From Caulobacterales bacterium (GTDB lineage Bacteria; Pseudomonadota; Alphaproteobacteria; Caulobacterales; Caulobacteraceae), in contig JACPDR010000003.1 of assembly GCA_016183935.1 (NCBI GenBank), forward strand, positions 1 through 64,000: 64,000 bases of DNA. The letters are read 5' to 3'. The notes beneath the pieces are model-generated. The model saw only the letters and a program-made list of their open reading frames with translations. It was not told where the DNA came from and ran no database searches. Both the position numbers and the translations under genes were made by a program. Shown here in pieces: positions 1 through 64,000 of this stretch (positions are counted from its first letter, which is position 1; each line of letters starts with the position of its first letter).

Positions 1-938
<938 letters not shown>

Positions 939-973
939 TCTCGTCTCAATCCCTGGAAGCGCGGCGCGCTCCC

Positions 974-2311
974 TTATTCGATGATGTCAGCGCCGGAAAA
1001 TAGGTGGTTCCGGGGCGTTGCGCCATGCGCGCGCGGCGCCAGCTCCGTTTCATGCGTCATTCGGTCCAGCGCGAGCGCCAGTCTGTCCTCGGCCAGCGAC
1101 CGCGTCCCGGCCACGGCTCCTGCAAGAACCGGCGCATCCGCGTCGTTCCGGATCAGGACAGGCTGACCGCCGCGCGCCGCCGGCGGCAGGGCGTGCAACC
1201 GGGCCCGGTCGGCCTTTGACAGCGCGGCCATGCGACCAGCGGCGGGCGCAACGCTCCAGCCGGGCTCGGCGACGACGACCGCCCAGCGTCCGTCCCAGAC
1301 GGTCTCCACGCCCGGCGCCAGCGGCAGGGGCGGGACCGGGCGGCGGGCGAACTCGCCGGCCTCCCGGGTCACGAGGACTTGATGGGCCGCGGCCTCCATC
1401 CGGGCGCCGCACAGGGTGGCGGTGAAGACATCGCCGGCCCTCAGCCGCGTCAGCACCCGCTCAAGCCGGTCGCCTCGCGGCGGCCGGTCGCCGCCCCCGG
1501 CGCAGACGAGGAGGGCGGCGAGGGTTGGGGCGGAGATCGCGCGTTCGGCTGTGAACGCCCCCTCTCCGATCGGGAGAGGGAGGGGCCCGCCCGCCGATCG
1601 GCGCGTGGGAGGGTTCCGACCGGGTTCCGCCCGCCCCCCCGTCGCCGGATCGCGGCGCGATCCGGCTCCACCCAACGGGAGAAGGGAGGTTCGCGCCCGG
1701 GCTCGAGCGTATTTCGGATCCTCGTTCGCCGGGTCGTCGATCCAGTCCGCGCCCCGTCCGGCCAGCCAGTCGCGCAGCTCACCCCGGCCCACGTCCAGCA
1801 TGGGCCGCAGCAGCATCAGGCCCCGGCCTTCGGGCCAGGCCGGCGACGGCGACCAGTCCCGCAGCCGACCCAGGGTCGAGTCGTCGGCGCGCATGAGTTC
1901 GCCCTCGGCGACGTCGTCGGCGGTGTGGGCGAACAGGACGACCCGCGCGCCCGCCTCCCGCGCCGCGTCGGCGATCAGCCGATGGCGGGCGGCGCGGGCG
2001 GCGGCCGGCAGGCCGGTCGCCGGCTTCGGCCCTCGCCATGTGAGGCCGCGCCAGTCGACCCCTGCCGCGCGCGCGGTCCCGGCGGCGAAGGCTGTCCAGC
2101 CGACGCTGTCGGGGTTGAGGCCGTGGTCGACGGTCAGGGCCAGCAGGCGCCGGTCGTGGTCGCGCGCCCAGTCGGCGGCGACGCCCAGCAGGGCGACGGA
2201 GTCCCCGCCCCCGGACAGGGCCAGGGCCACGGGCCGCGCCGCGCCGCGCTCAAGCCGCGCAGTCAGCCGTTCGCGGACCCGGTCGAGCCAGGCCGGAACG
2301 GTCGGGCTCAG
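974..2311 (-). CDS. tilS: tRNA(Ile)-lysidine synthase TilS, with an in-frame repeat-derived insertion and probable CTG start
   Basis: Converts C34 of tRNA-Ile(CAU) to lysidine using ATP and lysine, in the cytosol. The PP-loop ATP-binding motif [13 protein letters not shown] is clear near the N terminus, followed by typical segments such as [12 protein letters not shown] and [10 protein letters not shown]. The frame has no ATG, GTG or TTG near the conserved N terminus; the only ATG is at 2491, deep inside cpoB. A CTG at 2309-2311 overlaps the cpoB stop as CTGA and is preceded by GGAGAGGGGG, so I chose it (about 445 residues). Between the conserved stretch [16 protein letters not shown] and the C-terminal part sit roughly 43 residues rich in G, P and R, encoded by a palindromic repeat (1560-1689). 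This stretch looks foreign to the family. Function is confident; the exact start is inference. Confidence 0.9.
1560..1689. repeat. Repeat-palindromic element inserted in frame within tilS
   Basis: One end is a hairpin, ccctctcc (1560-1567) pairing with ggagaggg (1573-1580). The interior holds a perfect 10-bp inverted repeat, 1645-1654 with 1656-1665, around one base. The far end is cccaacgggagaagggagg (1671-1689). Short-armed, GC-rich palindromic repeats with such ctctccc/gggagag ends are widespread between genes in alphaproteobacteria. Here the whole element is read in frame as part of TilS. Identification as a dispersed repeat rests on structure only; copy number in the genome cannot be seen from this window. 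Confidence 0.6.
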
Positions 2312-3180
2312 CCCCCTCTCCGGGCCGGACAGGCGAAGCGGGTGCGCAAGCCGGCCGCGCGCGTGCGCACGGCGGCGGCGGCGGCCTCGGCGTAGCGCCG
2401 GTCGAACTCGGAGAGAGCAGTGCAGGCCTGGGTCTTGCGGTCGGTCTCGTTCAGGGCCGTGGCGAGTTCGAGCACCGCGGCTCCGGCCCACCGCTCGTCA
2501 GGCCAGCCTTCCAGGGCGGCGGCGTAAAAGGCCACGGCCCCGGCATGGTCGCCAGCGGACACCCTCAGGTCGCCGAGCCGCGCGTTGGCTTCGCGGGCCT
2601 GGGGCGTATCCGGCCAGGCGAGAGCGACAGTCTGCAAGGCGCGGTCGCCCAGCGCCGGATCGGAGGCGGCCAGTCGCGCGGCGGCGGCCAGGTCACGGCC
2701 GGCATCGCCGGTCGGCGAGGTCGAGCTGATCGGCGCATTCAGTTCGGCTTCACGCTCCGCCGCCGCCGTTACGGCCTCGAGTCGGGTCTCGGCGTCGCGC
2801 AGCCGCGTGCCGAGGGCTTCGTTGTCCCGCCGGGTTTCGTCGAGTTGGAAGGTCAGCCGCTCCAGGTCTGCGTTGACCCGCTGCAGGGTGGCTTCGAGGT
2901 CGCCGAGGCGGCGGTCCATGGTGGAGACGCGGCCCGTCAGGGCCACGACCTCGGGCTCCGGCTCCATGATCACCGGCTGGCCGGCGGCGTTGCGCTGGGT
3001 CAGGGCCCGTTCCAGACGCCGCACGTTGCGGTCCAGCCGCTCCAGACTGCGCCGGTCCCACTGGATCGGCTCCATGGGGGCGGTCTGGGCCACGACGGTG
3101 GTCGTGCCGGCGATCAGGGCGACGCCCAGCACGGCGACCAGGGCGTTCTTCGAGCGAAGGGCGGAGGGGAGCTTCAGCAT
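2308..3180 (-). CDS. cpoB: Tol-Pal system periplasmic coordinator CpoB (YbgF)
   Basis: Periplasmic protein that links the Tol-Pal system to peptidoglycan synthesis during division. Residues 1-31 form a signal peptide ending in VAQ. Residues about 40-130 are heptad-rich coiled coil (LERLDRNVRRLERAL, LERLTFQLDETRRDNEALG). The C-terminal part (about 165-285) has the TPR-like layout of the family, for example ALNETDRKTQACTALSEFDR. The length of 290 residues fits. The start is an ATG at 3178-3180. It overlaps the proposed tilS start by four bases. It is separated from pal by an unrelated membrane-protein gene, which is unusual. Confidence 0.92.
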   Translation of the reverse strand: MLKLPSALRSKNALVAVLGVALIAGTTTVVAQTAPMEPIQWDRRSLERLDRNVRRLERALTQRNAAGQPVIMEPEPEVVALTGRVSTMDRRLGDLEATLQRVNADLERLTFQLDETRRDNEALGTRLRDAETRLEAVTAAAEREAELNAPISSTSPTGDAGRDLAAAARLAASDPALGDRALQTVALAWPDTPQAREANARLGDLRVSAGDHAGAVAFYAAALEGWPDERWAGAAVLELATALNETDRKTQACTALSEFDRRYAEAAAAAVRTRAAGLRTRFACPARRGG

Positions 3181-3219
3181 GGTTGTTTCGTCCCACCGAT
3201 TTGAGGCCGCCGCAAGGCG

Positions 3220-4323
3220 TCAGCCGGTCAGTCCGAGCGTGATGATGGCGAGGATGAACAGGGTGAAGGCGAAGACGCAGAACACCAGCAGGAACAGGGT
3301 GCGCCACGCCGCCGAGAACCACGACAGGCCGTAGGCGCCCTTCAGCTGGGCGAACATGTGGGCCGGGACGCCGAAGGTGAAGGCCAGCGCCCCGAGTGCG
3401 GCGAACCCGCCCCACAGGGGTCCCAGGATCGAGACGATCATCGCCAGGATCGACATCGCCGTCAGCGAATAGAGCACGAAGACGCCGTGGTCGTAGAGGG
3501 TGAAGCCGCGCCGCCACAGAAACAGCAGGGCCACGAACGGAATCGAGATCGGGATCAGCAGGAAGCTGAATTTGTAGGCCGTCTGCTGGAGCTTGTAGAG
3601 CGCGAGGTCCGGGTTGAGCAGCTTCTTGGTGACGGTCTTGTTGAGCCCGTCGTGGCCGAGACTGACCTTGAGGTCGCCCGAGGCGACGGCGTCGTGGACA
3701 TTGGCCTGCCAGCTGCCCGGGGTGAAGCCGTCGGTCCGCTTGCTCGTCGTGGCGGGCAGGCCGAGCCGGCTTTCCAGCACGGCGACGGTGGTCTCGCGCG
3801 CCTGCTCGGTCAACCGAAGCGCGCTCGATCCCGGCGTGCCCTGGGCGGTCCGCGAGGCCGCCGCCAGTTCGACGCGGGCGGTCTCCAGATCCTCCAGGAG
3901 CTCGATCCGTTCTTCGGGGTCCAGCGTGGTCGTGGCGGTCGGCGCGCCCACGCCGGTGAAGCTGAAGGCGAAGAACATCAGGAAGACGGTGAACAGGAAC
4001 ATCGCCAGCGGCGAGACGTAGCGGGTCCGCCGGCCCTGCACCCATTCGCGCGTCAGACGGCCAGGGTTGATCGCCAGCAGCGGCAGGGTGCGCCAGATGC
4101 GGGCGTCGAAGTGCAATACGCCGTGCAGCATCTCTTCGCCGAGGTGCAGCAGCGAGCGATGGACATGGGTCGGCTGGCCGCAGTTGGGACAGAATTTGCC
4201 GTCGACCGACTGGCCGCAGTCGGTGCAATGGCCCTCCGCGTCGCCGGCGTGGCCGGTCGGCCGCTCCAGCGCTCCCGCGAGAATCCCGCCTGTGGCCGCG
4301 CCGCCCGCCGCGTCGATGTCCAT
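3220..4323 (-). CDS. DUF3667 family membrane protein with N-terminal zinc ribbon
   Basis: Integral membrane protein of unknown role. Near residues 33-50 it has a zinc-ribbon signature, CTDCGQSVDGKFCPNCGQPT, followed by the stretch LLHLGEEMLHGVLHFDARIW that typifies DUF3667 proteins. There is a hydrophobic segment at about 97-117 (LAMFLFTVFLMFFAFSF), a soluble loop of about 130 residues, then four more hydrophobic segments in the C-terminal half (from about 250 to the end). It starts with an ATG at 4321-4323 and lies 39 bp upstream of cpoB on the same strand, between pal and cpoB. The pal terminator (4378-4410) separates it from pal, so it probably has its own promoter. Function unknown. Confidence 0.75.
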   Translation of the reverse strand: MDIDAAGGAATGGILAGALERPTGHAGDAEGHCTDCGQSVDGKFCPNCGQPTHVHRSLLHLGEEMLHGVLHFDARIWRTLPLLAINPGRLTREWVQGRRTRYVSPLAMFLFTVFLMFFAFSFTGVGAPTATTTLDPEERIELLEDLETARVELAAASRTAQGTPGSSALRLTEQARETTVAVLESRLGLPATTSKRTDGFTPGSWQANVHDAVASGDLKVSLGHDGLNKTVTKKLLNPDLALYKLQQTAYKFSFLLIPISIPFVALLFLWRRGFTLYDHGVFVLYSLTAMSILAMIVSILGPLWGGFAALGALAFTFGVPAHMFAQLKGAYGLSWFSAAWRTLFLLVFCVFAFTLFILAIITLGLTG

Positions 4324-4377
4324 GCCGCCGTCCCCTGCTGCTGTCCGGTGGTTTACCCGCCGCGGCGGGCGGCGGTC

Positions 4378-4410
4378 AAAAAAGAAAGGGCGGCCGGTGA
4401 TCGGCCGCCC
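4378..4410 (-). terminator. Rho-independent terminator of pal
   Basis: A perfect 9-bp stem, gggcggccg (4388-4396) with cggccgccc (4402-4410), around a 5-base loop. On the minus strand it is followed by ctttctttttt, a clear U-tract. It lies 30 bp past the pal stop, so it should end the tol-pal transcript before the DUF3667 gene. Confidence 0.85.
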
Positions 4411-4439
4411 TTCCTGAAATCACCGACGGCGTCGCCGGA

Positions 4440-4991
4440 TCAGCGCGTGGCGCCGCTGACGATGGCGGTGTGGGCGTTGCGGTTGCGGGCCCAGGCCTCC
4501 TCGTTCGAGCCGGCCGCGATCGGACGCTCCTTGCCGTAGCTGATGGTGTCGATACGGGCGGGGGCGATGCCGCGCTGGACCAGATAGGTCCGCACCGACT
4601 CGGCGCGGCGCGCGCCGAGCGCGAGGTTGTACTCGCGGGTGCCGCGCTCGTCGGCGTTGCCCTCGATCCGGACGATGACCTGCGGATAACGCTGCAGCCA
4701 CGCCGCCTGGGCGTCGAGACGCGGGTAGGCGTCGGGGCGAACCTCGTAGCTGTCGAGGTCGAAATAGATCCGGTCGCCGATGTTGACGACGAAGTCCTGC
4801 TCGGAGCCCGGCGTGGACGCGCCGAGGTCGCCGCCATCGACGGGACCGGTCGGAGCCGTCGGATACTGCGGGCCGGTGGCCGGGGGCGTGTCGCCGGCGG
4901 CGCTGTCCACCGGACGGCGCGGGGTGCAGGCGGCGATGGCCGTGACGGCCACGCCGACGGCGACCAGACGGAGGAGGGTCGAGGTCTTCAT
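4440..4991 (-). CDS. pal: Peptidoglycan-associated lipoprotein Pal
   Basis: Outer-membrane lipoprotein that binds peptidoglycan and, with TolB and TolA, constricts the outer membrane at division. It has a lipoprotein signal with the lipobox residues AIAAC (Cys21), a Pro/Gly-rich linker to about residue 60, and an OmpA-like domain at about 70-183. That domain includes YFDLDSYEVRPDAYPRLD, IRIEGNADERGTREYNLALG and ARRAESVRTYLVQRGI, which carry the peptidoglycan-binding Asp and Arg of the family. The start is an ATG at 4989-4991. It follows tolB by 124 bp and ends at a strong terminator. Confidence 0.97.
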   Translation of the reverse strand: MKTSTLLRLVAVGVAVTAIAACTPRRPVDSAAGDTPPATGPQYPTAPTGPVDGGDLGASTPGSEQDFVVNIGDRIYFDLDSYEVRPDAYPRLDAQAAWLQRYPQVIVRIEGNADERGTREYNLALGARRAESVRTYLVQRGIAPARIDTISYGKERPIAAGSNEEAWARNRNAHTAIVSGATR

Positions 4992-5115
4992 AATCAGTCG
5001 TCTCCTTGGTGCGAGGCCTCGGCCTCCAGCTTTGCTATAATCGTGGGGTACTGTCGCGCCACTGATTTCACCAGTCGCGATAACGCGGAATTGAGCCGAA
5101 AGGCTCCGCTTGAAT

Positions 5116-6486
5116 TCAGCTGGCGCAGCTGTCGGGGCCGCCGCTTCCGAGATTGCTGGGCTGCTCGTCGAGAAGCGGCGACCAGGCCGGATCGGTCCCG
5201 CGGCCGTTGTAACCGGCCTGGCTGACCACCCGTCCCGACAGATCCACGGTCCATAGCCGGGTGTCGCCGCCCGGCGACTGGCGCGCGAACATGATGTAGC
5301 GGCCGTTGGGGGCCCACGACGGCCCCTCCTCGAAATAGCTCGACGAGAGGATGCGCTCGCCGGTGCCGTCAGGCTTCATCACCCCGGTCGAGAAGCGGCC
5401 GCCGCCCTGTTTGGTGAAGGCGATCAGGTCGCCGCGCGGGCTCCAGTTCGGGGCGGTGTAGATGCCGCCGCCGCGCGAGATGGGCCGCTGGCCCGAGCCG
5501 TCGGCGCGCATGATGTACAATTTGGCCGACCCCGAGCGGTCGGAGGTGAAGACGATCTGGCTGTTGTCCGGGCTGAACGACGGCGAGGTGTCGATGGCCG
5601 GATCGTTGGTCAGGCGGCGCACTTGGCGGCTGGCCAGGTCCATCACATAGACGTCGGTGTTGCCGCCCCGGATGATGGAGAAGGCCATCTTCGAGCCGTC
5701 GTTGGAGAAGCGCGGGGCCAGCACCTGGCCGTCGAACTCGCCCAGGCTCTCGCGTCGGCCGGTGGCCAGATTGTACAGGTAGATGCGGCTGTAGTCCTTG
5801 CCCAGCGCGACATAGGTGATCTCGTTGGGGTCGTTCAGCGAGAAGCGCGGCGACATGATGATCTCTTCGCCCTGGGTAAGGAAGACCGGGTCGAAACCGT
5901 CCTGATCCGAGATGGCGAGGCGCGACAGACGGTTGAGCTGGGTGCCGCTTTCCGACACGAACAGCACGCGGCTGTCGAAGAAGGCGGCCTCGCCGGTCAT
6001 GCGCTGATAGACCACGTCGGCGATCTTGTGGCCGATGCGGCGCCACTGCTCGGGCGTGGCGGTGAAGCGGTAGGAAGCCAGCTGGCACTGGCGATAGGGG
6101 TCGTAGAGGCGGAAGCCGTAATCGTTGCGGTTGTCCGGCCGGCGCGTGACTGAGCCGTACAGCACCGCCTGCGCCCCGATCGAGGTCCACTGCGGGAAGT
6201 TGGGAGCGTTGGCGACCGTCAGGCCGGTCTCGACGAAGCTAGCCTGGTCGAGCGGCTCGAAATAGCCGGAGCGGCGCAGGTCGGCGCGGATCACCCCCGA
6301 CAGGTCGGCCCCGTTCTGCCCGTCGAAATTGACCACGGCGATCTGGAAGGGGCGGAGCACGCCCTGGTCGATCTCGACTTCGACCGGGCCGGTCTGTCCG
6401 GGCTGTCCCGGAGGTGTCTGGCCCACGGCGGCGCTCGCGGTCATGGCCAGAATGGCGACGCCGGCCAGAAGTCGGTTCAGACGCAT
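5116..6486 (-). CDS. tolB: Tol-Pal system translocation protein TolB
   Basis: Periplasmic beta-propeller protein that binds Pal and is recruited by TolA. The start is set at the ATG 6484-6486 because it gives a clean signal peptide (LLAGVAILAMTASAAVGQ) and follows GGGAG; an open frame runs further upstream to 6552 but that part looks random. Mature 434-residue protein: N-terminal domain (VEIDQGVLRPFQIAVVNFDG onwards), then repeated propeller blades with the family phrases FSPDNSQIVFTSDRSG, LYIMRADGSGQRPISRGGG and SWAPNGRYIMFARQ. It lies in the tolQ-R-A-(tolA-C)-B-pal order. Confidence 0.97.
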   Translation of the reverse strand: MRLNRLLAGVAILAMTASAAVGQTPPGQPGQTGPVEVEIDQGVLRPFQIAVVNFDGQNGADLSGVIRADLRRSGYFEPLDQASFVETGLTVANAPNFPQWTSIGAQAVLYGSVTRRPDNRNDYGFRLYDPYRQCQLASYRFTATPEQWRRIGHKIADVVYQRMTGEAAFFDSRVLFVSESGTQLNRLSRLAISDQDGFDPVFLTQGEEIIMSPRFSLNDPNEITYVALGKDYSRIYLYNLATGRRESLGEFDGQVLAPRFSNDGSKMAFSIIRGGNTDVYVMDLASRQVRRLTNDPAIDTSPSFSPDNSQIVFTSDRSGSAKLYIMRADGSGQRPISRGGGIYTAPNWSPRGDLIAFTKQGGGRFSTGVMKPDGTGERILSSSYFEEGPSWAPNGRYIMFARQSPGGDTRLWTVDLSGRVVSQAGYNGRGTDPAWSPLLDEQPSNLGSGGPDSCAS

Positions 6487-6582
6487 TGTTAGCTCCCGCA
6501 AGTCAGACGTACGCCGGTCCTTATCACCGGACCGTTCGCGAGAAGCCAGCATGGCCGCGAATGGGGCGACTTTCGGGCCTGA

Positions 6583-6966
6583 TCAGCTTTGATCAGTCCC
6601 GCCGCAGACGCGAGCCAGATTGAACGCAGCCCGAAACTCTCCGCCCGTGTAGCCTTCCGGCACGTCGAAGGGCGCCGAGGTCAGCAGGGCTCTCAGGGCC
6701 GCGTCCGCCGCCGCCCGGTAGACGGGCGTGTCCTGCGCCCGCACCGGCGCCGGATGGCCCACGATCTCGCCGTTCGCGTCGATCGTTACGTCGAAGACGA
6801 TTCTGAGCGCCCGGACGCCGGGCGCTTCGCAGTCGACGCGCCAATGCTCGTAAACCTGGCTCAGAATGGCCGCGCCGGTTTGCGCCTCCGCCGCCCCCGA
6901 CGACGGGCCCTGGGGCGCCGCCTGCAGGCCGAGAACGAGCGCAATTGCGATGTGCAGGGACGTCAC
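6583..6966 (-). CDS. Secreted stand-alone TolA C-terminal-domain paralogue
   Basis: A 127-residue protein with a signal-like N terminus (about residues 1-18, IAIALVLGLQAAP) and no other membrane segment. From residue 35 to the end it is a close copy of the last domain of the adjacent TolA. Aligned pieces are ILSQVYEHW / MFNQVYQNW, FDVTIDANGEI / MDVTLDARGRI, TSAPFDVPEGYTGGEFR / RTAPFDVPSGFSGGEYR and FNLARVCG / FNMERACG. The GTG start (6964-6966) follows GAGG and lies 8 bp after the tolA stop, so the two genes are probably co-translated. It lacks the TolA anchor and Pro-rich arm. Role unknown; a periplasmic partner or competitor in TolA-TolB contacts is one inference. Confidence 0.8.
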   Translation of the reverse strand: MTSLHIAIALVLGLQAAPQGPSSGAAEAQTGAAILSQVYEHWRVDCEAPGVRALRIVFDVTIDANGEIVGHPAPVRAQDTPVYRAAADAALRALLTSAPFDVPEGYTGGEFRAAFNLARVCGGTDQS

Positions 6967-6974
6967 CGGATTCC

Positions 6975-7760
6975 TCAGCCGCGCCCGCAGGCCCGCTCCA
7001 TGTTGAACGACGGACGATACTCGCCGCCGCTGAATCCGGAAGGGACGTCGAACGGCGCGGTCCGGACCAGCGCCTGCATGGCCCCGGCGGCGACGGCGCG
7101 CCAGACCGGATCGTTTCGCGCCCCGACCAGCGTCGGCCCGTCCGTGATGCGACCACGGGCGTCGAGGGTCACGTCCATCTGGATGCGAAGGTCCGCCGCC
7201 CCCGGCGTCTGACAGGGCGGATTCCAGTTCTGGTAGACCTGGTTGAACATGGCGGTGATGACCGGTCCGCTGGTCTGGCCCGCCGTGCCCCCGGACTGCT
7301 GGCCAGACGGCGGCCGCGTGTCCCGCCGGGGCGACCGGTTCGGCCGGTCGGCGGCGAGGGCGCCGAGGTCCAGCCGCGGCTCCTCGCGCGGCCGCGGCGT
7401 TTCGCGCTTCTTCGCCGGCGGCGGCGTGCTGGGCCGCGGCGGCGGCGTCGTGCGCGGGGTCGGCCGGGGGGCGGGCGCCTTTTCCGGCGGACGCGGGGTC
7501 GGCACGGGGGTGGGCGTCGGCGGCGGGGGTTCGGGCGCCTCGACCGGCGGCGCGGCCGCCGTGTCGATCGCCGGGTCCTCGGAGGGCGCGTCGGCGGGGC
7601 CGGCCAGCACCATCTCCTCGGACAGGATCGAGACCGGGATGGTGGTGACGATCTGGCGCTGCGGCCGGTCGCCGGTCGCCGTCAGGGCGAGCAGCACCGC
7701 GCCGATGATCGCCGCGTGGACGACCACCGATCCGATCAGGGCCGGGCCGGGACGCTCCAA
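6975..7760 (-). CDS. tolA: Cell envelope integrity protein TolA
   Basis: Inner-membrane anchored energy transducer of Tol-Pal. A single N-terminal membrane helix (about residues 8-27, LIGSVVVHAAIIGAVLLALT) is followed by a long Pro-rich spacer (about 45-165; many PPP, PTPTP and RPPEK stretches) and a C-terminal globular domain with VYQNWNPPCQTPGAADLRI and FDVPSGFSGGEYRPSFN. The start is a TTG at 7758-7760 preceded by GAGGAGG; there is no ATG in frame. TolR ends 4 bp upstream. Length 261 residues. The spacer uses proline rather than the Ala/Lys-rich helix of the E. coli protein. Confidence 0.93.
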   Translation of the reverse strand: MERPGPALIGSVVVHAAIIGAVLLALTATGDRPQRQIVTTIPVSILSEEMVLAGPADAPSEDPAIDTAAAPPVEAPEPPPPTPTPVPTPRPPEKAPAPRPTPRTTPPPRPSTPPPAKKRETPRPREEPRLDLGALAADRPNRSPRRDTRPPSGQQSGGTAGQTSGPVITAMFNQVYQNWNPPCQTPGAADLRIQMDVTLDARGRITDGPTLVGARNDPVWRAVAAGAMQALVRTAPFDVPSGFSGGEYRPSFNMERACGRG

Positions 7761-7764
7761 ACCG

Positions 7765-8229
7765 TCAGCCCTCCTCGCCCGGGGAGGCGGCGGTGTCGGT
7801 GACCAGGTTCAGCTTGGTGAAGCCGGCGGCCGACAGGCGGGCCATCACCCGCGCCACCGCCTGGTAGGGCGCGCGGCCGTCGCCCCGCACCGAGACCGGA
7901 TTGTCGCGCGCGTCAGCGCCGCCCGCCTCCGACACGCGCGGGATCAGGTCGTCCCAGGCCACGGCGCTCTCGCCGACGAAAATCTCGCCGTCGCGGCCGA
8001 TGGTGACCACCACCGGCTCGTTGACCGAATTCATGGCGCTGGCCTCCGTCTTCGGCAGCTCCACCGGCACCGCCACGTTGAGCAGCGGGGCCGAGATCAT
8101 GAAGATGATCAACAGCACGAGCATCACGTCGACCAGCGGCGTGACGTTGATCTCGCTCAGGGGCCGTTTGCGGGCCCGTCTGCGGCCCCGGACGTGTCCG
8201 CCCGCGCCGCCGCCTCCGCCCATGGCCAT
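7765..8229 (-). CDS. tolR: Tol-Pal proton-channel subunit TolR (ExbD family)
   Basis: Together with TolQ it forms the proton-driven motor that energises TolA. The start is set at the ATG 8227-8229, just 1 bp past the tolQ stop; an upstream in-frame ATG at 8289 would lie inside tolQ. The sequence has a Gly-rich cytosolic N terminus, then SEINVTPLVDVMLVLLIIFMI, in which the membrane Asp of the family (VDVMLVLLIIF) is present, then a periplasmic domain with VPVELPKTEAS and VSVRGDGRAPYQAV. 154 residues. Confidence 0.96.
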   Translation of the reverse strand: MAMGGGGGAGGHVRGRRRARKRPLSEINVTPLVDVMLVLLIIFMISAPLLNVAVPVELPKTEASAMNSVNEPVVVTIGRDGEIFVGESAVAWDDLIPRVSEAGGADARDNPVSVRGDGRAPYQAVARVMARLSAAGFTKLNLVTDTAASPGEEG

Positions 8230-8230
8230 C

Positions 8231-8974
8231 TCAGAGCTCCCGGCGGGCGTAGTCGGCCGCGGGTTGCGGCGCGGGGCTGGACGGGCCACCCAGCCGGCGC
8301 GCCACGGCGGCCTGCAGGTCGTCGGCGAAGCTCTCGAGCCGCCCGGTGAACTTGCCCGCGTCGATCGAGAACTTGTTGTAGGCGATATAGGCCGGGATGG
8401 CCGCCGCGAGGCCGAGGGCCGTGGCGAACAGGGCTTCCGAGATCGCCGGCGCGACCGTGGCCAGGTTGGTGTTGCCGGAACTGGCGATGGCTCCGAAGGC
8501 GTTCATGATGCCCCAGACGGTGCCGAACAGGCCGATGAAGGGCGACGAGGTGGCGACCACCGACAGCACGCCCAGACCGTTCTCCACGCGCTGGCCCTCG
8601 CGCGCGATCAGGCTGTCCAGCGCCCGGTCGATCCGGGCCATCAACATGTTGCCCTGCCCTTCCGTCAGCGGACCCCGGGTGCGCGCTTCACGCCAGTCCG
8701 CCAAGGCGATGACCAGCATGCGCGGCAGGGGATGGACCGGGTGGGGTCCGGCTTGCGCCGCGACGTCCTCGAGCGACCGGCCCGAGCCGACCGCGTTCTC
8801 GAAGGCCGTGGCCTGCCGGTTCAGCGAGCTGAAGCGCACCGCCTTGTCGATGATCACCGCCCACGACCACAGCGAGGCGACGGCCAGGCCGACCATGATC
8901 GCCTTCACGACCGGATCGGCCTCCATGAACAGGGTCACGGGGTTCATCATCATCGATGCGTCGGCGACGGTCAT
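8231..8974 (-). CDS. tolQ: Tol-Pal proton-channel subunit TolQ (ExbB family)
   Basis: Three-helix inner-membrane subunit of the Tol motor. The start ATG (8972-8974) follows the purine-rich gaaagagga; the longer frame to 9076 is not protein-like. Membrane segments are at about residues 20-40 (VKAIMVGLAVASLWSWAVII), 138-160 (GVLSVVATSSPFIGLFGTVWGI) and 175-200 (VAPAISEALFATALGLAAAIPA). The last two include the conserved Thr and Pro positions of the MotA/TolQ/ExbB channel family. First gene of the tolQRA unit, separated from ybgC by 138 bp. Confidence 0.96.
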   Translation of the reverse strand: MTVADASMMMNPVTLFMEADPVVKAIMVGLAVASLWSWAVIIDKAVRFSSLNRQATAFENAVGSGRSLEDVAAQAGPHPVHPLPRMLVIALADWREARTRGPLTEGQGNMLMARIDRALDSLIAREGQRVENGLGVLSVVATSSPFIGLFGTVWGIMNAFGAIASSGNTNLATVAPAISEALFATALGLAAAIPAYIAYNKFSIDAGKFTGRLESFADDLQAAVARRLGGPSSPAPQPAADYARREL

Positions 8975-8990
8975 TCGGTCGTCCTCTTTC

Positions 8991-9015
8991 GTCCGGTGCG
9001 TCCTGTGCACCGGAC
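8991..9015. other. Hairpin in the tolQ leader
   Basis: Perfect 9-bp inverted repeat, gtccggtgc (8991-8999) and gcaccggac (9007-9015), with a 7-base loop, ending 16 bp before the tolQ start and next to its ribosome binding site. There is no T-tract, so it is not an obvious terminator. It could be a weak attenuator, an operator or an mRNA-stabilising structure. Confidence 0.5.
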
Positions 9016-9112
9016 GCGCGTGGCGGATGTGTGGCGAATTGGGCCCGGGTCTAGCGGGCCGGGGCCGCTTCGTCACCCGACCGCATCTGACAGGTGTGTG
9101 AACGGTGAAGCT

Positions 9113-9556
9113 TCAGGGCGCCAGCCACGGCCGGACCTTCTCCACCAATGCCTTGGTCGGCCGGCGCGGGCGGCCGTCCATATGGATGCAGACCACCTCG
9201 ACCTCGGCCCGGCACAGCACTTCCTCGTCGCGGGTGATGGTCTGGGAAATCAGCAGTCGTGGGCCTCTCACCGACTCGTAGCGGGTGCGCACCACCAGTT
9301 CGTCGTCGATGCGGGCGGGTTTGAGGAAGGCCAGCTCCATCTTCGTCACCACGAAGGCCGTCGGCTGGTCGCCGTCCAGCAGTTCGGCGTGGCCGATTCC
9401 CATCAGGCGCAAGCAGTCCGACCGACCCCGCTCGAAAAAACGGACGTAGTTTCCGTGATAGACCAGGCCGGTGAAGTCGGTGTCCTCGTAATAGACGCGG
9501 ACGGGCAGCCGGTGCTCGCGGCCCTCGAAGCGGCCGGCGGTGGGGCGGTCGCTCAT
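9113..9556 (-). CDS. ybgC: Tol-Pal associated acyl-CoA thioesterase YbgC
   Basis: Hot-dog fold 4-hydroxybenzoyl-CoA-type thioesterase, usually linked with tol genes. The motif RVYYEDTDFTGLVYHGNYVR at about residues 18-37 carries the active-site Asp (YEDTDFTG) and the family Tyr-His. 147 residues from the ATG 9554-9556, which overlaps the stop of the upstream gene by 4 bases (ATGA). Its position ahead of tolQ matches the classical ybgC-tolQRAB-pal-ybgF order. Confidence 0.95.
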   Translation of the reverse strand: MSDRPTAGRFEGREHRLPVRVYYEDTDFTGLVYHGNYVRFFERGRSDCLRLMGIGHAELLDGDQPTAFVVTKMELAFLKPARIDDELVVRTRYESVRGPRLLISQTITRDEEVLCRAEVEVVCIHMDGRPRRPTKALVEKVRPWLAP

Positions 9557-9936
9557 GGGCGAACACCGCCCCTCGCGCCCGGAGCGCGGGTGAGGAAGCC
9601 GGGGCAGACGTCGCCCAGCATCTCGTCGAACTCGGCCCTCAGCGGATCGGTCTCCAGCAGGATGCGGTTGGGCCGAGAGATGAAGACGACCAGCTGGTCG
9701 CCGGTCGAGACATAGCCGCAGACCGCCCGGCGTCGGCCCGTTTCGGTGTAGCGCACCACGGCGTCCGGTCCGATGTGCTCGCGCAGCTGCGCCCGGGCGC
9801 GGTCCGCCGCTGACGGCTCGCCGCCGCCGAGGCCGCCGCTCCGGCTGACCAGCCAGAGGAGCAGCACGCCCAGCACGACGACGGCGGCGCCGAGCACCGC
9901 GATCAACCGTTCGACCCTGATCACCCGCCGCGCCAT
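9553..9936 (-). CDS. Unknown small membrane-anchored protein
   Basis: 127 residues. After a short basic start (MARRVIRVERL) there is one membrane helix at about residues 11-31 (AVLGAAVVVLGVLLLWLVS), then a soluble domain with two cysteines (residues about 80 and 113) and the phrases CGYVSTGDQLVVFISRPNR and VCPGFLTRAPGARG. The ATG at 9934-9936 is chosen because the helix follows directly; an open frame continues to 10083 without a protein-like sequence. It is translationally coupled to ybgC (ATGA overlap). Not recognised as a named family. Topology suggests a periplasmic or envelope role. Confidence 0.7.
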   Translation of the reverse strand: MARRVIRVERLIAVLGAAVVVLGVLLLWLVSRSGGLGGGEPSAADRARAQLREHIGPDAVVRYTETGRRRAVCGYVSTGDQLVVFISRPNRILLETDPLRAEFDEMLGDVCPGFLTRAPGARGGVRP

Positions 9937-9988
9937 GCCGTCTCCGTTCGGGATGGAGCATGGAGGGGTTCGGCCGCGCCGTGAAGCC

Positions 9989-11023
9989 TCACTTGCCCCC
10001 GAACAGCCCACCCTGCTCGGGCGCGCGGGGCGGCTCGGCGAGGCCGAGGTGGGCGTAGGCCCTCGCACACGCCATACGCCCACGGGGCGTGCGCTGGATG
10101 AAGCCCTGCTGGAGGAGGTAGGGCTCGATGACGTCCTCGACGGCGTCGCGGGCCTCGGCGATGGCGGCGGCGAGGGTGTCCATGCCGACCGGACCGCCGC
10201 CGTAGTTCTCGATGAGGGCCTTGAGGAAGCGGCGGTCGAGGCTGTCGAGGCCGGCCTCGTCGACCTCGAGCCGGGCCAGGGCCCGCGCCGCCGCCAGCCG
10301 GTCGATCAAGGTCGCGCCGTCGGCGGTGGCAAAGTCGCGCACGCGGCGCAGCAGGCGGCCCGCGACGCGGGGGGTGCCGCGCGAGCGGGAGGCGATCTCG
10401 CGCGCGCCGTCCTCGGCGATCGGGGCCCCCATCTTGCGGGCCGCGCCCATGATCACCCGGACCAGTTCGTCAGGGGTGTAGAACTCGAGCCGCAGCGGGA
10501 TGCCGAAGCGGTCGCGCAGGGGCGTGGCCAGCAGGCCGGCGTGGGTGGTGGCGCCGACCAGGGTGAAGGGGGCCAGATCGATTCGCACCGAGCGCGCCGA
10601 GGGGCCCTCGCCGATGATCAGGTCGAGGACGTGGTCCTCCATGGCCGGGTAGAGGATCTCCTCGACCGCCGGGGCGAGGCGGTGGATCTCGTCGATGAAC
10701 AGCACGTCGCGCGGTTCGAGATTGGTCAGGATGGCCGCGAGGTCGCCGGCCTTGGCCAGGATCGGGCCGGAGGTGGCGCGGAAGCCGACGCCGAGCTCGC
10801 GCGCCACGATCTGGGCCAGGGTGGTCTTGCCGAGGCCCGGCGGGCCGAACAGCAGGACATGGTCCAGCGCCTCGCCGCGCCCCCGCGCCGCCTCGATGAA
10901 GACCTTGAGATTGCCCTTGGCCTGCTCCTGGCCGACGAACTCGGACAGGGTCTGGGGACGCAGGGCGCGATCGTAGGTTTCGCCGGGGGTCGGCTCGGCG
11001 GAGATGAGGCGGTCGTCGCTCAA
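9989..11023 (-). CDS. ruvB: Holliday junction branch-migration helicase RuvB
   Basis: Hexameric AAA+ motor that drives branch migration with RuvA. Walker [16 protein letters not shown] (about residues 58-72), Walker [11 protein letters not shown], and [16 protein letters not shown] with the arginine finger of the family. The C-terminal winged-helix part includes [12 protein letters not shown] and [12 protein letters not shown]. 344 residues. The start is a TTG (11021-11023) overlapping the ruvA stop as TTGA. Nothing odd besides the start codon. Confidence 0.98.
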
Positions 11024-11634
11024 CGTCCCAGCTCCTGTAGCGCCGCGCGGATCACAGCCGACAGCTCGGCGTCCTCGCCGAGGCGGATCAGGGCCTGGTC
11101 GACGGCGCGGCGGGCGTTGACCTCGGCCACGCCCAGGCCGAGCAGGGCCGAAACGGCCTCGCCGGTAACGCTGGGGACCGGGGCGGATGTCGCGTGGACG
11201 CCGGGGGCGCTGGGGGTGAAGGAGACGTCGCCCAGCGGCTTGCCCTTCAGCTCGGTGACGATGCGCAAGGCGAGCTTCGGCCCGACGCCGTTGGCCCGCG
11301 CCACCGCGGCCTTGTCCTCGCGCGCCACCGCCGCCGCCAGTTCACCCGGCGGCAGCACGTCCAGCACGGACAGGGCGGCCTTGGGCCCCACGCCCTGGAT
11401 GCCGGTCAGGGTGGTGAAGGCGCGGCGCTCGTCGCGGGTCAGGAAGCCGTACAGGCGCGGGCCGTTCTCGGCGCTCCAGCTGGATTCGATGTGCAGGGTC
11501 GCCTCGTCGCCGGGGGCCGGGAGGCGCTGCAGCGTCCGCGCCCCGCAGGCCACCACATAGCCGACGCCGGCGCAATCGATCAGGCAGTGATCCGCCTCGA
11601 CCTCGGCCAGCACGCCTCTGAGCCGACCGATCAT
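11020..11634 (-). CDS. ruvA: Holliday junction DNA helicase subunit RuvA
   Basis: Tetrameric junction-binding protein that loads RuvB. It begins MIGRLRGVL, has the OB-fold N-terminal domain, two helix-hairpin-helix motifs ([16 protein letters not shown] and [19 protein letters not shown]) and a C-terminal RuvB-binding domain ending [10 protein letters not shown]. 204 residues. The ATG 11632-11634 overlaps the ruvC stop as ATGA, so ruvC-ruvA-ruvB are translated as a coupled operon. Confidence 0.98.
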
Positions 11635-12137
11635 GCCGCCCCCGCCAGCAGGGCCCGCTTGCGCAACTGGGCGTGGGTGATCGCCACGGCCAGGGCGTCG
11701 GCCGCGTCGGCCTTCACGTCGCCGGCGGACGGCAGCAGCCGCTTCACCATGAAGGCGATCTGGCTCTTGTCGGCGTGGCCGGCGCCGACCACCGCCTTCT
11801 TGATCAGGTTCGGCGAATACTCCGCCACGCTCAGCCCGTGGCGCGCGGGGGCCAGCATCACCGCCGCGCGGGCGTGGCCCAGCTTCAGCGTCGAGGCCGG
11901 GTTCATGTTGACGAAGACCTCCTCGATCGCCGCCTCGTCGCAGGCGTGGGCGGCGCAGACCTCGCCGACCGCGTCGAGCAGGAACAGCAGCCGTTCGCTG
12001 AAGGGCGCCCCCTCGGGCGGGGCGACGACGCCGTGGGCGATCCAGCGCAGGCGCGAGCCTTCGGCCGCCACCACGCCCCATCCGGTGCGGCGCAGGCCGG
12101 GGTCGAGACCGAGGATTCGAGTCGCTTCGTTCGCCAT
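11631..12137 (-). CDS. ruvC: Crossover junction endodeoxyribonuclease RuvC
   Basis: Holliday junction resolvase. Catalytic acidic residues are visible: Asp in [14 protein letters not shown] (residue 10), Glu in [10 protein letters not shown], and the closing Asp in [18 protein letters not shown]. 168 residues. The ATG at 12135-12137 is chosen over the frame opening at 12236 because the RNase H-like first strand starts immediately. First gene of the ruvCAB unit. Confidence 0.97.
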
Positions 12138-12192
12138 CCGTTCCGTTATTGCCCGATAGATGGCTAACGGACAATGACCGATCGCCGGCCGT

Positions 12193-12786
12193 TCAGCGGC
12201 CGAGACGCAGAAGTCCCAGCGCCGGTGTGCCGTCATCCGTCGGCATCAGGTTGAGCATATAGACCGGCTCGGTCGCGGCGTGGTCCGCCATCGCCTCCAT
12301 TCCGCCCAGCATCAGTTCGGTCCGGTCGGTGTAGGGACCGGTCCCCGAGAAGGTCCAGACCGGGAGGATGGCGGCGGCGAGGCCGAGCCGCGCCTCCACC
12401 AGGGCGCTGAGAGCGGCCTCGTCGATGGCGGAGGCCGGCGCGGGCTCCACCACGCAGACCCGAACCTTCACGCCGCCCTGCTCCGCCATGGGGGGCGAGG
12501 TGGTGAGGATCAGCCGGGCCGGGGCGGCGTCGACGGGTCCGCTCAGGCGGACCTCCGCCTCGGGCGCGTCAGGGTTGACGATCTCGTCGACCATCGCCTG
12601 GGGCGCGGGCAGCCAGCCCTCGGCCTCGGCCGCCGCAGTCGCCAGCGCCGGGTCGCCCCCGGTGCTCAAGCAGAAACGGTCGACATGCTGGAAATAGGTT
12701 TCCGTACTCATCGGAGTCTGCGCCGCGGCGGGCGTCGCCATGACCATCGCCGCCGTCGCGACGAGCGCCGTCCTTCGTCCAGTCAT
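12193..12786 (-). CDS. Unknown secreted protein
   Basis: 197 residues. A signal peptide at residues 1-23 (MTGRRTALVATAAMVMATPAAAQ) is followed by a domain with two cysteines (in VDRFCLSTGG and VRVCVVEPAP). The start ATG (12784-12786) follows ggggg at good spacing. It stands alone, 55 bp upstream of ruvC on the same strand. Not recognised; likely periplasmic. Confidence 0.7.
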   Translation of the reverse strand: MTGRRTALVATAAMVMATPAAAQTPMSTETYFQHVDRFCLSTGGDPALATAAAEAEGWLPAPQAMVDEIVNPDAPEAEVRLSGPVDAAPARLILTTSPPMAEQGGVKVRVCVVEPAPASAIDEAALSALVEARLGLAAAILPVWTFSGTGPYTDRTELMLGGMEAMADHAATEPVYMLNLMPTDDGTPALGLLRLGR

Positions 12787-12887
12787 CGTGTTCCCCCAAA
12801 GAGCCCTGCGCCTTGCTAGCACGCAGGTCGGCCATGGGAAGCACCGGCGAACCGATCATTTCTGACGGCCGTGCCCTTTTGCGCGGC

Positions 12888-13577
12888 CTACTCGTCGCGC
12901 GGCAGCACCGAGAACCCGGCCAGGCCGTCGTGGCCGCACAGCTGCGCCACGAGGGCGTCGGCGTCGATCGGCATCGGCCCCTTCACCTTCAGCTGGTGCT
13001 CGTGGATCTGGCGATCGGGGCTCATCACATGGCCGATGCGCACCGCCTTCAGGCCCCGGGCCCGCAGCAGGTCGCGCAGCGCGGCCTCGCTCGGCGCCGC
13101 CCCGCGTTTCCAGCGCAGCACCACGTCCATGACGCCGACGTGCGGAAGCTTGGCGTCGAGCAGGCGCAGCACGGCGAGCACCGCCAGCGTCGCGCCGGAG
13201 CCGATCAACGCCAGCTCCAGCATGCCGACGCCATAGAGGACGCCGATCGCCGAGGTGACCCACAGCGAGGCGGCCGTGGTCAGGCCGTGCACCGAGAAGC
13301 CCTCGCGGAAGATCACTCCGGCGCAGAGGAAGCCGATGCCGGTCAGCAGGCCGTGCGACATCCGCGTCGGGTCGATCACCACCCTCTGGCCGGGCAGGTA
13401 GGCGAAATCCCAAGTCGACTGCTGCATCGCCGCCAGCATCAGCAGGCAACTGGTCAGGCACACCAGGATATGGGTCCGGAACCCGGCCGGATGTCCGTGA
13501 TAGGTCCGCTCGACCCCGATCAGACCGCCCGCCGTCATGGCCGCGACGACCGGCCAGACCAGATCCCAATCCACCAA
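12888..13577 (-). CDS. MgtC/SapB family membrane protein, copy 1
   Basis: MgtC-type proteins are inner-membrane proteins linked with Mg2+ limitation and regulation of F-ATPase or other partners. The N-terminal half carries the family signature: GGLIGVERTYHGHPAGFRTHILVCL, DPTRMSHGLLTGIGFLCAGVIF and LTTAASLWVTSAIGVLYGVG, with about five membrane segments. The C-terminal third is a small cytosolic ACT-like domain. I place the start at a TTG (13575-13577) that has GGAGAG six bases upstream; a GTG directly after it, or an ATG at 13637, are alternatives. Paralogous to the next gene upstream. Confidence 0.88.
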   Translation of the reverse strand: MVDWDLVWPVVAAMTAGGLIGVERTYHGHPAGFRTHILVCLTSCLLMLAAMQQSTWDFAYLPGQRVVIDPTRMSHGLLTGIGFLCAGVIFREGFSVHGLTTAASLWVTSAIGVLYGVGMLELALIGSGATLAVLAVLRLLDAKLPHVGVMDVVLRWKRGAAPSEAALRDLLRARGLKAVRIGHVMSPDRQIHEHQLKVKGPMPIDADALVAQLCGHDGLAGFSVLPRDE

Positions 13578-13644
13578 GAAAATCTCTCCGGAAGCTGACG
13601 AACCTACAGCGTAGGCCGGCCGCACCGCGGCGATCAAGCGGCCG

Positions 13645-14343
13645 TCAGTCGTCGCGGGGATCGAGCCTGTAGCCGGTGACCCCCTCGACGGTCCTCAGTC
13701 GGGCCGCCAACGCCTTCAGGGGCTCCTCGCCGACCGCCCTGAGCCGGAAGGCCCGCCGCACGGATTCGCCGCCGTCGATCAGTTCATGCCGGTCGCCGCT
13801 GGGGGACCAGCCAATCTCTCCCATGGCCGCCTCGACCGCGTCTTCAGCGTCCGGGGCGTCACGCCGCCACACCACCTCTGCGTCCACGACGGTCTGCTGC
13901 GGCAAACGCACGCTCACCAGCCTCAGCGCCGCCAGGATGACCACGGTGAGCACCGTTCCGCTGGCCGCCAGCGCGAACAGGCCGGCCCCGAACAGCAGGC
14001 CTATCGCGGCGGTGATCCACAGCGACGCCGCCGTGGTCAGGCCGTGGATCGAGAAGCCCGCCCGGAAGATCACCCCCGCGCAGAGGAAACCGATGCCGGT
14101 GAGCACGCCGTGGGCCATCCGGGTCGGATCGCTGACGATCTCGGTCCCGGCCAAGGCGTCGAAGCGCCAGGCGCCCTGCGACACGGCCGCCGCCATCAGC
14201 AGGGCGGAGGCGAGACAGACGAGAATGTGGGTGCGGAAGCCGGCCGCCCGCCCGCGCCACTCGCGCTCGAAGCCAACCAGTCCGCCGGCCAGCACGGCGG
14301 CGAGCAGGGGCAGGGCGAAGTCGGGCAGCGAGGCCAGGTCCAT
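13645..14343 (-). CDS. MgtC/SapB family membrane protein, copy 2
   Basis: 232 residues, starting at the ATG 14341-14343. It has the same architecture as copy 1: GGLVGFEREWRGRAAGFRTH, DPTRMAHGVLTGIGFLCAGV and HGLTTAASLWITAAIGLLFGAG, then a C-terminal cytosolic domain of about 80 residues that differs strongly from copy 1. The two genes lie head to tail about 67 bp apart, which indicates a tandem duplication with divergence of the soluble domain. The ligand of each tail is unknown. It is divergent from the small gene at 14486. Confidence 0.9.
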   Translation of the reverse strand: MDLASLPDFALPLLAAVLAGGLVGFEREWRGRAAGFRTHILVCLASALLMAAAVSQGAWRFDALAGTEIVSDPTRMAHGVLTGIGFLCAGVIFRAGFSIHGLTTAASLWITAAIGLLFGAGLFALAASGTVLTVVILAALRLVSVRLPQQTVVDAEVVWRRDAPDAEDAVEAAMGEIGWSPSGDRHELIDGGESVRRAFRLRAVGEEPLKALAARLRTVEGVTGYRLDPRDD

Positions 14344-14485
14344 GCTTCGGCAACGGGCGCGGCAGCCTCGCCGTTCCCGCCCTCCGGGGCCACGGCCCCC
14401 CATGAGGGTTAACGCCGGAACCGGACGCCGATCCGATGGTTATTCGCCGGTTGACCACAGGCCTTCGCCGCCACGGGGGGCTCAT

Positions 14486-14695
14486 ATGGCCCAAATTCCG
14501 GACCGCCGCCTCGCCCTCGCAGCCTATGAGAAGGTTCGGGCCGACGTGTTGCACGCCGCCGTCGAGCTGTCGGACGACCAGTTGCTCGAGCTCACCGACG
14601 CCCTGCACGATCTCATCCGCCTGCGCCGCCCCGGCCGCCCGGGCCGCCACCCCGACGGCTGGGTCGTCGACGAGTTGCGCCGCTTCGCGGTCTGA
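14486..14695 (+). CDS. Unknown 69-residue protein
   Basis: Small charged, mostly helical protein. The ATG at 14486 has ggggggc upstream at proper spacing. It is predicted to be cytosolic; visible features are helices YEKVRADVLHAAVELSDDQL and LLELTDALHDLIRLRR, then a basic Pro/Gly stretch and DGWVVDELRRFAV. It converges on yebC with a 3-bp gap. No family recognised, but the start context and residue pattern make it likely to be real. Confidence 0.65.
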   Translation: MAQIPDRRLALAAYEKVRADVLHAAVELSDDQLLELTDALHDLIRLRRPGRPGRHPDGWVVDELRRFAV

Positions 14696-14698
14696 CCG

Positions 14699-15472
14699 TC
14701 AGCCGGCGTACTTCGCCAGGTCCTCGTCCGAGATGTCCTCGTTCGAATAGACGTTCTGCACATCGTCCTCGGCATCCAGCGCGTCGAGCAGCTTCATCAG
14801 CGTGCCGACCGCCTCGCCGGTCACGGCGACCTCGGATTGGGGTTTCCAGACAATGGCCGTCGACTTCGGGTCGCCCAGCACCTTGGACATGGCGTCGGCG
14901 ACCTCGTTCAGATCCTCGAACTTCGTCCAGATGGTGTGGCCCGGCGCGTCCTCGTAGATGTCCGGCTTGACCAGATCGCTCTCGACGTCCTGGGCGCCCG
15001 CCTCGATGGCGGCCTCCATGACCTGGTCCTCGGTGCCCGCCTCGGCCTTGTAGATGATCTGCCCGACCCGATCCCACATGAAGGCGACCGAATTCATTTC
15101 GCCCAGCGCACCGCCGTTCTTGGAGAAGGCGGCGCGGATGTTGGAGCCGGCGCGGTTGCGGTTGTCGGTCAGGGCCTCGACGATGATGCCGACGCCGCCC
15201 GGCCCGCGGCCCTCGTAGCGGATCTCCTCCATCGTATCGACGTCGCCGGCCGCGGCCTTGTTGATGGCCCGCTGGATGACGTCCTTGGGCAGGCCCTCGG
15301 CCTTGGCGTTGTTGACCGCGAGGCGCAGGCGCGGGTTCATGGCCGGGTCGGGCATCCCCGACTTGGCGGCGACGGTGATGTCGCGGGACAGCTTGGAGAA
15401 CAGCTTGGACCGCTGCGCATCGGCGCGGCCCTTGCGGTGCATGATGTTCTTGAACTTGGAATGGCCGGCCAT
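14699..15472 (-). CDS. yebC: YebC/TACO1 family translation/transcription factor
   Basis: Conserved cytosolic protein; family members help ribosomes through proline stretches and some act as transcriptional regulators. Typical start [20 protein letters not shown], then [44 protein letters not shown] and [20 protein letters not shown]. 257 residues with a full C terminus. The ruvC-yebC association is common; here the mgtC pair and two unknown genes intervene. Confidence 0.96.
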
Positions 15473-15596
15473 GAGGATTCGTTCTGGGTCCGTGGAAAAG
15501 TGAGGCGCGCCGTCTAGCCGATGCGCGACCGGCTGTCACGGGACAGGAACCGCCAGCTTCGCCGGGCATTTCCCGAGAGACCCCCCGGAGCCCGCC

Positions 15597-15797
15597 ATGA
15601 CCGCCGATGACGCCATCTACGACACCGACCTCTACGACGAGGGCGACCTCGACGAGGCGGACATCGTCGAGTGGTACGAGGCCCGCCCGGTCACCGTCCC
15701 CGCCGCCGTCGCCACCGGCGCCATCATCGGCGCCTTCGCCCTCGGGGTGCTGACCGCGGTCGGCGCGCTCGCCCTCATGGGCCGGTTGGACGACTAG
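15597..15797 (+). CDS. Unknown 66-residue single-helix membrane protein
   Basis: Strongly acidic N-terminal half ([20 protein letters not shown]) followed by one membrane helix at about residues 35-60 ([20 protein letters not shown]). The ATG at 15597 follows cggag. Its 3' end overlaps the convergent thioesterase gene by 4 bases. No family recognised; the composition is unlike a random open frame. Confidence 0.6.
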
Positions 15798-16234
15798 GTC
15801 TTCAGGCTTTCCAGGAACCCGCGCATCTTCTCGTCCACCGACACCGGTCGCTTTGTCTCGCGGTCGACGTAGACGTGGACGAAATAGCCGACGGCCGCGG
15901 CTTCCTCCTCGGAGTTGCGGAACAGGCCGATCTCGTACCGCACCGACGATGTGCCGACGTGGGCCACCCGCACCCCGGCCTGGATCTCGTCCGGGAAGGC
16001 GGTCGGCGAGAAGTAGCGGCAGCCGGTCTCGACCACCAGGCCGATGGTCCGGCCGCCATGGATGTCCAGCACCCCGTTGACGACCAGCAGCCGGTTCACC
16101 GCCGTGTCGAACCACGAGTAATAGACCACATTGTTCACGTGGCCGTAGACGTCATTGTCCATCCAGCGCGTGGAGATGGCCTGGAAGCGGCGGTAGTCGC
16201 CGCGCTTCGTTCGCTCGATGGTTCCGGTCATCAT
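15794..16234 (-). CDS. Acyl-CoA thioesterase (4HBT hot-dog family)
   Basis: 146 residues. The hot-dog motif [20 protein letters not shown], with the catalytic Asp in [11 protein letters not shown], is at about residues 22-41; [20 protein letters not shown] and [12 protein letters not shown] follow. It is distinct from ybgC (15% or so larger active-site region and different motif). The ATG at 16232-16234 is chosen. Divergent from the alcohol dehydrogenase at 16370; the acyl substrate is unknown. Confidence 0.88.
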
Positions 16235-16369
16235 CCCTCCCTTGGTGCGCTATCGCTCGGCGCGCGGCGCCTCGCTGCTTGAGCGCGTTTCGTGCGGGCT
16301 TCGATCGAGTCCGCTTGAGCCGAGCCTTGGGCTTGGCGGACGCGGCGTCAAGCGCCTAGCCTCCGGTCC

Positions 16370-17497
16370 ATGCAGACCACCGCCGCCGTCCTCCGCAGCA
16401 TGGGCGCCGCCCGCCCCTACGCCGACAGCCGCCCGCTGAGCCTCGAGACCGTGACCCTCGATCCGCCGGGCGCGGACGAGGTTCTCGTCGCCGTCAAAGC
16501 CGCCGGCCTGTGCCATTCGGACCTCAGCGTGATCAACGGCGACCGCCCCCGCCCCCTGCCGATGGCCCTGGGCCACGAGGCGGCCGGGGTGGTCGAGGCG
16601 CTGGGGCCCGGCGTGGGCGACCTGGCGATCGGGGACCATGTGGTCATGGTCTTCATGCCCAGCTGCGGTCATTGCGACCCCTGCGCCGGCGGCCGGCCGG
16701 CCCTGTGCGAGCCGGGGGCGGCGGCCAATGGGCGGGGCGTGCTGCTGGGCGGGGACCGGCGCATCCATGCCGGCGCGGATACGCTGAACCACCATCTCGG
16801 CTGCTCCGCCTTCGCGGGCCATGCGGTGGTGTCGCGGCGGTCGCTGGTGAAGATCGACCGCGACCTGCCCTTCGAGCACGCCGCCCTGTTCGGCTGCGCG
16901 GTGCTGACCGGGGTCGGCGCGGTGGTGAACACCGCCGGGGTGCGGACGGGCCAGTCGGTGGCGGTCGTCGGGCTCGGCGGAGTCGGCCTGTCATCGGTGC
17001 TGGGGGCGCTGGCCAGCGGGGCGTCGCCGGTGGTGGCGGTGGACCTGAGCGACGACAAGCTGGCGCTCGCCCGGTCGCTGGGCCCGGTGCGGACGGTCAA
17101 CGCCGCCGACGCCGATGCGGTGGAGCAGGTCCGGGCCCTGACCGGCGGCGGGGCCGACGTCGTGTTCGAGATGGCCGGCAGCGTGAAGGCGCTGGAGGCG
17201 GCGTGGCGGATGACGCGGCGCGGCGGGACCACGGTCACCGCCGGCCTGCCGCCGCCCGAGGCGGCGCTGGCGGTCAACGTCGTGCAGCTGGTCGCCGAGG
17301 AGCGCAGCCTGAAGGGCTCATACATCGGGACCTGCGTGCCCTCGCGGGACATCCCGCGATATGTGGCCCTGTTCCGCGAGGGGCGTCTGCCGGTGGACCG
17401 GCTGCTGACCGGGACCATTCCGCTGGAGAACATCAACGCCGCCTTCGACGCCCTGGCCGACGGGGCGGCGGTGCGAACCGTGGTGACCTTCCCGTAA
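16370..17497 (+). CDS. Zinc-dependent alcohol dehydrogenase (MDR superfamily, class III-like)
   Basis: NAD-dependent oxidation of an alcohol or adduct. Catalytic zinc ligands are in AAGLCHSDLSVINGD (Cys about 46) and GHEAAGVVEALGPGV (His about 67). The structural zinc region is PSCGHCDPCAGGRPALC at about residues 100-116. The Rossmann motif is VVGLGGVGLSSVLGALASG at about 202-220. 375 residues, the length of class III/NDMA-type enzymes. Substrate cannot be told from the sequence. It starts at the ATG right after a 135-bp divergent intergenic region. Confidence 0.9.
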   Translation: MQTTAAVLRSMGAARPYADSRPLSLETVTLDPPGADEVLVAVKAAGLCHSDLSVINGDRPRPLPMALGHEAAGVVEALGPGVGDLAIGDHVVMVFMPSCGHCDPCAGGRPALCEPGAAANGRGVLLGGDRRIHAGADTLNHHLGCSAFAGHAVVSRRSLVKIDRDLPFEHAALFGCAVLTGVGAVVNTAGVRTGQSVAVVGLGGVGLSSVLGALASGASPVVAVDLSDDKLALARSLGPVRTVNAADADAVEQVRALTGGGADVVFEMAGSVKALEAAWRMTRRGGTTVTAGLPPPEAALAVNVVQLVAEERSLKGSYIGTCVPSRDIPRYVALFREGRLPVDRLLTGTIPLENINAAFDALADGAAVRTVVTFP

Positions 17498-17541
17498 GGC
17501 CAAGCTAGAACCCCGTCCGAAACCCGCGAGGAGAGACCGCC

Positions 17542-18045
17542 ATGGCCACCGAACTGTACGATCTGACGGTCCCCGTCTTCACCCGCGCCCTCAAGGCCCT
17601 GTCGGGTCTGCTGGACAAGGCCGTCGAGCACGCCGGCGAGACGGGCGCCGACGCCCTGCTGTCGAACCGGCTGGCCGAGGACATGCACCCCCTGGTGAAG
17701 CAGGTGCAGATCGCCTGCGACGGCCCCAAGCTGTGCGTCGCCCGCCTGTCCGGCGTCGAGGCGCCGGTCAACGAGGACACCGAGACCACCATCCCCGAGC
17801 TGAAGGCCCGCATCGCCGCCACCCTGGACTGGATCGGCTCGGTCCCGCGCGAGGCGATCGACGGGCAGGAAGGCCGGGACGTGGTGCTGAAATTCCCCGG
17901 CGGGGAATGGCCGTTCAAGGGTCAGGCCTACGTCATCGGTTTCGCCCTGCCCAACTTCTTCTTCCACGTCACCACCGCCTACGATCTGCTGCGCCAGGCC
18001 GGCGTGCCGCTGGGCAAGCGCGACTTCCTCGGCGCCGCGGGGTAG
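17542..18045 (+). CDS. DUF1993 family protein
   Basis: 167 residues. The pattern LYDLTVPVFTRALKALSGLLDKA at the start, ELKARIAATLDWIGSVPREAIDG in the middle and FPGGEWPFKGQAYVIGFALPNFFFHVTTAYDLLRQAGVPLGKRDFLG at the end is typical of DUF1993 (DinB-like helical bundle); the final His lies in the FFHVTTAYDLLR segment. Cytosolic, function unknown. The ATG at 17542 has gaggagag upstream. Confidence 0.88.
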   Translation: MATELYDLTVPVFTRALKALSGLLDKAVEHAGETGADALLSNRLAEDMHPLVKQVQIACDGPKLCVARLSGVEAPVNEDTETTIPELKARIAATLDWIGSVPREAIDGQEGRDVVLKFPGGEWPFKGQAYVIGFALPNFFFHVTTAYDLLRQAGVPLGKRDFLGAAG

Positions 18046-18093
18046 CCGGGCCGGGGGTGGACCCCGCCAAGGCAACGCTGCTACCCCAAGGGC

Positions 18094-19611
18094 ATGGAAA
18101 CCGGCGCACTCATCACCATCGGCCTCTATTTCGTCCTGATGCTCGGCATCGGCGTCTATGCGTGGAGGAAGTCCACCAGCGACGTCTCGGGCTACATGCT
18201 GGGCGGGCGACAGCTGGGCCCGGCGGTCACCGCCCTGTCGGCGGGGGCGTCGGACATGAGCGGCTGGCTGATGATGGGCCTGCCCGGGGCGATGTTCCTG
18301 ACCGGCCTGTCGGCGGCGTGGATCGGGGTCGGCCTCGTGGTCGGCGCCTGGCTGAACTATCTGATCGTGGCCCCGCGGCTGCGCGTCTACACCGAGGTCG
18401 CCAACGACGCGATCACCATCCCCGACTATCTGGCCGAGCGCTTCGCCGACCGGGCCCATCTGCTGCGCATCATCTCGGCCGTGGTCATCGTGGTCTTCTT
18501 CACCCTCTACACCGCCAGCGGCATGGTCGCGGGGGGCAAGCTGTTCGACAGCGCCTTCGGCCTCGACTACGCTTGGGGCCTGTGGATCACCGCTGGCGTG
18601 GTGCTGGCCTATACGATGTTCGGCGGCTTCCTCGCCGTCAGCCTGACCGACTTCGTGCAGGGCTGCATCATGTTCCTGGCCCTGATCCTCGTGCCGATCG
18701 TGGCCATGATGAACGTCGGCGGCCCGGCCGAGACGGCGGAGATCGTCCGCTCGGTCGATCCGGCCCGCTTCGACCTGCTGGCCGGCACCACCGCCGTCGG
18801 CATCGTCTCGGCCCTGGCCTGGGGGCTGGGGTATTTCGGCCAGCCGCACATCATCGTCCGCTTCATGGCCATCCGCTCGGTGCGCGACCTCCCGGCCGCG
18901 CGCCGCATCGGCATGAGCTGGATGATCGTGTCGCTGGTCGGCGCCCTCGCCACCGGCATCACCGGCCTCGCCTACGCCACCCTGAACAACCTCGACGTCG
19001 CCGATCCCGAGACCATCTTCATCCTCCTCTCCGACCTGCTGTTCGATCCGCTGATCACCGGCTTCCTGCTGGCCGCCATCCTCGCGGCGATCATGAGCAC
19101 CATCTCGTCGCAGCTGCTGGTCTCGTCCAGCTCGCTGACCGAGGACGTGTACCGCACCTTCCTGCGCCGCAGCGCCTCGCAGAAGGAGCTGGTGCTGGTC
19201 GGCCGCCTCGCCGTGCTGGCCGTGGCGCTGGCGGGCATCGGACTGGCGTATGACCCGGACAACAATGTGCTGGGCCTCGTGGCCAACGCCTGGGCCGGCT
19301 TCGGCGCCGCCTTCGGGCCGCTGATCATCCTGTCGCTGACGTGGAAGCGGATGACCCGCAACGGCGCCCTCGCCGGCATGATCACCGGCGCCGCCGTGGT
19401 GCTGTTCTGGATCTTCGCCCCGGTGCTGCCCTCGGGCGCCGCCCTGACCACGGTGCTGTACGAGATGGTCCCCGGCTTCATCCTGAGCGCCCTCGCCATC
19501 GTCGCCGTCAGCCTGATGGGCAAGGCCCCGGCCGGCGAGGTCACGGGGACCTTCGACGCCGTCCGGGCGAAGCTGGCCGAGGCGAAGGCGTCCGAAGCGG
19601 CGGCGTCGTGA
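18094..19611 (+). CDS. putP: Sodium/proline symporter PutP
   Basis: Na+-coupled proline uptake, SSS family. 505 residues with about 13 hydrophobic segments. Family landmarks: LGGRQLGPAVTALSAGASDMSGWL at about residues 42-65 (the Na+ and proline site region with Ser and Asp), GLPGAMFLTGLSAAWIGVGL, YFGQPHIIVRFMAIRS and SQLLVSSSSLTEDVYR. The start is an ATG at 18094; the GTGA overlap with the next gene suggests coupling. No putA or putR is present in the window. Confidence 0.93.
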   Translation: METGALITIGLYFVLMLGIGVYAWRKSTSDVSGYMLGGRQLGPAVTALSAGASDMSGWLMMGLPGAMFLTGLSAAWIGVGLVVGAWLNYLIVAPRLRVYTEVANDAITIPDYLAERFADRAHLLRIISAVVIVVFFTLYTASGMVAGGKLFDSAFGLDYAWGLWITAGVVLAYTMFGGFLAVSLTDFVQGCIMFLALILVPIVAMMNVGGPAETAEIVRSVDPARFDLLAGTTAVGIVSALAWGLGYFGQPHIIVRFMAIRSVRDLPAARRIGMSWMIVSLVGALATGITGLAYATLNNLDVADPETIFILLSDLLFDPLITGFLLAAILAAIMSTISSQLLVSSSSLTEDVYRTFLRRSASQKELVLVGRLAVLAVALAGIGLAYDPDNNVLGLVANAWAGFGAAFGPLIILSLTWKRMTRNGALAGMITGAAVVLFWIFAPVLPSGAALTTVLYEMVPGFILSALAIVAVSLMGKAPAGEVTGTFDAVRAKLAEAKASEAAAS

Positions 19612-20057
19612 GCGACTCCACGCCGGCCCCGTTGCGCCGCCTCGCCGACCTGCCCGGCGTCGACGACCTCGAGCTCAAGGCGCTGATGAAGCCGCGCCTC
19701 GCCGACCCCGACCTGCGCGACGAGCACCCCGAGGTCGACGCCGTCGCCCGCCCCGCCTTCGGCCTGTCGCCGGCCGAGGCCGAGGCGGTCGCCCTGCCCG
19801 CCGACTGGCCCGATCATCTGAAAGACCTGCATCGCCGCTCGCCCGCCGAACTGGCCGAGGCCTTCGAGGCCGAGGGCTGGGACGTCACGGACAAGCGCCG
19901 CAAGCCGCTGCGGATGCTGCCGATGTTCGCCCTGCCGCTGGCGCTGGCCGCGCGGGGCGTGGCGGGACAGCTGCCGTTCGTCGCCGAGCCGGATCATCCG
20001 GTCACCGACTGGGGCGCCAGCCTGAAGGCCGAGGCGGGGCGGTTCAGGAAGCGGTGA
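19608..20057 (+). CDS. Unknown protein coupled to putP
   Basis: 149 residues, GTG start at 19608 overlapping the putP stop (GTGA). Mostly acidic and helical; recognisable blocks are LADLPGVDDLELKALMKPRL, PDWPDHLKDLHRR-like ADWPDHLKDLHRRSPAELAE and a mildly hydrophobic LPMFALPLALAARGVAGQLP. No confident membrane helix or signal peptide. Co-expression with putP is inferred from the overlap. No family recognised. Confidence 0.6.
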   Translation: MSDSTPAPLRRLADLPGVDDLELKALMKPRLADPDLRDEHPEVDAVARPAFGLSPAEAEAVALPADWPDHLKDLHRRSPAELAEAFEAEGWDVTDKRRKPLRMLPMFALPLALAARGVAGQLPFVAEPDHPVTDWGASLKAEAGRFRKR

Positions 20058-20091
20058 CATCGGCGGGAGCCGCGCCGGACGGTCGGCCACG

Positions 20092-20349
20092 TCATGACTT
20101 GTCCAGCGGATGGGTCAGGGTCTCGGCCATGAACAGCCGGCCCGGCAGGATGAAGTCCGCGGGGTTGGCGATGCGGCGTCTCTGCAGGGTCCAGAGGAAC
20201 ATGTGCTCGCGCTCGAAATGCGGCTTCATCCGGCCCTCGGCGATCTCCATCAGTCGGGCGTGCTGGACGGCCCACATCTGGCGGTCCTTGCGGCGCAGGC
20301 GGTTGGGGCGGCGGGTATTCACGGCGATCCTCTCTTCTTCGGTCGGCAT
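20092..20349 (-). CDS. Unknown 85-residue basic protein
   Basis: Small, strongly basic protein: RRPNRLRRKDRQMWAVQHAR, ERMKPHFEREHMFLWTL-like stretch and RRRIANPADFILPGRLFMAE. The ATG at 20347-20349 is chosen; the frame is open much further upstream, but that part is low-complexity and not protein-like. Convergent with the gene at 19608. No family recognised. Confidence 0.55.
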   Translation of the reverse strand: MPTEEERIAVNTRRPNRLRRKDRQMWAVQHARLMEIAEGRMKPHFEREHMFLWTLQRRRIANPADFILPGRLFMAETLTHPLDKS

Positions 20350-20976
20350 GCGGGAGGCGTGTTTCAGGCACGGGTTCGCGCTTCCCGGAGCGGACTCCGG
20401 AAAGGTCGGGGAGGGAGCGGGGCGACCGGGCCTCGCCCGGTGCTTTGATAGGTAACCGTTTCGACGAGACAGGCTGCCCCGCGTGGTCGTTTTCCACACG
20501 CCCTCCGGCTGGCGGCCTTGGCATTCGGGCCTTACCGGATCACCGCCGGGGTCATTGCTGAACCCGACGCGGGGCGGACATGACGGCCTCAGGACTTCAG
20601 CAGCCCGCTTCCGACAGCGCGCGGCGAGCAAGCGGGCAGGATCCATCCCTGCCCTCGAGGACCCCCGGACTCTCCGTCGCCCGGGCTTCATCGCTCGACC
20701 ACAGCCCGCCGACATCGAGGAACGTGGATCCGACGCCCTCCCCACCGACGGGATGGGCAGGAGTGTACGAGCGGGTCTTCCTATGGCGGGAAGATCGGGT
20801 CGAGAATCTGCGAAGGAGTTGGAAAGGCCGGAGATTATCCGCTGAACCCGACTATAGATCGCCGGATTGTAAGCACAGCGTCACGGCGTCTCGCGACAGC
20901 GAGGAGACGGTTGCTCGTTGCCAGTGGAGGCTGGCGCTTCCGTGTCGTTCTCGCCTAACCTCTGATAGGAGGTGCC
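20350..20976. other. 627-bp gene-free boundary region of the restriction island
   Basis: No tRNA, transposase or convincing gene was seen on either strand; the open frames here look like shadows. At the left it holds the short hairpin ccgggcgaggcccgg (about 20427-20441) upstream of the 85-residue gene. From about 20820 the base composition becomes visibly less GC-rich, matching the island to the right. It ends with aggaggtgcc, a strong ribosome binding site for the GTG-started gene at 20977. Confidence 0.5.
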
Positions 20977-21936
20977 GTGGGTTATCAATCAGAATTAGGC
21001 AACTGGACCGACGCGCAGAACGATCTGATCGTCGCTGAGTATTTCGCCATGATGGAGTTCATCCCCACCGCCGAGCGGGGGATGAAGGCCCGCCGCAAAC
21101 GGCAACTGAATGAGAAGATCGGACGGGGAATTGGCTCGATCGATTTCAAACTGGGAAACGTTTCGGCGGTCGCGCAAGAACGCGGATTGCCGCCCTTGCC
21201 GGGGTTCGTCCCGGCACCGAAATTCCAGAACAGCATAATCGAAGCGTTCGACCGATATCTCGAGCTCCACCCCGAAGCCTGGGGCATCGGCCAAGGAGTG
21301 AACCCGCTTCCCATAGCGGGGCCTATGGAGGGCGGCTTCGAACACAGCCCATCGGCGTTACCCTCCGCCGAGACTCCGCCAGGAATCTCCGATCTCGGAC
21401 GCGCGTTTGCTGGTATCGAACCGCTTCCGACACCATCCCCATTTTGGCCGCTCATTGTCGAGAGCGCGCCGGCGCCCGGCGCGCCGAGGAAGCCTCGCCC
21501 CGCCGGGCTCGAGCGCCTCGTCCGGAAATACAATCCAGCCGCGCGGGATCATAGAAACCGCGCCCTGGGGCGCCTTGGCGAAGAATACGCGTTCCGCCAC
21601 GAGGTCGAGCGCCTGACCGCGGCCGCCCGTCCTGATCTGGCACGCAAGGTGGAGTGGACATCCCAGGAGCGCGGTGACGGCGCCGGGTATGACATCAAGA
21701 GCTTTCACCCCTCCGGGGCCGAGCGCCTGATCGAGGTCAAGGCCACGCGCGGGGCGCGCTCCACTCCCTTTTTTCTGACCCGAACCGAGCGCGAGGTCAG
21801 CGAGGAACGCCCAGAGGAATGGCGTCTGCATCGCCTCTACGAACTGGCTGGAGAGCCGAAGCTATTCCGGTTGAAGCCACCGCTGGAAACCGTCGTGACG
21901 CTGCAGCCCGAAACCTGGCGAGCGTGGGTGGCGTAG
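20977..21936 (+). CDS. DUF3883 domain protein (restriction-endonuclease-like), defence-associated
   Basis: 319 residues, GTG start with a near-perfect AGGAGG upstream. The N-terminal part (about 10-95) begins NWTDAQNDLIVAEYFAMMEF and includes GIGSIDFKLGNVSAVAQERG, an N-terminal helical module often seen on DUF3883 proteins. A Pro-rich linker follows to about 180. The C-terminal part (about 195-319) is the DUF3883 fold: GRLGEEYAF, then the nuclease-like core GAGYDIKSF ... ERLIEVKATRG, which resembles the D-(D/E)xK layout of PD-(D/E)xK enzymes (Asp in YDIKSF, Glu-Lys in EVKATR). Convergent with the Eco29kI-type gene (2-bp gap). A role in restriction or DNA defence is inference. Confidence 0.8.
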   Translation: MGYQSELGNWTDAQNDLIVAEYFAMMEFIPTAERGMKARRKRQLNEKIGRGIGSIDFKLGNVSAVAQERGLPPLPGFVPAPKFQNSIIEAFDRYLELHPEAWGIGQGVNPLPIAGPMEGGFEHSPSALPSAETPPGISDLGRAFAGIEPLPTPSPFWPLIVESAPAPGAPRKPRPAGLERLVRKYNPAARDHRNRALGRLGEEYAFRHEVERLTAAARPDLARKVEWTSQERGDGAGYDIKSFHPSGAERLIEVKATRGARSTPFFLTRTEREVSEERPEEWRLHRLYELAGEPKLFRLKPPLETVVTLQPETWRAWVA

Positions 21937-21938
21937 GC

Positions 21939-22595
21939 TCAGTTCTCGGGTTCGACTCGATCTTCGTCGGTCAGCTCTTCGGTGTCGAGCGGTACAATCT
22001 CGCCCGCCAAGTGTCCGACCACCCGTCGGGCGATCTCCGCGAGCGGGAGCGGATTAGCTCCCAGGAGGCGGGAGTGCTTCCTCCCGGGATGGAGCGTGTC
22101 CCAGTAAGACATCGCCTGGTCTGGCCGGCCCCTGCCGGGGGCTTGGTTGCCGAACCCCGACGCGACCACGTTCCAAACAGGTTGGAACTGCTGAATCAAC
22201 ATGTTCTCCCCCAGCGGAATCCAGACATCATCGACGACTAGGCTTCGCGCCGAGAAATCCGAAAGCTCAAGATTTTCGGCCTCGTCGATCGATCGCGCAT
22301 GGATCGACAATCGACCACCCAGAGGCCGACCTTTCATGGCGTCGCGTGTGAGACCGCCGACACGCCCTCCCTTGGGAATGGCTTTGCCGACGTAGATCGG
22401 CTTCTCAACCGCTGAATCGAGGGAACTGGCGAGCGGCGCATAAAGCGGATGCGAACCGCCATAGTAGATCGCGTAAACACCCGCGCCCTTCGCCTGTCGA
22501 AGATCGGACAACGGTTGTCTCGGTTGCCGGAGCATTTCCTGTTCAATACTTCTGGCGAGATTAAGCGTGGCCAACGGATTGTACGGCTCGTTCAC
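21939..22595 (-). CDS. Eco29kI family type II restriction endonuclease (GIY-YIG)
   Basis: Cleaves unmethylated DNA at a short palindrome. 218 residues; Eco29kI itself has 214. GIY-YIG signatures: GVYAIYYGG at about residues 38-46 and KPIYVGKAIPKGGR at about 63-76; then RLSIHARS with the Arg-x3-His pair, LGENMLI with the catalytic Glu, and QPVWN with the family Asn. The start is a GTG (22593-22595) overlapping the methyltransferase stop as GTGA; the longer frame to 22691 is a shadow of the methyltransferase. Eco29kI recognises CCGCGG; the same target here is inference. Restriction is translated after modification, as expected for a safe cassette. Confidence 0.88.
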   Translation of the reverse strand: MNEPYNPLATLNLARSIEQEMLRQPRQPLSDLRQAKGAGVYAIYYGGSHPLYAPLASSLDSAVEKPIYVGKAIPKGGRVGGLTRDAMKGRPLGGRLSIHARSIDEAENLELSDFSARSLVVDDVWIPLGENMLIQQFQPVWNVVASGFGNQAPGRGRPDQAMSYWDTLHPGRKHSRLLGANPLPLAEIARRVVGHLAGEIVPLDTEELTDEDRVEPEN

Positions 22596-23755
22596 GCGGC
22601 GAACCTCAGCATCCGCGCCACGTCCTTCCCGACGATTTCCGCCAACCTGACCGGCACCGCGTTCCCCAGCTGACGCATCGTTTCGCTCCACGACCCGTGG
22701 AATACATAGTCATCGGGGAAGGTTTGCAACCGGGCGCTCTCCCGGACGGTGAAATAGCGGACCTCTCCCGTCGGCTTCAGCAGCATGTTCTCGCCGCCCG
22801 GCACCCCATGCACGCCGGCCTTCAACGTCTTGGCCGGTTCATCCAGCGGACTGCCGGTGTGGCCGGCGTAGCTCCGGGCACCCGCCTGGAAGCGATGGTT
22901 CGACACCTTCCGCGCCCTCGCCGGATCATGCTCTGGATCGGGAAGGTCCGAAATCGCGTCCCGAACCGTTTTCCACGCGACGGTCGAGGGCTTGGCGTCC
23001 ATCCGGCCCGCCCGGGCTGTCAGGACGGGATTCTCCGGTCGTTCCTTCCGCGCCACCCGATGCCGGTCCCAGTAGGATCCGTCCCGATACTGCTCCCAGA
23101 CCAGGGCCTCCGCCGAATGGGTTTCGATCGGGAAACTCCACTCGAGATCGAGGTCCTCCCGGAAGCCGACGAACAGCACGCGTTCGCGCCGCTGCGGCAC
23201 GCCGTGATTGGCCGCGTTCAGCAATCGTGTCACGACCCGGTAGTTCAGTCCGTCCCGAGTCCCATGGGTGTGGTGCCGCTCGAGCCGCGCCAGATGATCA
23301 GCCCAGTCCTCACCCGGCCGGACCGTCACCTCGGGGTGATGCATCTGCAGGCGGATGTACTCGAAATAGTTTCGGAAGCTGGCCCGCGTCAGCCCCTTGA
23401 CGTTCTCGAACACGAACGCTTTGGGCCGCGCCTCGCGCACCGCGCGGATCGCTTGCGGGAACATGTCGCGCGCGTCGTCGTAGGCTCCGTGCTTGCCGCC
23501 GAGCGAGAATGGCTGGCAAGGCGGACCGCCCGAGATCAAATCCAGCTTGCCGTCCAGCCCGCTGAAATCGACCGCCCGCACATCGCCCTGCTCCAAGGCC
23601 CAATCCGCCACCACCGGATGGCCGAAAGCCTGGTTCTCGCGAATCGTGTCGCAGCAATAGGCGTCGCGCTCGACCACCTTCAACGGATAGAAGCCCGCCT
23701 TGTGCAGGCCAATTCCCAGCCCGCCCGCGCCCGCGAAAAGTTCGACGGAGTTCAT
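22592..23755 (-). CDS. DNA (cytosine-5) methyltransferase of the restriction cassette
   Basis: Protects host DNA from the Eco29kI-type enzyme. 387 residues from the ATG 23753-23755, which gives the canonical start MNSVELFAGAGGLGIGLHKA (motif I). The catalytic motif IV is SGGPPCQPFSLGGKHG with Cys80; motif VI is FENVKGL; motif VIII is QRRERVLFVGF; motif X is MRQLGNAVPV. The variable target-recognition region lies between VIII and X (about residues 215-300). An ATG at 23812 would overlap vsr and is less likely. Middle gene of vsr-M-R on the minus strand. Confidence 0.95.
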   Translation of the reverse strand: MNSVELFAGAGGLGIGLHKAGFYPLKVVERDAYCCDTIRENQAFGHPVVADWALEQGDVRAVDFSGLDGKLDLISGGPPCQPFSLGGKHGAYDDARDMFPQAIRAVREARPKAFVFENVKGLTRASFRNYFEYIRLQMHHPEVTVRPGEDWADHLARLERHHTHGTRDGLNYRVVTRLLNAANHGVPQRRERVLFVGFREDLDLEWSFPIETHSAEALVWEQYRDGSYWDRHRVARKERPENPVLTARAGRMDAKPSTVAWKTVRDAISDLPDPEHDPARARKVSNHRFQAGARSYAGHTGSPLDEPAKTLKAGVHGVPGGENMLLKPTGEVRYFTVRESARLQTFPDDYVFHGSWSETMRQLGNAVPVRLAEIVGKDVARMLRFAA

Positions 23756-23777
23756 GATCTTCCCATGCCTACCGAGT

Positions 23778-24191
23778 TCATTCGCCCAAGAATGTTCTAA
23801 CTTTGTTCTCAAGGGAAGGCATGTCGCGCAATTCGCATTCCCATACGGTCATCACGTCCCATCCCGAGTCCTTCAGCATCTCCTCGTTCCGCAGGTCGCG
23901 AGCACGATTCCCCTCCAGCTTCGGCCTCCAGAATTCCTGACGCGATTTGGGCATCCGCGCCAGCTTGCACTCTGGGTCGGGATGCCGATGCCAGAAACAG
24001 CCGTGGACGAAGATCACCTTGCGCCGGCCAGCGAAAGTCAGGTCGGGCGCGCCGGGCAGGTCGCGACGATGCAAGCGGAAGCGGTACCCGAGGGCGTGGA
24101 CGAGGCTGCGGACGATCAGTTCGGGCTTGGTGTCCTTGCCCCTGACCCGCGACATGCGTTCGCTACGCTCGCTTCGGCTCAAGGTGTCCAT
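23778..24191 (-). CDS. vsr: Very short patch repair endonuclease Vsr
   Basis: Nicks next to T:G mismatches made by deamination of 5-methylcytosine, so it accompanies C5 methyltransferases. 137 residues: MSRVRGKDTKPELIVRSLVH, LPGAPDLTF with the catalytic Asp, FVHGCFWHRHP with the His/Trp mismatch-wedge region, and WECELRD. It starts at the ATG 24189-24191, 22 bp upstream of the methyltransferase gene. The operon order is vsr, methyltransferase, restriction enzyme. Confidence 0.95.
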   Translation of the reverse strand: MDTLSRSERSERMSRVRGKDTKPELIVRSLVHALGYRFRLHRRDLPGAPDLTFAGRRKVIFVHGCFWHRHPDPECKLARMPKSRQEFWRPKLEGNRARDLRNEEMLKDSGWDVMTVWECELRDMPSLENKVRTFLGE

Positions 24192-24217
24192 GGCGGAGCG
24201 CTCTTCTCCAATGCCCC

Positions 24218-25027
24218 CTAAGCCCGATCCCGCACCCGCATCGCCCCACCCGCGCTGGTCTCCACCTCGAACCGCCCTGTCCCGCGGATCAGGTCTGACA
24301 GCTTCGCATAGCCATAAGACCGCTGGTCGAAGTCCGGGTAGGCGTTCCTCAGACGGTTGGCGATGCCGCCGGCGTTGACCCAGCCGTCGCCGTCCTCGTC
24401 CATGTCGGCGATGACCGTGGCGATCAGGCGGGCGGCCTCGGACGGGGGGCGCTTGCCGGGGGCCGGGGTCGCGCCGGTCGGGGCGGCCGCCGAAGCCGTC
24501 TTGCGGCCGCGGCCGGGGCCGGACGGGGCGGCGGCGTCCTCGTCATCGGCGGCGCCGGGCGCGACGGGGGCGCTGAGGTTCTCGGTGTAGATGAAGCGGG
24601 TGCAGGCCTGGCGGAAGCTCTCGGGCGTCTTGCGCTCGCCGAAGCCGTAGACGTCGACCCCCTCCTCCCGGATGCGCGAGGCCAGACGGGTGAAGTCGGC
24701 GTCGGAGGAGACGAGGCAGAAGCCGTCGAAGCGGCCCGAATGCAGCAGGTCCATGCCGTCGATGACGAGGGCGATGTCGCCGGAGTTCTTGCCCTTGGTG
24801 TTGGCGAAATTCTGCTGGGGCTGGATGGCGAGGCGCGCCAGGACGCGGGTCCAGCCGGCGATCTGGGGGCTGGAGAAGTCGCCGTAGATGCGCCGGGCCG
24901 AGGCCTCGCCGAGAGTGGCGATCTCGGTGAACAGGGCCTCGGCGATCTTCGGCGAGGCGTTCTCGGCGTCGATCAGCACGGCCAGGCGCGGGGCGCGGTC
25001 GGACGGGCGGTAGGGGTCGGCAGCCAT
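24218..25027 (-). CDS. NYN (PIN-like) RNase domain protein with C-terminal OST-HTH/LOTUS domain
   Basis: 269 residues. NYN domain at about 10-155: LAVLIDAENASPKIAEAL, GKNSGDIALVIDGMDLLHSG and CLVSSDADFTRLASRIREEG show the acidic cluster of this PIN-like nuclease fold. A Gly/Ala/Pro linker spans about 157-190. The LOTUS/OST-HTH domain is at about 195-262: TVIADMDEDGDGWVNAGGIA, FDQRSYGYAKLSDLIRGTGRFEV. This domain pair is common in bacteria, presumed to act on RNA. It lies just to the right of the restriction island but its GC-rich codon use matches the host. The start is an ATG at 25025-25027. Confidence 0.9.
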   Translation of the reverse strand: MAADPYRPSDRAPRLAVLIDAENASPKIAEALFTEIATLGEASARRIYGDFSSPQIAGWTRVLARLAIQPQQNFANTKGKNSGDIALVIDGMDLLHSGRFDGFCLVSSDADFTRLASRIREEGVDVYGFGERKTPESFRQACTRFIYTENLSAPVAPGAADDEDAAAPSGPGRGRKTASAAAPTGATPAPGKRPPSEAARLIATVIADMDEDGDGWVNAGGIANRLRNAYPDFDQRSYGYAKLSDLIRGTGRFEVETSAGGAMRVRDRA

Positions 25028-25078
25028 GTAATCAGGCCTCCTCGGCCGGGTTGATCGGGCCCGATTGCGGTCGGCGGG

Positions 25079-25774
25079 TCAATCCCTGACGGGCACGATC
25101 TCAAGCCCCGCCCCGGGAGTCGCGTCGGGCGAGCCGACCACCACGTCGAGGCGGGTGTCCAGCGTCACTCCGGCCAGCGCCCGGTTCATCAGCACGGGGA
25201 CCGGGGCCTCGCCCGCCGCGCGGATGTCGAGCAGGAAGCCCTCCTCGCCGTCGTTCCAGCGGGCCAGCGCCAGCCACGCGGCCTTGACCGCCGGCTCGGC
25301 GCCCAGTTCGCGGGTCAGGGCGTCGACGAGGCCGGGCGGGGTGTCGGCGGGGCGGGCCACCTGGGTCGGATAGCGGTCGGCCGGGGCCGGGTTGGGGCGG
25401 CCGATCAGGGCGGCCATGGCGTCGGGCGACCAGCGCGCGCCATAGCCGTGGCCGGGATTCAGCAGCGCCGGGTTCTCGCGGATGGTCTCGAGCAGGGCGC
25501 GGCCGGGGAAGGCCGCCGGTTCGGCGTCGGGGCCGATGGACTGGAGGGCCCGTTCGCGGGCGGTGAAGACGGCGGTGGCCGGGCGGCCGTCCCGGGCCAC
25601 GGTGCGCAGGCGCAGTTCGTCGGCGGCGGTCTGGCCGGGGGCGGGAACGACCCACAGTTCGGCGTCGGGCACGGCGGCCTCGAAGGCGGCGCGCTCGCCG
25701 GGCCCGCCCGAGGCGGCGGCCATCAGCAGCCGCTCCAGATCGTTGAGGGGTTCGAAGGCGGAGGGGGCGGTCAT
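25079..25774 (-). CDS. SseB-like protein (enhanced serine sensitivity family)
   Basis: 231 residues with the two-part SseB layout. The N-terminal domain begins FEPLNDLERLLMAAASGGP and continues AELWVVPAPGQT and FPGRALLETIRENPALLNPG. The C-terminal domain contains WLALARWNDGEEGFLLDIRA and VPVLMNRALAGVTLDTRLDVV. The cytosolic function is unclear; E. coli SseB affects serine sensitivity. It starts 4 bp from the lepA stop, so it is probably the last gene of a lepA-sseB transcript. Confidence 0.8.
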   Translation of the reverse strand: MTAPSAFEPLNDLERLLMAAASGGPGERAAFEAAVPDAELWVVPAPGQTAADELRLRTVARDGRPATAVFTARERALQSIGPDAEPAAFPGRALLETIRENPALLNPGHGYGARWSPDAMAALIGRPNPAPADRYPTQVARPADTPPGLVDALTRELGAEPAVKAAWLALARWNDGEEGFLLDIRAAGEAPVPVLMNRALAGVTLDTRLDVVVGSPDATPGAGLEIVPVRD

Positions 25775-25778
25775 GGGG

Positions 25779-27587
<1,809 letters not shown>

Positions 27588-27698
27588 GGCCGCGCCGGTA
27601 GCACGGCGGGGCCGGATCGCCAACGCGGACGGCGTTCAGACGCGGTCCGCTACTGTTTTTGTGGCGGATTACATCGCCGTAAGGCGCCGCATTGGCGT

Positions 27699-27726
27699 TT
27701 GAGAAGCGGTCGCGAAACGGCTATTC
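27699..27726 (+). promoter_or_regulatory. Possible housekeeping promoter of the RND operon
   Basis: TTGAGAA (27699-27705) and GCTATTC (27720-27726) are separated by 14 bases, an arrangement close to the Caulobacter sigma-73 pattern (TTGAC..., 10-14 bases, GCTANA). It would leave an 80-90 base leader before the ATG at 27818. Prediction only. Confidence 0.35.
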
Positions 27727-27817
27727 AACGGTCGATGACAAGGTTCGCCGCGACCGGCGGCCAACGACAGGCGCGCGGCTCCCCCTCCGCGCTGCATGGG
27801 GATCGGACGTGGCGAAC

Positions 27818-28960
27818 ATGATGCGGAACAGCTGGGCCGGCGCGGCCGTCCTGACTCTGGCCCTGATGCTCGGTGCCTGCGGCGCGGGCGACGACGCGGC
27901 CAAGAAGGCCGAGACCAAGGCGGGCGCCACCGGCGGCAGCAGCCTGACGGTCACCGTCGCCACGGCCTCGCTCCAGAACCTGCCGCGCACCGTCACGGCC
28001 TCCGGCACCATTTCCGCCTGGGAAGAGGTGCCGGTCGGGGCCGAGACCGGCGGCCTGACCGCCACCGCCGTCTATATCGATGAGGGCCGCTATGTCCGCC
28101 AGGGCCAGCCGCTGGTCCAGCTCAACGACGCCCTGCTGCGCGCCCAGCTGCGCCAGCAACAGGCGGCCGTGCAGACCGCCCAGGCCAACGCCGCCCGCGA
28201 CCAGGCCGCGCTCGACCGGGCCCAGGAACTGAAGGAGCGCGGCTTCCTCAGCCAGGCGTCGCTGGATACGGCCCTGGCCAACAAGCGCGCCTCGGACGCC
28301 AACCTCGCCGCCGCCCAGGCCTCGCTGTCGGAGACCCGCACCCGCCTGGCCCAGGCGACCATCCGCGCGCCGGTGTCCGGGCTGGTGATCAGCCGCAGCG
28401 TCACCCGCGGCCAGATCGTCTCCGCCGGGACGGAGCTGTTCCGCATCGTGCGCGACGGCCGCCTCGAGCTCGACGCCCAGGTGCCGGAGACCGAGCTGCA
28501 TCTGGTCCGCGCCGGCCAGTCCGCCGTGATCTCGTCCGACCAGGTCGGCGAGGCCGCCGGAACGGTCCGCATCGTCACCCCCGAGGTGAACGCCGAGACC
28601 CGGCTGGGCGTGGCCCGCATCGCCGTGTCCGGCAGCGGCTTCCGGCCCGGCATGTTCGCCCGGGCCCGCATCCAGGTCGGCGACCAGCCCGCCGTCACCG
28701 TGCCGACCGCGGCCGTGCTCTATCGCGAGAACCGCCCCGGCGTCTTCGTCATGGGAACCGACGGCCGGGCCCGCTTCCAGCCGGTCACCGTCCTCTCGCG
28801 GACCACCGACCGCACCGCCGTCACCGGCGTCGAGGCCGGCGTGCGTGTCGTGGTCGAGGGGGCCGGTTTCCTCGGAGAGGGCGACCGGGTCACCGTCGCG
28901 CCCGCCAGGACCGCCGCCGCGCCGCCCGCCGCCCGCGCCCCCGCCGCGGCCAAGAAGTAG
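27818..28960 (+). CDS. RND efflux periplasmic adaptor (membrane fusion protein), lipoprotein
   Basis: Connects the inner-membrane pump at 28970 with an outer-membrane channel. A lipoprotein signal with the lipobox LMLGAC (Cys at about residue 19) anchors it. It has barrel-sandwich halves (VGAETGGLTATAVYIDEGRY, APVSGLVISRSVTRG), a coiled-coil hairpin of about 100-165 (QQQAAVQTAQANAARDQAAL, ASDANLAAAQASLSETRTRL), then beta-barrel and MP domains. 380 residues from ATG 27818; a second ATG at 27821 or a GTG at 27809 are alternatives. The C terminus ends in an Ala/Pro-rich tail. It lies 9 bp before the pump gene. Confidence 0.92.
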   Translation: MMRNSWAGAAVLTLALMLGACGAGDDAAKKAETKAGATGGSSLTVTVATASLQNLPRTVTASGTISAWEEVPVGAETGGLTATAVYIDEGRYVRQGQPLVQLNDALLRAQLRQQQAAVQTAQANAARDQAALDRAQELKERGFLSQASLDTALANKRASDANLAAAQASLSETRTRLAQATIRAPVSGLVISRSVTRGQIVSAGTELFRIVRDGRLELDAQVPETELHLVRAGQSAVISSDQVGEAAGTVRIVTPEVNAETRLGVARIAVSGSGFRPGMFARARIQVGDQPAVTVPTAAVLYRENRPGVFVMGTDGRARFQPVTVLSRTTDRTAVTGVEAGVRVVVEGAGFLGEGDRVTVAPARTAAAPPAARAPAAAKK

Positions 28961-28969
28961 GCCCCGGCC

Positions 28970-31900
28970 ATGAAGAACATCTCGTCCTGGTCGATCAAGA
29001 ATCCGATCCCGATCATCCTCATGTTTGTGCTGCTGACGCTGGCGGGCGTCAACGGCTTCATGGGGATGCGGATCAACAACAATCCCGACATCGACTTCCC
29101 GCTGGTGCTGGTCGCCGCGGGTCGTCCGGGCGCGGCCCCCAGCGAGATGGAAGTCCAGGTCACCCGGTTGATCGAGGACTCCCTCGCCGGCCTGTCGGGC
29201 GTCCGCCATATCAACTCGCAGATCACCGACGGCTCGTCCGTGACCACGATCGAGTTCGAGCTGGGCACCGATACGGAGCGGGCCACCAACGACGTCCGCA
29301 ACGCCATGAGCGGCCTGCGCGCCGACCTGCCGCAGGACATGCAGGAGCCCAGCGTCCAGCGCATCGACATCACCGGCGACGCCCTGATCACCTGGGTGGT
29401 CCGTTCGGCGACGATGACGCCGGAGGAGCTCAGCTGGTTCATCGACAACGAGGTCAGCCGGTCGCTGCTGTCGATCAGCGGCGTCGGCGAGGTCAACCGC
29501 TCGGGCGGGGTGGACCGCGAGATCCGCGTCGAACTGGATCCGGACCGGCTCGCCTCCTACGGCCTGACCGCCGCCTCGGTCAGCCAGGCCCTGACATCGG
29601 TGAACAGCGATCTGCCCGGGGGACGGGTGACGATTTCGGGCGCCGAACGGTCGATCCGCACCCTCGGCGCGGCCGGCTCGATCGAGGAACTGCGCGAGAC
29701 CCTGGTGCCGCTGGCCGGCGGCCGATCGGTGCGGCTCGGTGACCTCGGCACGGTCGAGGACCACTGGAGCGAACCGCGCCGCCTGGCCCGCTACAACGGC
29801 CAGGAGGCCGTGACCTTCAACTTCCTGCGCTCGCGCACGGCCAGCGAGGTCAAGGTGGCCGACCGGGTCCGCGAGCGCGTCGCCGAGATCGACGAGGCCC
29901 ACCCCGAACTGACCATCGAACAGGTCACCGCCAGCGTCGAATACATCGAGGAGAGCTATATCGCCTCCCTCGAAGCCCTGCTGCTGGGCGCGGCGCTCGC
30001 CGTCGTCGTGGTGTTCATCTTCCTGCGCGACTGGCGGGCCACCTTCATCACCGCCATGGCCATGCCGTTGTCGCTGATACCGGCCTTCGCCATCCTCGGG
30101 CCCCTGGACCAGTCGCTCAACGTGGTCACCCTGCTGGCGTTGTCCTTGACGGTCGGCATCCTCGTCGATGACGCCATCGTCGAGATCGAGAACATCGTCC
30201 GGCACATGCGGGACGGGAAGTCGCCCTACAACGCCTCGATGGAGGCGGCCGACGAGATCGGCCTGGCCGTCGTGGCCACCACCGCCACCATCATTGCGGT
30301 GTTCGCGCCGGTCGGCTTCATGCCCGGCATCATCGGCCAGTTCTTCAAGGCCTTCGCCCTGGCCGCCTGCGTCGCCGTGGCCTTCTCGCTGATCGTGGCG
30401 CGGACGCTGACGCCGCTGATGGCCGCCTACCTGCTCAAGCACACCAAGCACGAAGACGCCGATCCGTTCTGGATGAGCGGTTACCTGAAGGCGCTGCGCT
30501 GGTCGGTGGGCAACCGGTGGAAGGTGTTCGGCATGGGCACCGCGCTATTCTTCGGCTGCGGCTTCCTGGCCACCCAGGTGCCGTTTGAATTCTCGCCTTC
30601 GGGCGACGAGTCGCGGGCCGCCTTCTCGGTCGAGCTGCCGCCCGGCGCGACGCTGCGCCAGACCGACGCCATCGTCCAGCGCCTCACCCGCGATCTGCAG
30701 CAACGCCCCGAGGTGACCTCCGTCTTCGCGCAGATCGGCGGGCAGGAGGTCAACCAGGCCAACATCTACGCCGACATGGTCGACAAGGGCGAGCGGACGC
30801 TCAGCCAGCAGGAATTCGCCCGCGAAATGGTCGACGGATGGAAATCCATTCCGGGCGCCCGCATCGGGGCCGGAACCGGCAACCAGGGCGGCGGACCGTC
30901 GGACGGGACGTCCTATACATTCGCCGTTCTGGGCGACAATCCGGAGGCGCTGCAGGCCGCGGCCCGCAGGATCGAGGCCGAGATGCGGACCGTTCCGGGC
31001 CTGGCCAACGTCGTCAACACCGCCTCGATCGCGCGGCCCGAAATCCTCGTCAAGCCGAGGCCGGACCAGGCCGCCCTGATGGGGGTCTCGACCCGCGACA
31101 TCTCGCAGACCATCCGCGTCGCCACGATCGGCGACATCGCCCAGAACCTGCCCAAATACAATCTGGGCGACCGCCAGGTGCCGATCCGGCTGCAGCTGAC
31201 CTCCGACGCCCGCGAGGACCTGTCGGTGCTCGAGAACCTGCGCGTGCCGACCAATACGGGCGGGGCCGTTCCGCTCAGCGCCGTGGCCGATATCCAGTTC
31301 GGAGCCGGCCCTTCGCAGGTGCTGCGCCAGGACCGCGCCCGGATCGCCTCGATCACGGCCGAACTCGACGGCATCCGCACCGGCGAGGCCGCGGCGGCCG
31401 TCCAGCAACTGCCGTCCGTGAAGAACCTGCCCGCCGGGGTGCGCCAGGTGCCGGCCGGCGACGCCGAGTTCATCCAGGAGATGATCACCGGCTTCGCCAT
31501 CGCCTTCGCAACCGGCATCCTGCTGATGTACGCCGTGCTGGTGCTGCTGTTCCGCAGCTTCGCCTATCCGGTCACCATCATGGCCTCGCTGCCGCTGGCC
31601 ATCGGCGGGGCGTTCGTGGCGCTGATGATCGCGGGCTCCAGCTTCTCGATCTCGTCCCTGATCGGGGTGCTGATGCTGATGGGCATCGCGGCCAAGAACT
31701 CGATCCTGCTGGTCGACTACATCGTCATGGCCGAGAAGGGCGGGATGAAGCGCTTCGACGCCATCATGGACGCCGCCCACAAGCGGGCGCGGCCCATCCT
31801 TATGACCACCTTCGCCATGGGCGCCGGCATGCTGCCCGTGGCGCTGGGTTGGGGCGCCGATGTGGAGTTCCGTTCGCCGATGGCCATCGCGGTGGTCGGG

Positions 31901-32062
31901 GGCCTGATCTCGTCGACCTTCCTGTCGCTGCTGTTCATCCCGCCGATATTCACGATCGTGGACGACATCTCGGGCTTCTTCGCCCGGCGCCTGGGCAAGA
32001 TCTTCGCCAGCCAGCGTCATGAGCCGAACCGCACGGCGCCGGAGCCGGAGCCGGCGGAGTAG
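28970..32062 (+). CDS. RND multidrug efflux pump, inner-membrane transporter (AcrB/HAE1 family)
   Basis: Proton-driven exporter. 1030 residues with twelve predicted membrane helices. The first helix is [20 protein letters not shown], the proton-relay motif is [18 protein letters not shown] (paired Asp at about residue 398), and the second-half landmarks are [20 protein letters not shown] and [17 protein letters not shown]. The large periplasmic loops follow helices 1 and 7. No outer-membrane factor gene is next to it, so a TolC-like protein elsewhere probably completes the pump. Substrate not predictable. Confidence 0.95.
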
Positions 32063-32080
32063 CGACACCGCACGGGGACC

Positions 32081-32109
32081 GGGGCGGCCCGCACAGCGCG
32101 GGCCGACCC
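32081..32109 (+). terminator. Hairpin at the end of the RND operon
   Basis: The 8-bp stem cggcccgc (32085-32092) / gcgggccg (32098-32105), extended by gggg (32081-32084) / cccc (32107-32110) with one bulged base. No T-tract follows, so a Rho-assisted terminator or 3' stabiliser is more likely than an intrinsic terminator. Confidence 0.45.
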
Positions 32110-32200
32110 CGGGAGGGACCGTATTCCGAAGGCAGGGTGAACGCGGCTTAAGGTCGTTTGTTTGGACTTACTTCAGGCTCCCGACCGCAAACGTGGCGGC

Positions 32201-33421
32201 ATGTGCGGGTTAGCTTTCGTCCGTAGGTTTCTGCGCCGCCGGGACGGCAACGTGGCGATTATCGCCGCCTTGGCCATGCCCCTGGTCGTCGGGGGCGCCG
32301 CCTATGGGGTCGACACCCTCTACTGGTATTTCCGCGATCTGGAGCTGCAGGCCGCCGCCGACGCGGCCGCCTACGCCGCCGCCATCGAGATGCGCGCCGG
32401 CCGAGCCGAGACCACGGTGACCGCCGCCGCCGGCCGCGAGGCGGGCGACAACGGCTTCGATCTCGCCGTAGGGACGATGACCGTCAACACCCCGCCAACC
32501 ACCGGCGCCTTCCAGCAGCCGCAGGCGGTCGAGGTGGTGCTGACCGAGCAGCAGGACCGGTTCTTCAGCGGCCTGTTCGACGGTTCGCTCGTCTGGGCCG
32601 GGGCCCGCTCCGTCGCCATCTACGAAACCACCTCGAACGCCTGCGTCATCGCGCTCGATCCGGGCGCCGCCTCGGCGGTGTCCATGCGCGGCTCGGCGAG
32701 CCTGAGGCTGCAGGGATGCAGCGTCGTGGCCAACTCGATCGCCGACACCGCCATCGACCTCGGCGGCGCCTCGCGCCTCGAGACGCCCTGCCTGATCTCC
32801 GGCGGCGGGGTTTCGGCGACCTCGTCGCTGGTGCTGACGGAATGCGCCGAGCCGGTGACCCGCGCCCCCCCGGTCGCCGACCCCTACCGTCTGGTGCCGG
32901 AGCCGACGCCGTCCGGCGGCTGCCTCAACGGCAATGGCGCGGTGCTGCTGCCCGGCCGCTACTGCAACGGCCTCAACCTGCGCGGCGACGTGCATCTGGA
33001 GCCGGGGGTCTACTACGTCGAGGGTGGCGACTTCCGCACCAACGCCCTCGCCAACATCACCGGCGAAGGGGTGACGATCTTTCTCGGCGACGGCGTCGGC
33101 ACGCGCTTCAACGGCACGGCGACGATCACGCTCTCGGCTCCGACCGCGGGACCTTACGCCGGCCTGCTGTTCTTCGCCGACCGCGAGGGCCAGCGGCAGT
33201 CCCACCTGTTCAACGGCGGCGCCGGCTCCAGCCTCACCGGAGCCCTCTACCTGGCCAGCCAGGACGTCGAATACGCGGGCAATTTCGCCGGCGACGGCGG
33301 CTGTATGCAGATCGTCGCCCGCACCGTCGCCTGGAGCGGAACCGCCGACATCGCCGTCGACTGCACCGCCCGCGGCATGACCGCCCTGCCCGGCCAGCAG
33401 CTGATCAGGATCGTCGAATGA
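32201..33421 (+). CDS. TadG-like pilus assembly/secreted surface protein
   Basis: Inner-membrane pseudopilin-like protein of the Flp/Tad type. An N-terminal signal and helix at about residues 15-45 (VAIIAALAMPLVVGGAAYGVDTLYW) matches the TadG N-terminal domain, followed by LELQAAADAAAYAAAIEMR. The rest (about 130-400) is a long, Gly/Ser/Thr-rich extracellular region with repeated beta-type segments (SMRGSASLRLQGCSVVANSI, GVYYVEGGDFRTNALANITG) and several Cys pairs. The start is the ATG 32201; a TTG at 32162 is possible. The 3' end overlaps the next gene by 4 bases. Confidence 0.82.
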   Translation: MCGLAFVRRFLRRRDGNVAIIAALAMPLVVGGAAYGVDTLYWYFRDLELQAAADAAAYAAAIEMRAGRAETTVTAAAGREAGDNGFDLAVGTMTVNTPPTTGAFQQPQAVEVVLTEQQDRFFSGLFDGSLVWAGARSVAIYETTSNACVIALDPGAASAVSMRGSASLRLQGCSVVANSIADTAIDLGGASRLETPCLISGGGVSATSSLVLTECAEPVTRAPPVADPYRLVPEPTPSGGCLNGNGAVLLPGRYCNGLNLRGDVHLEPGVYYVEGGDFRTNALANITGEGVTIFLGDGVGTRFNGTATITLSAPTAGPYAGLLFFADREGQRQSHLFNGGAGSSLTGALYLASQDVEYAGNFAGDGGCMQIVARTVAWSGTADIAVDCTARGMTALPGQQLIRIVE

Positions 33422-33837
33422 GCGCGCAGACGCTTCATCGGCTGGCCCGCGACGAGCGCGGCGGATCGGCGGTCGAGTTCGCCCTGGTGGCTCCGGTTCT
33501 GGCCGCGGTCCTGGCCGTCCTGACCCTGGTGTGGAGTGACATCACGGCGGTGGCGCGCATGCGCTCCGCGGTTCATGCCGGCGCCGATTACCTGCGCGCC
33601 GGCGGCGCCGACACGGCCCTGGTCCGGACCGTGGTCGAGCGGTCCTGGGAGGCGATGCCGGAGACCTACGAAATCACGGTCGCTGAATCCTGCGCCTGCG
33701 GAGACGCCGTCGGCGGCTGTGCGGTGCTGTGCCCCTCGGGCGAGCCGCCTTCGGTCTATGTCGAGATCCGCGCCGCGACCGGCGACCCCGACCAGATGAT
33801 CGGCCGCACGGCCACCGAGCTGGTCCGTGTCCGCTAA
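33418..33837 (+). CDS. TadE-like pseudopilin, copy 1
   Basis: 139 residues. The TadE motif GGSAVEFALVAPVLAAVLAV at about residues 15-34 with the conserved Glu is followed by a periplasmic domain with four closely spaced cysteines (SCACGDAVGGCAVLC). ATG 33418-33420 overlaps the preceding stop (ATGA). The next gene starts 11 bases inside it. Confidence 0.85.
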   Translation: MSAQTLHRLARDERGGSAVEFALVAPVLAAVLAVLTLVWSDITAVARMRSAVHAGADYLRAGGADTALVRTVVERSWEAMPETYEITVAESCACGDAVGGCAVLCPSGEPPSVYVEIRAATGDPDQMIGRTATELVRVR

Positions 33838-34240
33838 TCCCCGCAGCCCCCGCGCCCTGGCCGGCGACACCTCGGGAGCCTCCGCGGTCGAATTCGGCAT
33901 GATCGCGCCGCTGCTGATCGTCCTCCTGTTCGGCCTCTTCCAGGTGGGCTGGGCCCTGCACTGCGCTTCTTCCGTCCGCTATGCGCTGGACGAGTCGGCC
34001 CGGGCCCTGTCGATCGACCCGGACCTGACCGCCTCCCAGGTGGAGGCCGCCATGCGCGCGCGGCTGGACGAGTTCGCCGATCCGGAGATCAGCGTCTCGA
34101 TCAGCGAGGATTCGGCCACGCCCGGCCTGCGTATCACCAACCTCCACGCCACCTATGTCCACTCCCTGGCGGTGCCGATGCTGCCGGTCTGGGAGTTGCG
34201 CTTCCAGTCGGCCGCCTCCGTCGCCCGCCCGGTGATCTGA
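33827..34240 (+). CDS. TadE-like pseudopilin, copy 2
   Basis: 137 residues, GTG start at 33827 overlapping copy 1 by 11 bases. The helix SGASAVEFGMIAPLLIVLLFGLFQVGW at about 16-42 carries the conserved Glu of the family. The periplasmic part is shorter and lacks the cysteine cluster of copy 1. The two copies are not close paralogues. A strong terminator follows. Confidence 0.85.
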   Translation: MSANPRSPRALAGDTSGASAVEFGMIAPLLIVLLFGLFQVGWALHCASSVRYALDESARALSIDPDLTASQVEAAMRARLDEFADPEISVSISEDSATPGLRITNLHATYVHSLAVPMLPVWELRFQSAASVARPVI

Positions 34241-34272
34241 CGCCCCCAGGCCGAAGGCGCCCGACAAAGCAA

Positions 34273-34300
34273 AGCCGGCCGGGGTTTCCCCCGGCCGGCT
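34273..34300. terminator. Bidirectional terminator between the TadE cluster and the TonB receptor
   Basis: A perfect 12-bp stem, agccggccgggg (34273-34284) and ccccggccggct (34289-34300), around the 4-base loop tttc. On the plus strand ctttcgtt follows; on the minus strand ctttgctttg follows. It can end transcription of both the tad cluster and the TonB-dependent receptor. Confidence 0.85.
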
Positions 34301-34327
34301 CTTTCGTTCCGCCTGCCGGCGAACCGG

Positions 34328-36931
34328 TCAGTACTTGAAGCGCAGGGTGGCGCCGTAGGTCCGCGGAGCGCCCAGGAAGGCGTCGTAGGTCTGGGAGTCC
34401 AGCGCCGGGTTGTAGTAGGTGCCGTTCGGCTGGATCGTGCTCTGGAACGCCGAGCCCTGGAGCGGGGCGTTGTAGGCGACCTGGATGTACTCCTCGTCGG
34501 TCAGGTTCTGGACCCAGAACTCCGCCGTCCAGCGCTCATCCGCGCTGCCGAGCATGACGCGCCCGTTGAGGGTGGCGAAGGCGTCCTGCTGCTTGAACGG
34601 GATCAGGTCCGAGCCGGTGTTGTACTCGGTCATGTACTTGCCGGCGAGGCTGAAGCCCGCGCGCAGGTTGTTGCCGACGTCGCGGTCGAAGTTGATCGAC
34701 AGGGTCGAGGACCATTCCGGCGCGAAGGATGCCGTGGAGCCCGGCAGCAGCGACAGCTGCGGGAAGTTGCCGGGGCTGGCCAGGTCGGCGGCGGTGAACT
34801 CGCCGTATTCGGCCTCGGTCCAGGTGACGCCGCCCTGGAAGCTCAGGCCCTCGACGGGCGAGAACCACACGAAGTCGGCGTCGACCCCGCGCGAGGTCAG
34901 CTCGGGGATCGACTCCACCACGAAGGCGGTGCCGAGGAAGGTGTTGAGCTGGAAGTCCTCGAACGTCTGGTCGAAGTAGGTGGCGTTGAGCAGCAGGGTG
35001 CGATCCAGCAGCGTCATCTTCACGCCGGCTTCGTAGCTGTCCACGACTTCCGACGGGAACAGGGTCGAGGCCACCGGGGTGATGCCGGCCTGAACGCGAT
35101 CGAGGTTGTAGCCGAAGCTCTTGTAGCCGCGGGCGTAGGACACATAGGTCAGGACCGACGGGTTCAGGCGGTAGGAGGCCTTGATCGTGCCGCTGAGCTC
35201 GGTGTCGTCGAATTCCTCGGCGACGGCGCGGTTGTTGAAGAAGACGTTGGCCCACGGCAGGCAGAAGTTGCCGATGACGGTGGCGGCGTTGCCCGCCCCC
35301 AGCACCGCGCCGATGGCACCGGCGTTGCCCAGGGCGGCGGCGCAGGTGCCGCCGTTGCCGTTGGTGTTGGTCTGCTGACCGGTCAGCGACTTGTCGTCCA
35401 TCGTGTAGCGCAGGCCGAGGGTCAGATCGAACGCCTCGGTGACGTGCCAGGTGTTGTTGGTGAACACCGCGAAGGAGGTCGATTCCTGCTCGTAGGTGTC
35501 CTCGAAGCCCTGGCCGACGATGAAGCCCGGGCCGCCGCCGCCGATGGCGCCGCCGGTGCCCAGGCAGGTCCCGAATCCGACCGGCGTCTGGGCCGGCCGC
35601 GTGTAGCAGCCGATGGTGTTCGGGCTGATCGGCAGGGCCGGATTGGCCGCGTTCAGGCGGGCGCTGAGCAGGAACGACAGGAAGGGCGTGTAGTCGTCGC
35701 CGAAATACCAGCTGTCGGTGCGGCCGATGTCTTCCTTGGTGGCGAAGACGCCGACCAGCCAGTCGAGGCTGTCCGTGGACCCGGCGAGGCGGAACTCCTG
35801 GGTCAGGTTCTCGACCGAGAAGCCGAAGTCGCCGTCCTGTTCGCGATAGGCGATGTCGGCGCCGGTGTAGTCGATCTCGTGGCCGAGGCTGGACGTCCAC
35901 TTACGCCACGAGGAGACGGAGGTCAGGGTGGCCCCGCCGAACATCGACGGCATGTCGAAGTTGGCTTCGACCGAGACGCCCTTGTCCTCGACTTCCTGGC
36001 CGCTCGCGCGGTTGGCGTAGCCGGTGCGGTCGAAAGGCAGCACGCCGAAGCCGGCGGCCGGCGGACGCTGGCCCGGACCGTCCGACAGCAGGTTGACGAA
36101 CGGATAGGTCGGACCGGTGCGGATCTGCGTGCCGATGCAGCAGTATTCGTCACGCGACGAATAGTCGGCGATGACCCGGACCGAGGTGTTGTCGTTGGGC
36201 AGCCACAGCAGCTGGCCGCGGACGGTGCCGAAGTCCTGGTTGTTGTCGTCCGTTTCCTGGCGGGGGCCGTCGCCGGTGTCGATATTCATGAAGCCGTCGC
36301 GGAGACGGCGTCCGGCGTAGAGGCGGAAGGCCAGGGTGTCGCTGATCGGGCCGGTGACCGAACCGGAGACGGCCATGGCGCCGTAGTTGCCGACGGTGGC
36401 CTCGGCGTTGAAGCCGGGCGTGAAGGACGGAGCCTCGGTGATGATGTTGATGACGCCGGCCGAGGTGTTCTTGCCGAACAGCGTGCCCTGCGGTCCCTTC
36501 AGCACCTCGATGCGCTGCAGTTCGCCCAGATCGCCGAAGCCGACCGAGTTGCGCGAACGGTAGACGCCGTCGATGACCACGCCGACCGAGCTTTCGAGGC
36601 CCGGGTTGTCGCCGACCGTGCCGACGCCGCGGATACGGGCCGTGGTCGAGGCTTCCGACGAGGTCGAGGTGACCGTCAGGCCCGGGGTCAGGATCTGCAG
36701 GTCCTTGATGTCGCGGACACCGGCGTCCTGCAGGGTCTCCTGCGACAGGCTGGTGACCACGATCGGCACGTCCTGAAGGTTCTGCTCGCGCTTCTGGGCG
36801 GTGACGATGATGTCGTCGACGGTCGTGGCGGCCTGGCCATCCTGGGCCTGGGCGACGCCGGCGAAGCCGAAGGCGACGGCGCCGACGACGGCGGCCGACG
36901 CGGTGGTGCGAAGAAGGTTGGTAAGGCGCAT
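34328..36931 (-). CDS. TonB-dependent receptor
   Basis: Outer-membrane transporter for a scarce ligand, energised by TonB. 867 residues. A signal peptide (residues 1-29, ending FAGVAQAQ) precedes a TonB box region DDIIVTAQKREQNLQDVPI. The plug domain is at about 45-160 (VPIVVTSLSQETLQDAGV, QRIEVLKGPQGTLFGKNTSA) and a 22-strand barrel ends in GAPRTYGATLRFKY with a terminal aromatic residue. The ATG 36929-36931 is chosen because GGGGAG lies upstream and the signal peptide follows; the frame open to 37066 is not protein-like. The ligand is unknown; no TetR or sigma factor partner is adjacent. Confidence 0.95.
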   Translation of the reverse strand: MRLTNLLRTTASAAVVGAVAFGFAGVAQAQDGQAATTVDDIIVTAQKREQNLQDVPIVVTSLSQETLQDAGVRDIKDLQILTPGLTVTSTSSEASTTARIRGVGTVGDNPGLESSVGVVIDGVYRSRNSVGFGDLGELQRIEVLKGPQGTLFGKNTSAGVINIITEAPSFTPGFNAEATVGNYGAMAVSGSVTGPISDTLAFRLYAGRRLRDGFMNIDTGDGPRQETDDNNQDFGTVRGQLLWLPNDNTSVRVIADYSSRDEYCCIGTQIRTGPTYPFVNLLSDGPGQRPPAAGFGVLPFDRTGYANRASGQEVEDKGVSVEANFDMPSMFGGATLTSVSSWRKWTSSLGHEIDYTGADIAYREQDGDFGFSVENLTQEFRLAGSTDSLDWLVGVFATKEDIGRTDSWYFGDDYTPFLSFLLSARLNAANPALPISPNTIGCYTRPAQTPVGFGTCLGTGGAIGGGGPGFIVGQGFEDTYEQESTSFAVFTNNTWHVTEAFDLTLGLRYTMDDKSLTGQQTNTNGNGGTCAAALGNAGAIGAVLGAGNAATVIGNFCLPWANVFFNNRAVAEEFDDTELSGTIKASYRLNPSVLTYVSYARGYKSFGYNLDRVQAGITPVASTLFPSEVVDSYEAGVKMTLLDRTLLLNATYFDQTFEDFQLNTFLGTAFVVESIPELTSRGVDADFVWFSPVEGLSFQGGVTWTEAEYGEFTAADLASPGNFPQLSLLPGSTASFAPEWSSTLSINFDRDVGNNLRAGFSLAGKYMTEYNTGSDLIPFKQQDAFATLNGRVMLGSADERWTAEFWVQNLTDEEYIQVAYNAPLQGSAFQSTIQPNGTYYNPALDSQTYDAFLGAPRTYGATLRFKY

Positions 36932-37164
36932 GCACGGCTCCCCGACATTGGCCGGGTCCCGCATGGAACGGGTTGCCGCGGCGTTTCCTGATCCCTGGCC
37001 CGCGCTCTTCTTGCGGAGCGCGGAAACTCCAGCATTCGGGGTAATCCAAGCCGGACTCCGCCACAAGCGCCGGGGCGCCGAGGGGCCTCATTTCCGCCGT
37101 GCCGCTTGCCCCACTGTGACGCAAAAGCGACAGAAACGGATGACCCTACGTCAATATTCGCCCG

Positions 37165-38376
37165 CTATTCGCCAGTATCCGTGAGCTTCCCGGCCAAATT
37201 CTTGCGCCGGCGCCCTGCAACCGCCAGCACCAGGGCGCCCGCGACAGCCGACAGGAAGGATCCGCCCAGCACGCCCAACTTCACCTCGACTTGCTCGGGC
37301 GAGTCGATGGCCCCGGGAAAGGCCAGGATGCCGATGAACAGGCTCATGGTGAAGCCGACGCCGCACAGCAGGCTGACGCCGTACAGCTCCAGCCAGGTCG
37401 AGCCGGTCGGACGGCGTCCGATCTTCAGCGCCGAGGCCAGCCAGGCCGCTCCGAAGACGCCGATCTGCTTGCCCACGAACAGGCCCAGCGCCACGCCGAT
37501 GACCAGCGGGGCGAACGCCTGCTCCAGCGACAGGCCGCCGAAGCTGACGCCGGCCTTGGCGAAGGCGAACAGCGGCAGGACCAGGTAGGCGACATAGGGG
37601 TGCAGGTCGTGCATCGCCTCGCGCAGGGGGCTCTGGCCGTCGCCGCGCCGGTCGTTGACGGGGACGATGGCGGCGAAGGCCACCGCGGTCAGCGAGGTCG
37701 ACAAGCCGGACAGCACGGTCAGATACCAGACCAGGGCGAACCCCAGCACCCAGAACGGCGCCGGAATCTTGCCGGCGCGGGCCATGACGCCGCCGGCGAG
37801 CAGCAGGCCGACGATCCAGACCAACGGCTGCCAGACCACGCCGCTCGAGAACAGGGCGGCGATCAGGGCGATGGCGCCGAGGTCGTCGACGATGGCCAGG
37901 GTCAGCAGGAAGACCCGCAGCGACGACGGCAGGCTGCGTGCGGCCACGGCGAACACGGCCAGGGCGAAGGCGATGTCGGTGGCCAGCGGAATGGGCCAGC
38001 CGCCGCTCGGGCCGTCCATCATGCCGGAGACAGCCAGATAGACGAGCGCCGGCGCGACCATGCCGCCCAGGGCCGCCAGCACCGGCGTGGCCAGCTTCTT
38101 CGGATCGCTGAGTTCGCCCCTGAGAATCTCGTATTTGATCTCCAGCCCGACGACGAGGAAGAAGACCGCCATCAGGCCTTCCTTGATCCATTCGGTGACC
38201 GACAGCTCCAGCAGCAGCGGTCCGACCTGGAGCACATGCTCGCTCTTCAGCCAGGCGAAATAGGTCCCGGACAGGGGCGAGTTGGCGATGATCAGGGCGG
38301 TCAGGGCGGCGAGGCCCAGCACCGCGCCGGACGCGGCTTCGGTCTTGAGGAAATCGAGGGTGATCTTGCGCGCCAC
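37165..38376 (-). CDS. nhaA: Na+/H+ antiporter NhaA
   Basis: Electrogenic sodium/proton exchanger for pH and salt homeostasis in the inner membrane. 403 residues with about 12 helices. The transport core is visible: SGGWPIPLATDIAFALAVFAV at about residues 127-147 and LLTLAIVDDLGAIALIAAL with the paired Asp of the family at about 162-163. The N terminus shows SGAVLGLAALTALIIANSPL, typical of NhaA. It lies 234 bp upstream of the TonB receptor start on the same strand. Confidence 0.96.
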   Translation of the reverse strand: MARKITLDFLKTEAASGAVLGLAALTALIIANSPLSGTYFAWLKSEHVLQVGPLLLELSVTEWIKEGLMAVFFLVVGLEIKYEILRGELSDPKKLATPVLAALGGMVAPALVYLAVSGMMDGPSGGWPIPLATDIAFALAVFAVAARSLPSSLRVFLLTLAIVDDLGAIALIAALFSSGVVWQPLVWIVGLLLAGGVMARAGKIPAPFWVLGFALVWYLTVLSGLSTSLTAVAFAAIVPVNDRRGDGQSPLREAMHDLHPYVAYLVLPLFAFAKAGVSFGGLSLEQAFAPLVIGVALGLFVGKQIGVFGAAWLASALKIGRRPTGSTWLELYGVSLLCGVGFTMSLFIGILAFPGAIDSPEQVEVKLGVLGGSFLSAVAGALVLAVAGRRRKNLAGKLTDTGE

Positions 38377-38406
38377 GGAGGCCTCCGAACTGGAAAGGTC
38401 TGTCGT

Positions 38407-38430
38407 GGCGCCCGGTTATCGACGGGCGCC
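38407..38430. other. Hairpin in the nhaA leader / divergent intergenic region
   Basis: Perfect 8-bp stem ggcgcccg (38407-38414) and cgggcgcc (38423-38430) with an 8-base loop, about 30-54 bases upstream of the nhaA start in the 228-bp divergent region shared with selO. It is the only obvious structure in this gap; no clear promoter seen. Confidence 0.4.
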
Positions 38431-38604
38431 GGACCGGGTTCGCGCCGCGGATGCGGGCGCCGGCCTGGCCCAGCGGCGCCGCGAACGACGGACGGGCCTG
38501 ATCTCTGCCGGCACACTACCGGGCGCGGCCCCGCCGGTTCAACCCGTGGCGCGATCTGAACCGCCGCGGTTGCCCCGCGCGCCCAAAGACCGCATCTGCC
38601 GTCG

Positions 38605-40020
38605 ATGCCCGAGTCCCCCGCCTACCGTCCCGAACCGCGCTTCTTCGATCTCGGGGAGGACTATGGCGACGCCGTGCGGGCGGCGGACTTTCCGGAGACC
38701 CGCCTGCGTTTTCGCAACGACCGGGCCGCCGCCACCGTCGGGCTGGAGACGCTGACCGACGCGGAATGGATCGCCCATTTCGGCCGGTTCGAGCCCCTGC
38801 CCGGCCAGCCGGGGCCGGTCGCGATGGGCTATCACGGCCACCAGTTCCGCACTTACAACGCCGACCTCGGCGACGGGCGGGGCTTCCTGGCGGCGCAACT
38901 GCGGGCCGATGACGGTCGGCTGCTGGACCTCGGCACCAAAGGCTCGGGACAGACGCCATGGTCGCGGGGCGGCGACGGGCGGCTGACCCTCAAGGGCGGG
39001 GTGCGTGAGGTGCTGGCGGCCGGGATGCTGGAAACGCTGGGCGTGCCGACCAGCCGCGCGTTCAGCCTGATCGAGACCGGCGAGGCGCTGGAGCGGGGCG
39101 ACGAGCCGTCGCCGACGCGGTCGGCCGTGCTGGTCCGGCTGTCGCACAGCCACGTCCGCTTCGGGACCTTCCAGCGCGCCGCCTACATCGGCCGGCCGGA
39201 CATGATCGAGGCGCTCGTCGAGCACGCCCGGGCGCTCTATCACCCGGACGTCGCGGCCGGGGACACCCCCGGCTTCCTGCGCAAGGTGGTCGAGGCCTCG
39301 GCCCGGCTGACCGCCCGCTGGATCGCGGCCGGGTTCGCGCACGGGGTGCTCAACACCGACAATCTGAACGTCACCGGCGAGAGTTTCGACTACGGCCCGT
39401 GGCGCTTCCTGCCGTATTACGAGCCCGGCTTCACGGCGGCCTATTTCGACCAGTTCGGCCTCTACGCCTTCGCCCGCCAGCCCGAGGCTGTGTTCTGGGC
39501 CCTGACCCAGCTGGGCGGGGCGCTGAAGCTGGTGGCCGAGGTCGAGCCGCTGACCGACGCGCTGAACGGCTTCGGCCCGGCCTATATCCGCGAACTGCGG
39601 GCGGCCTTCCTGGCCCGGCTCGGGGTCGCCAGTTTGGGCGAGGCGGCGGACCAGCGGCTGCTGGACACGACGCTGGCGCTGCTACGCGAAGGCGGCGAGG
39701 CGCTGCGCTGGGAGCCGTTGTTCTTCGACTGGTTCGGCGGCTTCGCCTCGTCGGCGCGGGCGCTCGGCGGCCCGCGGGCGAAGCTCTGGCAGGGCGAGGC
39801 CTTCGACGCCTTCCGCTTCGCCCTGTTCGAACACGAACCGGACCGGCCCGAGCGGCTGGAGCATCCGATGTTCGCGGCGCCCGAACCCGAGGAAATGCTG
39901 ATCGACGAGGTCGAGGCGATCTGGGCGGCGATCGACGCCGACGACGACTGGGCGCCGTTCCGCGCCAAGCTGGAGCGGCTGGCCAGCGCTCGCGAAGCCT
40001 GGGGTCTGACCGGCTGCTGA
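38605..40020 (+). CDS. selO: Protein adenylyltransferase SelO (YdiU)
   Basis: Pseudokinase-like enzyme that AMPylates proteins with Ser, Thr or Tyr targets and is linked to oxidative stress. 471 residues. Kinase-like core: DLGTKGSGQTPWSRGGDGRL near residue 110 (the unusual nucleotide-loop), EVLAAGMLETLGVPTSRA, and HGVLNTDNLNVTGESFDYGPW with the family Asn and metal-binding Asp. The protein ends in Cys as its last residue, the position occupied by a redox Cys (or Sec in animals) near the C terminus of other SelO proteins. Confidence 0.95.
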   Translation: MPESPAYRPEPRFFDLGEDYGDAVRAADFPETRLRFRNDRAAATVGLETLTDAEWIAHFGRFEPLPGQPGPVAMGYHGHQFRTYNADLGDGRGFLAAQLRADDGRLLDLGTKGSGQTPWSRGGDGRLTLKGGVREVLAAGMLETLGVPTSRAFSLIETGEALERGDEPSPTRSAVLVRLSHSHVRFGTFQRAAYIGRPDMIEALVEHARALYHPDVAAGDTPGFLRKVVEASARLTARWIAAGFAHGVLNTDNLNVTGESFDYGPWRFLPYYEPGFTAAYFDQFGLYAFARQPEAVFWALTQLGGALKLVAEVEPLTDALNGFGPAYIRELRAAFLARLGVASLGEAADQRLLDTTLALLREGGEALRWEPLFFDWFGGFASSARALGGPRAKLWQGEAFDAFRFALFEHEPDRPERLEHPMFAAPEPEEMLIDEVEAIWAAIDADDDWAPFRAKLERLASAREAWGLTGC

Positions 40021-40321
40021 CAGCAGGCTGTCAGCAGGGTGGCGGTAGTCAGGGAGAAACCGGCGCAGACCGGACGCTCCTCAGAGGACAGCCGTCATGC
40101 CACCCCCGACATGCGTGGGGCGCTCCGCTCTTAAGGCCCCCGAAACGGACGCCGCATTACAGAGATTTATGAATACGGCCACGCTTTGGCCGTTGGGCTC
40201 ATGCAGAAGGCGTTCACGGATGGTTACGGCCTCGCTTCGCGCCCTTGCGAACCTGACCCCGCGATCCGACATCGCAACTGTTGCCAATAGAACGAGCGCC
40301 CCTTCTCCGGCGTCACAGAAA
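40021..40321. other. 301-bp region between selO and the DoxX-like gene
   Basis: No gene, tRNA or strong hairpin is evident. An open frame runs through from 40097 in frame with the DoxX-like gene, but its residues are not protein-like. It presumably carries the promoter of the DoxX-like gene; no convincing promoter motif was identified. Confidence 0.4.
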
Positions 40322-40744
40322 ATGACTTCTCAGGTCCTCACCCCCGCCCGCTCGCGCCTCGCCGCCAGCTATCGCAATCTGACGCTCTGGACGCTGCAGG
40401 GCTGGCTGGCGATGTTCTTCATCGCCGCCGGCTACGCCAAACTGTCCGAGCCGATGACCAATCTGGTCGAGCTGATGAAATGGCCGGCGCTGGTGGCGGA
40501 GAATATGGTGCGCGGTCTCGGCGTGGCCGAGATCGTCCTCGCCGTCCTGATCCTCGCGCCGCTGGTGTCGTGGAAGCACGGCCGTCCGCTGCTGGTGATG
40601 GCCGCCGGCGGCCTGCTGGCGCTGGAGGTGGTCATGCTGGGCCTGCACGCCGCCGGCCTCGAAGGTGGGCTGGCGCTGACCAACCTGGTGCTGATCGCCA
40701 TGACCGCGCCGGTGCTGTGGCACCGCGCGCGGGAAGTCCGCTAG
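40322..40744 (+). CDS. DoxX-like family integral membrane protein
   Basis: 140 residues, four membrane segments: LWTLQGWLAMFFIAAGYAKL, ENMVRGLGVAEIVLAVLILA, HGRPLLVMAAGGLLALEVVM and LALTNLVLIAMTAPVLWHR. The pattern 'GW.AMFF..AGYAKL..P' is typical of DoxX-like proteins. The ATG at 40322 is chosen over the upstream open frame because a normal N terminus begins there. Function unknown; often quinone or redox related. Confidence 0.82.
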   Translation: MTSQVLTPARSRLAASYRNLTLWTLQGWLAMFFIAAGYAKLSEPMTNLVELMKWPALVAENMVRGLGVAEIVLAVLILAPLVSWKHGRPLLVMAAGGLLALEVVMLGLHAAGLEGGLALTNLVLIAMTAPVLWHRAREVR

Positions 40745-40780
40745 CCCACGGGCCACCGCCCCCACCTTTCACCCACCGTC

Positions 40781-40913
40781 GTCATCCTCGGGCTTGACCC
40801 GAGGATCAGGCGTTGGGCCGCGCTGCGTGTCGGGGTGGGCCTCGAGATCGCGCCGCTTTCCCTGGACACGGAGCACCGGACGGTCTGATCCTCGGGTCAA
40901 GCCCGAGGATGAC
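40781..40913. repeat. Pair of inverted dispersed palindromic repeats
   Basis: A 29-bp sequence at 40781-40809 is repeated exactly in inverted orientation at 40885-40913. Each copy is itself a hairpin: atcctcggg (40784-40792) with cccgaggat (40798-40806), and 40888-40896 with 40902-40910. The copies frame about 75 bases. Such atcctcggg(cttga)cccgaggat units are typical of short repetitive extragenic elements in alphaproteobacterial genomes. Lies between the DoxX-like gene and the merR promoter. Confidence 0.75.
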
Positions 40914-40950
40914 GATCGGGATGGGCTTCGCGACCGCCCGCAAACCTTCC

Positions 40951-40968
40951 CTTTACGTGCACGTAAAG
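40951..40968 (+). promoter_or_regulatory. Perfect 18-bp palindromic operator for the MerR regulator
   Basis: ctttacgtgcacgtaaag reads the same on both strands. It ends 19 bp before the merR start. A possible -35 (ctttac, 40951-40956) and -10 (ttatct, 40975-40980) are 18 bases apart, so the palindrome fills the spacer, the classical arrangement for MerR-family control. ACGT-centred palindromes of this type are described for LiuR-like MerR regulators of acyl-CoA catabolism. Confidence 0.7.
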
Positions 40969-40987
40969 ATCGGCTTATCTGGCGGGC

Positions 40988-41473
40988 ATGGCGACCGCCG
41001 ACGATCATCGCACCTATTCGATCCGCCAGCTCTGCCGCGAGTTCGGGGCGACGGCGCGCGCGCTGCGCTTCTATGAGGACAAGGGGCTGCTAACCCCGGC
41101 GCGGAAGGGCCAGACGCGGGTCTATGACGCCCGCGACCGGGCCCGGCTGAAGCTGATCCTGCGGGGACGCCGCATCGGCTTCTCGCTGCAGGAGATCCAG
41201 GAGATGCTGGATCTCTACGACCACGACAATCACAACGCCCACCAGATGGCCGTCGCCCTGCGCCGCCACCGGGCCCAGATCGCCGCGCTGAAGCAGCAGC
41301 GCGAGGACCTCGACGCCGCCATCGAGACGGCCGAGGAAGCCTGCGCCGTGATGGAGCGGAAGCTGGGCGAACATCGCCCCGATCTGCTGCCGGGCGCCGA
41401 GGAATACGCCAACCTGCTCAAGGCGCGCCTCAACCCGGACAACAACCTCCAGCCCTTCAAAGCGAGAGCGTAA
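40988..41473 (+). CDS. MerR family transcriptional regulator (LiuR-like) of acyl-CoA catabolism
   Basis: 161 residues. The winged-helix DNA-binding domain is at about 8-75: YSIRQLCREFGATARALRFYEDKGLLTPARKG, then TRVYDARDRARLKLILRGRRIGFSLQEI. The long dimerisation coiled coil follows (ALRRHRAQIAALKQQREDLD). It lacks the cysteine pattern of metal-sensing members. It is 4 bp upstream of an acyl-CoA dehydrogenase gene, so it most likely controls its own operon through the palindrome at 40951. Ligand (an acyl-CoA) is inferred. Confidence 0.85.
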   Translation: MATADDHRTYSIRQLCREFGATARALRFYEDKGLLTPARKGQTRVYDARDRARLKLILRGRRIGFSLQEIQEMLDLYDHDNHNAHQMAVALRRHRAQIAALKQQREDLDAAIETAEEACAVMERKLGEHRPDLLPGAEEYANLLKARLNPDNNLQPFKARA

Positions 41474-41477
41474 CTCC

Positions 41478-43254
41478 ATGGCCTACAAGGCGCCTGTCCG
41501 CGACCTGACGTTCATCCTGAACGAGGTGCTGGAAATCGACCGCTACGCCAACCAGCCCGGCTTCGCCGACGTCTCGTCGGAGCTGGTCGGCCAGATCCTC
41601 GAGGAAGGCGCCAAATTCGCCGAGGAGGTCATCGCCCCGCTGAACCGGGTCGGAGATCAGGAAGGCTGCAAATGGGATAACGGCAAGGTCACCGGCCCGA
41701 CCGGCTGGAAGGAAGCCTACAAGGCCATGGTCGAGGCCGGCTGGCCCGCCCTGTCGGCCCTGCCCGAGCATGGCGGACAGGGCATGCCCTCGGTCGTGGC
41801 CATGGCCTTCGGCCAGTTCACCGCCGCCGCCAGCGCCGCCTTCTCGATGTATCCGGGCCTGACGGCCGGCGCCTACTGGGGGCTGAACGCCAACGGCAGT
41901 CCCGAGCAGAAGGCCATGTACCTGCCGAAGATGGCGACCGGCGAATGGGGCGGCACCATGAACCTGACCGAGCCGCAGTGCGGCACGGATCTGGGCCTGA
42001 TCCGCACGAAAGCCGTGCCGAACGGCGACGGTAGCTATTCCATCACCGGCCAGAAGATCTGGATCTCGTCGGGCGAGCACGACTTCCATCATCCACCTGG
42101 TGCTGGCCCGGATCGAGGGCGCGCCGGCCGGGATCAAGGGCATCAGCCTGTTCGTGGTGCCCAAGGTCTTCGTCAACGAGGACGGTTCGCTGGGCGAGCG
42201 CAACGCGGGCGCGGGCTGCGCCGGGCTCGAGCACAAGATGGGCATCCACGGCAACGCCACCTGCGTCATGGCCTATGAGAACGCCAAGGGCTGGCTGGTC
42301 GGGACCGAAAACAAGGGCATGGCGGCCATGTTCGTGATGATGAACGAGGCGCGTCTGGGCACCGGCCTGCAGGGCCTGTCGATCGGTTCGGCCGCCTACC
42401 AGGCCGCGGTGGAGTTCGCCAGGGAGCGTCTGCAGGGCCGCAGCCTGACCGGACCGAAGAACCCCGACGGTCCGGCGGACTCCATCATGGTCCACCCCGA
42501 CGTGCGCCGCATGCTGCTCGAGGCCAAGGCCTTCGTCGAGGGCGGCCAGGCCTTCACCCTGTGGACCGCCCTGCAGGCCGACCTGCAGCATTCGAACGAC
42601 GAGGCCGAGGCCCAGAAGGCCAATGACTACATGGGTCTGATCACGCCGGTGCTGAAAGCCTATCTGACCGACAAGGGCTTCCACGTCGCCTCGCTGGCCA
42701 TGCAGGTGCACGGCGGCAGCGGCTACACCGAGCATTTCCCGGCGTCGCAGTATCTGCGCGATGCGCGGATCACCATGATCTACGAGGGGGCCAACGGCAT
42801 CCAGGCGCTGGACCTCGTGGGCCGCAAGCTGCCGGCCAACGGCGGCCGGGCGATCATGACCTGGTTCGCCGAGATCGACGCCTTCACCGCCGAGCACGGC
42901 GGCGACGAGACGGTGAAGCCGTTCATCGACGGCCTGGCCGACGCCAAGAAGAAGCTGCAGGAGGCCACCATGTGGCTGATGCAGAACGGGATGCAGAACC
43001 CCGACAACGCCGGGGCGGCGAGCACCGACTATCTGCACATCTTCGGCCTGACGGCGCTGGCCTATATGTGGTCGCAGATGGCGCTGGCGGCGCAGAAGCA
43101 GATCGACGCCGGTTCGACCGACCCGTTCTACGCCAACAAGATCGCCACCGGGCGGTATTTCGTGGAGCGGATCCTGCCCGACGCGGGCGCCCATCTGGCC
43201 AAGCTCAAGACCGGCGCGGATGTGCTGATGGCGATGCCGGCGGAGGCGTTCTGA
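41478..43254 (+). pseudogene. Acyl-CoA dehydrogenase (about 594-residue type), frameshifted
   Basis: FAD-dependent first step of beta-oxidation, long form with an extra C-terminal domain. The reading frame opens at ATG 41478 and is normal to about 42090 (GGTMNLTEPQCGTDLGLIRT, TGQKIWISSGEHDF). It then runs out of frame and would stop at 42278. The homologous sequence resumes in another frame from about 42090 (IIHLVLARIEGAPAGIKGISL onwards, to 43254). The junction gacttc|catcatccacc lacks 8 bases that a homologue would have between Phe and Ile-Ile-His, so an 8-base deletion explains it; restoring 8 bases gives 594 codons, the expected length. Start 4 bp after merR. Confidence 0.85.
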
Positions 43255-43256
43255 GC

Positions 43257-44352
43257 GTGAACGTCCTCAACGTCCCCGAACCCGCCTTCATGCAGGAAGA
43301 GGAGATCACCCTCTTCTCGGACAGCGTCGGCAAATGGATCGACGAGCATGCCTCGCCCGAGGCGGTGCAGTCGTGGATCGCCAATTCGTCGGTGCCGCGC
43401 GAGCTGTGGAGCCAGGCCGGCGAGGCGGGGCTGCTGGGCCTGTCGATGCCCGAGGCGGACGGCGGCATGGGCGGCGACTACCGGCACGAGGTCGCGCTGA
43501 TGCGCCAGTTGGGCTGGAAGGGCGCGGACCACTTCGGCATCTCGCTGCACAATGCGATCGTCATGCCCTACATCTGGCACTACGGCACCGAGGAGCAGAA
43601 GGCGCGCTGGCTGCCGCGGCTCCAGTCGGGCGAGCTGGTCGGCGCCATCGCCATGACCGAGCCGGGCGCGGGCAGCGACCTGCAGGGCGTCAAGACCACC
43701 GCCATCAAACAGGGCAACGGCTATGTGGTGAACGGGTCCAAGACCTTCATCACCAACGGCCAGCTGGCCAACTTCATCATCGTGGTGGCCAAGACCGATC
43801 CGTCGGAGGGGGCCAAGGGCACGTCGCTGATCGTGGTCGAGACCGACGGGGCCGAGGGCTTCGAGCGCGGCCGGAATCTGCACAAGATCGGCATGGAGGG
43901 GAACGACACCTCCGAGCTGTTCTTCAACGAGGTGAAGGTCCCGGGCGAGAACATCATCGGCGGCGGCGAGGGCCAGGGCTTCATCCAGCTGATGCAGCAG
44001 CTGCCGCAGGAGCGGCTGAACATCGCGGTGCAGGGCGTGGCGGCGGCCGAGCGGGGCCTTCAGGAAACCCTCGCCTACGTCAAGGAGCGCAAGGCCTTCG
44101 GCAAGCGGGTGATCGACTTCCAGAACACCCAGTTCAAACTGGCCGAGGTGAAGACCAAGCTGACGGTGGCGAAGGTGTTCGTCGACCACTGCCTGGGGCT
44201 GCACCTGCAGGGCAGGCTGGACGCCGCGACGGCCTCGATGGCCAAATACTGGGTCACCGACATCCAGGGCGAGGTCATAGGACGCGCGGGTGCAGCGGAT
44301 CTACGGCGGGACGAACGAGATCATGAAGCTGCTGATCGCGCGGACGCTTTAG
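43257..44352 (+). pseudogene. Acyl-CoA dehydrogenase (about 390-residue type), internally deleted and frameshifted
   Basis: Short-form acyl-CoA dehydrogenase with GTG start (43257) behind GGAGG. Normal sequence up to about 44279: AIAMTEPGAGSDLQGVKTTA, GSKTFITNGQLANFIIVVAKT, ERKAFGKRVIDFQNTQFKLAEVKT, MAKYWVTDIQGEV. The following family segment, about 23 codons that hold the Leu-His-Gly-Gly-Tyr-Gly block, is missing. The gene resumes in another frame at 44281 with DARVQRIYGGTNEIMKLLIA and ends at the TAG 44350-44352. Net loss about 70 bases; the product would lack part of the active site. Terminal bases overlap the convergent gene at 44321. Confidence 0.85.
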
Positions 44353-44710
44353 GTCTCATCCGGGAGCGAAACGTTCTCCAAACCCACCTGACCGCGAGGA
44401 CCAGGACTGTCGCCCAGACAATTGCCAACGGAACCCCGATCACCGGCGCGATCGGAATGAAGAAGGTCACCGGCCAGAACCACCCCCAAGTCAGATACCA
44501 GCTCCACGTCAGGACCGGCTCGGCGAATCCGGGAATGCTTTCGCCACAACTGATGAAGACGATCAGCGCGTCCCCGAAGTAGCACCCATCGGGCCAAGGC
44601 CCACGTCTGGGATAAGGCAGGGCGAACTGGGCGAAGGTCCCGAGAGCAACAATCAGCCCTGCCAGAGCCGCCGCAAGGGGACCTGCGTATCGCTCAAGCT
44701 TGCGAAACAT
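44321..44710 (-). CDS. Unknown 129-residue membrane protein
   Basis: Three hydrophobic segments: LAAALAGLIVALGTFAQFAL (about 12-31), LTWSWYLTWGWFWPVTFFI (about 68-86) and VIGVPLAIVWATVLVLAVRW (about 92-111). The middle loop holds two cysteines (DGCYFGDALIVFISCGE). The start ATG 44708-44710 follows ggaggggt. The last 32 bases overlap the broken acyl-CoA dehydrogenase gene on the other strand. Not recognised. Confidence 0.65.
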   Translation of the reverse strand: MFRKLERYAGPLAAALAGLIVALGTFAQFALPYPRRGPWPDGCYFGDALIVFISCGESIPGFAEPVLTWSWYLTWGWFWPVTFFIPIAPVIGVPLAIVWATVLVLAVRWVWRTFRSRMRPKASARSAAS

Positions 44711-44782
44711 GCACCCCTCCCATTGACCCGTCCAACAGTGGCGGAGTCTGGTGCGTTCATCAAATGCCCGCGTGAGCCTTCC

Positions 44783-45502
44783 ATGATCCGCCTCCACGTC
44801 CCCCAGCCCCTGTCCGCCGGCGCGGCGGTCCTGCCGACGCTGGATCAGTCGCGCTACCTGACGCAGGTGATGCGGCTGAAGGCGGGGGATGACCTGCTGG
44901 CGTTCAACGGCGTCGACGGCGAGTGGCGCTGCGTCGTGGCCGAGGTGCTCAAGAAGGGCGTGGTGCTGCGAGCGGAGGAACAGACAAGGCCGCAGACGAC
45001 CGTGCCCGACGTCCACCTGCTGATCGCGGTGGTGAAGAAGGCGGCGCTGGAGTTCGCGGTCGAGAAGGCCACCGAGCTGGGCGCGGCGCGGATCGGGCTG
45101 GTGACGACGCGGCGGACGCAGGGCGACCGGGTGCGGATCGACCGGCTGGAGGCCATCGCGGTCGAGAGCGCCGAACAGACGGGGCGGCTGGACGTGCCGG
45201 CGATCGACCTGCCGGTGAGGCTGGAGGCGGTGCTGGACGGCTGGGACGCCGGGCGGAGGCTGATGTTCTGCGACGAGACGGGCGGGGCGCCGGCGATGCA
45301 GGCGCTGACGGCCGCCGGAGCCGGACCGTGGGCCATCCTGATCGGCCCGGAGGGCGGATTCGCGCCGGAAGAGCGGGAGCGGCTGCGGGCCCTGCCCTTC
45401 ACCACCGCCGTGTCGCTGGGGCCGCGCGTGCTGCGGGCGGATACGGCGGCGACGGCCGGCCTGACGCTGTGGCAGGCGGCGGTGGGGGACTGGGAAAGAT
45501 AG
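44783..45502 (+). CDS. rsmE: 16S rRNA (uracil-1498-N3)-methyltransferase RsmE
   Basis: SPOUT-fold methyltransferase acting on the small subunit. 239 residues. The N-terminal PUA-like domain includes LTQVMRLKAGDDLLAFNGVDGEW. The SPOUT core shows EFAVEKATELGAARIGLVTT with ERAEQ-type VESAEQTGRLDVP, and the knot AILIGPEGGFAPEERERLRAL and SLGPRVLRADTAATAGL. The ATG 44783 is chosen as the canonical start MIRLHVPQPL; the frame open to 44723 is not supported. Followed by gshA in 66 bp. Confidence 0.94.
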   Translation: MIRLHVPQPLSAGAAVLPTLDQSRYLTQVMRLKAGDDLLAFNGVDGEWRCVVAEVLKKGVVLRAEEQTRPQTTVPDVHLLIAVVKKAALEFAVEKATELGAARIGLVTTRRTQGDRVRIDRLEAIAVESAEQTGRLDVPAIDLPVRLEAVLDGWDAGRRLMFCDETGGAPAMQALTAAGAGPWAILIGPEGGFAPEERERLRALPFTTAVSLGPRVLRADTAATAGLTLWQAAVGDWER

Positions 45503-45568
45503 CCGCCCCCTTGAGCGGCGCCGTCCGGTCGCCCATCTAGCCGCGACAAGAGGGGCTTAGAGATACAG

Positions 45569-46930
45569 ATGGCTGACGCCGCGCCGCTTACCCGCGAAGA
45601 CCTGATCGCCGCCATGTCGAAGGGGTCCAAGCCGAAGGACCAGTGGCGCATCGGCGCCGAGCACGAGAAATTCGGCTTCGACAAATCGACCCTGCGCCGC
45701 CCGGCCTACGAGGGACCCAACGGCATCAAGGCCATGCTGGAGGGGCTGACCCGGTTCGGCTGGAGCCAGGTCTACGAAGGCGATCACGTCATCGCCCTGG
45801 AGCGCAAGAACGCCGAGGGCTACGCCGCCTCGATCTCGCTGGAGCCGGGCGGCCAGTTCGAGCTGTCGGGCGCGCCGCTGATGGACGTGCACGAGATCTG
45901 CAACGAGACCGGCCAGCACCTGATGGAGGTCAAGCAGGTCGCCGACCAGCTCAACCTCGGCTTCCTCGGAGCCGGCTTCGATCCGCTGTGGCGGCGCGAG
46001 GACGTGCCGGTGATGCCCAAGGGCCGTTACGACATCATGCGCGCCTACATGCCCAAGCGGGGCTCTCTGGGCCTCGACATGATGCTGCGCACCTGCACCA
46101 TCCAGGCCAACCTCGACTTCGACGGCGAGGCCGACATGGTGGCCAAGTTCCGCACCTCACTGGCGCTGCAACCGATCGCCACCGCCCTGTTCGCCTGTTC
46201 GCCCTTCACCGAGGGCAAGCCGAACGGCTTCCTGTCGGCGCGGGCCAACGTCTGGACCGACACCGATCCGGACCGCACCGGCATGCTCGATTTCGTGTTC
46301 CGCGACGGCTTCGGCTTCGAGGCCTACGCCGACTATGCGCTGGACGTGCCGATGTATTTCGCCAAGCGCGGCGACCGCTACGTCGACCTGTCGGGCCAGT
46401 CGTTCCGGGCCTTCATGGACGGCAAGCTGGACGCCCTGCCCGGCGACCGGGCCACGGCCAAGGACTGGGGCGACCACCTGACCACCCTGTTTCCCGAGGT
46501 GCGGCTGAAGTCCTATCTGGAGATGCGCGGCGCCGACGGCGGGCCGTGGAGCCGCATCTGCGGCCTGCCGGCGCTGTGGGCCGGAATCCTCTATGACGCG
46601 CCGTCGCTGGCCGCGGCCTGGGACCTGGTCAAGGACTGGGACATCGCCGACCACGAGCGGCTGCGCCGCGACGTCACCCGGCTGGGCCTGACGGCCCAAG
46701 TGGCGGGCCGGTCGGTGCGCGAGGTGGCCGTCGACATGGTCGCCATCGCCAAGCAGGGGCTGAAGAACCGCGCCCGCTTCTCAGGCGGCATGGTCGACGA
46801 GCGCGGCTATCTGTCGGAGCTGGAAGACATCGCCGACAGCGGGATCACCCCCGCTGACCGGCTGCTGTCGCTGTATCACGGCGATTGGCAGGGCGACGTC
46901 AGCCGCATCTATCGCGACTTCGCCTACTAG
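45569..46930 (+). CDS. gshA: Glutamate-cysteine ligase GshA (plant-like/alphaproteobacterial type)
   Basis: First step of glutathione synthesis. 453 residues, the length of the alphaproteobacterial and plant GCS2 type. Family landmarks: DQWRIGAEHEKFGFDKSTLR near residue 25, ISLEPGGQFELSGAPLMDVH, PKGRYDIMRAYMPKRGSLGL and RTCTIQANLDFDGEADMVAKF. The start is the ATG 45569 with agagat upstream. The next gene converges, overlapping by 4 bases. gshB is not present in the window. Confidence 0.95.
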   Translation: MADAAPLTREDLIAAMSKGSKPKDQWRIGAEHEKFGFDKSTLRRPAYEGPNGIKAMLEGLTRFGWSQVYEGDHVIALERKNAEGYAASISLEPGGQFELSGAPLMDVHEICNETGQHLMEVKQVADQLNLGFLGAGFDPLWRREDVPVMPKGRYDIMRAYMPKRGSLGLDMMLRTCTIQANLDFDGEADMVAKFRTSLALQPIATALFACSPFTEGKPNGFLSARANVWTDTDPDRTGMLDFVFRDGFGFEAYADYALDVPMYFAKRGDRYVDLSGQSFRAFMDGKLDALPGDRATAKDWGDHLTTLFPEVRLKSYLEMRGADGGPWSRICGLPALWAGILYDAPSLAAAWDLVKDWDIADHERLRRDVTRLGLTAQVAGRSVREVAVDMVAIAKQGLKNRARFSGGMVDERGYLSELEDIADSGITPADRLLSLYHGDWQGDVSRIYRDFAY

Positions 46931-47226
46931 GTTCGCGCCGCCGCGTTGCACTGGGCCAGTTCGGCCTCGGTCAGGGCGATTCCGTCCCGCTCGTAGCGGG
47001 TCACCATGCCGAAGCGGGCGACGAAGCGGCGGCACTCGCGCAGGACGGGCTGCGAGGCGCCGGGACCGCGGGCCACGCACGCGCCCTCGGGGCCGCAGGA
47101 CCATGAGCGGCCGTCCAGCACGAGGCGGCGCGCCTCGCCGGGAGCCGAGAGCGTGGCGGCGGCTTCGGGAGCCGGGGCGGGTTGGGCGACGGCGAGGGTC
47201 GCCGAGATCAGGGTCATGAGAAGCAT
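46927..47226 (-). CDS. Small secreted protein, CC_3452-like family
   Basis: 99 residues. The signal peptide is MLLMTLISATLAVAQ, then a short mature part with the block RRLVLDGRSWSCGPEGACVA and PVLRECRRFVARFGMVTRYE, ending QCNAAART. Three conserved-looking cysteines besides the last. Start ATG 47224-47226 behind GGAGG. It resembles small secreted proteins known from Caulobacter relatives; the family link is from memory of the motif and only moderately certain. Role unknown, likely periplasmic. Confidence 0.6.
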   Translation of the reverse strand: MLLMTLISATLAVAQPAPAPEAAATLSAPGEARRLVLDGRSWSCGPEGACVARGPGASQPVLRECRRFVARFGMVTRYERDGIALTEAELAQCNAAART

Positions 47227-47303
47227 CTGAGCCTCCTGGGCTGGTTTGGGGGGGCTGGTCATGGCGGCCGGTTCGTGCAAAAGTGACCGACCGTGCACAT
47301 ATG

Positions 47304-47321
47304 AGTGACCGCTCGGTCACT
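47304..47321. promoter_or_regulatory. Operator-like palindrome upstream of the TetR gene
   Basis: agtgaccg (47304-47311) and cggtcact (47314-47321) form a perfect 8-bp inverted repeat around ct. A further half site, aagtgaccg, lies at 47281-47289. It lies between the divergent secreted-protein gene and the TetR gene, so it is a candidate autoregulation site. Confidence 0.6.
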
Positions 47322-47335
47322 TCGAGTCAACAAGA

Positions 47336-47355
47336 AAGTGGCCGTTCGGACACTT
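47336..47355. promoter_or_regulatory. Second operator-like inverted repeat upstream of the TetR gene
   Basis: aagtggccg (47336-47344) and cggacactt (47347-47355) pair with one mismatch around tt. It has the same aagtg-n-ccg half site as the palindrome at 47304 and ends 20 bp before the proposed ATG. Confidence 0.55.
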
Positions 47356-47375
47356 TTGTTATGGGAGAGCCCCGG

Positions 47376-47963
47376 ATGCCGCCCAAAGGCGCCGCCACCC
47401 ACGCCCGGCTGATCGACGAGGCGATGACGCAGGTGACCGTTCGCGGCCTCGCCGCCGTCAGCCTGCAGGACGTCGCGGGCGCGGCGGGCGTGTCCAAGAG
47501 CGCGGTGCTGAAGCATTTTCAGTCCAAGGAGGCGCTGCAGACCGAGGTGGTCGACGCCATGATCGAGCGCTTCAAGGCGGCGGTCTGGGACCCGGCCGAG
47601 CCGCTGCCCGCCGGCCGCCAACGGCTGGACCGCATCTTCCAGGGCGAACTGGACTGGATCGACGGCGAGGACCGTCCCGGCGGCTGTCCGCTGAAGGCGG
47701 CGGCGATCGAACTCGACGACCAGCCCGGCCCGCTGCGCGACACGTTGAAGGCCAGTCAGGTGCGCTGGGCCAAGGTGTTGAAGCGCGAGTTCCGGACGCT
47801 GAATCCGAACGCCGACGATGCGGCGCTGGAGGTGCTGGTGTTCCAGTTCAAGGGGATCGTGCTGGCCTATGGCCATTCTCGCCGTCTGCTGGACGACGAG
47901 ACGGCGCGGGCGCAGGCGACGGCGGCCTACCGGATGCTTGTGGCGACGGCGTCGCAGTCCTAG
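47376..47963 (+). CDS. TetR/AcrR family transcriptional regulator
   Basis: 195 residues. The helix-turn-helix is at about 10-58: HARLIDEAMTQVTVRGLAAVSLQDVAGAAGVSKSAVLKHFQSKEAL. The ligand domain follows, with GCPLKAAAIELDDQPGPLRD. The ATG 47376 is chosen because gggag lies upstream; ATG 47361 and a GTG at 47283 would place the start inside the operators. Two inverted repeats upstream suggest autoregulation and control of the divergent secreted gene. Regulon unknown. Confidence 0.88.
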   Translation: MPPKGAATHARLIDEAMTQVTVRGLAAVSLQDVAGAAGVSKSAVLKHFQSKEALQTEVVDAMIERFKAAVWDPAEPLPAGRQRLDRIFQGELDWIDGEDRPGGCPLKAAAIELDDQPGPLRDTLKASQVRWAKVLKREFRTLNPNADDAALEVLVFQFKGIVLAYGHSRRLLDDETARAQATAAYRMLVATASQS

Positions 47964-47988
47964 GTCTCGCCCCAGCAGGGAGAGGACC

Positions 47989-48741
47989 ATGACCGGAACC
48001 ATCAGAGTCGGCATCGGCGGCTGGACCTATGAGCCGTGGCGGGGCGTCTTCTATCCGGAGAAGCTGAGCCAGAAGAAGGAGCTGGAATACGCCTCCGGCA
48101 AGCTGACCTCGATCGAGATCAACGGCACCTACTATTCCGGCTTCAAGCCCGAGACGTGGATGAAGTGGCGCGACGAGACGCCCGACGACTTCGTCTTCGC
48201 GGTCAAGGCCAGCCGTTTCTGCACCAACCGCAGGGTGCTGTCCGAGGGCAATGAGAGTCTCGAGCGGTTCCTCGATCAGGGGCTGACGGTGCTGGGCGAC
48301 AAGCTGGGGCCGATCAACTGGCAGTTCATGGCCACCAAGAAGTTCGACCCGGTCGACTTCGAGGGCTTCCTGAAGCTGTTGCCGAAGGAGAAGGACGGGG
48401 TGCGGCTGCGTCACGCGCTTGAAGTCCGCAGCGGCACCTTCGACAACGAGCAGTTCTACGATCTCGCCCGCAAATACGGGGCGGCCATCGTCTACGGCCA
48501 TGACGACGAGGCGCCGGAGTGGCCTCGGATCGATCAGGACACGGCCGACTTCAAATACGCCCGGCTGATGTCCAGCCGCGAGGACGAGCCGACGGGCATG
48601 TCCCCGGCCGAGCTGGACGGCATCGTGAAACAGACCCGGGAGTGGGCGAAGAAGGGCGAGGTGTTCGCCTACTTCATCGCGGGCGCCAAGGTGCGCAATC
48701 CGGCGGCGGCGCAGGCGCTGATCGCGAAGCTGGGCGAATGA
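47989..48741 (+). CDS. DUF72 family protein (TIM-barrel)
   Basis: 250 residues, starting at the ATG 47989 with gggagagg upstream. It has the DUF72 opening RVGIGGWTYEPWRGVFYPEKL, EYASGKLTSIEINGTYYSGFK, and FVFAVKASRFCTNRRVL typical of the family. The fold is a TIM barrel of unknown function. The stop overlaps the next gene (ATGA), which suggests coupling with the GFA protein. Confidence 0.92.
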   Translation: MTGTIRVGIGGWTYEPWRGVFYPEKLSQKKELEYASGKLTSIEINGTYYSGFKPETWMKWRDETPDDFVFAVKASRFCTNRRVLSEGNESLERFLDQGLTVLGDKLGPINWQFMATKKFDPVDFEGFLKLLPKEKDGVRLRHALEVRSGTFDNEQFYDLARKYGAAIVYGHDDEAPEWPRIDQDTADFKYARLMSSREDEPTGMSPAELDGIVKQTREWAKKGEVFAYFIAGAKVRNPAAAQALIAKLGE

Positions 48742-49109
48742 CCGCGCTGGTGCAGGGAAGCTGTCATTGCGGGGCGCAACGGTTCACCGCCCCGGCGCCC
48801 GACAGCGTCACGCAATGCACCTGCTCGACCTGCACCAAGCGCGGGACGGTCGCCGCCTACTATGCGCCGGGCGAGGTCGAGTTCAGCCTCACGCCCGACC
48901 GGCTGGCGGCCTATCAGTGGGGCGACCGGATGATGACCTTCCACCATTGCATCACGTGCGGCTGCGGCGTCTTCGCCGAGTCGGACGCGTGGACGACGGA
49001 GGACGGCGAGGCGAGGCCCGCGCGGATCACCCTGAACGCCCGGCTGTTCGACGATTTCGACCTCGACGCCGTACCGGTCCGCCACGTCGACGGGCGCAAC
49101 GCCTGGTGA
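48738..49109 (+). CDS. GFA (glutathione-dependent formaldehyde-activating) family protein
   Basis: 123 residues. Zinc-binding cysteines in GSCHCGAQRF, TQCTCSTCTKRGT and HHCITCGCGVFAESD follow the CENP-V/GFA pattern. Most such proteins are not true glutathione enzymes; the substrate cannot be told. ATG 48738 overlaps the DUF72 stop. Confidence 0.9.
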   Translation: MTALVQGSCHCGAQRFTAPAPDSVTQCTCSTCTKRGTVAAYYAPGEVEFSLTPDRLAAYQWGDRMMTFHHCITCGCGVFAESDAWTTEDGEARPARITLNARLFDDFDLDAVPVRHVDGRNAW

Positions 49110-49167
49110 CCCCGCGGGTTCAACCCCATCTGCGCCCCTGCCCCTGACCCCGGTCAAAGGACTCTTC

Positions 49168-50238
49168 ATGCCCATCGCCACCCGCGCCTTCGCCGCCACC
49201 GCCGCGGACGCCCCGCTGTCGCCCTACAGCTTCGACCGGCGCGATCCCGGCCCGGACGATGTGGCCATCGAGATCAAATTCTGCGGCGTCTGCCACTCGG
49301 ACCTGCATGTGGTGAAGAACGACCTCGGCGGGACGCGCTATCCCATCGTGCCAGGCCACGAGATCGCCGGCGTGGTCACGGCGGTGGGCGCGAACGTGAC
49401 GCGGTTCAAGGCCGGCGACCGGGTCGGCGTCGGCTGCATGGTCGACAGCTGCCGCACCTGCGCCGCCTGCCTCGAGGGCGAGGAGCAGTACTGCGCGCCC
49501 GGCATGACCCAGACCTACGGCTCGGCCGATCCGAAGGGCGCGGAGGTCGGTCAGACCATCACCCAGGGCGGCTATTCCGACCGCATCACGGTCGACCAGA
49601 ACTATGTGCTGCGCATTCCCGACGCGCTGCCGCTGGACGCCGCCGCGCCGCTGCTGTGCGCCGGCATCACCACCTACAGCCCGCTGAAGGAGTGGGGCGT
49701 CGGGCCCGGCTCGAAGGTCGCGGTGATCGGCCTGGGCGGCCTCGGCCACATGGCGGTCAAGCTGGCCAACGCCATGGGGGCCGAGGTGACGGTGCTGTCG
49801 ACCTCGGACCGCAAGAAGGTCGACGCCGAGCGGATGGGGGCGAAGCATTTCCTGATCAACTCGGACAAGGCGGCGATGAAGGCGGCGGGCGAAAAGTTCG
49901 ATCTGATCATCAACACCGTATCGGCCACGCACGAGATCGCCAGCCACGTGAACCTGCTGGCCCGCGACGGGACCATGGTCATGCTGGGCCTGACCACCGA
50001 GGGCCTGCCGGTCTACGCCATGCCGCTGCTGTGGCGCCGCCGGCGGATCGCCGGATCGCTGATCGGCGGCATCCGCGAGACCCAGGAGATGCTGGATTTC
50101 TGCGCCGAGCACGGCCTGGCCTGCGACATCGAGGTGATCGCGCCGCACCAGATCAACGAGGCCTACGCCCGTATGGAGAAGTCCGACGTCCGCTACCGCT
50201 TCGTCATCGACATGGGCCGCCTCGACAGGGCCGCCTAA
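49168..50238 (+). CDS. NAD(P)-dependent alcohol/aldehyde dehydrogenase (YahK/cinnamyl-type MDR)
   Basis: 356 residues. The catalytic zinc region is FCGVCHSDLHVVKNDLGGT with GHEIAGVVTAVGANV, the structural zinc region is CMVDSCRTCAACLEGEEQYC, and the NADP motif is VIGLGGLGHMAVKLANAMG. The closing part FCAEHGLACDIEVIAPHQIN is typical of YahK-like enzymes that reduce aldehydes. Starts at ATG 49168, 58 bp after the GFA gene; possible shared role in aldehyde detoxification is inference. Confidence 0.93.
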   Translation: MPIATRAFAATAADAPLSPYSFDRRDPGPDDVAIEIKFCGVCHSDLHVVKNDLGGTRYPIVPGHEIAGVVTAVGANVTRFKAGDRVGVGCMVDSCRTCAACLEGEEQYCAPGMTQTYGSADPKGAEVGQTITQGGYSDRITVDQNYVLRIPDALPLDAAAPLLCAGITTYSPLKEWGVGPGSKVAVIGLGGLGHMAVKLANAMGAEVTVLSTSDRKKVDAERMGAKHFLINSDKAAMKAAGEKFDLIINTVSATHEIASHVNLLARDGTMVMLGLTTEGLPVYAMPLLWRRRRIAGSLIGGIRETQEMLDFCAEHGLACDIEVIAPHQINEAYARMEKSDVRYRFVIDMGRLDRAA

Positions 50239-50333
50239 GCCGATCCTTTCCGCGCAACGGCTCAGGGGCTAAAGCGTATCCATAAGCAGGCGGCCCGGGT
50301 GAGAGGCCGCCGCTCGCAGGACAGGAAACGGAC

Positions 50334-51059
50334 ATGGCACGAGTGGCTCTGGTCACGGGCGGCACCCGCGGCATCGGCAAGGCGATCGCCCAGCGCCTCA
50401 AGGAGGACGGCATGCTGGTCGCGGCCGGCTACTCCGGCAATGTCGAGGCCGCCGAGGCCACGGCGCGCGAACTGGGCGTCATGGTGGTCAAGGGCAATGT
50501 CGGCTCGTTCGAGGACTGCCAGCGGGCGGTCGCCGAGGTCGAGGCGCAGCTGGGCCCGATCGACACCCTGATCAACAACGCCGGCATCACCCGCGACGGC
50601 TTCTTCCACAAGATGAGCGCCGACCAGTGGTCGGACGTGATCAGGGTCAACATGGACAGCGTCTTCAACATGACGCGCCAGGTGATCAACGGCATGCGCG
50701 ACCGCGGCTTCGGCCGCATCGTCAACATCAGCTCGATCAACGGCCAGAAGGGCCAGATCGGCCAGACCAACTATTCCGCCGCCAAGGCCGGGATGATCGG
50801 CTTCACCAAAGCCCTGGCGCTGGAGAACGCCCGCAAGGGGGTCACGGTGAATTGCATCGCGCCCGGCTACATCGATACCGAGATGGTCGGGGCCATGGAC
50901 GAAAAGGTCCTGGCCGGAATCATCGCCCAGATCCCGGTGGGAAGACTCGGAAAAGGCGAGGAAATCGCCGATATGGTGTCGTGGCTGGCCGGCGAACGTG
51001 CCGGATATGTCACAGGCTGCACCCTGTCGCTGAACGGTGGTCAGTATCTGGTCGGCTAG
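50334..51059 (+). CDS. phbB: Acetoacetyl-CoA reductase PhbB (SDR family)
   Basis: NADPH-dependent reductase that makes (R)-3-hydroxybutyryl-CoA for polyhydroxybutyrate. 241 residues. Cofactor motif ALVTGGTRGIGKAIAQRL, NNAGITRDGFFHKMSADQW, catalytic Ser-Tyr-Lys in NISSINGQKGQIGQTNYSAAKAG, and the ending GCTLSLNGGQYLVG, characteristic of PhbB rather than FabG. ATG 50334 behind aggacaggaa. phbA and phbC are not in the window. Confidence 0.9.
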   Translation: MARVALVTGGTRGIGKAIAQRLKEDGMLVAAGYSGNVEAAEATARELGVMVVKGNVGSFEDCQRAVAEVEAQLGPIDTLINNAGITRDGFFHKMSADQWSDVIRVNMDSVFNMTRQVINGMRDRGFGRIVNISSINGQKGQIGQTNYSAAKAGMIGFTKALALENARKGVTVNCIAPGYIDTEMVGAMDEKVLAGIIAQIPVGRLGKGEEIADMVSWLAGERAGYVTGCTLSLNGGQYLVG

Positions 51060-51107
51060 CTCCACTCCGCCCAAAATCCGCCGCGCGGCGATTCCACGAC
51101 AGAGGCC

Positions 51108-51908
51108 ATGCAGTTGACGGCGAGGGTCAGAACGGCGCGACGGCCGCTTCCGACCGCGATGGCGATCGCCCTCGCGGCGGCGGTGCTGTCGCTGCTGTCC
51201 GTCGCCTCCGACGTTTCGGCCCAGGTTCGCGGCAACGCGCAGGCCGAGCAGAGCCGAACCCTGCGCAACCGCCCTTCCGAACCCGCCCTGCCGCCGGTGG
51301 GGCGTTATGCGGCCGATTCCGGCGAGGGCTTCATCCTTGACCGGTCCGGACGGCATCCGCTGCTGCGCTTCGACCGCCGCGACGAGACCTGGGTGCTGCG
51401 GCCCAGCGCGGCGCCGCGCGGCGACGTCATCTACCGCAACGACGCCGGCCAGCAGGTGCTGCGGGTCACCCCCAGCGGCGGCATGACCGTCTATACGCCG
51501 CGCTCGCCGGGCGGTTCGCCGGCCTCCTACGCCGGCCCGGGCGAAAGCCTGTCGCCACCCCGGCTCGGGCCGGCCCAGATGCTGAATCTGATGCTGCGGC
51601 GCAGCGCCATGGTCAGCCAGGCCGTGGGGCGGACGGTGGAGATCAACGCCGACACCGGCGTCGAGTCGGAGTCGCTGACCGTCGAGGCGCTCATCCTGTC
51701 GACCGACGTGGTGCTGCGCATCGCCCGCTCGCCCAACGGGCGCGCCGCGCTCAACCAGCTGCGCCGCATCGTCATCGTCGAAGGATCCAGGGCCTCGGTC
51801 ACCTACAACCGAGGCGAGCTGCACATTGTCGTGGCGCCGTCGCAGGGCGCGGCAGGCCGGCCGTCGTCGGCCCGTGTCATTCGCGCCTTCCTGCCGCCGG
51901 CGCGCTAG
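51108..51908 (+). CDS. DUF4908 domain secreted protein
   Basis: 266 residues. An N-terminal signal at about 1-37 ends SDVSAQV. The mature protein has GEGFILDRSGRHPLLRFDRR, PRGDVIYRNDAGQQVLRVTP and SGGMTVYTP, then DTGVESESLTVEALILSTDVVLRIA and LHIVVAPSQGAAGRPS, which matches the Caulobacter-type DUF4908 layout. Periplasmic, function unknown. Follows phbB by 48 bp. Confidence 0.72.
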   Translation: MQLTARVRTARRPLPTAMAIALAAAVLSLLSVASDVSAQVRGNAQAEQSRTLRNRPSEPALPPVGRYAADSGEGFILDRSGRHPLLRFDRRDETWVLRPSAAPRGDVIYRNDAGQQVLRVTPSGGMTVYTPRSPGGSPASYAGPGESLSPPRLGPAQMLNLMLRRSAMVSQAVGRTVEINADTGVESESLTVEALILSTDVVLRIARSPNGRAALNQLRRIVIVEGSRASVTYNRGELHIVVAPSQGAAGRPSSARVIRAFLPPAR

Positions 51909-51920
51909 ACCGGCTCCACC

Positions 51921-52649
51921 CTAGCCCGTGAAACTGTCCTTCGCGGCCCGGCGGCTCGCGAAGCCGGCGGCGTCGCCGGCGCGCAGGAAGGGATTGAACG
52001 CCTTCTCCGCCCCGATGGTGGTCGGGACGGTCGGCTGCCCCCGCTCCCGCGCCGCGAACACCGCCGCGGCCTGCGCCGCCATCTGCGGCCGGTCGTCGAG
52101 GCTCAGGGCGAAGCGGGCGTTGGCGGCGGTGTATTCATGGGCGCACCAGACGGTGGTTTCGTCCGGCCAGGCGGCGAGCTTCTGAAGGCTGTCCCACATC
52201 TGCTCCGGCGCGCCCTCGAACAGGCGGCCGCAACCGAGGGCGAACAGGGTGTCGCCGACGAAGGCCTGGCCGCCGGCGGCGTCGCGATAAACGATGTGGC
52301 CGAGGGTGTGGCCGGGCGTATCGGTCACATCCAGCCGCGTCTCGCCCAGCATGACGACATCGCCGCCGCGCACGACCCGGTCCAGCGGCGCGGCCTTGCG
52401 CACCTCCTCCGGGCCGACGATCTCGCAGCCCGTCGCCGCTTTCAGCGCGGCGTTGCCCTGGGTGTGGTCGGGGTGCCAGTGGGTGTTGAGGATCAGGTCC
52501 AGCCGACCCCAGCCGGACTGCTCCAGCGCCGCCAGGATGGCGTCGGCGTCGGGCGTGTCGATCGTGGCCACCATGCCGGTCGCGGCGTCGCGCGCCAGGA
52601 AGCCGTAGTTGTCGGACAAGCAGGGAAACAGGCGAACTTCGAGGGACAT
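51921..52649 (-). CDS. gloB: Hydroxyacylglutathione hydrolase GloB (glyoxalase II)
   Basis: Hydrolyses S-lactoylglutathione to lactate and glutathione. Metallo-beta-lactamase fold: LNTHWHPDHTQGNAALK with the HxHxDH zinc motif at about residues 54-59, TPGHTLGHIVYRD and VGDTLFALGCGRLFEG. 242 residues. Divergent from the methyltransferase at 52694; the gap is only 44 bp. Confidence 0.95.
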   Translation of the reverse strand: MSLEVRLFPCLSDNYGFLARDAATGMVATIDTPDADAILAALEQSGWGRLDLILNTHWHPDHTQGNAALKAATGCEIVGPEEVRKAAPLDRVVRGGDVVMLGETRLDVTDTPGHTLGHIVYRDAAGGQAFVGDTLFALGCGRLFEGAPEQMWDSLQKLAAWPDETTVWCAHEYTAANARFALSLDDRPQMAAQAAAVFAARERGQPTVPTTIGAEKAFNPFLRAGDAAGFASRRAAKDSFTG

Positions 52650-52693
52650 GCCGCATTCTAGCAGCGGACCCTTCCGCGGCCTATGGTGACCGG

Positions 52694-53434
52694 ATGCGGC
52701 GCAGCATCGAGGAACTTCGGACCTTCTATGGCGAGCCGGCGGGCGCGCTGGCCCGCCGTCTGCTGGCGCGCCGGCTCGACGACGCCTGGGGCGAGGCGGG
52801 CGGGTGCGACGTGCTGGGCCTCGGCTACGCCACCCCGTGGCTGGACGCCTTCGTCGGGGCCCGGCGGGTGGTCGCGGCCATGCCGGGTGGACAGGGCGTC
52901 GAGTTATGGCCGTCGGTCGGCCGCAACCGCACTGTTCTCGTCGACGACCGCCGCCTGCCGTTCGCGGCCGGGACCTTCGATCGCATCCTTCTGGTCCACG
53001 CGCTGGAAGAGGCCGACGACGCCTCCGCCCTGCTGCTGGAAGCCGTGCGGACGCTGTCTCCGGCCGGCCGCATCATCCTGATCGCCGCCGCCCGCGGCGG
53101 ACTGTGGTCGCGGGTCGAGGCCACGCCCTTCGGCTATGGCCGGCCGTTCACCCGGCGCCAGCTCGAACGGCTGGTGCGCGGGGCGGGGCTCGAGCCCACG
53201 GCCTGGAGCCAGACCCTGTACGTGCCGCCGTGGGGCCCGCTGCTGCCGCTGGCCGACGGCTTCGAACAGATTGGGCGGCGGGTCATGCCGGGGGCCGCGG
53301 GCGTCATCCTGCTGGAGGCCACCCGTCAGGCCTACGCCCGGGTGCATCCGGGCAACGCCCTGGCCGTCGCCCCGGCCCTGGCCGCCGCCCTTCGGCCGCA
53401 GCCGATCCCGGGCAGCCGCCGCGAAAGCCGCTGA
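52694..53434 (+). CDS. Class I SAM-dependent methyltransferase, substrate unknown
   Basis: 246 residues. Rossmann-like motifs: CDVLGLGYATPWLDAFVGA (SAM site, atypical), DDRRLPFAAGTFDRILLVHALEEADDAS and AGRIILIAAARGGLWSRVE. Next to gloB in a divergent arrangement seen in Caulobacteraceae. ATG 52694. Substrate and site of action unknown. Confidence 0.8.
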   Translation: MRRSIEELRTFYGEPAGALARRLLARRLDDAWGEAGGCDVLGLGYATPWLDAFVGARRVVAAMPGGQGVELWPSVGRNRTVLVDDRRLPFAAGTFDRILLVHALEEADDASALLLEAVRTLSPAGRIILIAAARGGLWSRVEATPFGYGRPFTRRQLERLVRGAGLEPTAWSQTLYVPPWGPLLPLADGFEQIGRRVMPGAAGVILLEATRQAYARVHPGNALAVAPALAAALRPQPIPGSRRESR

Positions 53435-53481
53435 CCGTTCCCCGGCTTTGCAGGCGGGGCGGCAGGCCCTAAAGGGCGGGC

Positions 53482-53985
53482 ATGCAGAGACTGATCCTGA
53501 TGCGGCACGCCGAGGCCGAGCGGGCGGCGGGTTCCGGACGCGACCGCGATCGCGCCCTGTCGAACCGCGGCCGGACCGACGCCGCCGCCATGGGCCGGGC
53601 CCTGGCCGCGCGCGGCCTGCGGCCGGACCTGGCGCTGGTCTCGCCCGCGGCGCGCACCCGTCAGACCTGGGAGCTGCTGCACGACGCCTTCGGCGATGTG
53701 CAGATCCGCGACGACGAGGCGCTCTACAACGGCGGCGCCGAGACCCTGCGCCGGCTGGTCGAGGCGGTGGAGGACGACGCCGGCTGCCTGATGGTCGTGG
53801 CCCACAATCCCGGCGTCCATCTGCTGGCGGTGGAATATCTGGTCGAAGGGGCCGCCTCGCCGTCGATCCTCGACCGCATGAGCGGCGGCTTCCCGCCCGG
53901 CGCGGCGGCGATCTTCGGCGTCGACGCCGCTGGCCGGCGCATGCTCGAAGGCTATCTGCAGCCGCGCGATCTCGTCACCGAATGA
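53482..53985 (+). CDS. SixA-like histidine phosphatase
   Basis: 167 residues. The phosphoglycerate-mutase type motif LMRHAEAERAAGSGRDRDRALSNRG carries the catalytic RHA at residues 8-10. VSPAARTRQTWELL and MVVAHNPGVHLLAVEYLV supply the second Arg and His. SixA-type enzymes dephosphorylate histidine on phosphotransfer proteins; the target here is unknown. Its stop overlaps the DUF952 gene by 4 bases. Confidence 0.9.
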   Translation: MQRLILMRHAEAERAAGSGRDRDRALSNRGRTDAAAMGRALAARGLRPDLALVSPAARTRQTWELLHDAFGDVQIRDDEALYNGGAETLRRLVEAVEDDAGCLMVVAHNPGVHLLAVEYLVEGAASPSILDRMSGGFPPGAAAIFGVDAAGRRMLEGYLQPRDLVTE

Positions 53986-54338
53986 CCGATGTCGCCTACA
54001 AGCTGGTCGACCGCGCCGAATGGGCGCAGGCGCGGGCGGCGGGCGTCTACGACGGCTCGGCCGTCGATCGCGCCGACGGCTACATCCATATGTCGACGGC
54101 GACGCAGCTGGCCGAAACGGCGCGTCGCCATTACGCGGGGCGGGGTGGTCTGGTGCTTGTCACGGTCGACCTGGCCTCGCTCGGCGAGACCCTCCGCTGG
54201 GAGGCGTCACGCGGCGGCGCGCTGTTTCCGCACCTCCACGGCCCCTTGCCCGTGTCGTCGGCCACGGCCGGGCGGCCGCTGTCGGTGAGTGAGGACGGGG
54301 TGATGATCTTCGAGGATGGAGCGACCGGATGGCCCTGA
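53982..54338 (+). CDS. DUF952 family protein
   Basis: 118 residues: YKLVDRAEWAQARAAGVYDGSAVDRADGYIHMSTATQLAET and FPHLHGPLPVSSA are the DUF952 blocks. Cytosolic, function unknown; often near pyrD in alphaproteobacteria. ATG 53982 overlaps the upstream stop, and pyrD begins 10 bases before its end, so three genes are tightly coupled. Confidence 0.88.
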   Translation: MTDVAYKLVDRAEWAQARAAGVYDGSAVDRADGYIHMSTATQLAETARRHYAGRGGLVLVTVDLASLGETLRWEASRGGALFPHLHGPLPVSSATAGRPLSVSEDGVMIFEDGATGWP

Positions 54339-55366
54339 CCGACTTCGGCGCCGCCGCCCTGCGCCTTCTCGATCCTGAAATCGCCCACCGCCTGGCCATT
54401 CTCGCGCTGAGGATCGCGCCCCTGCCCGCCCCGCGGGCCGACGACCCGGTCCTGGCGACGACGGTGGCCGGCCTGCGTCTGTCCAATCCGGTCGGACTGG
54501 CGGCGGGCCTGGACAAGAACGGCGAGGCGCTGAGGGGGCTGTCGCGGCTGGGCTTCGGCTTTGTCGAGTGCGGCTCGGTCACGCCGCGCCCGCAGCCCGG
54601 CAATCCGCGGCCGCGCCTGTTCCGCCTGTCCGAAGACCGGGCGGTCATCAACCGCATGGGCTTTAACAACGCGGGGCTCGAGGCCTTCGCCGCCCGGCTG
54701 GCCCGCCGTCCCGCCGGGGCGGTGATCGGCGCCAATCTCGGGGCCAACAAGGAGACGGAGGACAAGGCGGCCGATTACGTCGCCGGTCTGGAGCGGCTGA
54801 AGGGCCTTGCCGACTATGTCACCGTCAATGTCTCGTCGCCGAACACGCCGGGCCTGCGCGACCTGCAGGGCCGCGCCGCGCTGGACGACCTGCTCGGGCG
54901 GCTGGCGGAGGCCCGCGCCGGCGACCGCACGCCGGTTTTCCTCAAGATCGCGCCCGACCTGACGGCGGCGGAGATCCAGCTGATCGTCGAGGCGGCGCTG
55001 GATCACGGCATCGACGCCCTGATCGTAGCCAACACCACCCTGGACCGGCCTGAAAGCTTGAGATCGCCTCAGCGGGACGAGGCCGGGGGCCTGTCCGGCG
55101 CGCCGCTGAAGGCCCGCGCCACGGCGGCCCTGCGCGCGGCGGCGGAGGCGTCGTCCGGGCGCCTGCCGCTGATCGCCGTCGGCGGGATCGGTTCCGGCGC
55201 GGAGGCCTATGAGCGCATCCGGGCCGGCGCCTCGGCCGTGCAGGTCTACAGCGCCCTCGTCTACGAGGGTCCCGGCCTCGTCGGGCGCATCAAGCGCGAT
55301 CTGGCGGCCCGCCTGCGCGCCGACGGCTTCTCCACAGCAAATGAGGCCGTGGCGACAGGTCGTTGA
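54329..55366 (+). CDS. pyrD: Dihydroorotate dehydrogenase (quinone), class 2
   Basis: Fourth step of pyrimidine synthesis, membrane associated and quinone-linked. 345 residues: NPVGLAAGLDKNGEALRGLS, INRMGFNNAGLEAFAARLA, TVNVSSPNTPGLRDLQ and LPLIAVGGIGSGAEAYERI with FMN contacts, ending YEGPGLVGRIKRDLAARL. The N-terminal helix of class 2 is present (LRLLDPEIAHRLAILALRIA). Overlaps DUF952 by 10 bases. Confidence 0.96.
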   Translation: MALTDFGAAALRLLDPEIAHRLAILALRIAPLPAPRADDPVLATTVAGLRLSNPVGLAAGLDKNGEALRGLSRLGFGFVECGSVTPRPQPGNPRPRLFRLSEDRAVINRMGFNNAGLEAFAARLARRPAGAVIGANLGANKETEDKAADYVAGLERLKGLADYVTVNVSSPNTPGLRDLQGRAALDDLLGRLAEARAGDRTPVFLKIAPDLTAAEIQLIVEAALDHGIDALIVANTTLDRPESLRSPQRDEAGGLSGAPLKARATAALRAAAEASSGRLPLIAVGGIGSGAEAYERIRAGASAVQVYSALVYEGPGLVGRIKRDLAARLRADGFSTANEAVATGR

Positions 55367-55431
55367 CGGAGCGTTAGGGGCCCGCGGGGTATGATTTAGA
55401 CGGGCGAACACGTCCGATCCGGGGGAGCCGC

Positions 55432-57387
55432 ATGGCGATCGCCAAAGCCGACATGCCTGCCGCCGCCCTGGACACCACCTGGGCCGGCGCCATCCGCCAG
55501 CGGCGCAAGGCGCTGTTGCAGCGGCTGGGCATGGCCGCGGCCTGCGCCCTGGTGTTCAGCCCGCTGCTCGGCTGGTCGCTCAGCGTCGGCTGGGTGCTGG
55601 GCTATTTCCTCGTCCAGTTGCTGGATTTGCTGGTCTTCGGCCCGGTCAACGACGGCCGCACCGAGCGGCTGCGCGGCCTGCGGCGGCTGGCCGGCGACAC
55701 CCTGCTGGTGATCAACGCCAGTTATTTCGGCAGCCTGGCCATTCCGCTGTGGCTGGTGGGCGGCCCGATGGGCGGCATCTGCGCCTCCATGCTGCTGTCG
55801 GCCGGCGCCATCTATTCGATGATCAATGCGCCCCGCTCGATCTCGGTGCTCCTGCTGACGGTGACGCCGCAGTTTCTCTACCTCGCCTCGACGCCGTTCT
55901 TCATGGCCATGTTCGGCGCGTCGCCGGCCTTCATCACGGCGGCGTCGATCGCCGTCGGCGTCTTCATCACCTACTGCCTGTCGACGTGGCAGCGCATGAA
56001 CGAGGCCCGGGTCTCCGAGACCGCCGCCCGGATCGAGGCCGAAGAGAAGCGCGCCGACGCGGAACGCATTATGGAAGGCCGCAGCGCCTTCCTGGCCGCC
56101 GTGGGCCATGACCTCCGCACCCCGATCAGCGCGATCCTGACCGGATCCGCCGAACTGGAACGCGGCGCATCCGACAACACCGCCCGGGCCCAGGCCCGGC
56201 TGATCAGCGACGCCGGCTTCATGATGAAGGCCCTGCTGGACGACCTGCTGGACCACGCCAAGCTCGAGGCCGGGCACATGACCGTGGACGCGGTCGACTT
56301 CAATCTGCGCGACCTGCTGAACCAGTCAGCCCGGCTGTGGCGCGGCCCGGCCCGCGCCAAGGGCCTGAAGCTGCGCATCGAGGGCGCCTCGACGGTGCCG
56401 GCTTCGGTGCGCGGCGACCCGATGCGACTGCGGCAGGTGCTCAACAATCTGATCTCCAACGCCATGAAATTCACGGCCGAGGGGTCCATCACCCTGCGCT
56501 TCCACGGCTGGGCCGAGGACACCGGCGGCCACGCCGTGCTCATCGAGGTCTCGGATACGGGGCCGGGCATGTCGCGGGATCAGATGGCCCGGCTGTTCAC
56601 CCCCTTCGACCAGACCGTCGACGGCGTCAGCGCCCGGCACGGCGGCAGCGGCCTGGGGCTCGCCATCAGCCGCCAGCTGGCCGAACTGATGGGCGGCCGC
56701 CTGACCGCGCGCAGCAGCGTCGGACACGGGGCCAGCTTCACGCTCGCCCTGCGGCTCGAGCCCGGGAAGGCGAGCACGGCGGTCGCGCCGGCCCTGGACC
56801 AGGAAAGCCGCGACGCCGTCGCCCGCGCCCTGTCCGCCGGCGGCTCAGGCCGGCCGTCGAGCCCGGCCTCGCCGGCGCCGGCCGCCCGGTCGCCTGCGGA
56901 GGCGTCCACCGGCGCCATCCCGATCGAGGCCGTCGCACCGACGGCCAACGAACCGCCCGACGAGGACGACGGCCGCCCGATGCGGGTGCTGGTCGTCGAC
57001 GACCACGACATCAACCGCCGCGCCATCCAGCTGATCCTGCAGCCGCTCGGCTGCGACATCGCCACGGCCGCCGACGGCATGGCGGCGCTCAGGATCTGCG
57101 AAACCTCCGGCTTCGACCTGATCTTTATGGACGTGCGCATGCCCGAGCTCGACGGGCGCGAGACCACCCGCCGCATCCGCGCCGGCGCCGGTCCCAATGC
57201 CCTGGTCCCGATCATCGCGGTGACGGCGGACACCTCGCCGGACGACATCGCCGCCTGCACCGACGCCGGCATGACCTATTTCGTGCCCAAGCCGATCACC
57301 CCGCCGATGCTGCTGGGGGCCATCAACCACGTCATGACCCTGGCTCAGGCCGCCGAAGACGCCGTGGCCGAGCCCGCCGTCGCCTGA
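55432..57387 (+). CDS. Hybrid histidine kinase with N-terminal membrane domain and C-terminal receiver
   Basis: 651 residues. Six hydrophobic segments lie in about 30-185, followed by a coiled linker RIEAEEKRADAERIM. The DHp domain shows AFLAAVGHDLRTPISAIL with the phospho-accepting His226; HATPase motifs are LRQVLNNLISNAMKFT, VSDTGPGMSRDQMARLFTPF and GSGLGLAISRQLAELMGGR. An acidic linker of about 75 residues leads to a receiver at about 517-640: MRVLVVDDHDINRRAIQ, FDLIFMDVRMPELDGR with Asp567, and YFVPKPI with the conserved Lys. Signal unknown. No response regulator next to it. Its 3' end overlaps vsr on the other strand. Confidence 0.93.
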   Translation: MAIAKADMPAAALDTTWAGAIRQRRKALLQRLGMAAACALVFSPLLGWSLSVGWVLGYFLVQLLDLLVFGPVNDGRTERLRGLRRLAGDTLLVINASYFGSLAIPLWLVGGPMGGICASMLLSAGAIYSMINAPRSISVLLLTVTPQFLYLASTPFFMAMFGASPAFITAASIAVGVFITYCLSTWQRMNEARVSETAARIEAEEKRADAERIMEGRSAFLAAVGHDLRTPISAILTGSAELERGASDNTARAQARLISDAGFMMKALLDDLLDHAKLEAGHMTVDAVDFNLRDLLNQSARLWRGPARAKGLKLRIEGASTVPASVRGDPMRLRQVLNNLISNAMKFTAEGSITLRFHGWAEDTGGHAVLIEVSDTGPGMSRDQMARLFTPFDQTVDGVSARHGGSGLGLAISRQLAELMGGRLTARSSVGHGASFTLALRLEPGKASTAVAPALDQESRDAVARALSAGGSGRPSSPASPAPAARSPAEASTGAIPIEAVAPTANEPPDEDDGRPMRVLVVDDHDINRRAIQLILQPLGCDIATAADGMAALRICETSGFDLIFMDVRMPELDGRETTRRIRAGAGPNALVPIIAVTADTSPDDIAACTDAGMTYFVPKPITPPMLLGAINHVMTLAQAAEDAVAEPAVA

Positions 57388-57803
57388 CCCCGCACCTCGG
57401 CGACCAGCCGGGCGGGGAAGTCGGCGGCCTTCATCCCGCATTCCCAGACCGTGATCACCCGCCAGCCCGCGACTTCCAGCGCCGCCCGGGCCGCGGCGTC
57501 GCGGGCCCGGTTGCGCTCGATCTTGGCGGTCCAGTAGGCGGCGTTGGCCTTAGGCTTGCGGGCCCCGCGGGCGCAATCGTGGCCGTGCCAGAAGCAGCCG
57601 TGCACGAACACCGCCACGCGCCGGCCCTTCATGACCAGGTCGGGCCGCCCCGGCAGGCCGGCGCCGCCCAGACGATAGCCGATCCCCGCCGTCCGCAGGA
57701 TGCGCCGTACGGCCAGTTCGGGCGCGGTGTCGCGGCCCTTGACCCGCCGCATCACCGCGCTGCGCTGTTCGGGAGTGAAGACGTCCGTGGAAATTTCTCT
57801 CAC
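57345..57803 (-). CDS. Second very short patch repair endonuclease (orphan Vsr)
   Basis: 152 residues, GTG start at 57803. Vsr landmarks: AVMRRVKGRDTAPELAVRRIL, LPGRPDLVMKGRR with the catalytic Asp, VHGCFWHGHDCARGARKPKA, WRVITVWECGMKAADFP. No methyltransferase gene is nearby, unlike the copy at 23778. Its C-terminal end overlaps the histidine kinase gene by 43 bases. The C-terminal tail (QATAGSATASSAA) is poorly conserved. Confidence 0.9.
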   Translation of the reverse strand: MREISTDVFTPEQRSAVMRRVKGRDTAPELAVRRILRTAGIGYRLGGAGLPGRPDLVMKGRRVAVFVHGCFWHGHDCARGARKPKANAAYWTAKIERNRARDAAARAALEVAGWRVITVWECGMKAADFPARLVAEVRGQATAGSATASSAA

Positions 57804-57810
57804 CCGCTCA

Positions 57811-57828
57811 TCCCGGCGAATGCCGGGA
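57811..57828. repeat. Short dispersed-type palindrome between vsr and the peroxiredoxin gene
   Basis: tcccggc (57811-57817) and gccggga (57822-57828) pair perfectly around a 4-base loop, in the context ctcatcccggcgaatgccggg. This is the form of a common extragenic palindrome in high-GC alphaproteobacteria. It might also act as a weak terminator for the peroxiredoxin transcript. Confidence 0.5.
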
Positions 57829-57840
57829 CCCAGATGGGTG

Positions 57841-58326
57841 TCAAAGCTGCGTCAGCAGGTGCTCCGCCGACGACACCTTGAACTCGCCCGGCTGCTCGAC
57901 GTTGAGCTGCTCGACCACGCCGTCCTTGACGATCATCGAATAGCGCTGCGAGCGCTCGCCCATGCCGAAGCCCTTGGCGTCCATCGACAGACCGAGGGCG
58001 CGGGTGAAGTCGCCGTTGCCGTCGCCCAGCATGACGATCTCGTCCTTGCCGACGCCCTGGCTGTCGGCCCAGGCCCCCATGACGAAGGCGTCGTTGACCG
58101 ACAGGCAGGCGACCGTGTCGACGCCCTTGCCGGCCAGGTCCTCGCGGTGCTCCTTGAAGCCCGGCAGGTGTTTGGCCGAACAGGTCGGGGTGAAGGCGCC
58201 GGGCACGGCGAACAGGGCCACGGTCTTGCCGGCGAAGACCTCGTCGGTGGACACCGGCTTGGGGCCGTCGTCGGTGGCGCGGGTCAGGGTGGCCGAGGGG
58301 ATGCGGTCGCCGATCTGGACGGTCAT
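57841..58326 (-). CDS. Peroxiredoxin, Prx5 family
   Basis: Reduces peroxides with thiols such as glutathione. 161 residues. The motif FAVPGAFTPTCSAKHLPGF at about 43-61 carries the peroxidatic Cys (about 53), and ACLSVNDAFVMGAWADSQG follows with a second Cys. The ATG 58324-58326 is chosen; the frame open to 58398 would not fit. Divergent from yqgE. Confidence 0.93.
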   Translation of the reverse strand: MTVQIGDRIPSATLTRATDDGPKPVSTDEVFAGKTVALFAVPGAFTPTCSAKHLPGFKEHREDLAGKGVDTVACLSVNDAFVMGAWADSQGVGKDEIVMLGDGNGDFTRALGLSMDAKGFGMGERSQRYSMIVKDGVVEQLNVEQPGEFKVSSAEHLLTQL

Positions 58327-58454
58327 GGCAGGCTCCGGAGCAGGGGGATGATGATCGAAACTCCCGATCCAGATAGGCGTTGCCAGGCGCAGCGCCAACC
58401 TTTCCGTCGCGCCCCGGCCTTGCGCCCGCCGCGCCCGGTCCCGATGATAGGGGC

Positions 58455-59024
58455 ATGGACGATTTCCACTCCCTCGCGGGCCGACTGCTGGTGGCCATGC
58501 CGGGCATCAGCGATCCTCGCTTCGAGCACGCCGTCATCCTCGTCTGCGCCCACCGTCCCGACCACGCCATGGGCCTGCGCCTCGACCACCCCGCGCCGGG
58601 CATCGACCTGAAGGCGGTGCTGACCAAGCTGGAGACGCCGGCGCCGGAGTCGGCTTCGGACCGGGCGGTGCTGGTCGGCGGTCCGGTCGAGCGCGAGCGC
58701 GGCTTCGTGCTGCACACCGACGACTGGCTGATCGACGACGCCTCGCTGGCCTTCGGCGAGGGCCTGGCCATGACCGGCACGCGCGAGGCGCTGGCGGCCA
58801 TGGTCGATCCGGCCATGGGGCCGCGCCGCTCGGTGCTGCTGCTCGGCTACGCCGGCTGGGGCGAGGGCCAGCTCGAGGACGAGCTGGGCGAGAACGTCTG
58901 GCTCACCGCCGACGCCGATACGGACCTGATCTTCGACCCGGACTACGAGGGCAAGTGGGGCAAGGCGCTGGCGGGGCTGGGCGTCGATCCGGCCCAGCTG
59001 TCGGGGCAGAGCGGGCGGGCGTAG
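58455..59024 (+). CDS. YqgE/AlgH family protein
   Basis: 189 residues. Family blocks: LLVAMPGISDPRFEHAVILVC, HAMGLRLDHPAPGIDLKAVL, LVGGPVERERGFVLHTDDW and LGYAGWGEGQLEDELGENVWL. Cytosolic; often linked with envelope or stress functions. ATG 58455 is the canonical start. Confidence 0.93.
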   Translation: MDDFHSLAGRLLVAMPGISDPRFEHAVILVCAHRPDHAMGLRLDHPAPGIDLKAVLTKLETPAPESASDRAVLVGGPVERERGFVLHTDDWLIDDASLAFGEGLAMTGTREALAAMVDPAMGPRRSVLLLGYAGWGEGQLEDELGENVWLTADADTDLIFDPDYEGKWGKALAGLGVDPAQLSGQSGRA

Positions 59025-59135
59025 GCAGCGGAGATCGCTTTCGACCCGTTGCCGTCCTTCTGTTCGTCCGCTTTCGCATTGGCCGCCGCTCCATAGCCGG
59101 GCAGCGGCTGGTTTGACCCGCCTTCATCGGCCCGG

Positions 59136-59597
59136 TCATTCCGCAGGCCCGCCTCCATACAGCGACTTTGCGACATCCAACGGCTCGGTCAGTTCGTCTC
59201 CATCCGCTACGATCACTTCCGGATATCGCTCCGAAGCCGCTCGGCACCGGTCGAGAATCAACCGTGCCAGTTGCATGTATCGTAAAGCCCCGTCGTGCAT
59301 CGTTTCGTTGGGCGCCGGCGTCAGGAGGGCGGTCATCCGCTGCTCCTCGGCGCGCCTCAGGTCCATAGCGAATGCGATGGCCAGCTCCGGCGGATCGCCT
59401 TCAAGTTCGGCTTGGCGCACATAGGCCTCGGCCCTCGCTCGCATGGCTTGGGGGAAGACCACATAGCCAGCGTGGCTACAGACTTGCACAGCGGCGTTCA
59501 GCACCGCTAGCTGCTCGGCCTCCTGCACGTAGGCGGGCGCGGGCCGCGGCGGGTCCGGCGGAGAAGGGGAAATGGCGATCTGAAACACGTCGGCCAC
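59136..59597 (-). CDS. Unknown protein of about 153 residues, low confidence
   Basis: The frame is open from 59666 and uses a less GC-biased codon set than its neighbours. The residues after about 59540 look protein-like: EAEQLAVLNAAVQVCSHAGY, PQAMRARAEAYVRQAELEG, AFAMDLRRAEEQRMTALL and RYMQLARLILDRCRAAS. Start uncertain: GTG at 59597 is taken, GTG at 59666 is an alternative. No family recognised; possibly acquired or a decayed gene. It lies between yqgE and pdeA. Confidence 0.45.
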   Translation of the reverse strand: MADVFQIAISPSPPDPPRPAPAYVQEAEQLAVLNAAVQVCSHAGYVVFPQAMRARAEAYVRQAELEGDPPELAIAFAMDLRRAEEQRMTALLTPAPNETMHDGALRYMQLARLILDRCRAASERYPEVIVADGDELTEPLDVAKSLYGGGPAE

Positions 59598-59693
59598 CGT
59601 GGAGAAGGGTATTGTCGAAACCGAGCATGGCTCCGCTCGGCGCGGTGAGCAACGTCCGCTTCCCACCCATAGCGGACCTCGGGCGTTCCGGAT

Positions 59694-61394
59694 CTACGCC
59701 GACCGCGCCTTGATCGGCGCCGTGCCGTCGGCGAGGGACTCGTTGAGATAGACCTCGGCCTCCTGCGCGGGCAGGGCCGGGGCGTAGCCGAAGCCCTGAC
59801 CGTAGTGGCACTGGGCCTCGAGCAGCAGTTTGGCGAGGCCGGCGTTCTCGACGCCCTCGGCGACCACTTCCAGCGACAGGTCGCGGCCCAGGTTGACCAC
59901 CGACTTGACGATCTTGGCCGAGCCCTCGTCCTTGTCCATGGTCAGCACGAAATAGCGGTCGATCTTCAGCGTATCGAACGGCAGCTTGGCCAGCCAGGTC
60001 AGGGACGAGAAACCGGTGCCGAAGTCGTCGAGGGCCAGCGACGCGCCGGCCTCGCGCAGCCGGGTCAGGGTGTCGGCCGCGCGCGAGGTGTCGCGCATGA
60101 TGTCGCCCTCGGTGACCTCCAGCTTCAGCGCCCCCTTGGGCAGGCCGGCGTCGGCGATGATCCGCGCCACGTCCTCGACCAGGTTGGCCCGCTCGATCTC
60201 GCCGACCGACAGGTTGACGCTGCAGAACAGCTTGCCGGCCGACGGGTGCCGGGCCAGCCATTCGGCCAGCTGGCGCGCCGCCTGACTCATCATCAGCAGG
60301 CCGAGCTCGTTCATCAGCCCCATCTCGTCGGCGAGGCCGAGGAACTCGTCCGGCGGCACCAGGCCGCGCTGCGGGTGGCGCCAGCGGGCCAGGGCCTCGA
60401 ATCCGGCCACCGCCCCCGTCACCAGGTTGACGATGGGCTGGTAGAAGGGCTCGATCTCGCCGCGCACGAAGGCGTTGCGCAGGTCCGCCTCGAGCGCCAG
60501 CCGCGACAGGCTGTCGGACTCCAGCGCCCGGCCGTAGGCGGCGGCCCCGCCACGCCCGGCGGTCTTGGCCTGTTCGACGGCCAGCTCGGCCCGGCGCAGC
60601 AGTTCGGCCGGGTCGGAGGCGTCCGGACCGCCCTCGGCCGCCACCGCCCCGATCGAGACGGTCGGATAGATGTCGAAGCCGGCCACCCTCAGCGGCTGCT
60701 CCAGCGCCTCGCGCAGACGTTCCGAGGCGGCCCCTGAGCCGCGCGGCACGATCACCGCGAACTCGTCCTCGCCGACGCGGGCGGGATTGGCCTCCTGGGC
60801 GAAGGCCCCGTTCAGGCGCGAACCCAGCGCCGCCAGCACCAGGTCGGCGCGTTCGTGGCCCAGGGCCTCGTTGAGGCGCCGCAGGCGGTCGACGTCGGCG
60901 ACCACCAGCTCGTAGTCGCCGGGCTGGGTCAGCGTCTCGCCCGCCCGGGTCAGGAAGGTGCGGCGGTCCAGCAGGCCGGTCAGGTGATCCCTGTGGGAGG
61001 CCGCGAACTTGGTCTCCAGCGCCACCACCCCGGCGGCGCGCAACCCGTCCTCGAGCCAGACGCCGCGCCACAGGCAGGTCTCGGCCTCGCGCATGCGCAG
61101 GCGCACGGCGACCTCGGTTCCCTCCGCCTGCGGCTTGAGGAGGCGTTCGGCCAGCGAGCGGTCCGACGGCACGGCGACGGCGGTGAAGGCGGCGCCCGAA
61201 CACTCCGGGGCCAGCGGTCCCAGGCCGAGCGCCCGGGTGGCCCCCGTGAAGCGCATCTGATCGTCGGACGGGGTCCAGATCCACAGGGCCGTATCGGCCG
61301 CGGCCAGCGCCTCGATGGCGGTCGTCGCGTCCCAGGCCAGACTTCTGGAGCGAGTGTTCAAAACGCGTGACCGGTCCCGAGAAGGCGGCCCCAA
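59694..61394 (-). CDS. pdeA: PdeA-like c-di-GMP phosphodiesterase (degenerate GGDEF with EAL)
   Basis: 566 residues. An N-terminal PAS-like region lies at about 25-125 (AADTALWIWTPSDDQMRF). The GGDEF domain at about 135-290 has the degenerate active site GEDEF (208-212). The EAL domain at about 300-550 has GFEALARWRH (EAL at 333-335), LEVTEGDIM, LALDDFGTGFSSLTWLAK (456-461) and LKIDRYFV, all intact. The same GEDEF plus active EAL combination defines PdeA of Caulobacter crescentus, where GTP binding to the broken site activates hydrolysis. It is probably cytosolic. Start: TTG 61394 is the longest option; a TTG further in is possible. It precedes a GNAT gene. Confidence 0.88.
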   Translation of the reverse strand: MGPPSRDRSRVLNTRSRSLAWDATTAIEALAAADTALWIWTPSDDQMRFTGATRALGLGPLAPECSGAAFTAVAVPSDRSLAERLLKPQAEGTEVAVRLRMREAETCLWRGVWLEDGLRAAGVVALETKFAASHRDHLTGLLDRRTFLTRAGETLTQPGDYELVVADVDRLRRLNEALGHERADLVLAALGSRLNGAFAQEANPARVGEDEFAVIVPRGSGAASERLREALEQPLRVAGFDIYPTVSIGAVAAEGGPDASDPAELLRRAELAVEQAKTAGRGGAAAYGRALESDSLSRLALEADLRNAFVRGEIEPFYQPIVNLVTGAVAGFEALARWRHPQRGLVPPDEFLGLADEMGLMNELGLLMMSQAARQLAEWLARHPSAGKLFCSVNLSVGEIERANLVEDVARIIADAGLPKGALKLEVTEGDIMRDTSRAADTLTRLREAGASLALDDFGTGFSSLTWLAKLPFDTLKIDRYFVLTMDKDEGSAKIVKSVVNLGRDLSLEVVAEGVENAGLAKLLLEAQCHYGQGFGYAPALPAQEAEVYLNESLADGTAPIKARSA

Positions 61395-61407
61395 GGATCA
61401 CCCGAGG

Positions 61408-61998
61408 TCAGCCGCCGCGTCCAGCCCCGTCGTCGACGATCCCGAACAAGAGATGATCTGCCCAAGCGCCGTTAATTTTGAGATAAGCCCGGGCCTGCCC
61501 CTCTAGCGCGAACCCGGCCTTCTCCAGCACCCGGCGCGAGGCCAGGTTGGTCGGCACGCAGGCCGCCTCGACCCGATGCAGTTTCAGCTCGTCGAAGGCG
61601 TGCGCGACCATGCCCCTGACCGCCGCCGTGGCGTGTCCCCGTCCGGCGAACGGGCGGCCGATCCAGTAGCCGAGCGTGCCCGCCTCGGCGACGCCGCGCC
61701 GGATGTTGGACAGGGTGATGGCCCCGACCAGCGCCTGGTCCGCGTCGGCGAAGATGAAGAAGGGCCAGGCGTTCCCGGCGTCCATCTCGCGGGCGTAGAT
61801 CGACAGGCGCCGCTTGAAGGCGGGGCGGGTCAGGTCGTCCTCGGGCCAGGTCGGCTCCCACGGCTGCAGATAGGCGTGCGACAGCTGGCGCAGGGCGGAC
61901 CAGGCCTCGTAGTCCGAGGCGCGGGGCGGGCGCAGGGTCACGCCTTCGCCCTTCACGACCGGACCGGTCGCCTCGTTGATCCAGTCCAGAAGGGCCAT
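61408..61998 (-). CDS. RimJ/RimL-type GNAT N-acetyltransferase
   Basis: 196 residues, ATG 61996-61998. Acetyl-CoA site LGYWIGRPFAGRGHATAAVRG (about 124-145) and the RimJ type motifs VTLRPPRASDYEAWSALR and ACVPTNLASRRVLEKAGFAL. Probably modifies a ribosomal or other protein N terminus; target unknown. Lies between pdeA and the M16 peptidase on the same strand. Confidence 0.9.
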   Translation of the reverse strand: MALLDWINEATGPVVKGEGVTLRPPRASDYEAWSALRQLSHAYLQPWEPTWPEDDLTRPAFKRRLSIYAREMDAGNAWPFFIFADADQALVGAITLSNIRRGVAEAGTLGYWIGRPFAGRGHATAAVRGMVAHAFDELKLHRVEAACVPTNLASRRVLEKAGFALEGQARAYLKINGAWADHLLFGIVDDGAGRGG

Positions 61999-62023
61999 GG
62001 TCCGGAGGATACCTCCCCGACGA

Positions 62024-63289
62024 TCAGCCGAAAAGGGCGTCGCGGAAGGCCGGGCCGGCCGGGGCCGCCGCGCTCGGACCCAGCACCGCCGTGGCCGCGC
62101 GGCCCGCCGACAGCGCCGCCGCCGCCGCCGCCCGGACGTCGTCGGCGGTCTGGGCCAGCGTCCGCCCGGCCATGGTCTCCGAGGTGATCGGGGCGCCGAA
62201 GATCAGCACCTGCGCCGCCGCCCGGCCCGCGCGCGCCGCCGGGCTCTCGTCCGACATCCACAGGCCGGCGTTCATCACCGCCTTGGCCCGCGACAGTTCG
62301 GCGGCCGTCGGGCCGCTCTCCGCGAGGGCTTTCAGTTCGGCCGCGCACACCTGGGCCAGCTCCACGGCCCGGTCGGCCGCGGCTCCGGCGTAGATGCCGA
62401 GGACGCCCGCGTCCTCGTAGGGCTCGTGATACGCATCGATGGCGTAGGCCAGGCCGCGCTCCTCGCGGGCGCTCTGGAACAGGCGCGAAGCCATGCCGCC
62501 GCCGAGGATTTCGGTCATCAGCCGGGTGGCCGCATAGGACGGGTCCGTGGCCGCGGCGGCCGGCAGCTGGAAGACGATGTTGGCCTGTTCGATCCGGCGC
62601 GACAGGGCGGCGTGGCCGCCGGTGAAGCGCGGAGCGGCCGGAGCCTCGGCCGAGGTTGGCGTTTCGTCGCCGAACCAGCGCTCGGCCAGCGCCAGCAGCT
62701 CGGTCTCATCGACCGCGCCGGAGGCCGCGACCACCATCCGGTCGGGGGAATACAGCCGGGCCCGCCAGTCGCCGATGGCGGCGCGGGTGATCGGCTTCAG
62801 GCTGATGACCGAGCCGAGGATCGGCCGCCCCAGCGGCTGGCCCTCGAAGGCCCGGGTCTGGGCCATTTCGAAGACGTGGTCGTCGGGGGTGTCGAAGGCC
62901 TCGGCGATCTCCTGCGCCACCACGTCCTTCTCGCGCTCGATCTCGTCCGGGTCGAGGGTCGGGCGGAACACCAGGTCGGACAGCACCTGCATGGCCAGCG
63001 GCAGGGAGCCGTGCAGGGCCCGGACCTCGAAACTGGTGCGCTCATAGCCGGTCGAGGCGTTCAGCGAGCCGCCCTCGGCCTCGATCCGCTCGACGATGTC
63101 GCGCGCGCCCATGTCGCCGGCCCCCTTGAAGACCAGGTGTTCGAGGCAGTGCGACCAGCCGGACTGCGCCTCCGATTCCCATTTGGCGCCGCCGCGGACG
63201 GCCACCGTCAGCGCCAGGGTGCGCAGGCCCGGCATCGGGTCGCAGACGACGCGCACGCCGTTGGGCAGGGTGTGGAGGGTCGTAGTCAG
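62024..63289 (-). CDS. M16 family zinc metallopeptidase (processing-peptidase-like), probable CTG start
   Basis: Pitrilysin family. 421 residues. Zinc-binding motif HCLEHLVFKGAGDMGARDI carries the inverted HxxEH at about residues 49-53; MVVAASGAVDETELLALAE and EILGGGMASRLFQSAREERGLAYAI define the second half. The conserved opening HTLPNGVRVVCDPMPGL begins only a few codons after a CTG at 63287-63289, which overlaps the surf1 stop as CTGA and is preceded by GGAAGAGAG. There is no ATG, GTG or TTG in frame near it. Secretion signal absent; cytosolic or periplasmic location not resolved. Confidence 0.9.
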   Translation of the reverse strand: MTTTLHTLPNGVRVVCDPMPGLRTLALTVAVRGGAKWESEAQSGWSHCLEHLVFKGAGDMGARDIVERIEAEGGSLNASTGYERTSFEVRALHGSLPLAMQVLSDLVFRPTLDPDEIEREKDVVAQEIAEAFDTPDDHVFEMAQTRAFEGQPLGRPILGSVISLKPITRAAIGDWRARLYSPDRMVVAASGAVDETELLALAERWFGDETPTSAEAPAAPRFTGGHAALSRRIEQANIVFQLPAAAATDPSYAATRLMTEILGGGMASRLFQSAREERGLAYAIDAYHEPYEDAGVLGIYAGAAADRAVELAQVCAAELKALAESGPTAAELSRAKAVMNAGLWMSDESPAARAGRAAAQVLIFGAPITSETMAGRTLAQTADDVRAAAAAALSAGRAATAVLGPSAAAPAGPAFRDALFG

Positions 63290-64000
63290 GAGAGTCTCTC
63301 TTCCCGGCGGGACAGTTTGCGGCGGAGCAGGGCGGCGTAGACGCCGACCAGCGCGAGCGCCAGCCCGAACCAGGTGATCGCATAGCCGAGGTGGTTGTTC
63401 GAGAAGACGGGCGGCGGGGCGGAGGGCTGCAACGCCTGCCATTCGGGATTGGACGAGGTCAGGGCGAAGAAGGTCCATGGCGAGACGGGGCCGTCGACGC
63501 CGAGCACGCGGGCCATGGCGGCGTTGTCGCGGGCGTAGAAGCGGCGGCCATCGGCCGCTAGGGCCATCGGTCCCGGGGCGGGCGTGGCGCGGACCTGGGC
63601 CGCCAGCTGAACCGGCGCCCCCGACGCCGCGACCGGCGGGCGGGCGGAGATCGTGTCGGCGACGAAGCCGCGGTCGACCAGCAAGGTCCGATCGTAGCCG
63701 GGATGGCGGCAGGCCGAGATCAGGCGGACACCAGCCTGGCCCTCGTGAATGCTCTGCAGTTCCACATAGGGCGCTGTAGCCAGCCCCGGGCACGTCAGAG
63801 CGGCCTTGCCGAACTCGGGATTGTCCGCAGCAAGGATGGCGCTGGGGGCGGCAGGCGGGGCCGCGGCCGCTGCCTCGGCCTGTGCGATAAGGCCCTGCTT
63901 CCACTGCAGCCGTTGCACCTGCCAGACACCGAGCGCGACAAGCAGGACGAACACCAGCGCCGAGGCGAGGGTCAGCCCCCAGGGAAAGCGGCCTCTCGTT
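63286..64000 (-). CDS. SURF1 family cytochrome oxidase assembly protein (5' end cut by window edge)
   Basis: Helps cofactor insertion into the heme-copper terminal oxidase. The frame runs off the right edge, so the start is missing; residues before VFVLLVALGVWQVQRLQWK already match the N-terminal helix region. Landmarks: the first helix LVFVLLVALGVWQVQRL, RTLLVDRGFVA, and NNHLGYAITWFGLALALVGVY as the second helix. The gene is upstream of the M16 peptidase; surf1 normally follows cox genes. Confidence 0.9.
   Translation of the reverse strand, partial: TRGRFPWGLTLASALVFVLLVALGVWQVQRLQWKQGLIAQAEAAAAAPPAAPSAILAADNPEFGKAALTCPGLATAPYVELQSIHEGQAGVRLISACRHPGYDRTLLVDRGFVADTISARPPVAASGAPVQLAAQVRATPAPGPMALAADGRRFYARDNAAMARVLGVDGPVSPWTFFALTSSNPEWQALQPSAPPPVFSNNHLGYAITWFGLALALVGVYAALLRRKLSRREERLS

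Follow-up and report, generated by a model that had tools for sequence, protein, structure and literature searches.

The Tol-Pal system drives constriction of the outer membrane, and the contact between the C-terminal domain of TolA (TolAIII) and TolB is the point at which force is applied. The N-terminus of TolB binds TolAIII by beta-strand augmentation with a Kd of about 40-200 uM (PMC7391070), and the force that releases TolB from Pal passes through this contact (PMC7391070, PMC8928145); in Pal-bound TolB the N-terminus is buried, which counts against a simple use of the contact (PMC8928145). TolB, ColN and the phage protein g3p all use one common site on TolAIII (PMC4339652). CpoB (YbgF), a periplasmic accessory component encoded in the tol-pal operon, combines a coiled coil with TPRs that bind domain II of TolA (PMC7391070); PMC4458516, searched for TolA domains, gave no passage on them.

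TolAIII has also been produced on its own, as an artificial construct. Exported from a plasmid, TolAIII aids the release of periplasmic protein from E. coli, and cytoplasmic GroEL leaks too (PMC6195910, where Levengood-Freyermuth 1993 and Wan and Baneyx 1998 are cited). No native stand-alone TolAIII gene was found in the full-text literature covered, mostly without subscription journals and preprints, including an article on tol-pal evolution (PMC12204202).

Here we describe such a gene, X, in a window of 64,000 nucleotides (the whole stretch of DNA analysed) from contig JACPDR010000003.1 of a Caulobacterales bacterium. Like the plasmid construct of PMC6195910, X encodes TolAIII alone, in its case behind a probable signal peptide; unlike that overexpressed construct, it is a native gene adjoining tolA. 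Like CpoB it would be an accessory periplasmic protein of the operon, but CpoB is built of a coiled coil and TPRs and binds domain II. X resembles TolAIII of known structure (PDB 1LR0, 6S3W, 3QDP, 4G7X, 2X9A) in fold, in tol-operon position and in homology to the adjacent TolA, whereas full TolA has a domain II and a long anchor region, both missing from X, which carries a short hydrophobic N-terminus instead.

Gene X in the tol operon

The minus strand of the window reads ybgC - tolQ - tolR - tolA - X - tolB - pal - (DUF3667 gene) - cpoB (Table 1), cpoB being called from its coiled-coil/TPR layout, with no match above the curated cut-off. The DUF3667 gene (PF12412, 6.2e-19) occupies positions 3220-4323 on the minus strand. 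TolA of the window has a hydrophobic N-terminal segment, a Pro-rich linker and a C-terminal domain, and matched no Pfam family at E 0.1.

Table 1. Features of the tol operon around gene X, with window coordinates.
Feature	Coordinates	Strand	Basis
tolQ	8231..9076	-	PF01618 3.9e-32
tolR	7765..8289	-	PF02472 4.2e-28
tolA, TTG start as listed	6975..7760	-	tolQR/tolB context and profiles A1, A2
TolA C-terminal domain, paralogous to X	6978..7310	-	BLASTP, own-genome search
GAGGA, Shine-Dalgarno-like; overlaps the tolA stop codon, 5 nt ahead of the X GTG	6972..6976	-	sequence reading
X, 127-aa protein consisting of a lone TolA C-terminal domain behind its N-terminus; GTG start	6583..6966	-	ORF list, BLASTP
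N-terminal hydrophobic segment of X (MTSLHIAIALVLGLQAA); probable Sec signal peptide, lacking a basic n-region	6916..6966	-	hydropathy alone
TolAIII-like domain of X, model residues 25-121	6604..6894	-	AlphaFold2, VIA-align
tolB, presumed X partner; start chosen 6486 (mechanical ORF starts 6552)	5116..6486	-	PF04052 TolB_N 3.6e-23
pal	4440..4991	-	PF00691 OmpA 1.4e-21

The tolA stop codon ends at 6975, 8 nt ahead of X, and 96 nt separate the end of X from the chosen tolB start. Because the gap is so short and the Shine-Dalgarno-like sequence overlaps the tolA stop codon, translation of X is likely coupled to that of tolA, as the initial annotation proposed; no separate promoter or terminator was found at 6400-7100, a test that is weak for a GC-rich alphaproteobacterium. 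The reading frame of X stays open back through tolA, as it would if X were joined to tolA by a frameshift, but it holds no common start codon upstream: the first ATG, GTG or TTG past the preceding stop is the GTG of X. Since this GTG has a good Shine-Dalgarno sequence, a separate start is the simpler explanation.

X is a diverged TolAIII

The initial annotation described X as a signal peptide plus a close copy of the TolA C-terminal domain (TolA-C) and nothing else. The product does consist of that domain alone behind an export-signal-like N-terminus, but "close" overstates the likeness: 51 of 109 residues (47%) are identical to the neighbouring TolA-C (BLASTP, E 5e-34), so X is a diverged paralogue. 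In its own genome, a 95% complete draft, the strong matches to X are X and TolA alone, with one weak match at E 0.08. That X might be a tolA fragment left by faulty assembly, as the initial annotation had allowed, is excluded because X and TolA-C disagree at roughly half of their residues and the arrangement recurs in other genomes.

Pfam and NCBIfam models score X below their thresholds. PF13103 (TonB_2) scores 14.4 bits on X, below its gathering score of 22, and TIGR02794 (TolA) scores 12.6 bits against a cut-off of 59.45, which the genuine TolA of the window fails too (12.7). On five other stand-alone copies, TonB_2 passes in G782 (23.3), gives 21.6 in G584 and 14.6 in G638, and finds no match at E 0.1 in G117 and G044. 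AlphaFold2, given an alignment with 55 relatives, returned a TolAIII-like model with a mean pLDDT of 85.4 and a pTM of 0.71, the first 30 residues being less certain (block means 58-70), and the top six PDB chains found with it by VIA-align are all TolAIII (Z 9.0-10.0 over 84-95 residues). Foldseek gave no PDB match to the model at E <= 0.001; the entries it ranks highest are C-terminal domains of TonB and TolA, the best at 4.2e-03. Of two profiles run against PDB sequences, the class-wide A2 recovered TolA (6s3w, 5.7e-05; 1lr0, 6e-05) and the family profile A1 did not. The C-terminal domain of TonB shares the fold and a weak sequence match (TonB_2), but X sits between tolA and tolB and not with a Ton system. 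Near-invariant residues are retained in X, both cysteines included. With 127 aa and about 24 residues ahead of the domain, there is no domain II, the long linker that spans the periplasm.

Export signals

The hydrophobic core of the X N-terminus, IAIALVLGL, has a Kyte-Doolittle value of 3.09 and no Lys or Arg ahead of it; exported proteins of the same genome reach 2.79 (TolB), 3.10 (CpoB) and 2.57 (Pal), and three cytosolic controls range from -0.39 to 1.84. Export of X to the periplasm is thus plausible from its sequence. A hydrophobic, export-type N-terminal segment is found on all 14 intact tandem copies described below, as judged by computed hydropathy for 12 of them (and for G164) and by reading alone for G803 and G805; start codons and cleavage sites were likewise assigned by reading the sequences. 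Soluble-type N-termini occur in G117 (...TTPVQA), G101 (...WTAVA), G584 (...VAALA), G663, G805, G633 and G782, and soluble-type N-termini without a basic residue before the core in G000 (the window's genome), G044 and G234; Lys and Arg are missing before the hydrophobic stretch in all three Brevundimonas N-termini and in G234. Four copies (G487, G558, G638, G803) have a lipobox-like Cys followed by Ser. Under the +2 rule of E. coli, Ser after the lipobox Cys predicts the outer membrane. Lipoprotein-type and soluble-type copies both occur within one genus.

Distribution in the family and the class

The family survey covered 390 genomes, searched with X as query and with profile A1; among its 131 Brevundimonas genomes, any match was obtained in 123 and 124, respectively. 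Counts of second copies in the family and in the class are lower bounds, since in most genomes scoring went no further than the top 11 or 12 first-look candidates, and the contigs of drafts break near tolA. A tandem copy directly after tolA is present in at least 3 of the 131 Brevundimonas genomes (G000, G044 and G164), that of G164 (draft, 75% complete) being frame-broken. The near relative G018, whose TolA-C is 91-92% identical, has no X, and its tolA-tolB gap contains a short stretch resembling the X 3' end; two further Brevundimonas loci related to the region each hold a single TolA-C before tolB. Genus g18 (25 genomes) has at least two intact copies (G117, G101) and truncated remnants in G108 and G110, and genus g27 (75 genomes) has a tandem copy in at least one genome (G234). 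In G106, G284, G302, G312 and G415, family genomes with two matches, the second match is unlinked.

Across the class, 359 of 387 evenly drawn genomes had an A2 match at E <= 1e-4, and the 28 with two or more matches, the window's genome included, were followed up. Tandem stand-alone copies are present in at least eight of the 387: the window's genome, G487, G584 and G663 (f71), G633 (f136), G558 and G638 (f33) and G782 (f154). In genus g102, X is found in five of seven genomes, three of which are also among these eight. In total, a copy between tolA and tolB was read in 15 genomes including the window's, with an intact frame in 14. The neighbours were checked at 17 loci: 14 tandem loci besides the window, all with TolR on one side of the tolA-X pair and TolB on the other; the locus of G573, where TolB was seen and the stretch was too short to reach TolR; and the unlinked copies of G706 and G676, with neither TolR nor TolB alongside. 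The initial annotation had suggested looking for the tolA - TolA-C - tolB order in relatives, and it was found, patchily in the genus and more broadly than expected outside it.

Variants of the arrangement were also encountered. In G573 (L196, L211), the gene directly following tolA encodes an EF-hand protein with a signal-like N-terminus, fused to a TolA tip nearly identical to that of the adjacent TolA; this tandem fusion was counted apart from the stand-alone copies. G706 (L161) and G676 (L163) encode stand-alone TolA C-terminal domains with signal-like N-termini, unlinked to tolR or tolB, and other short unlinked matches occur in G452, G620, G790, G746, G767, G656 and G722.

Origin by duplication

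A tree built from 122 distinct domain sequences unites the Xs of the three Brevundimonas genomes in one clade (0.966), and the node linking them to TolA-C rows is weak (0.642). Because these Xs group together while the TolA-C of G044 falls in a different clade from that of G000 and G164, the Brevundimonas duplication would be older than these species, or X would have been moved by recombination. In a class tree of 50 rows, X groups with the TolA-C of its own lineage in seven groups, with SH-like supports of 0.877-0.999 (Brevundimonas 0.998, g18 0.877, g27 0.90, f71 0.96, f136 0.969, f33 0.999, f154 0.958); in f33, X and TolA-C branch in an order with low support (0.573). X of G164, G803 and G805 and the fusion of G573 are absent from this tree, and two of its background rows are not TolA but the stand-alone, unlinked domains of G706 and G676; 14 of the 15 tandem copies were assigned to the seven groups.

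The trees bear out the proposal of the initial annotation that X arose by duplication, namely of the TolA C-terminal domain. They suggest that X-type genes likely arose repeatedly in Alphaproteobacteria, the 3' end of tolA being duplicated and provided with a new export signal. Because each X groups with the TolA-C of its own lineage, up to seven independent origins are likely, unless gene conversion between neighbouring tolA and X, which could yield the same topology, masks a common origin. A single ancient X inherited by all lineages goes against the tree for the same reason, although gene conversion could mimic this pattern.

Selection and divergence

In g102, ten X pairs gave dN/dS values of 0.10-0.29 (0-0.16 for TolA-C of the same genomes), and in Brevundimonas the three X pairs gave 0.37, 0.43 and 0.49 (dS 0.83-1.63), with about 0.13-0.16 for TolB and 0.06-0.53 for TolA-C (six pairs each); Brevundimonas X is thus less constrained than TolB, but no less so than the least constrained TolA-C pairs. 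Between G000 and G164, amino-acid identity is 41% for X and 92% for both TolA-C and TolB. Compared with 110 deduplicated Brevundimonas TolA-C rows, X of the window retains the residue at 16 of the 17 columns with a conservation of 90% or more (its own TolA, 15 of 17) and matches 7 of 26 at columns less than 50% conserved (its own TolA, 16 of 28). Since the conserved columns are kept and the variable ones mostly are not, this pattern fits constraint on the fold with rapid change elsewhere. In the lineage of the window itself X looks dispensable, given its absence from G018, its frame break in G164 and the 41% identity between G000 and G164.

TolA-C of Brevundimonas is itself hypervariable, with a median identity of 0.61 (5-95% 0.40-0.92) where TolB identity is 90-95%, as calculated from 161 pairs among 87 loci, of which a few may be duplicate genomes. 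This variability is compatible with an arms race or with domain swapping.

A proposed TolA tip without its motor

The existence of X is firm: the gene type is genuine and little noticed, its parts are ordinary and its recurrence is unusual. Its function we infer. X would be TolAIII freed from the membrane anchor of TolA and from the arm spanning the periplasm, translated just after TolA, and it should not couple to TolQR because both domain II and the long anchor region are missing. Since it keeps the fold to which, in TolA, the N-terminal TolB strand is added as a further beta-strand, its likeliest action is to bind this strand too, without being able to pull on it. X might thereby limit or time the TolA-driven release of TolB from Pal, and the lipoprotein copies might hold TolB at the outer membrane. 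Because X combines the fold and position with a missing connection to the motor, a competitive or buffering role at TolB is suggested, which by proximity would be stronger for the lipid-anchored forms. At 1:1 coupled expression and with TolA-like affinity, X may be too dilute to compete, according to an estimate from copy numbers. The initial annotation had also named CpoB among the partners for which X might compete, and here it is not supported: CpoB binds domain II (PMC7391070), so X, which has none, should not compete for it. Taken together, with binding, export and expression all predicted, it is quite possible, if somewhat short of probable, that X is a periplasmic, motor-free TolAIII that binds the TolB N-terminus and tunes TolA-TolB-Pal coupling. 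The broader proposal, that motor-free TolAIII is a Tol-Pal subunit evolved recurrently and independently, soluble or as an outer-membrane lipoprotein, and gating the mobilisation of TolB-Pal by TolA, is possible but doubtful.

Other functions deserve to be weighed against tuning at TolB, and the position of the gene bears on two of them. X could bind a partner other than TolB, such as another outer-membrane protein or a TonB-box-like peptide; the change at variable positions around a preserved core, the fold shared with TonB C-terminal domains and the coexistence of lipoprotein-type and soluble-type forms inside one genus all speak for such re-targeting, but X adjoins tolA and tolB in every tandem case read and we consider it unlikely. 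X could also act as a decoy that protects the cell by sequestering phage coat proteins or bacteriocins for which TolAIII is the receptor, with an arms race driving its fast divergence. Filamentous phage g3p and some colicins do bind TolAIII (PMC7391070, PMC4339652), and in Brevundimonas TolA-C is very variable and X outpaced it in divergence between G000 and G164; such a role, however, needs no place beside tolA and tolB, and we find it rather improbable.

A third explanation grants X no function: the 3' end of tolA duplicates easily, the copies drift and get lost, and that of the window is on its way out. The tandem copy in at least 3 of 131 Brevundimonas genomes, the missing X of G018, the broken frame of G164 and the remnants in G108 and G110 speak for it, as do the Brevundimonas dN/dS values, which exceed those of TolB though they lie within the TolA-C range. 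Purifying selection and presence in five of seven genomes in g102 argue against it, as do the export-type N-termini on 14 of 14 intact copies and the retention of near-invariant residues including both cysteines; as an account of X it has only a small chance of being right. That X serves as a donor cassette from which the TolA tip is rewritten by recombination would agree with the hypervariability of TolA-C and with the two near-identical tips in G573, but we regard it as hardly credible.

A native, exported TolAIII without motor resembles the constructs engineered for the release of periplasmic protein from E. coli. If such proteins, soluble or lipid-anchored and encoded next to tolA, are recurrent in nature, a brake or buffer may be built into Tol-Pal, and regulation of the TolA-TolB contact becomes directly testable. 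Their apparent recurrence hints at an unrecognised part of this cell-envelope machine.

Other genes also occur between tolA and tolB. Several Brevundimonas gaps (e.g. L014, L022, L034, L126) hold a VapBC-like toxin-antitoxin pair; the one pair scanned, that of L014, consists of a VapB-like antitoxin (E 1e-4, narrowly missing its cut-off) and a toxin with a PIN domain (3.1e-07). A PIN gene is present in 23 of 112 gap rows, a few of which are duplicate genomes, and in 22 it is antisense to tol. In L070 (G176), the gap contains a gene for a DUF1622 membrane protein.
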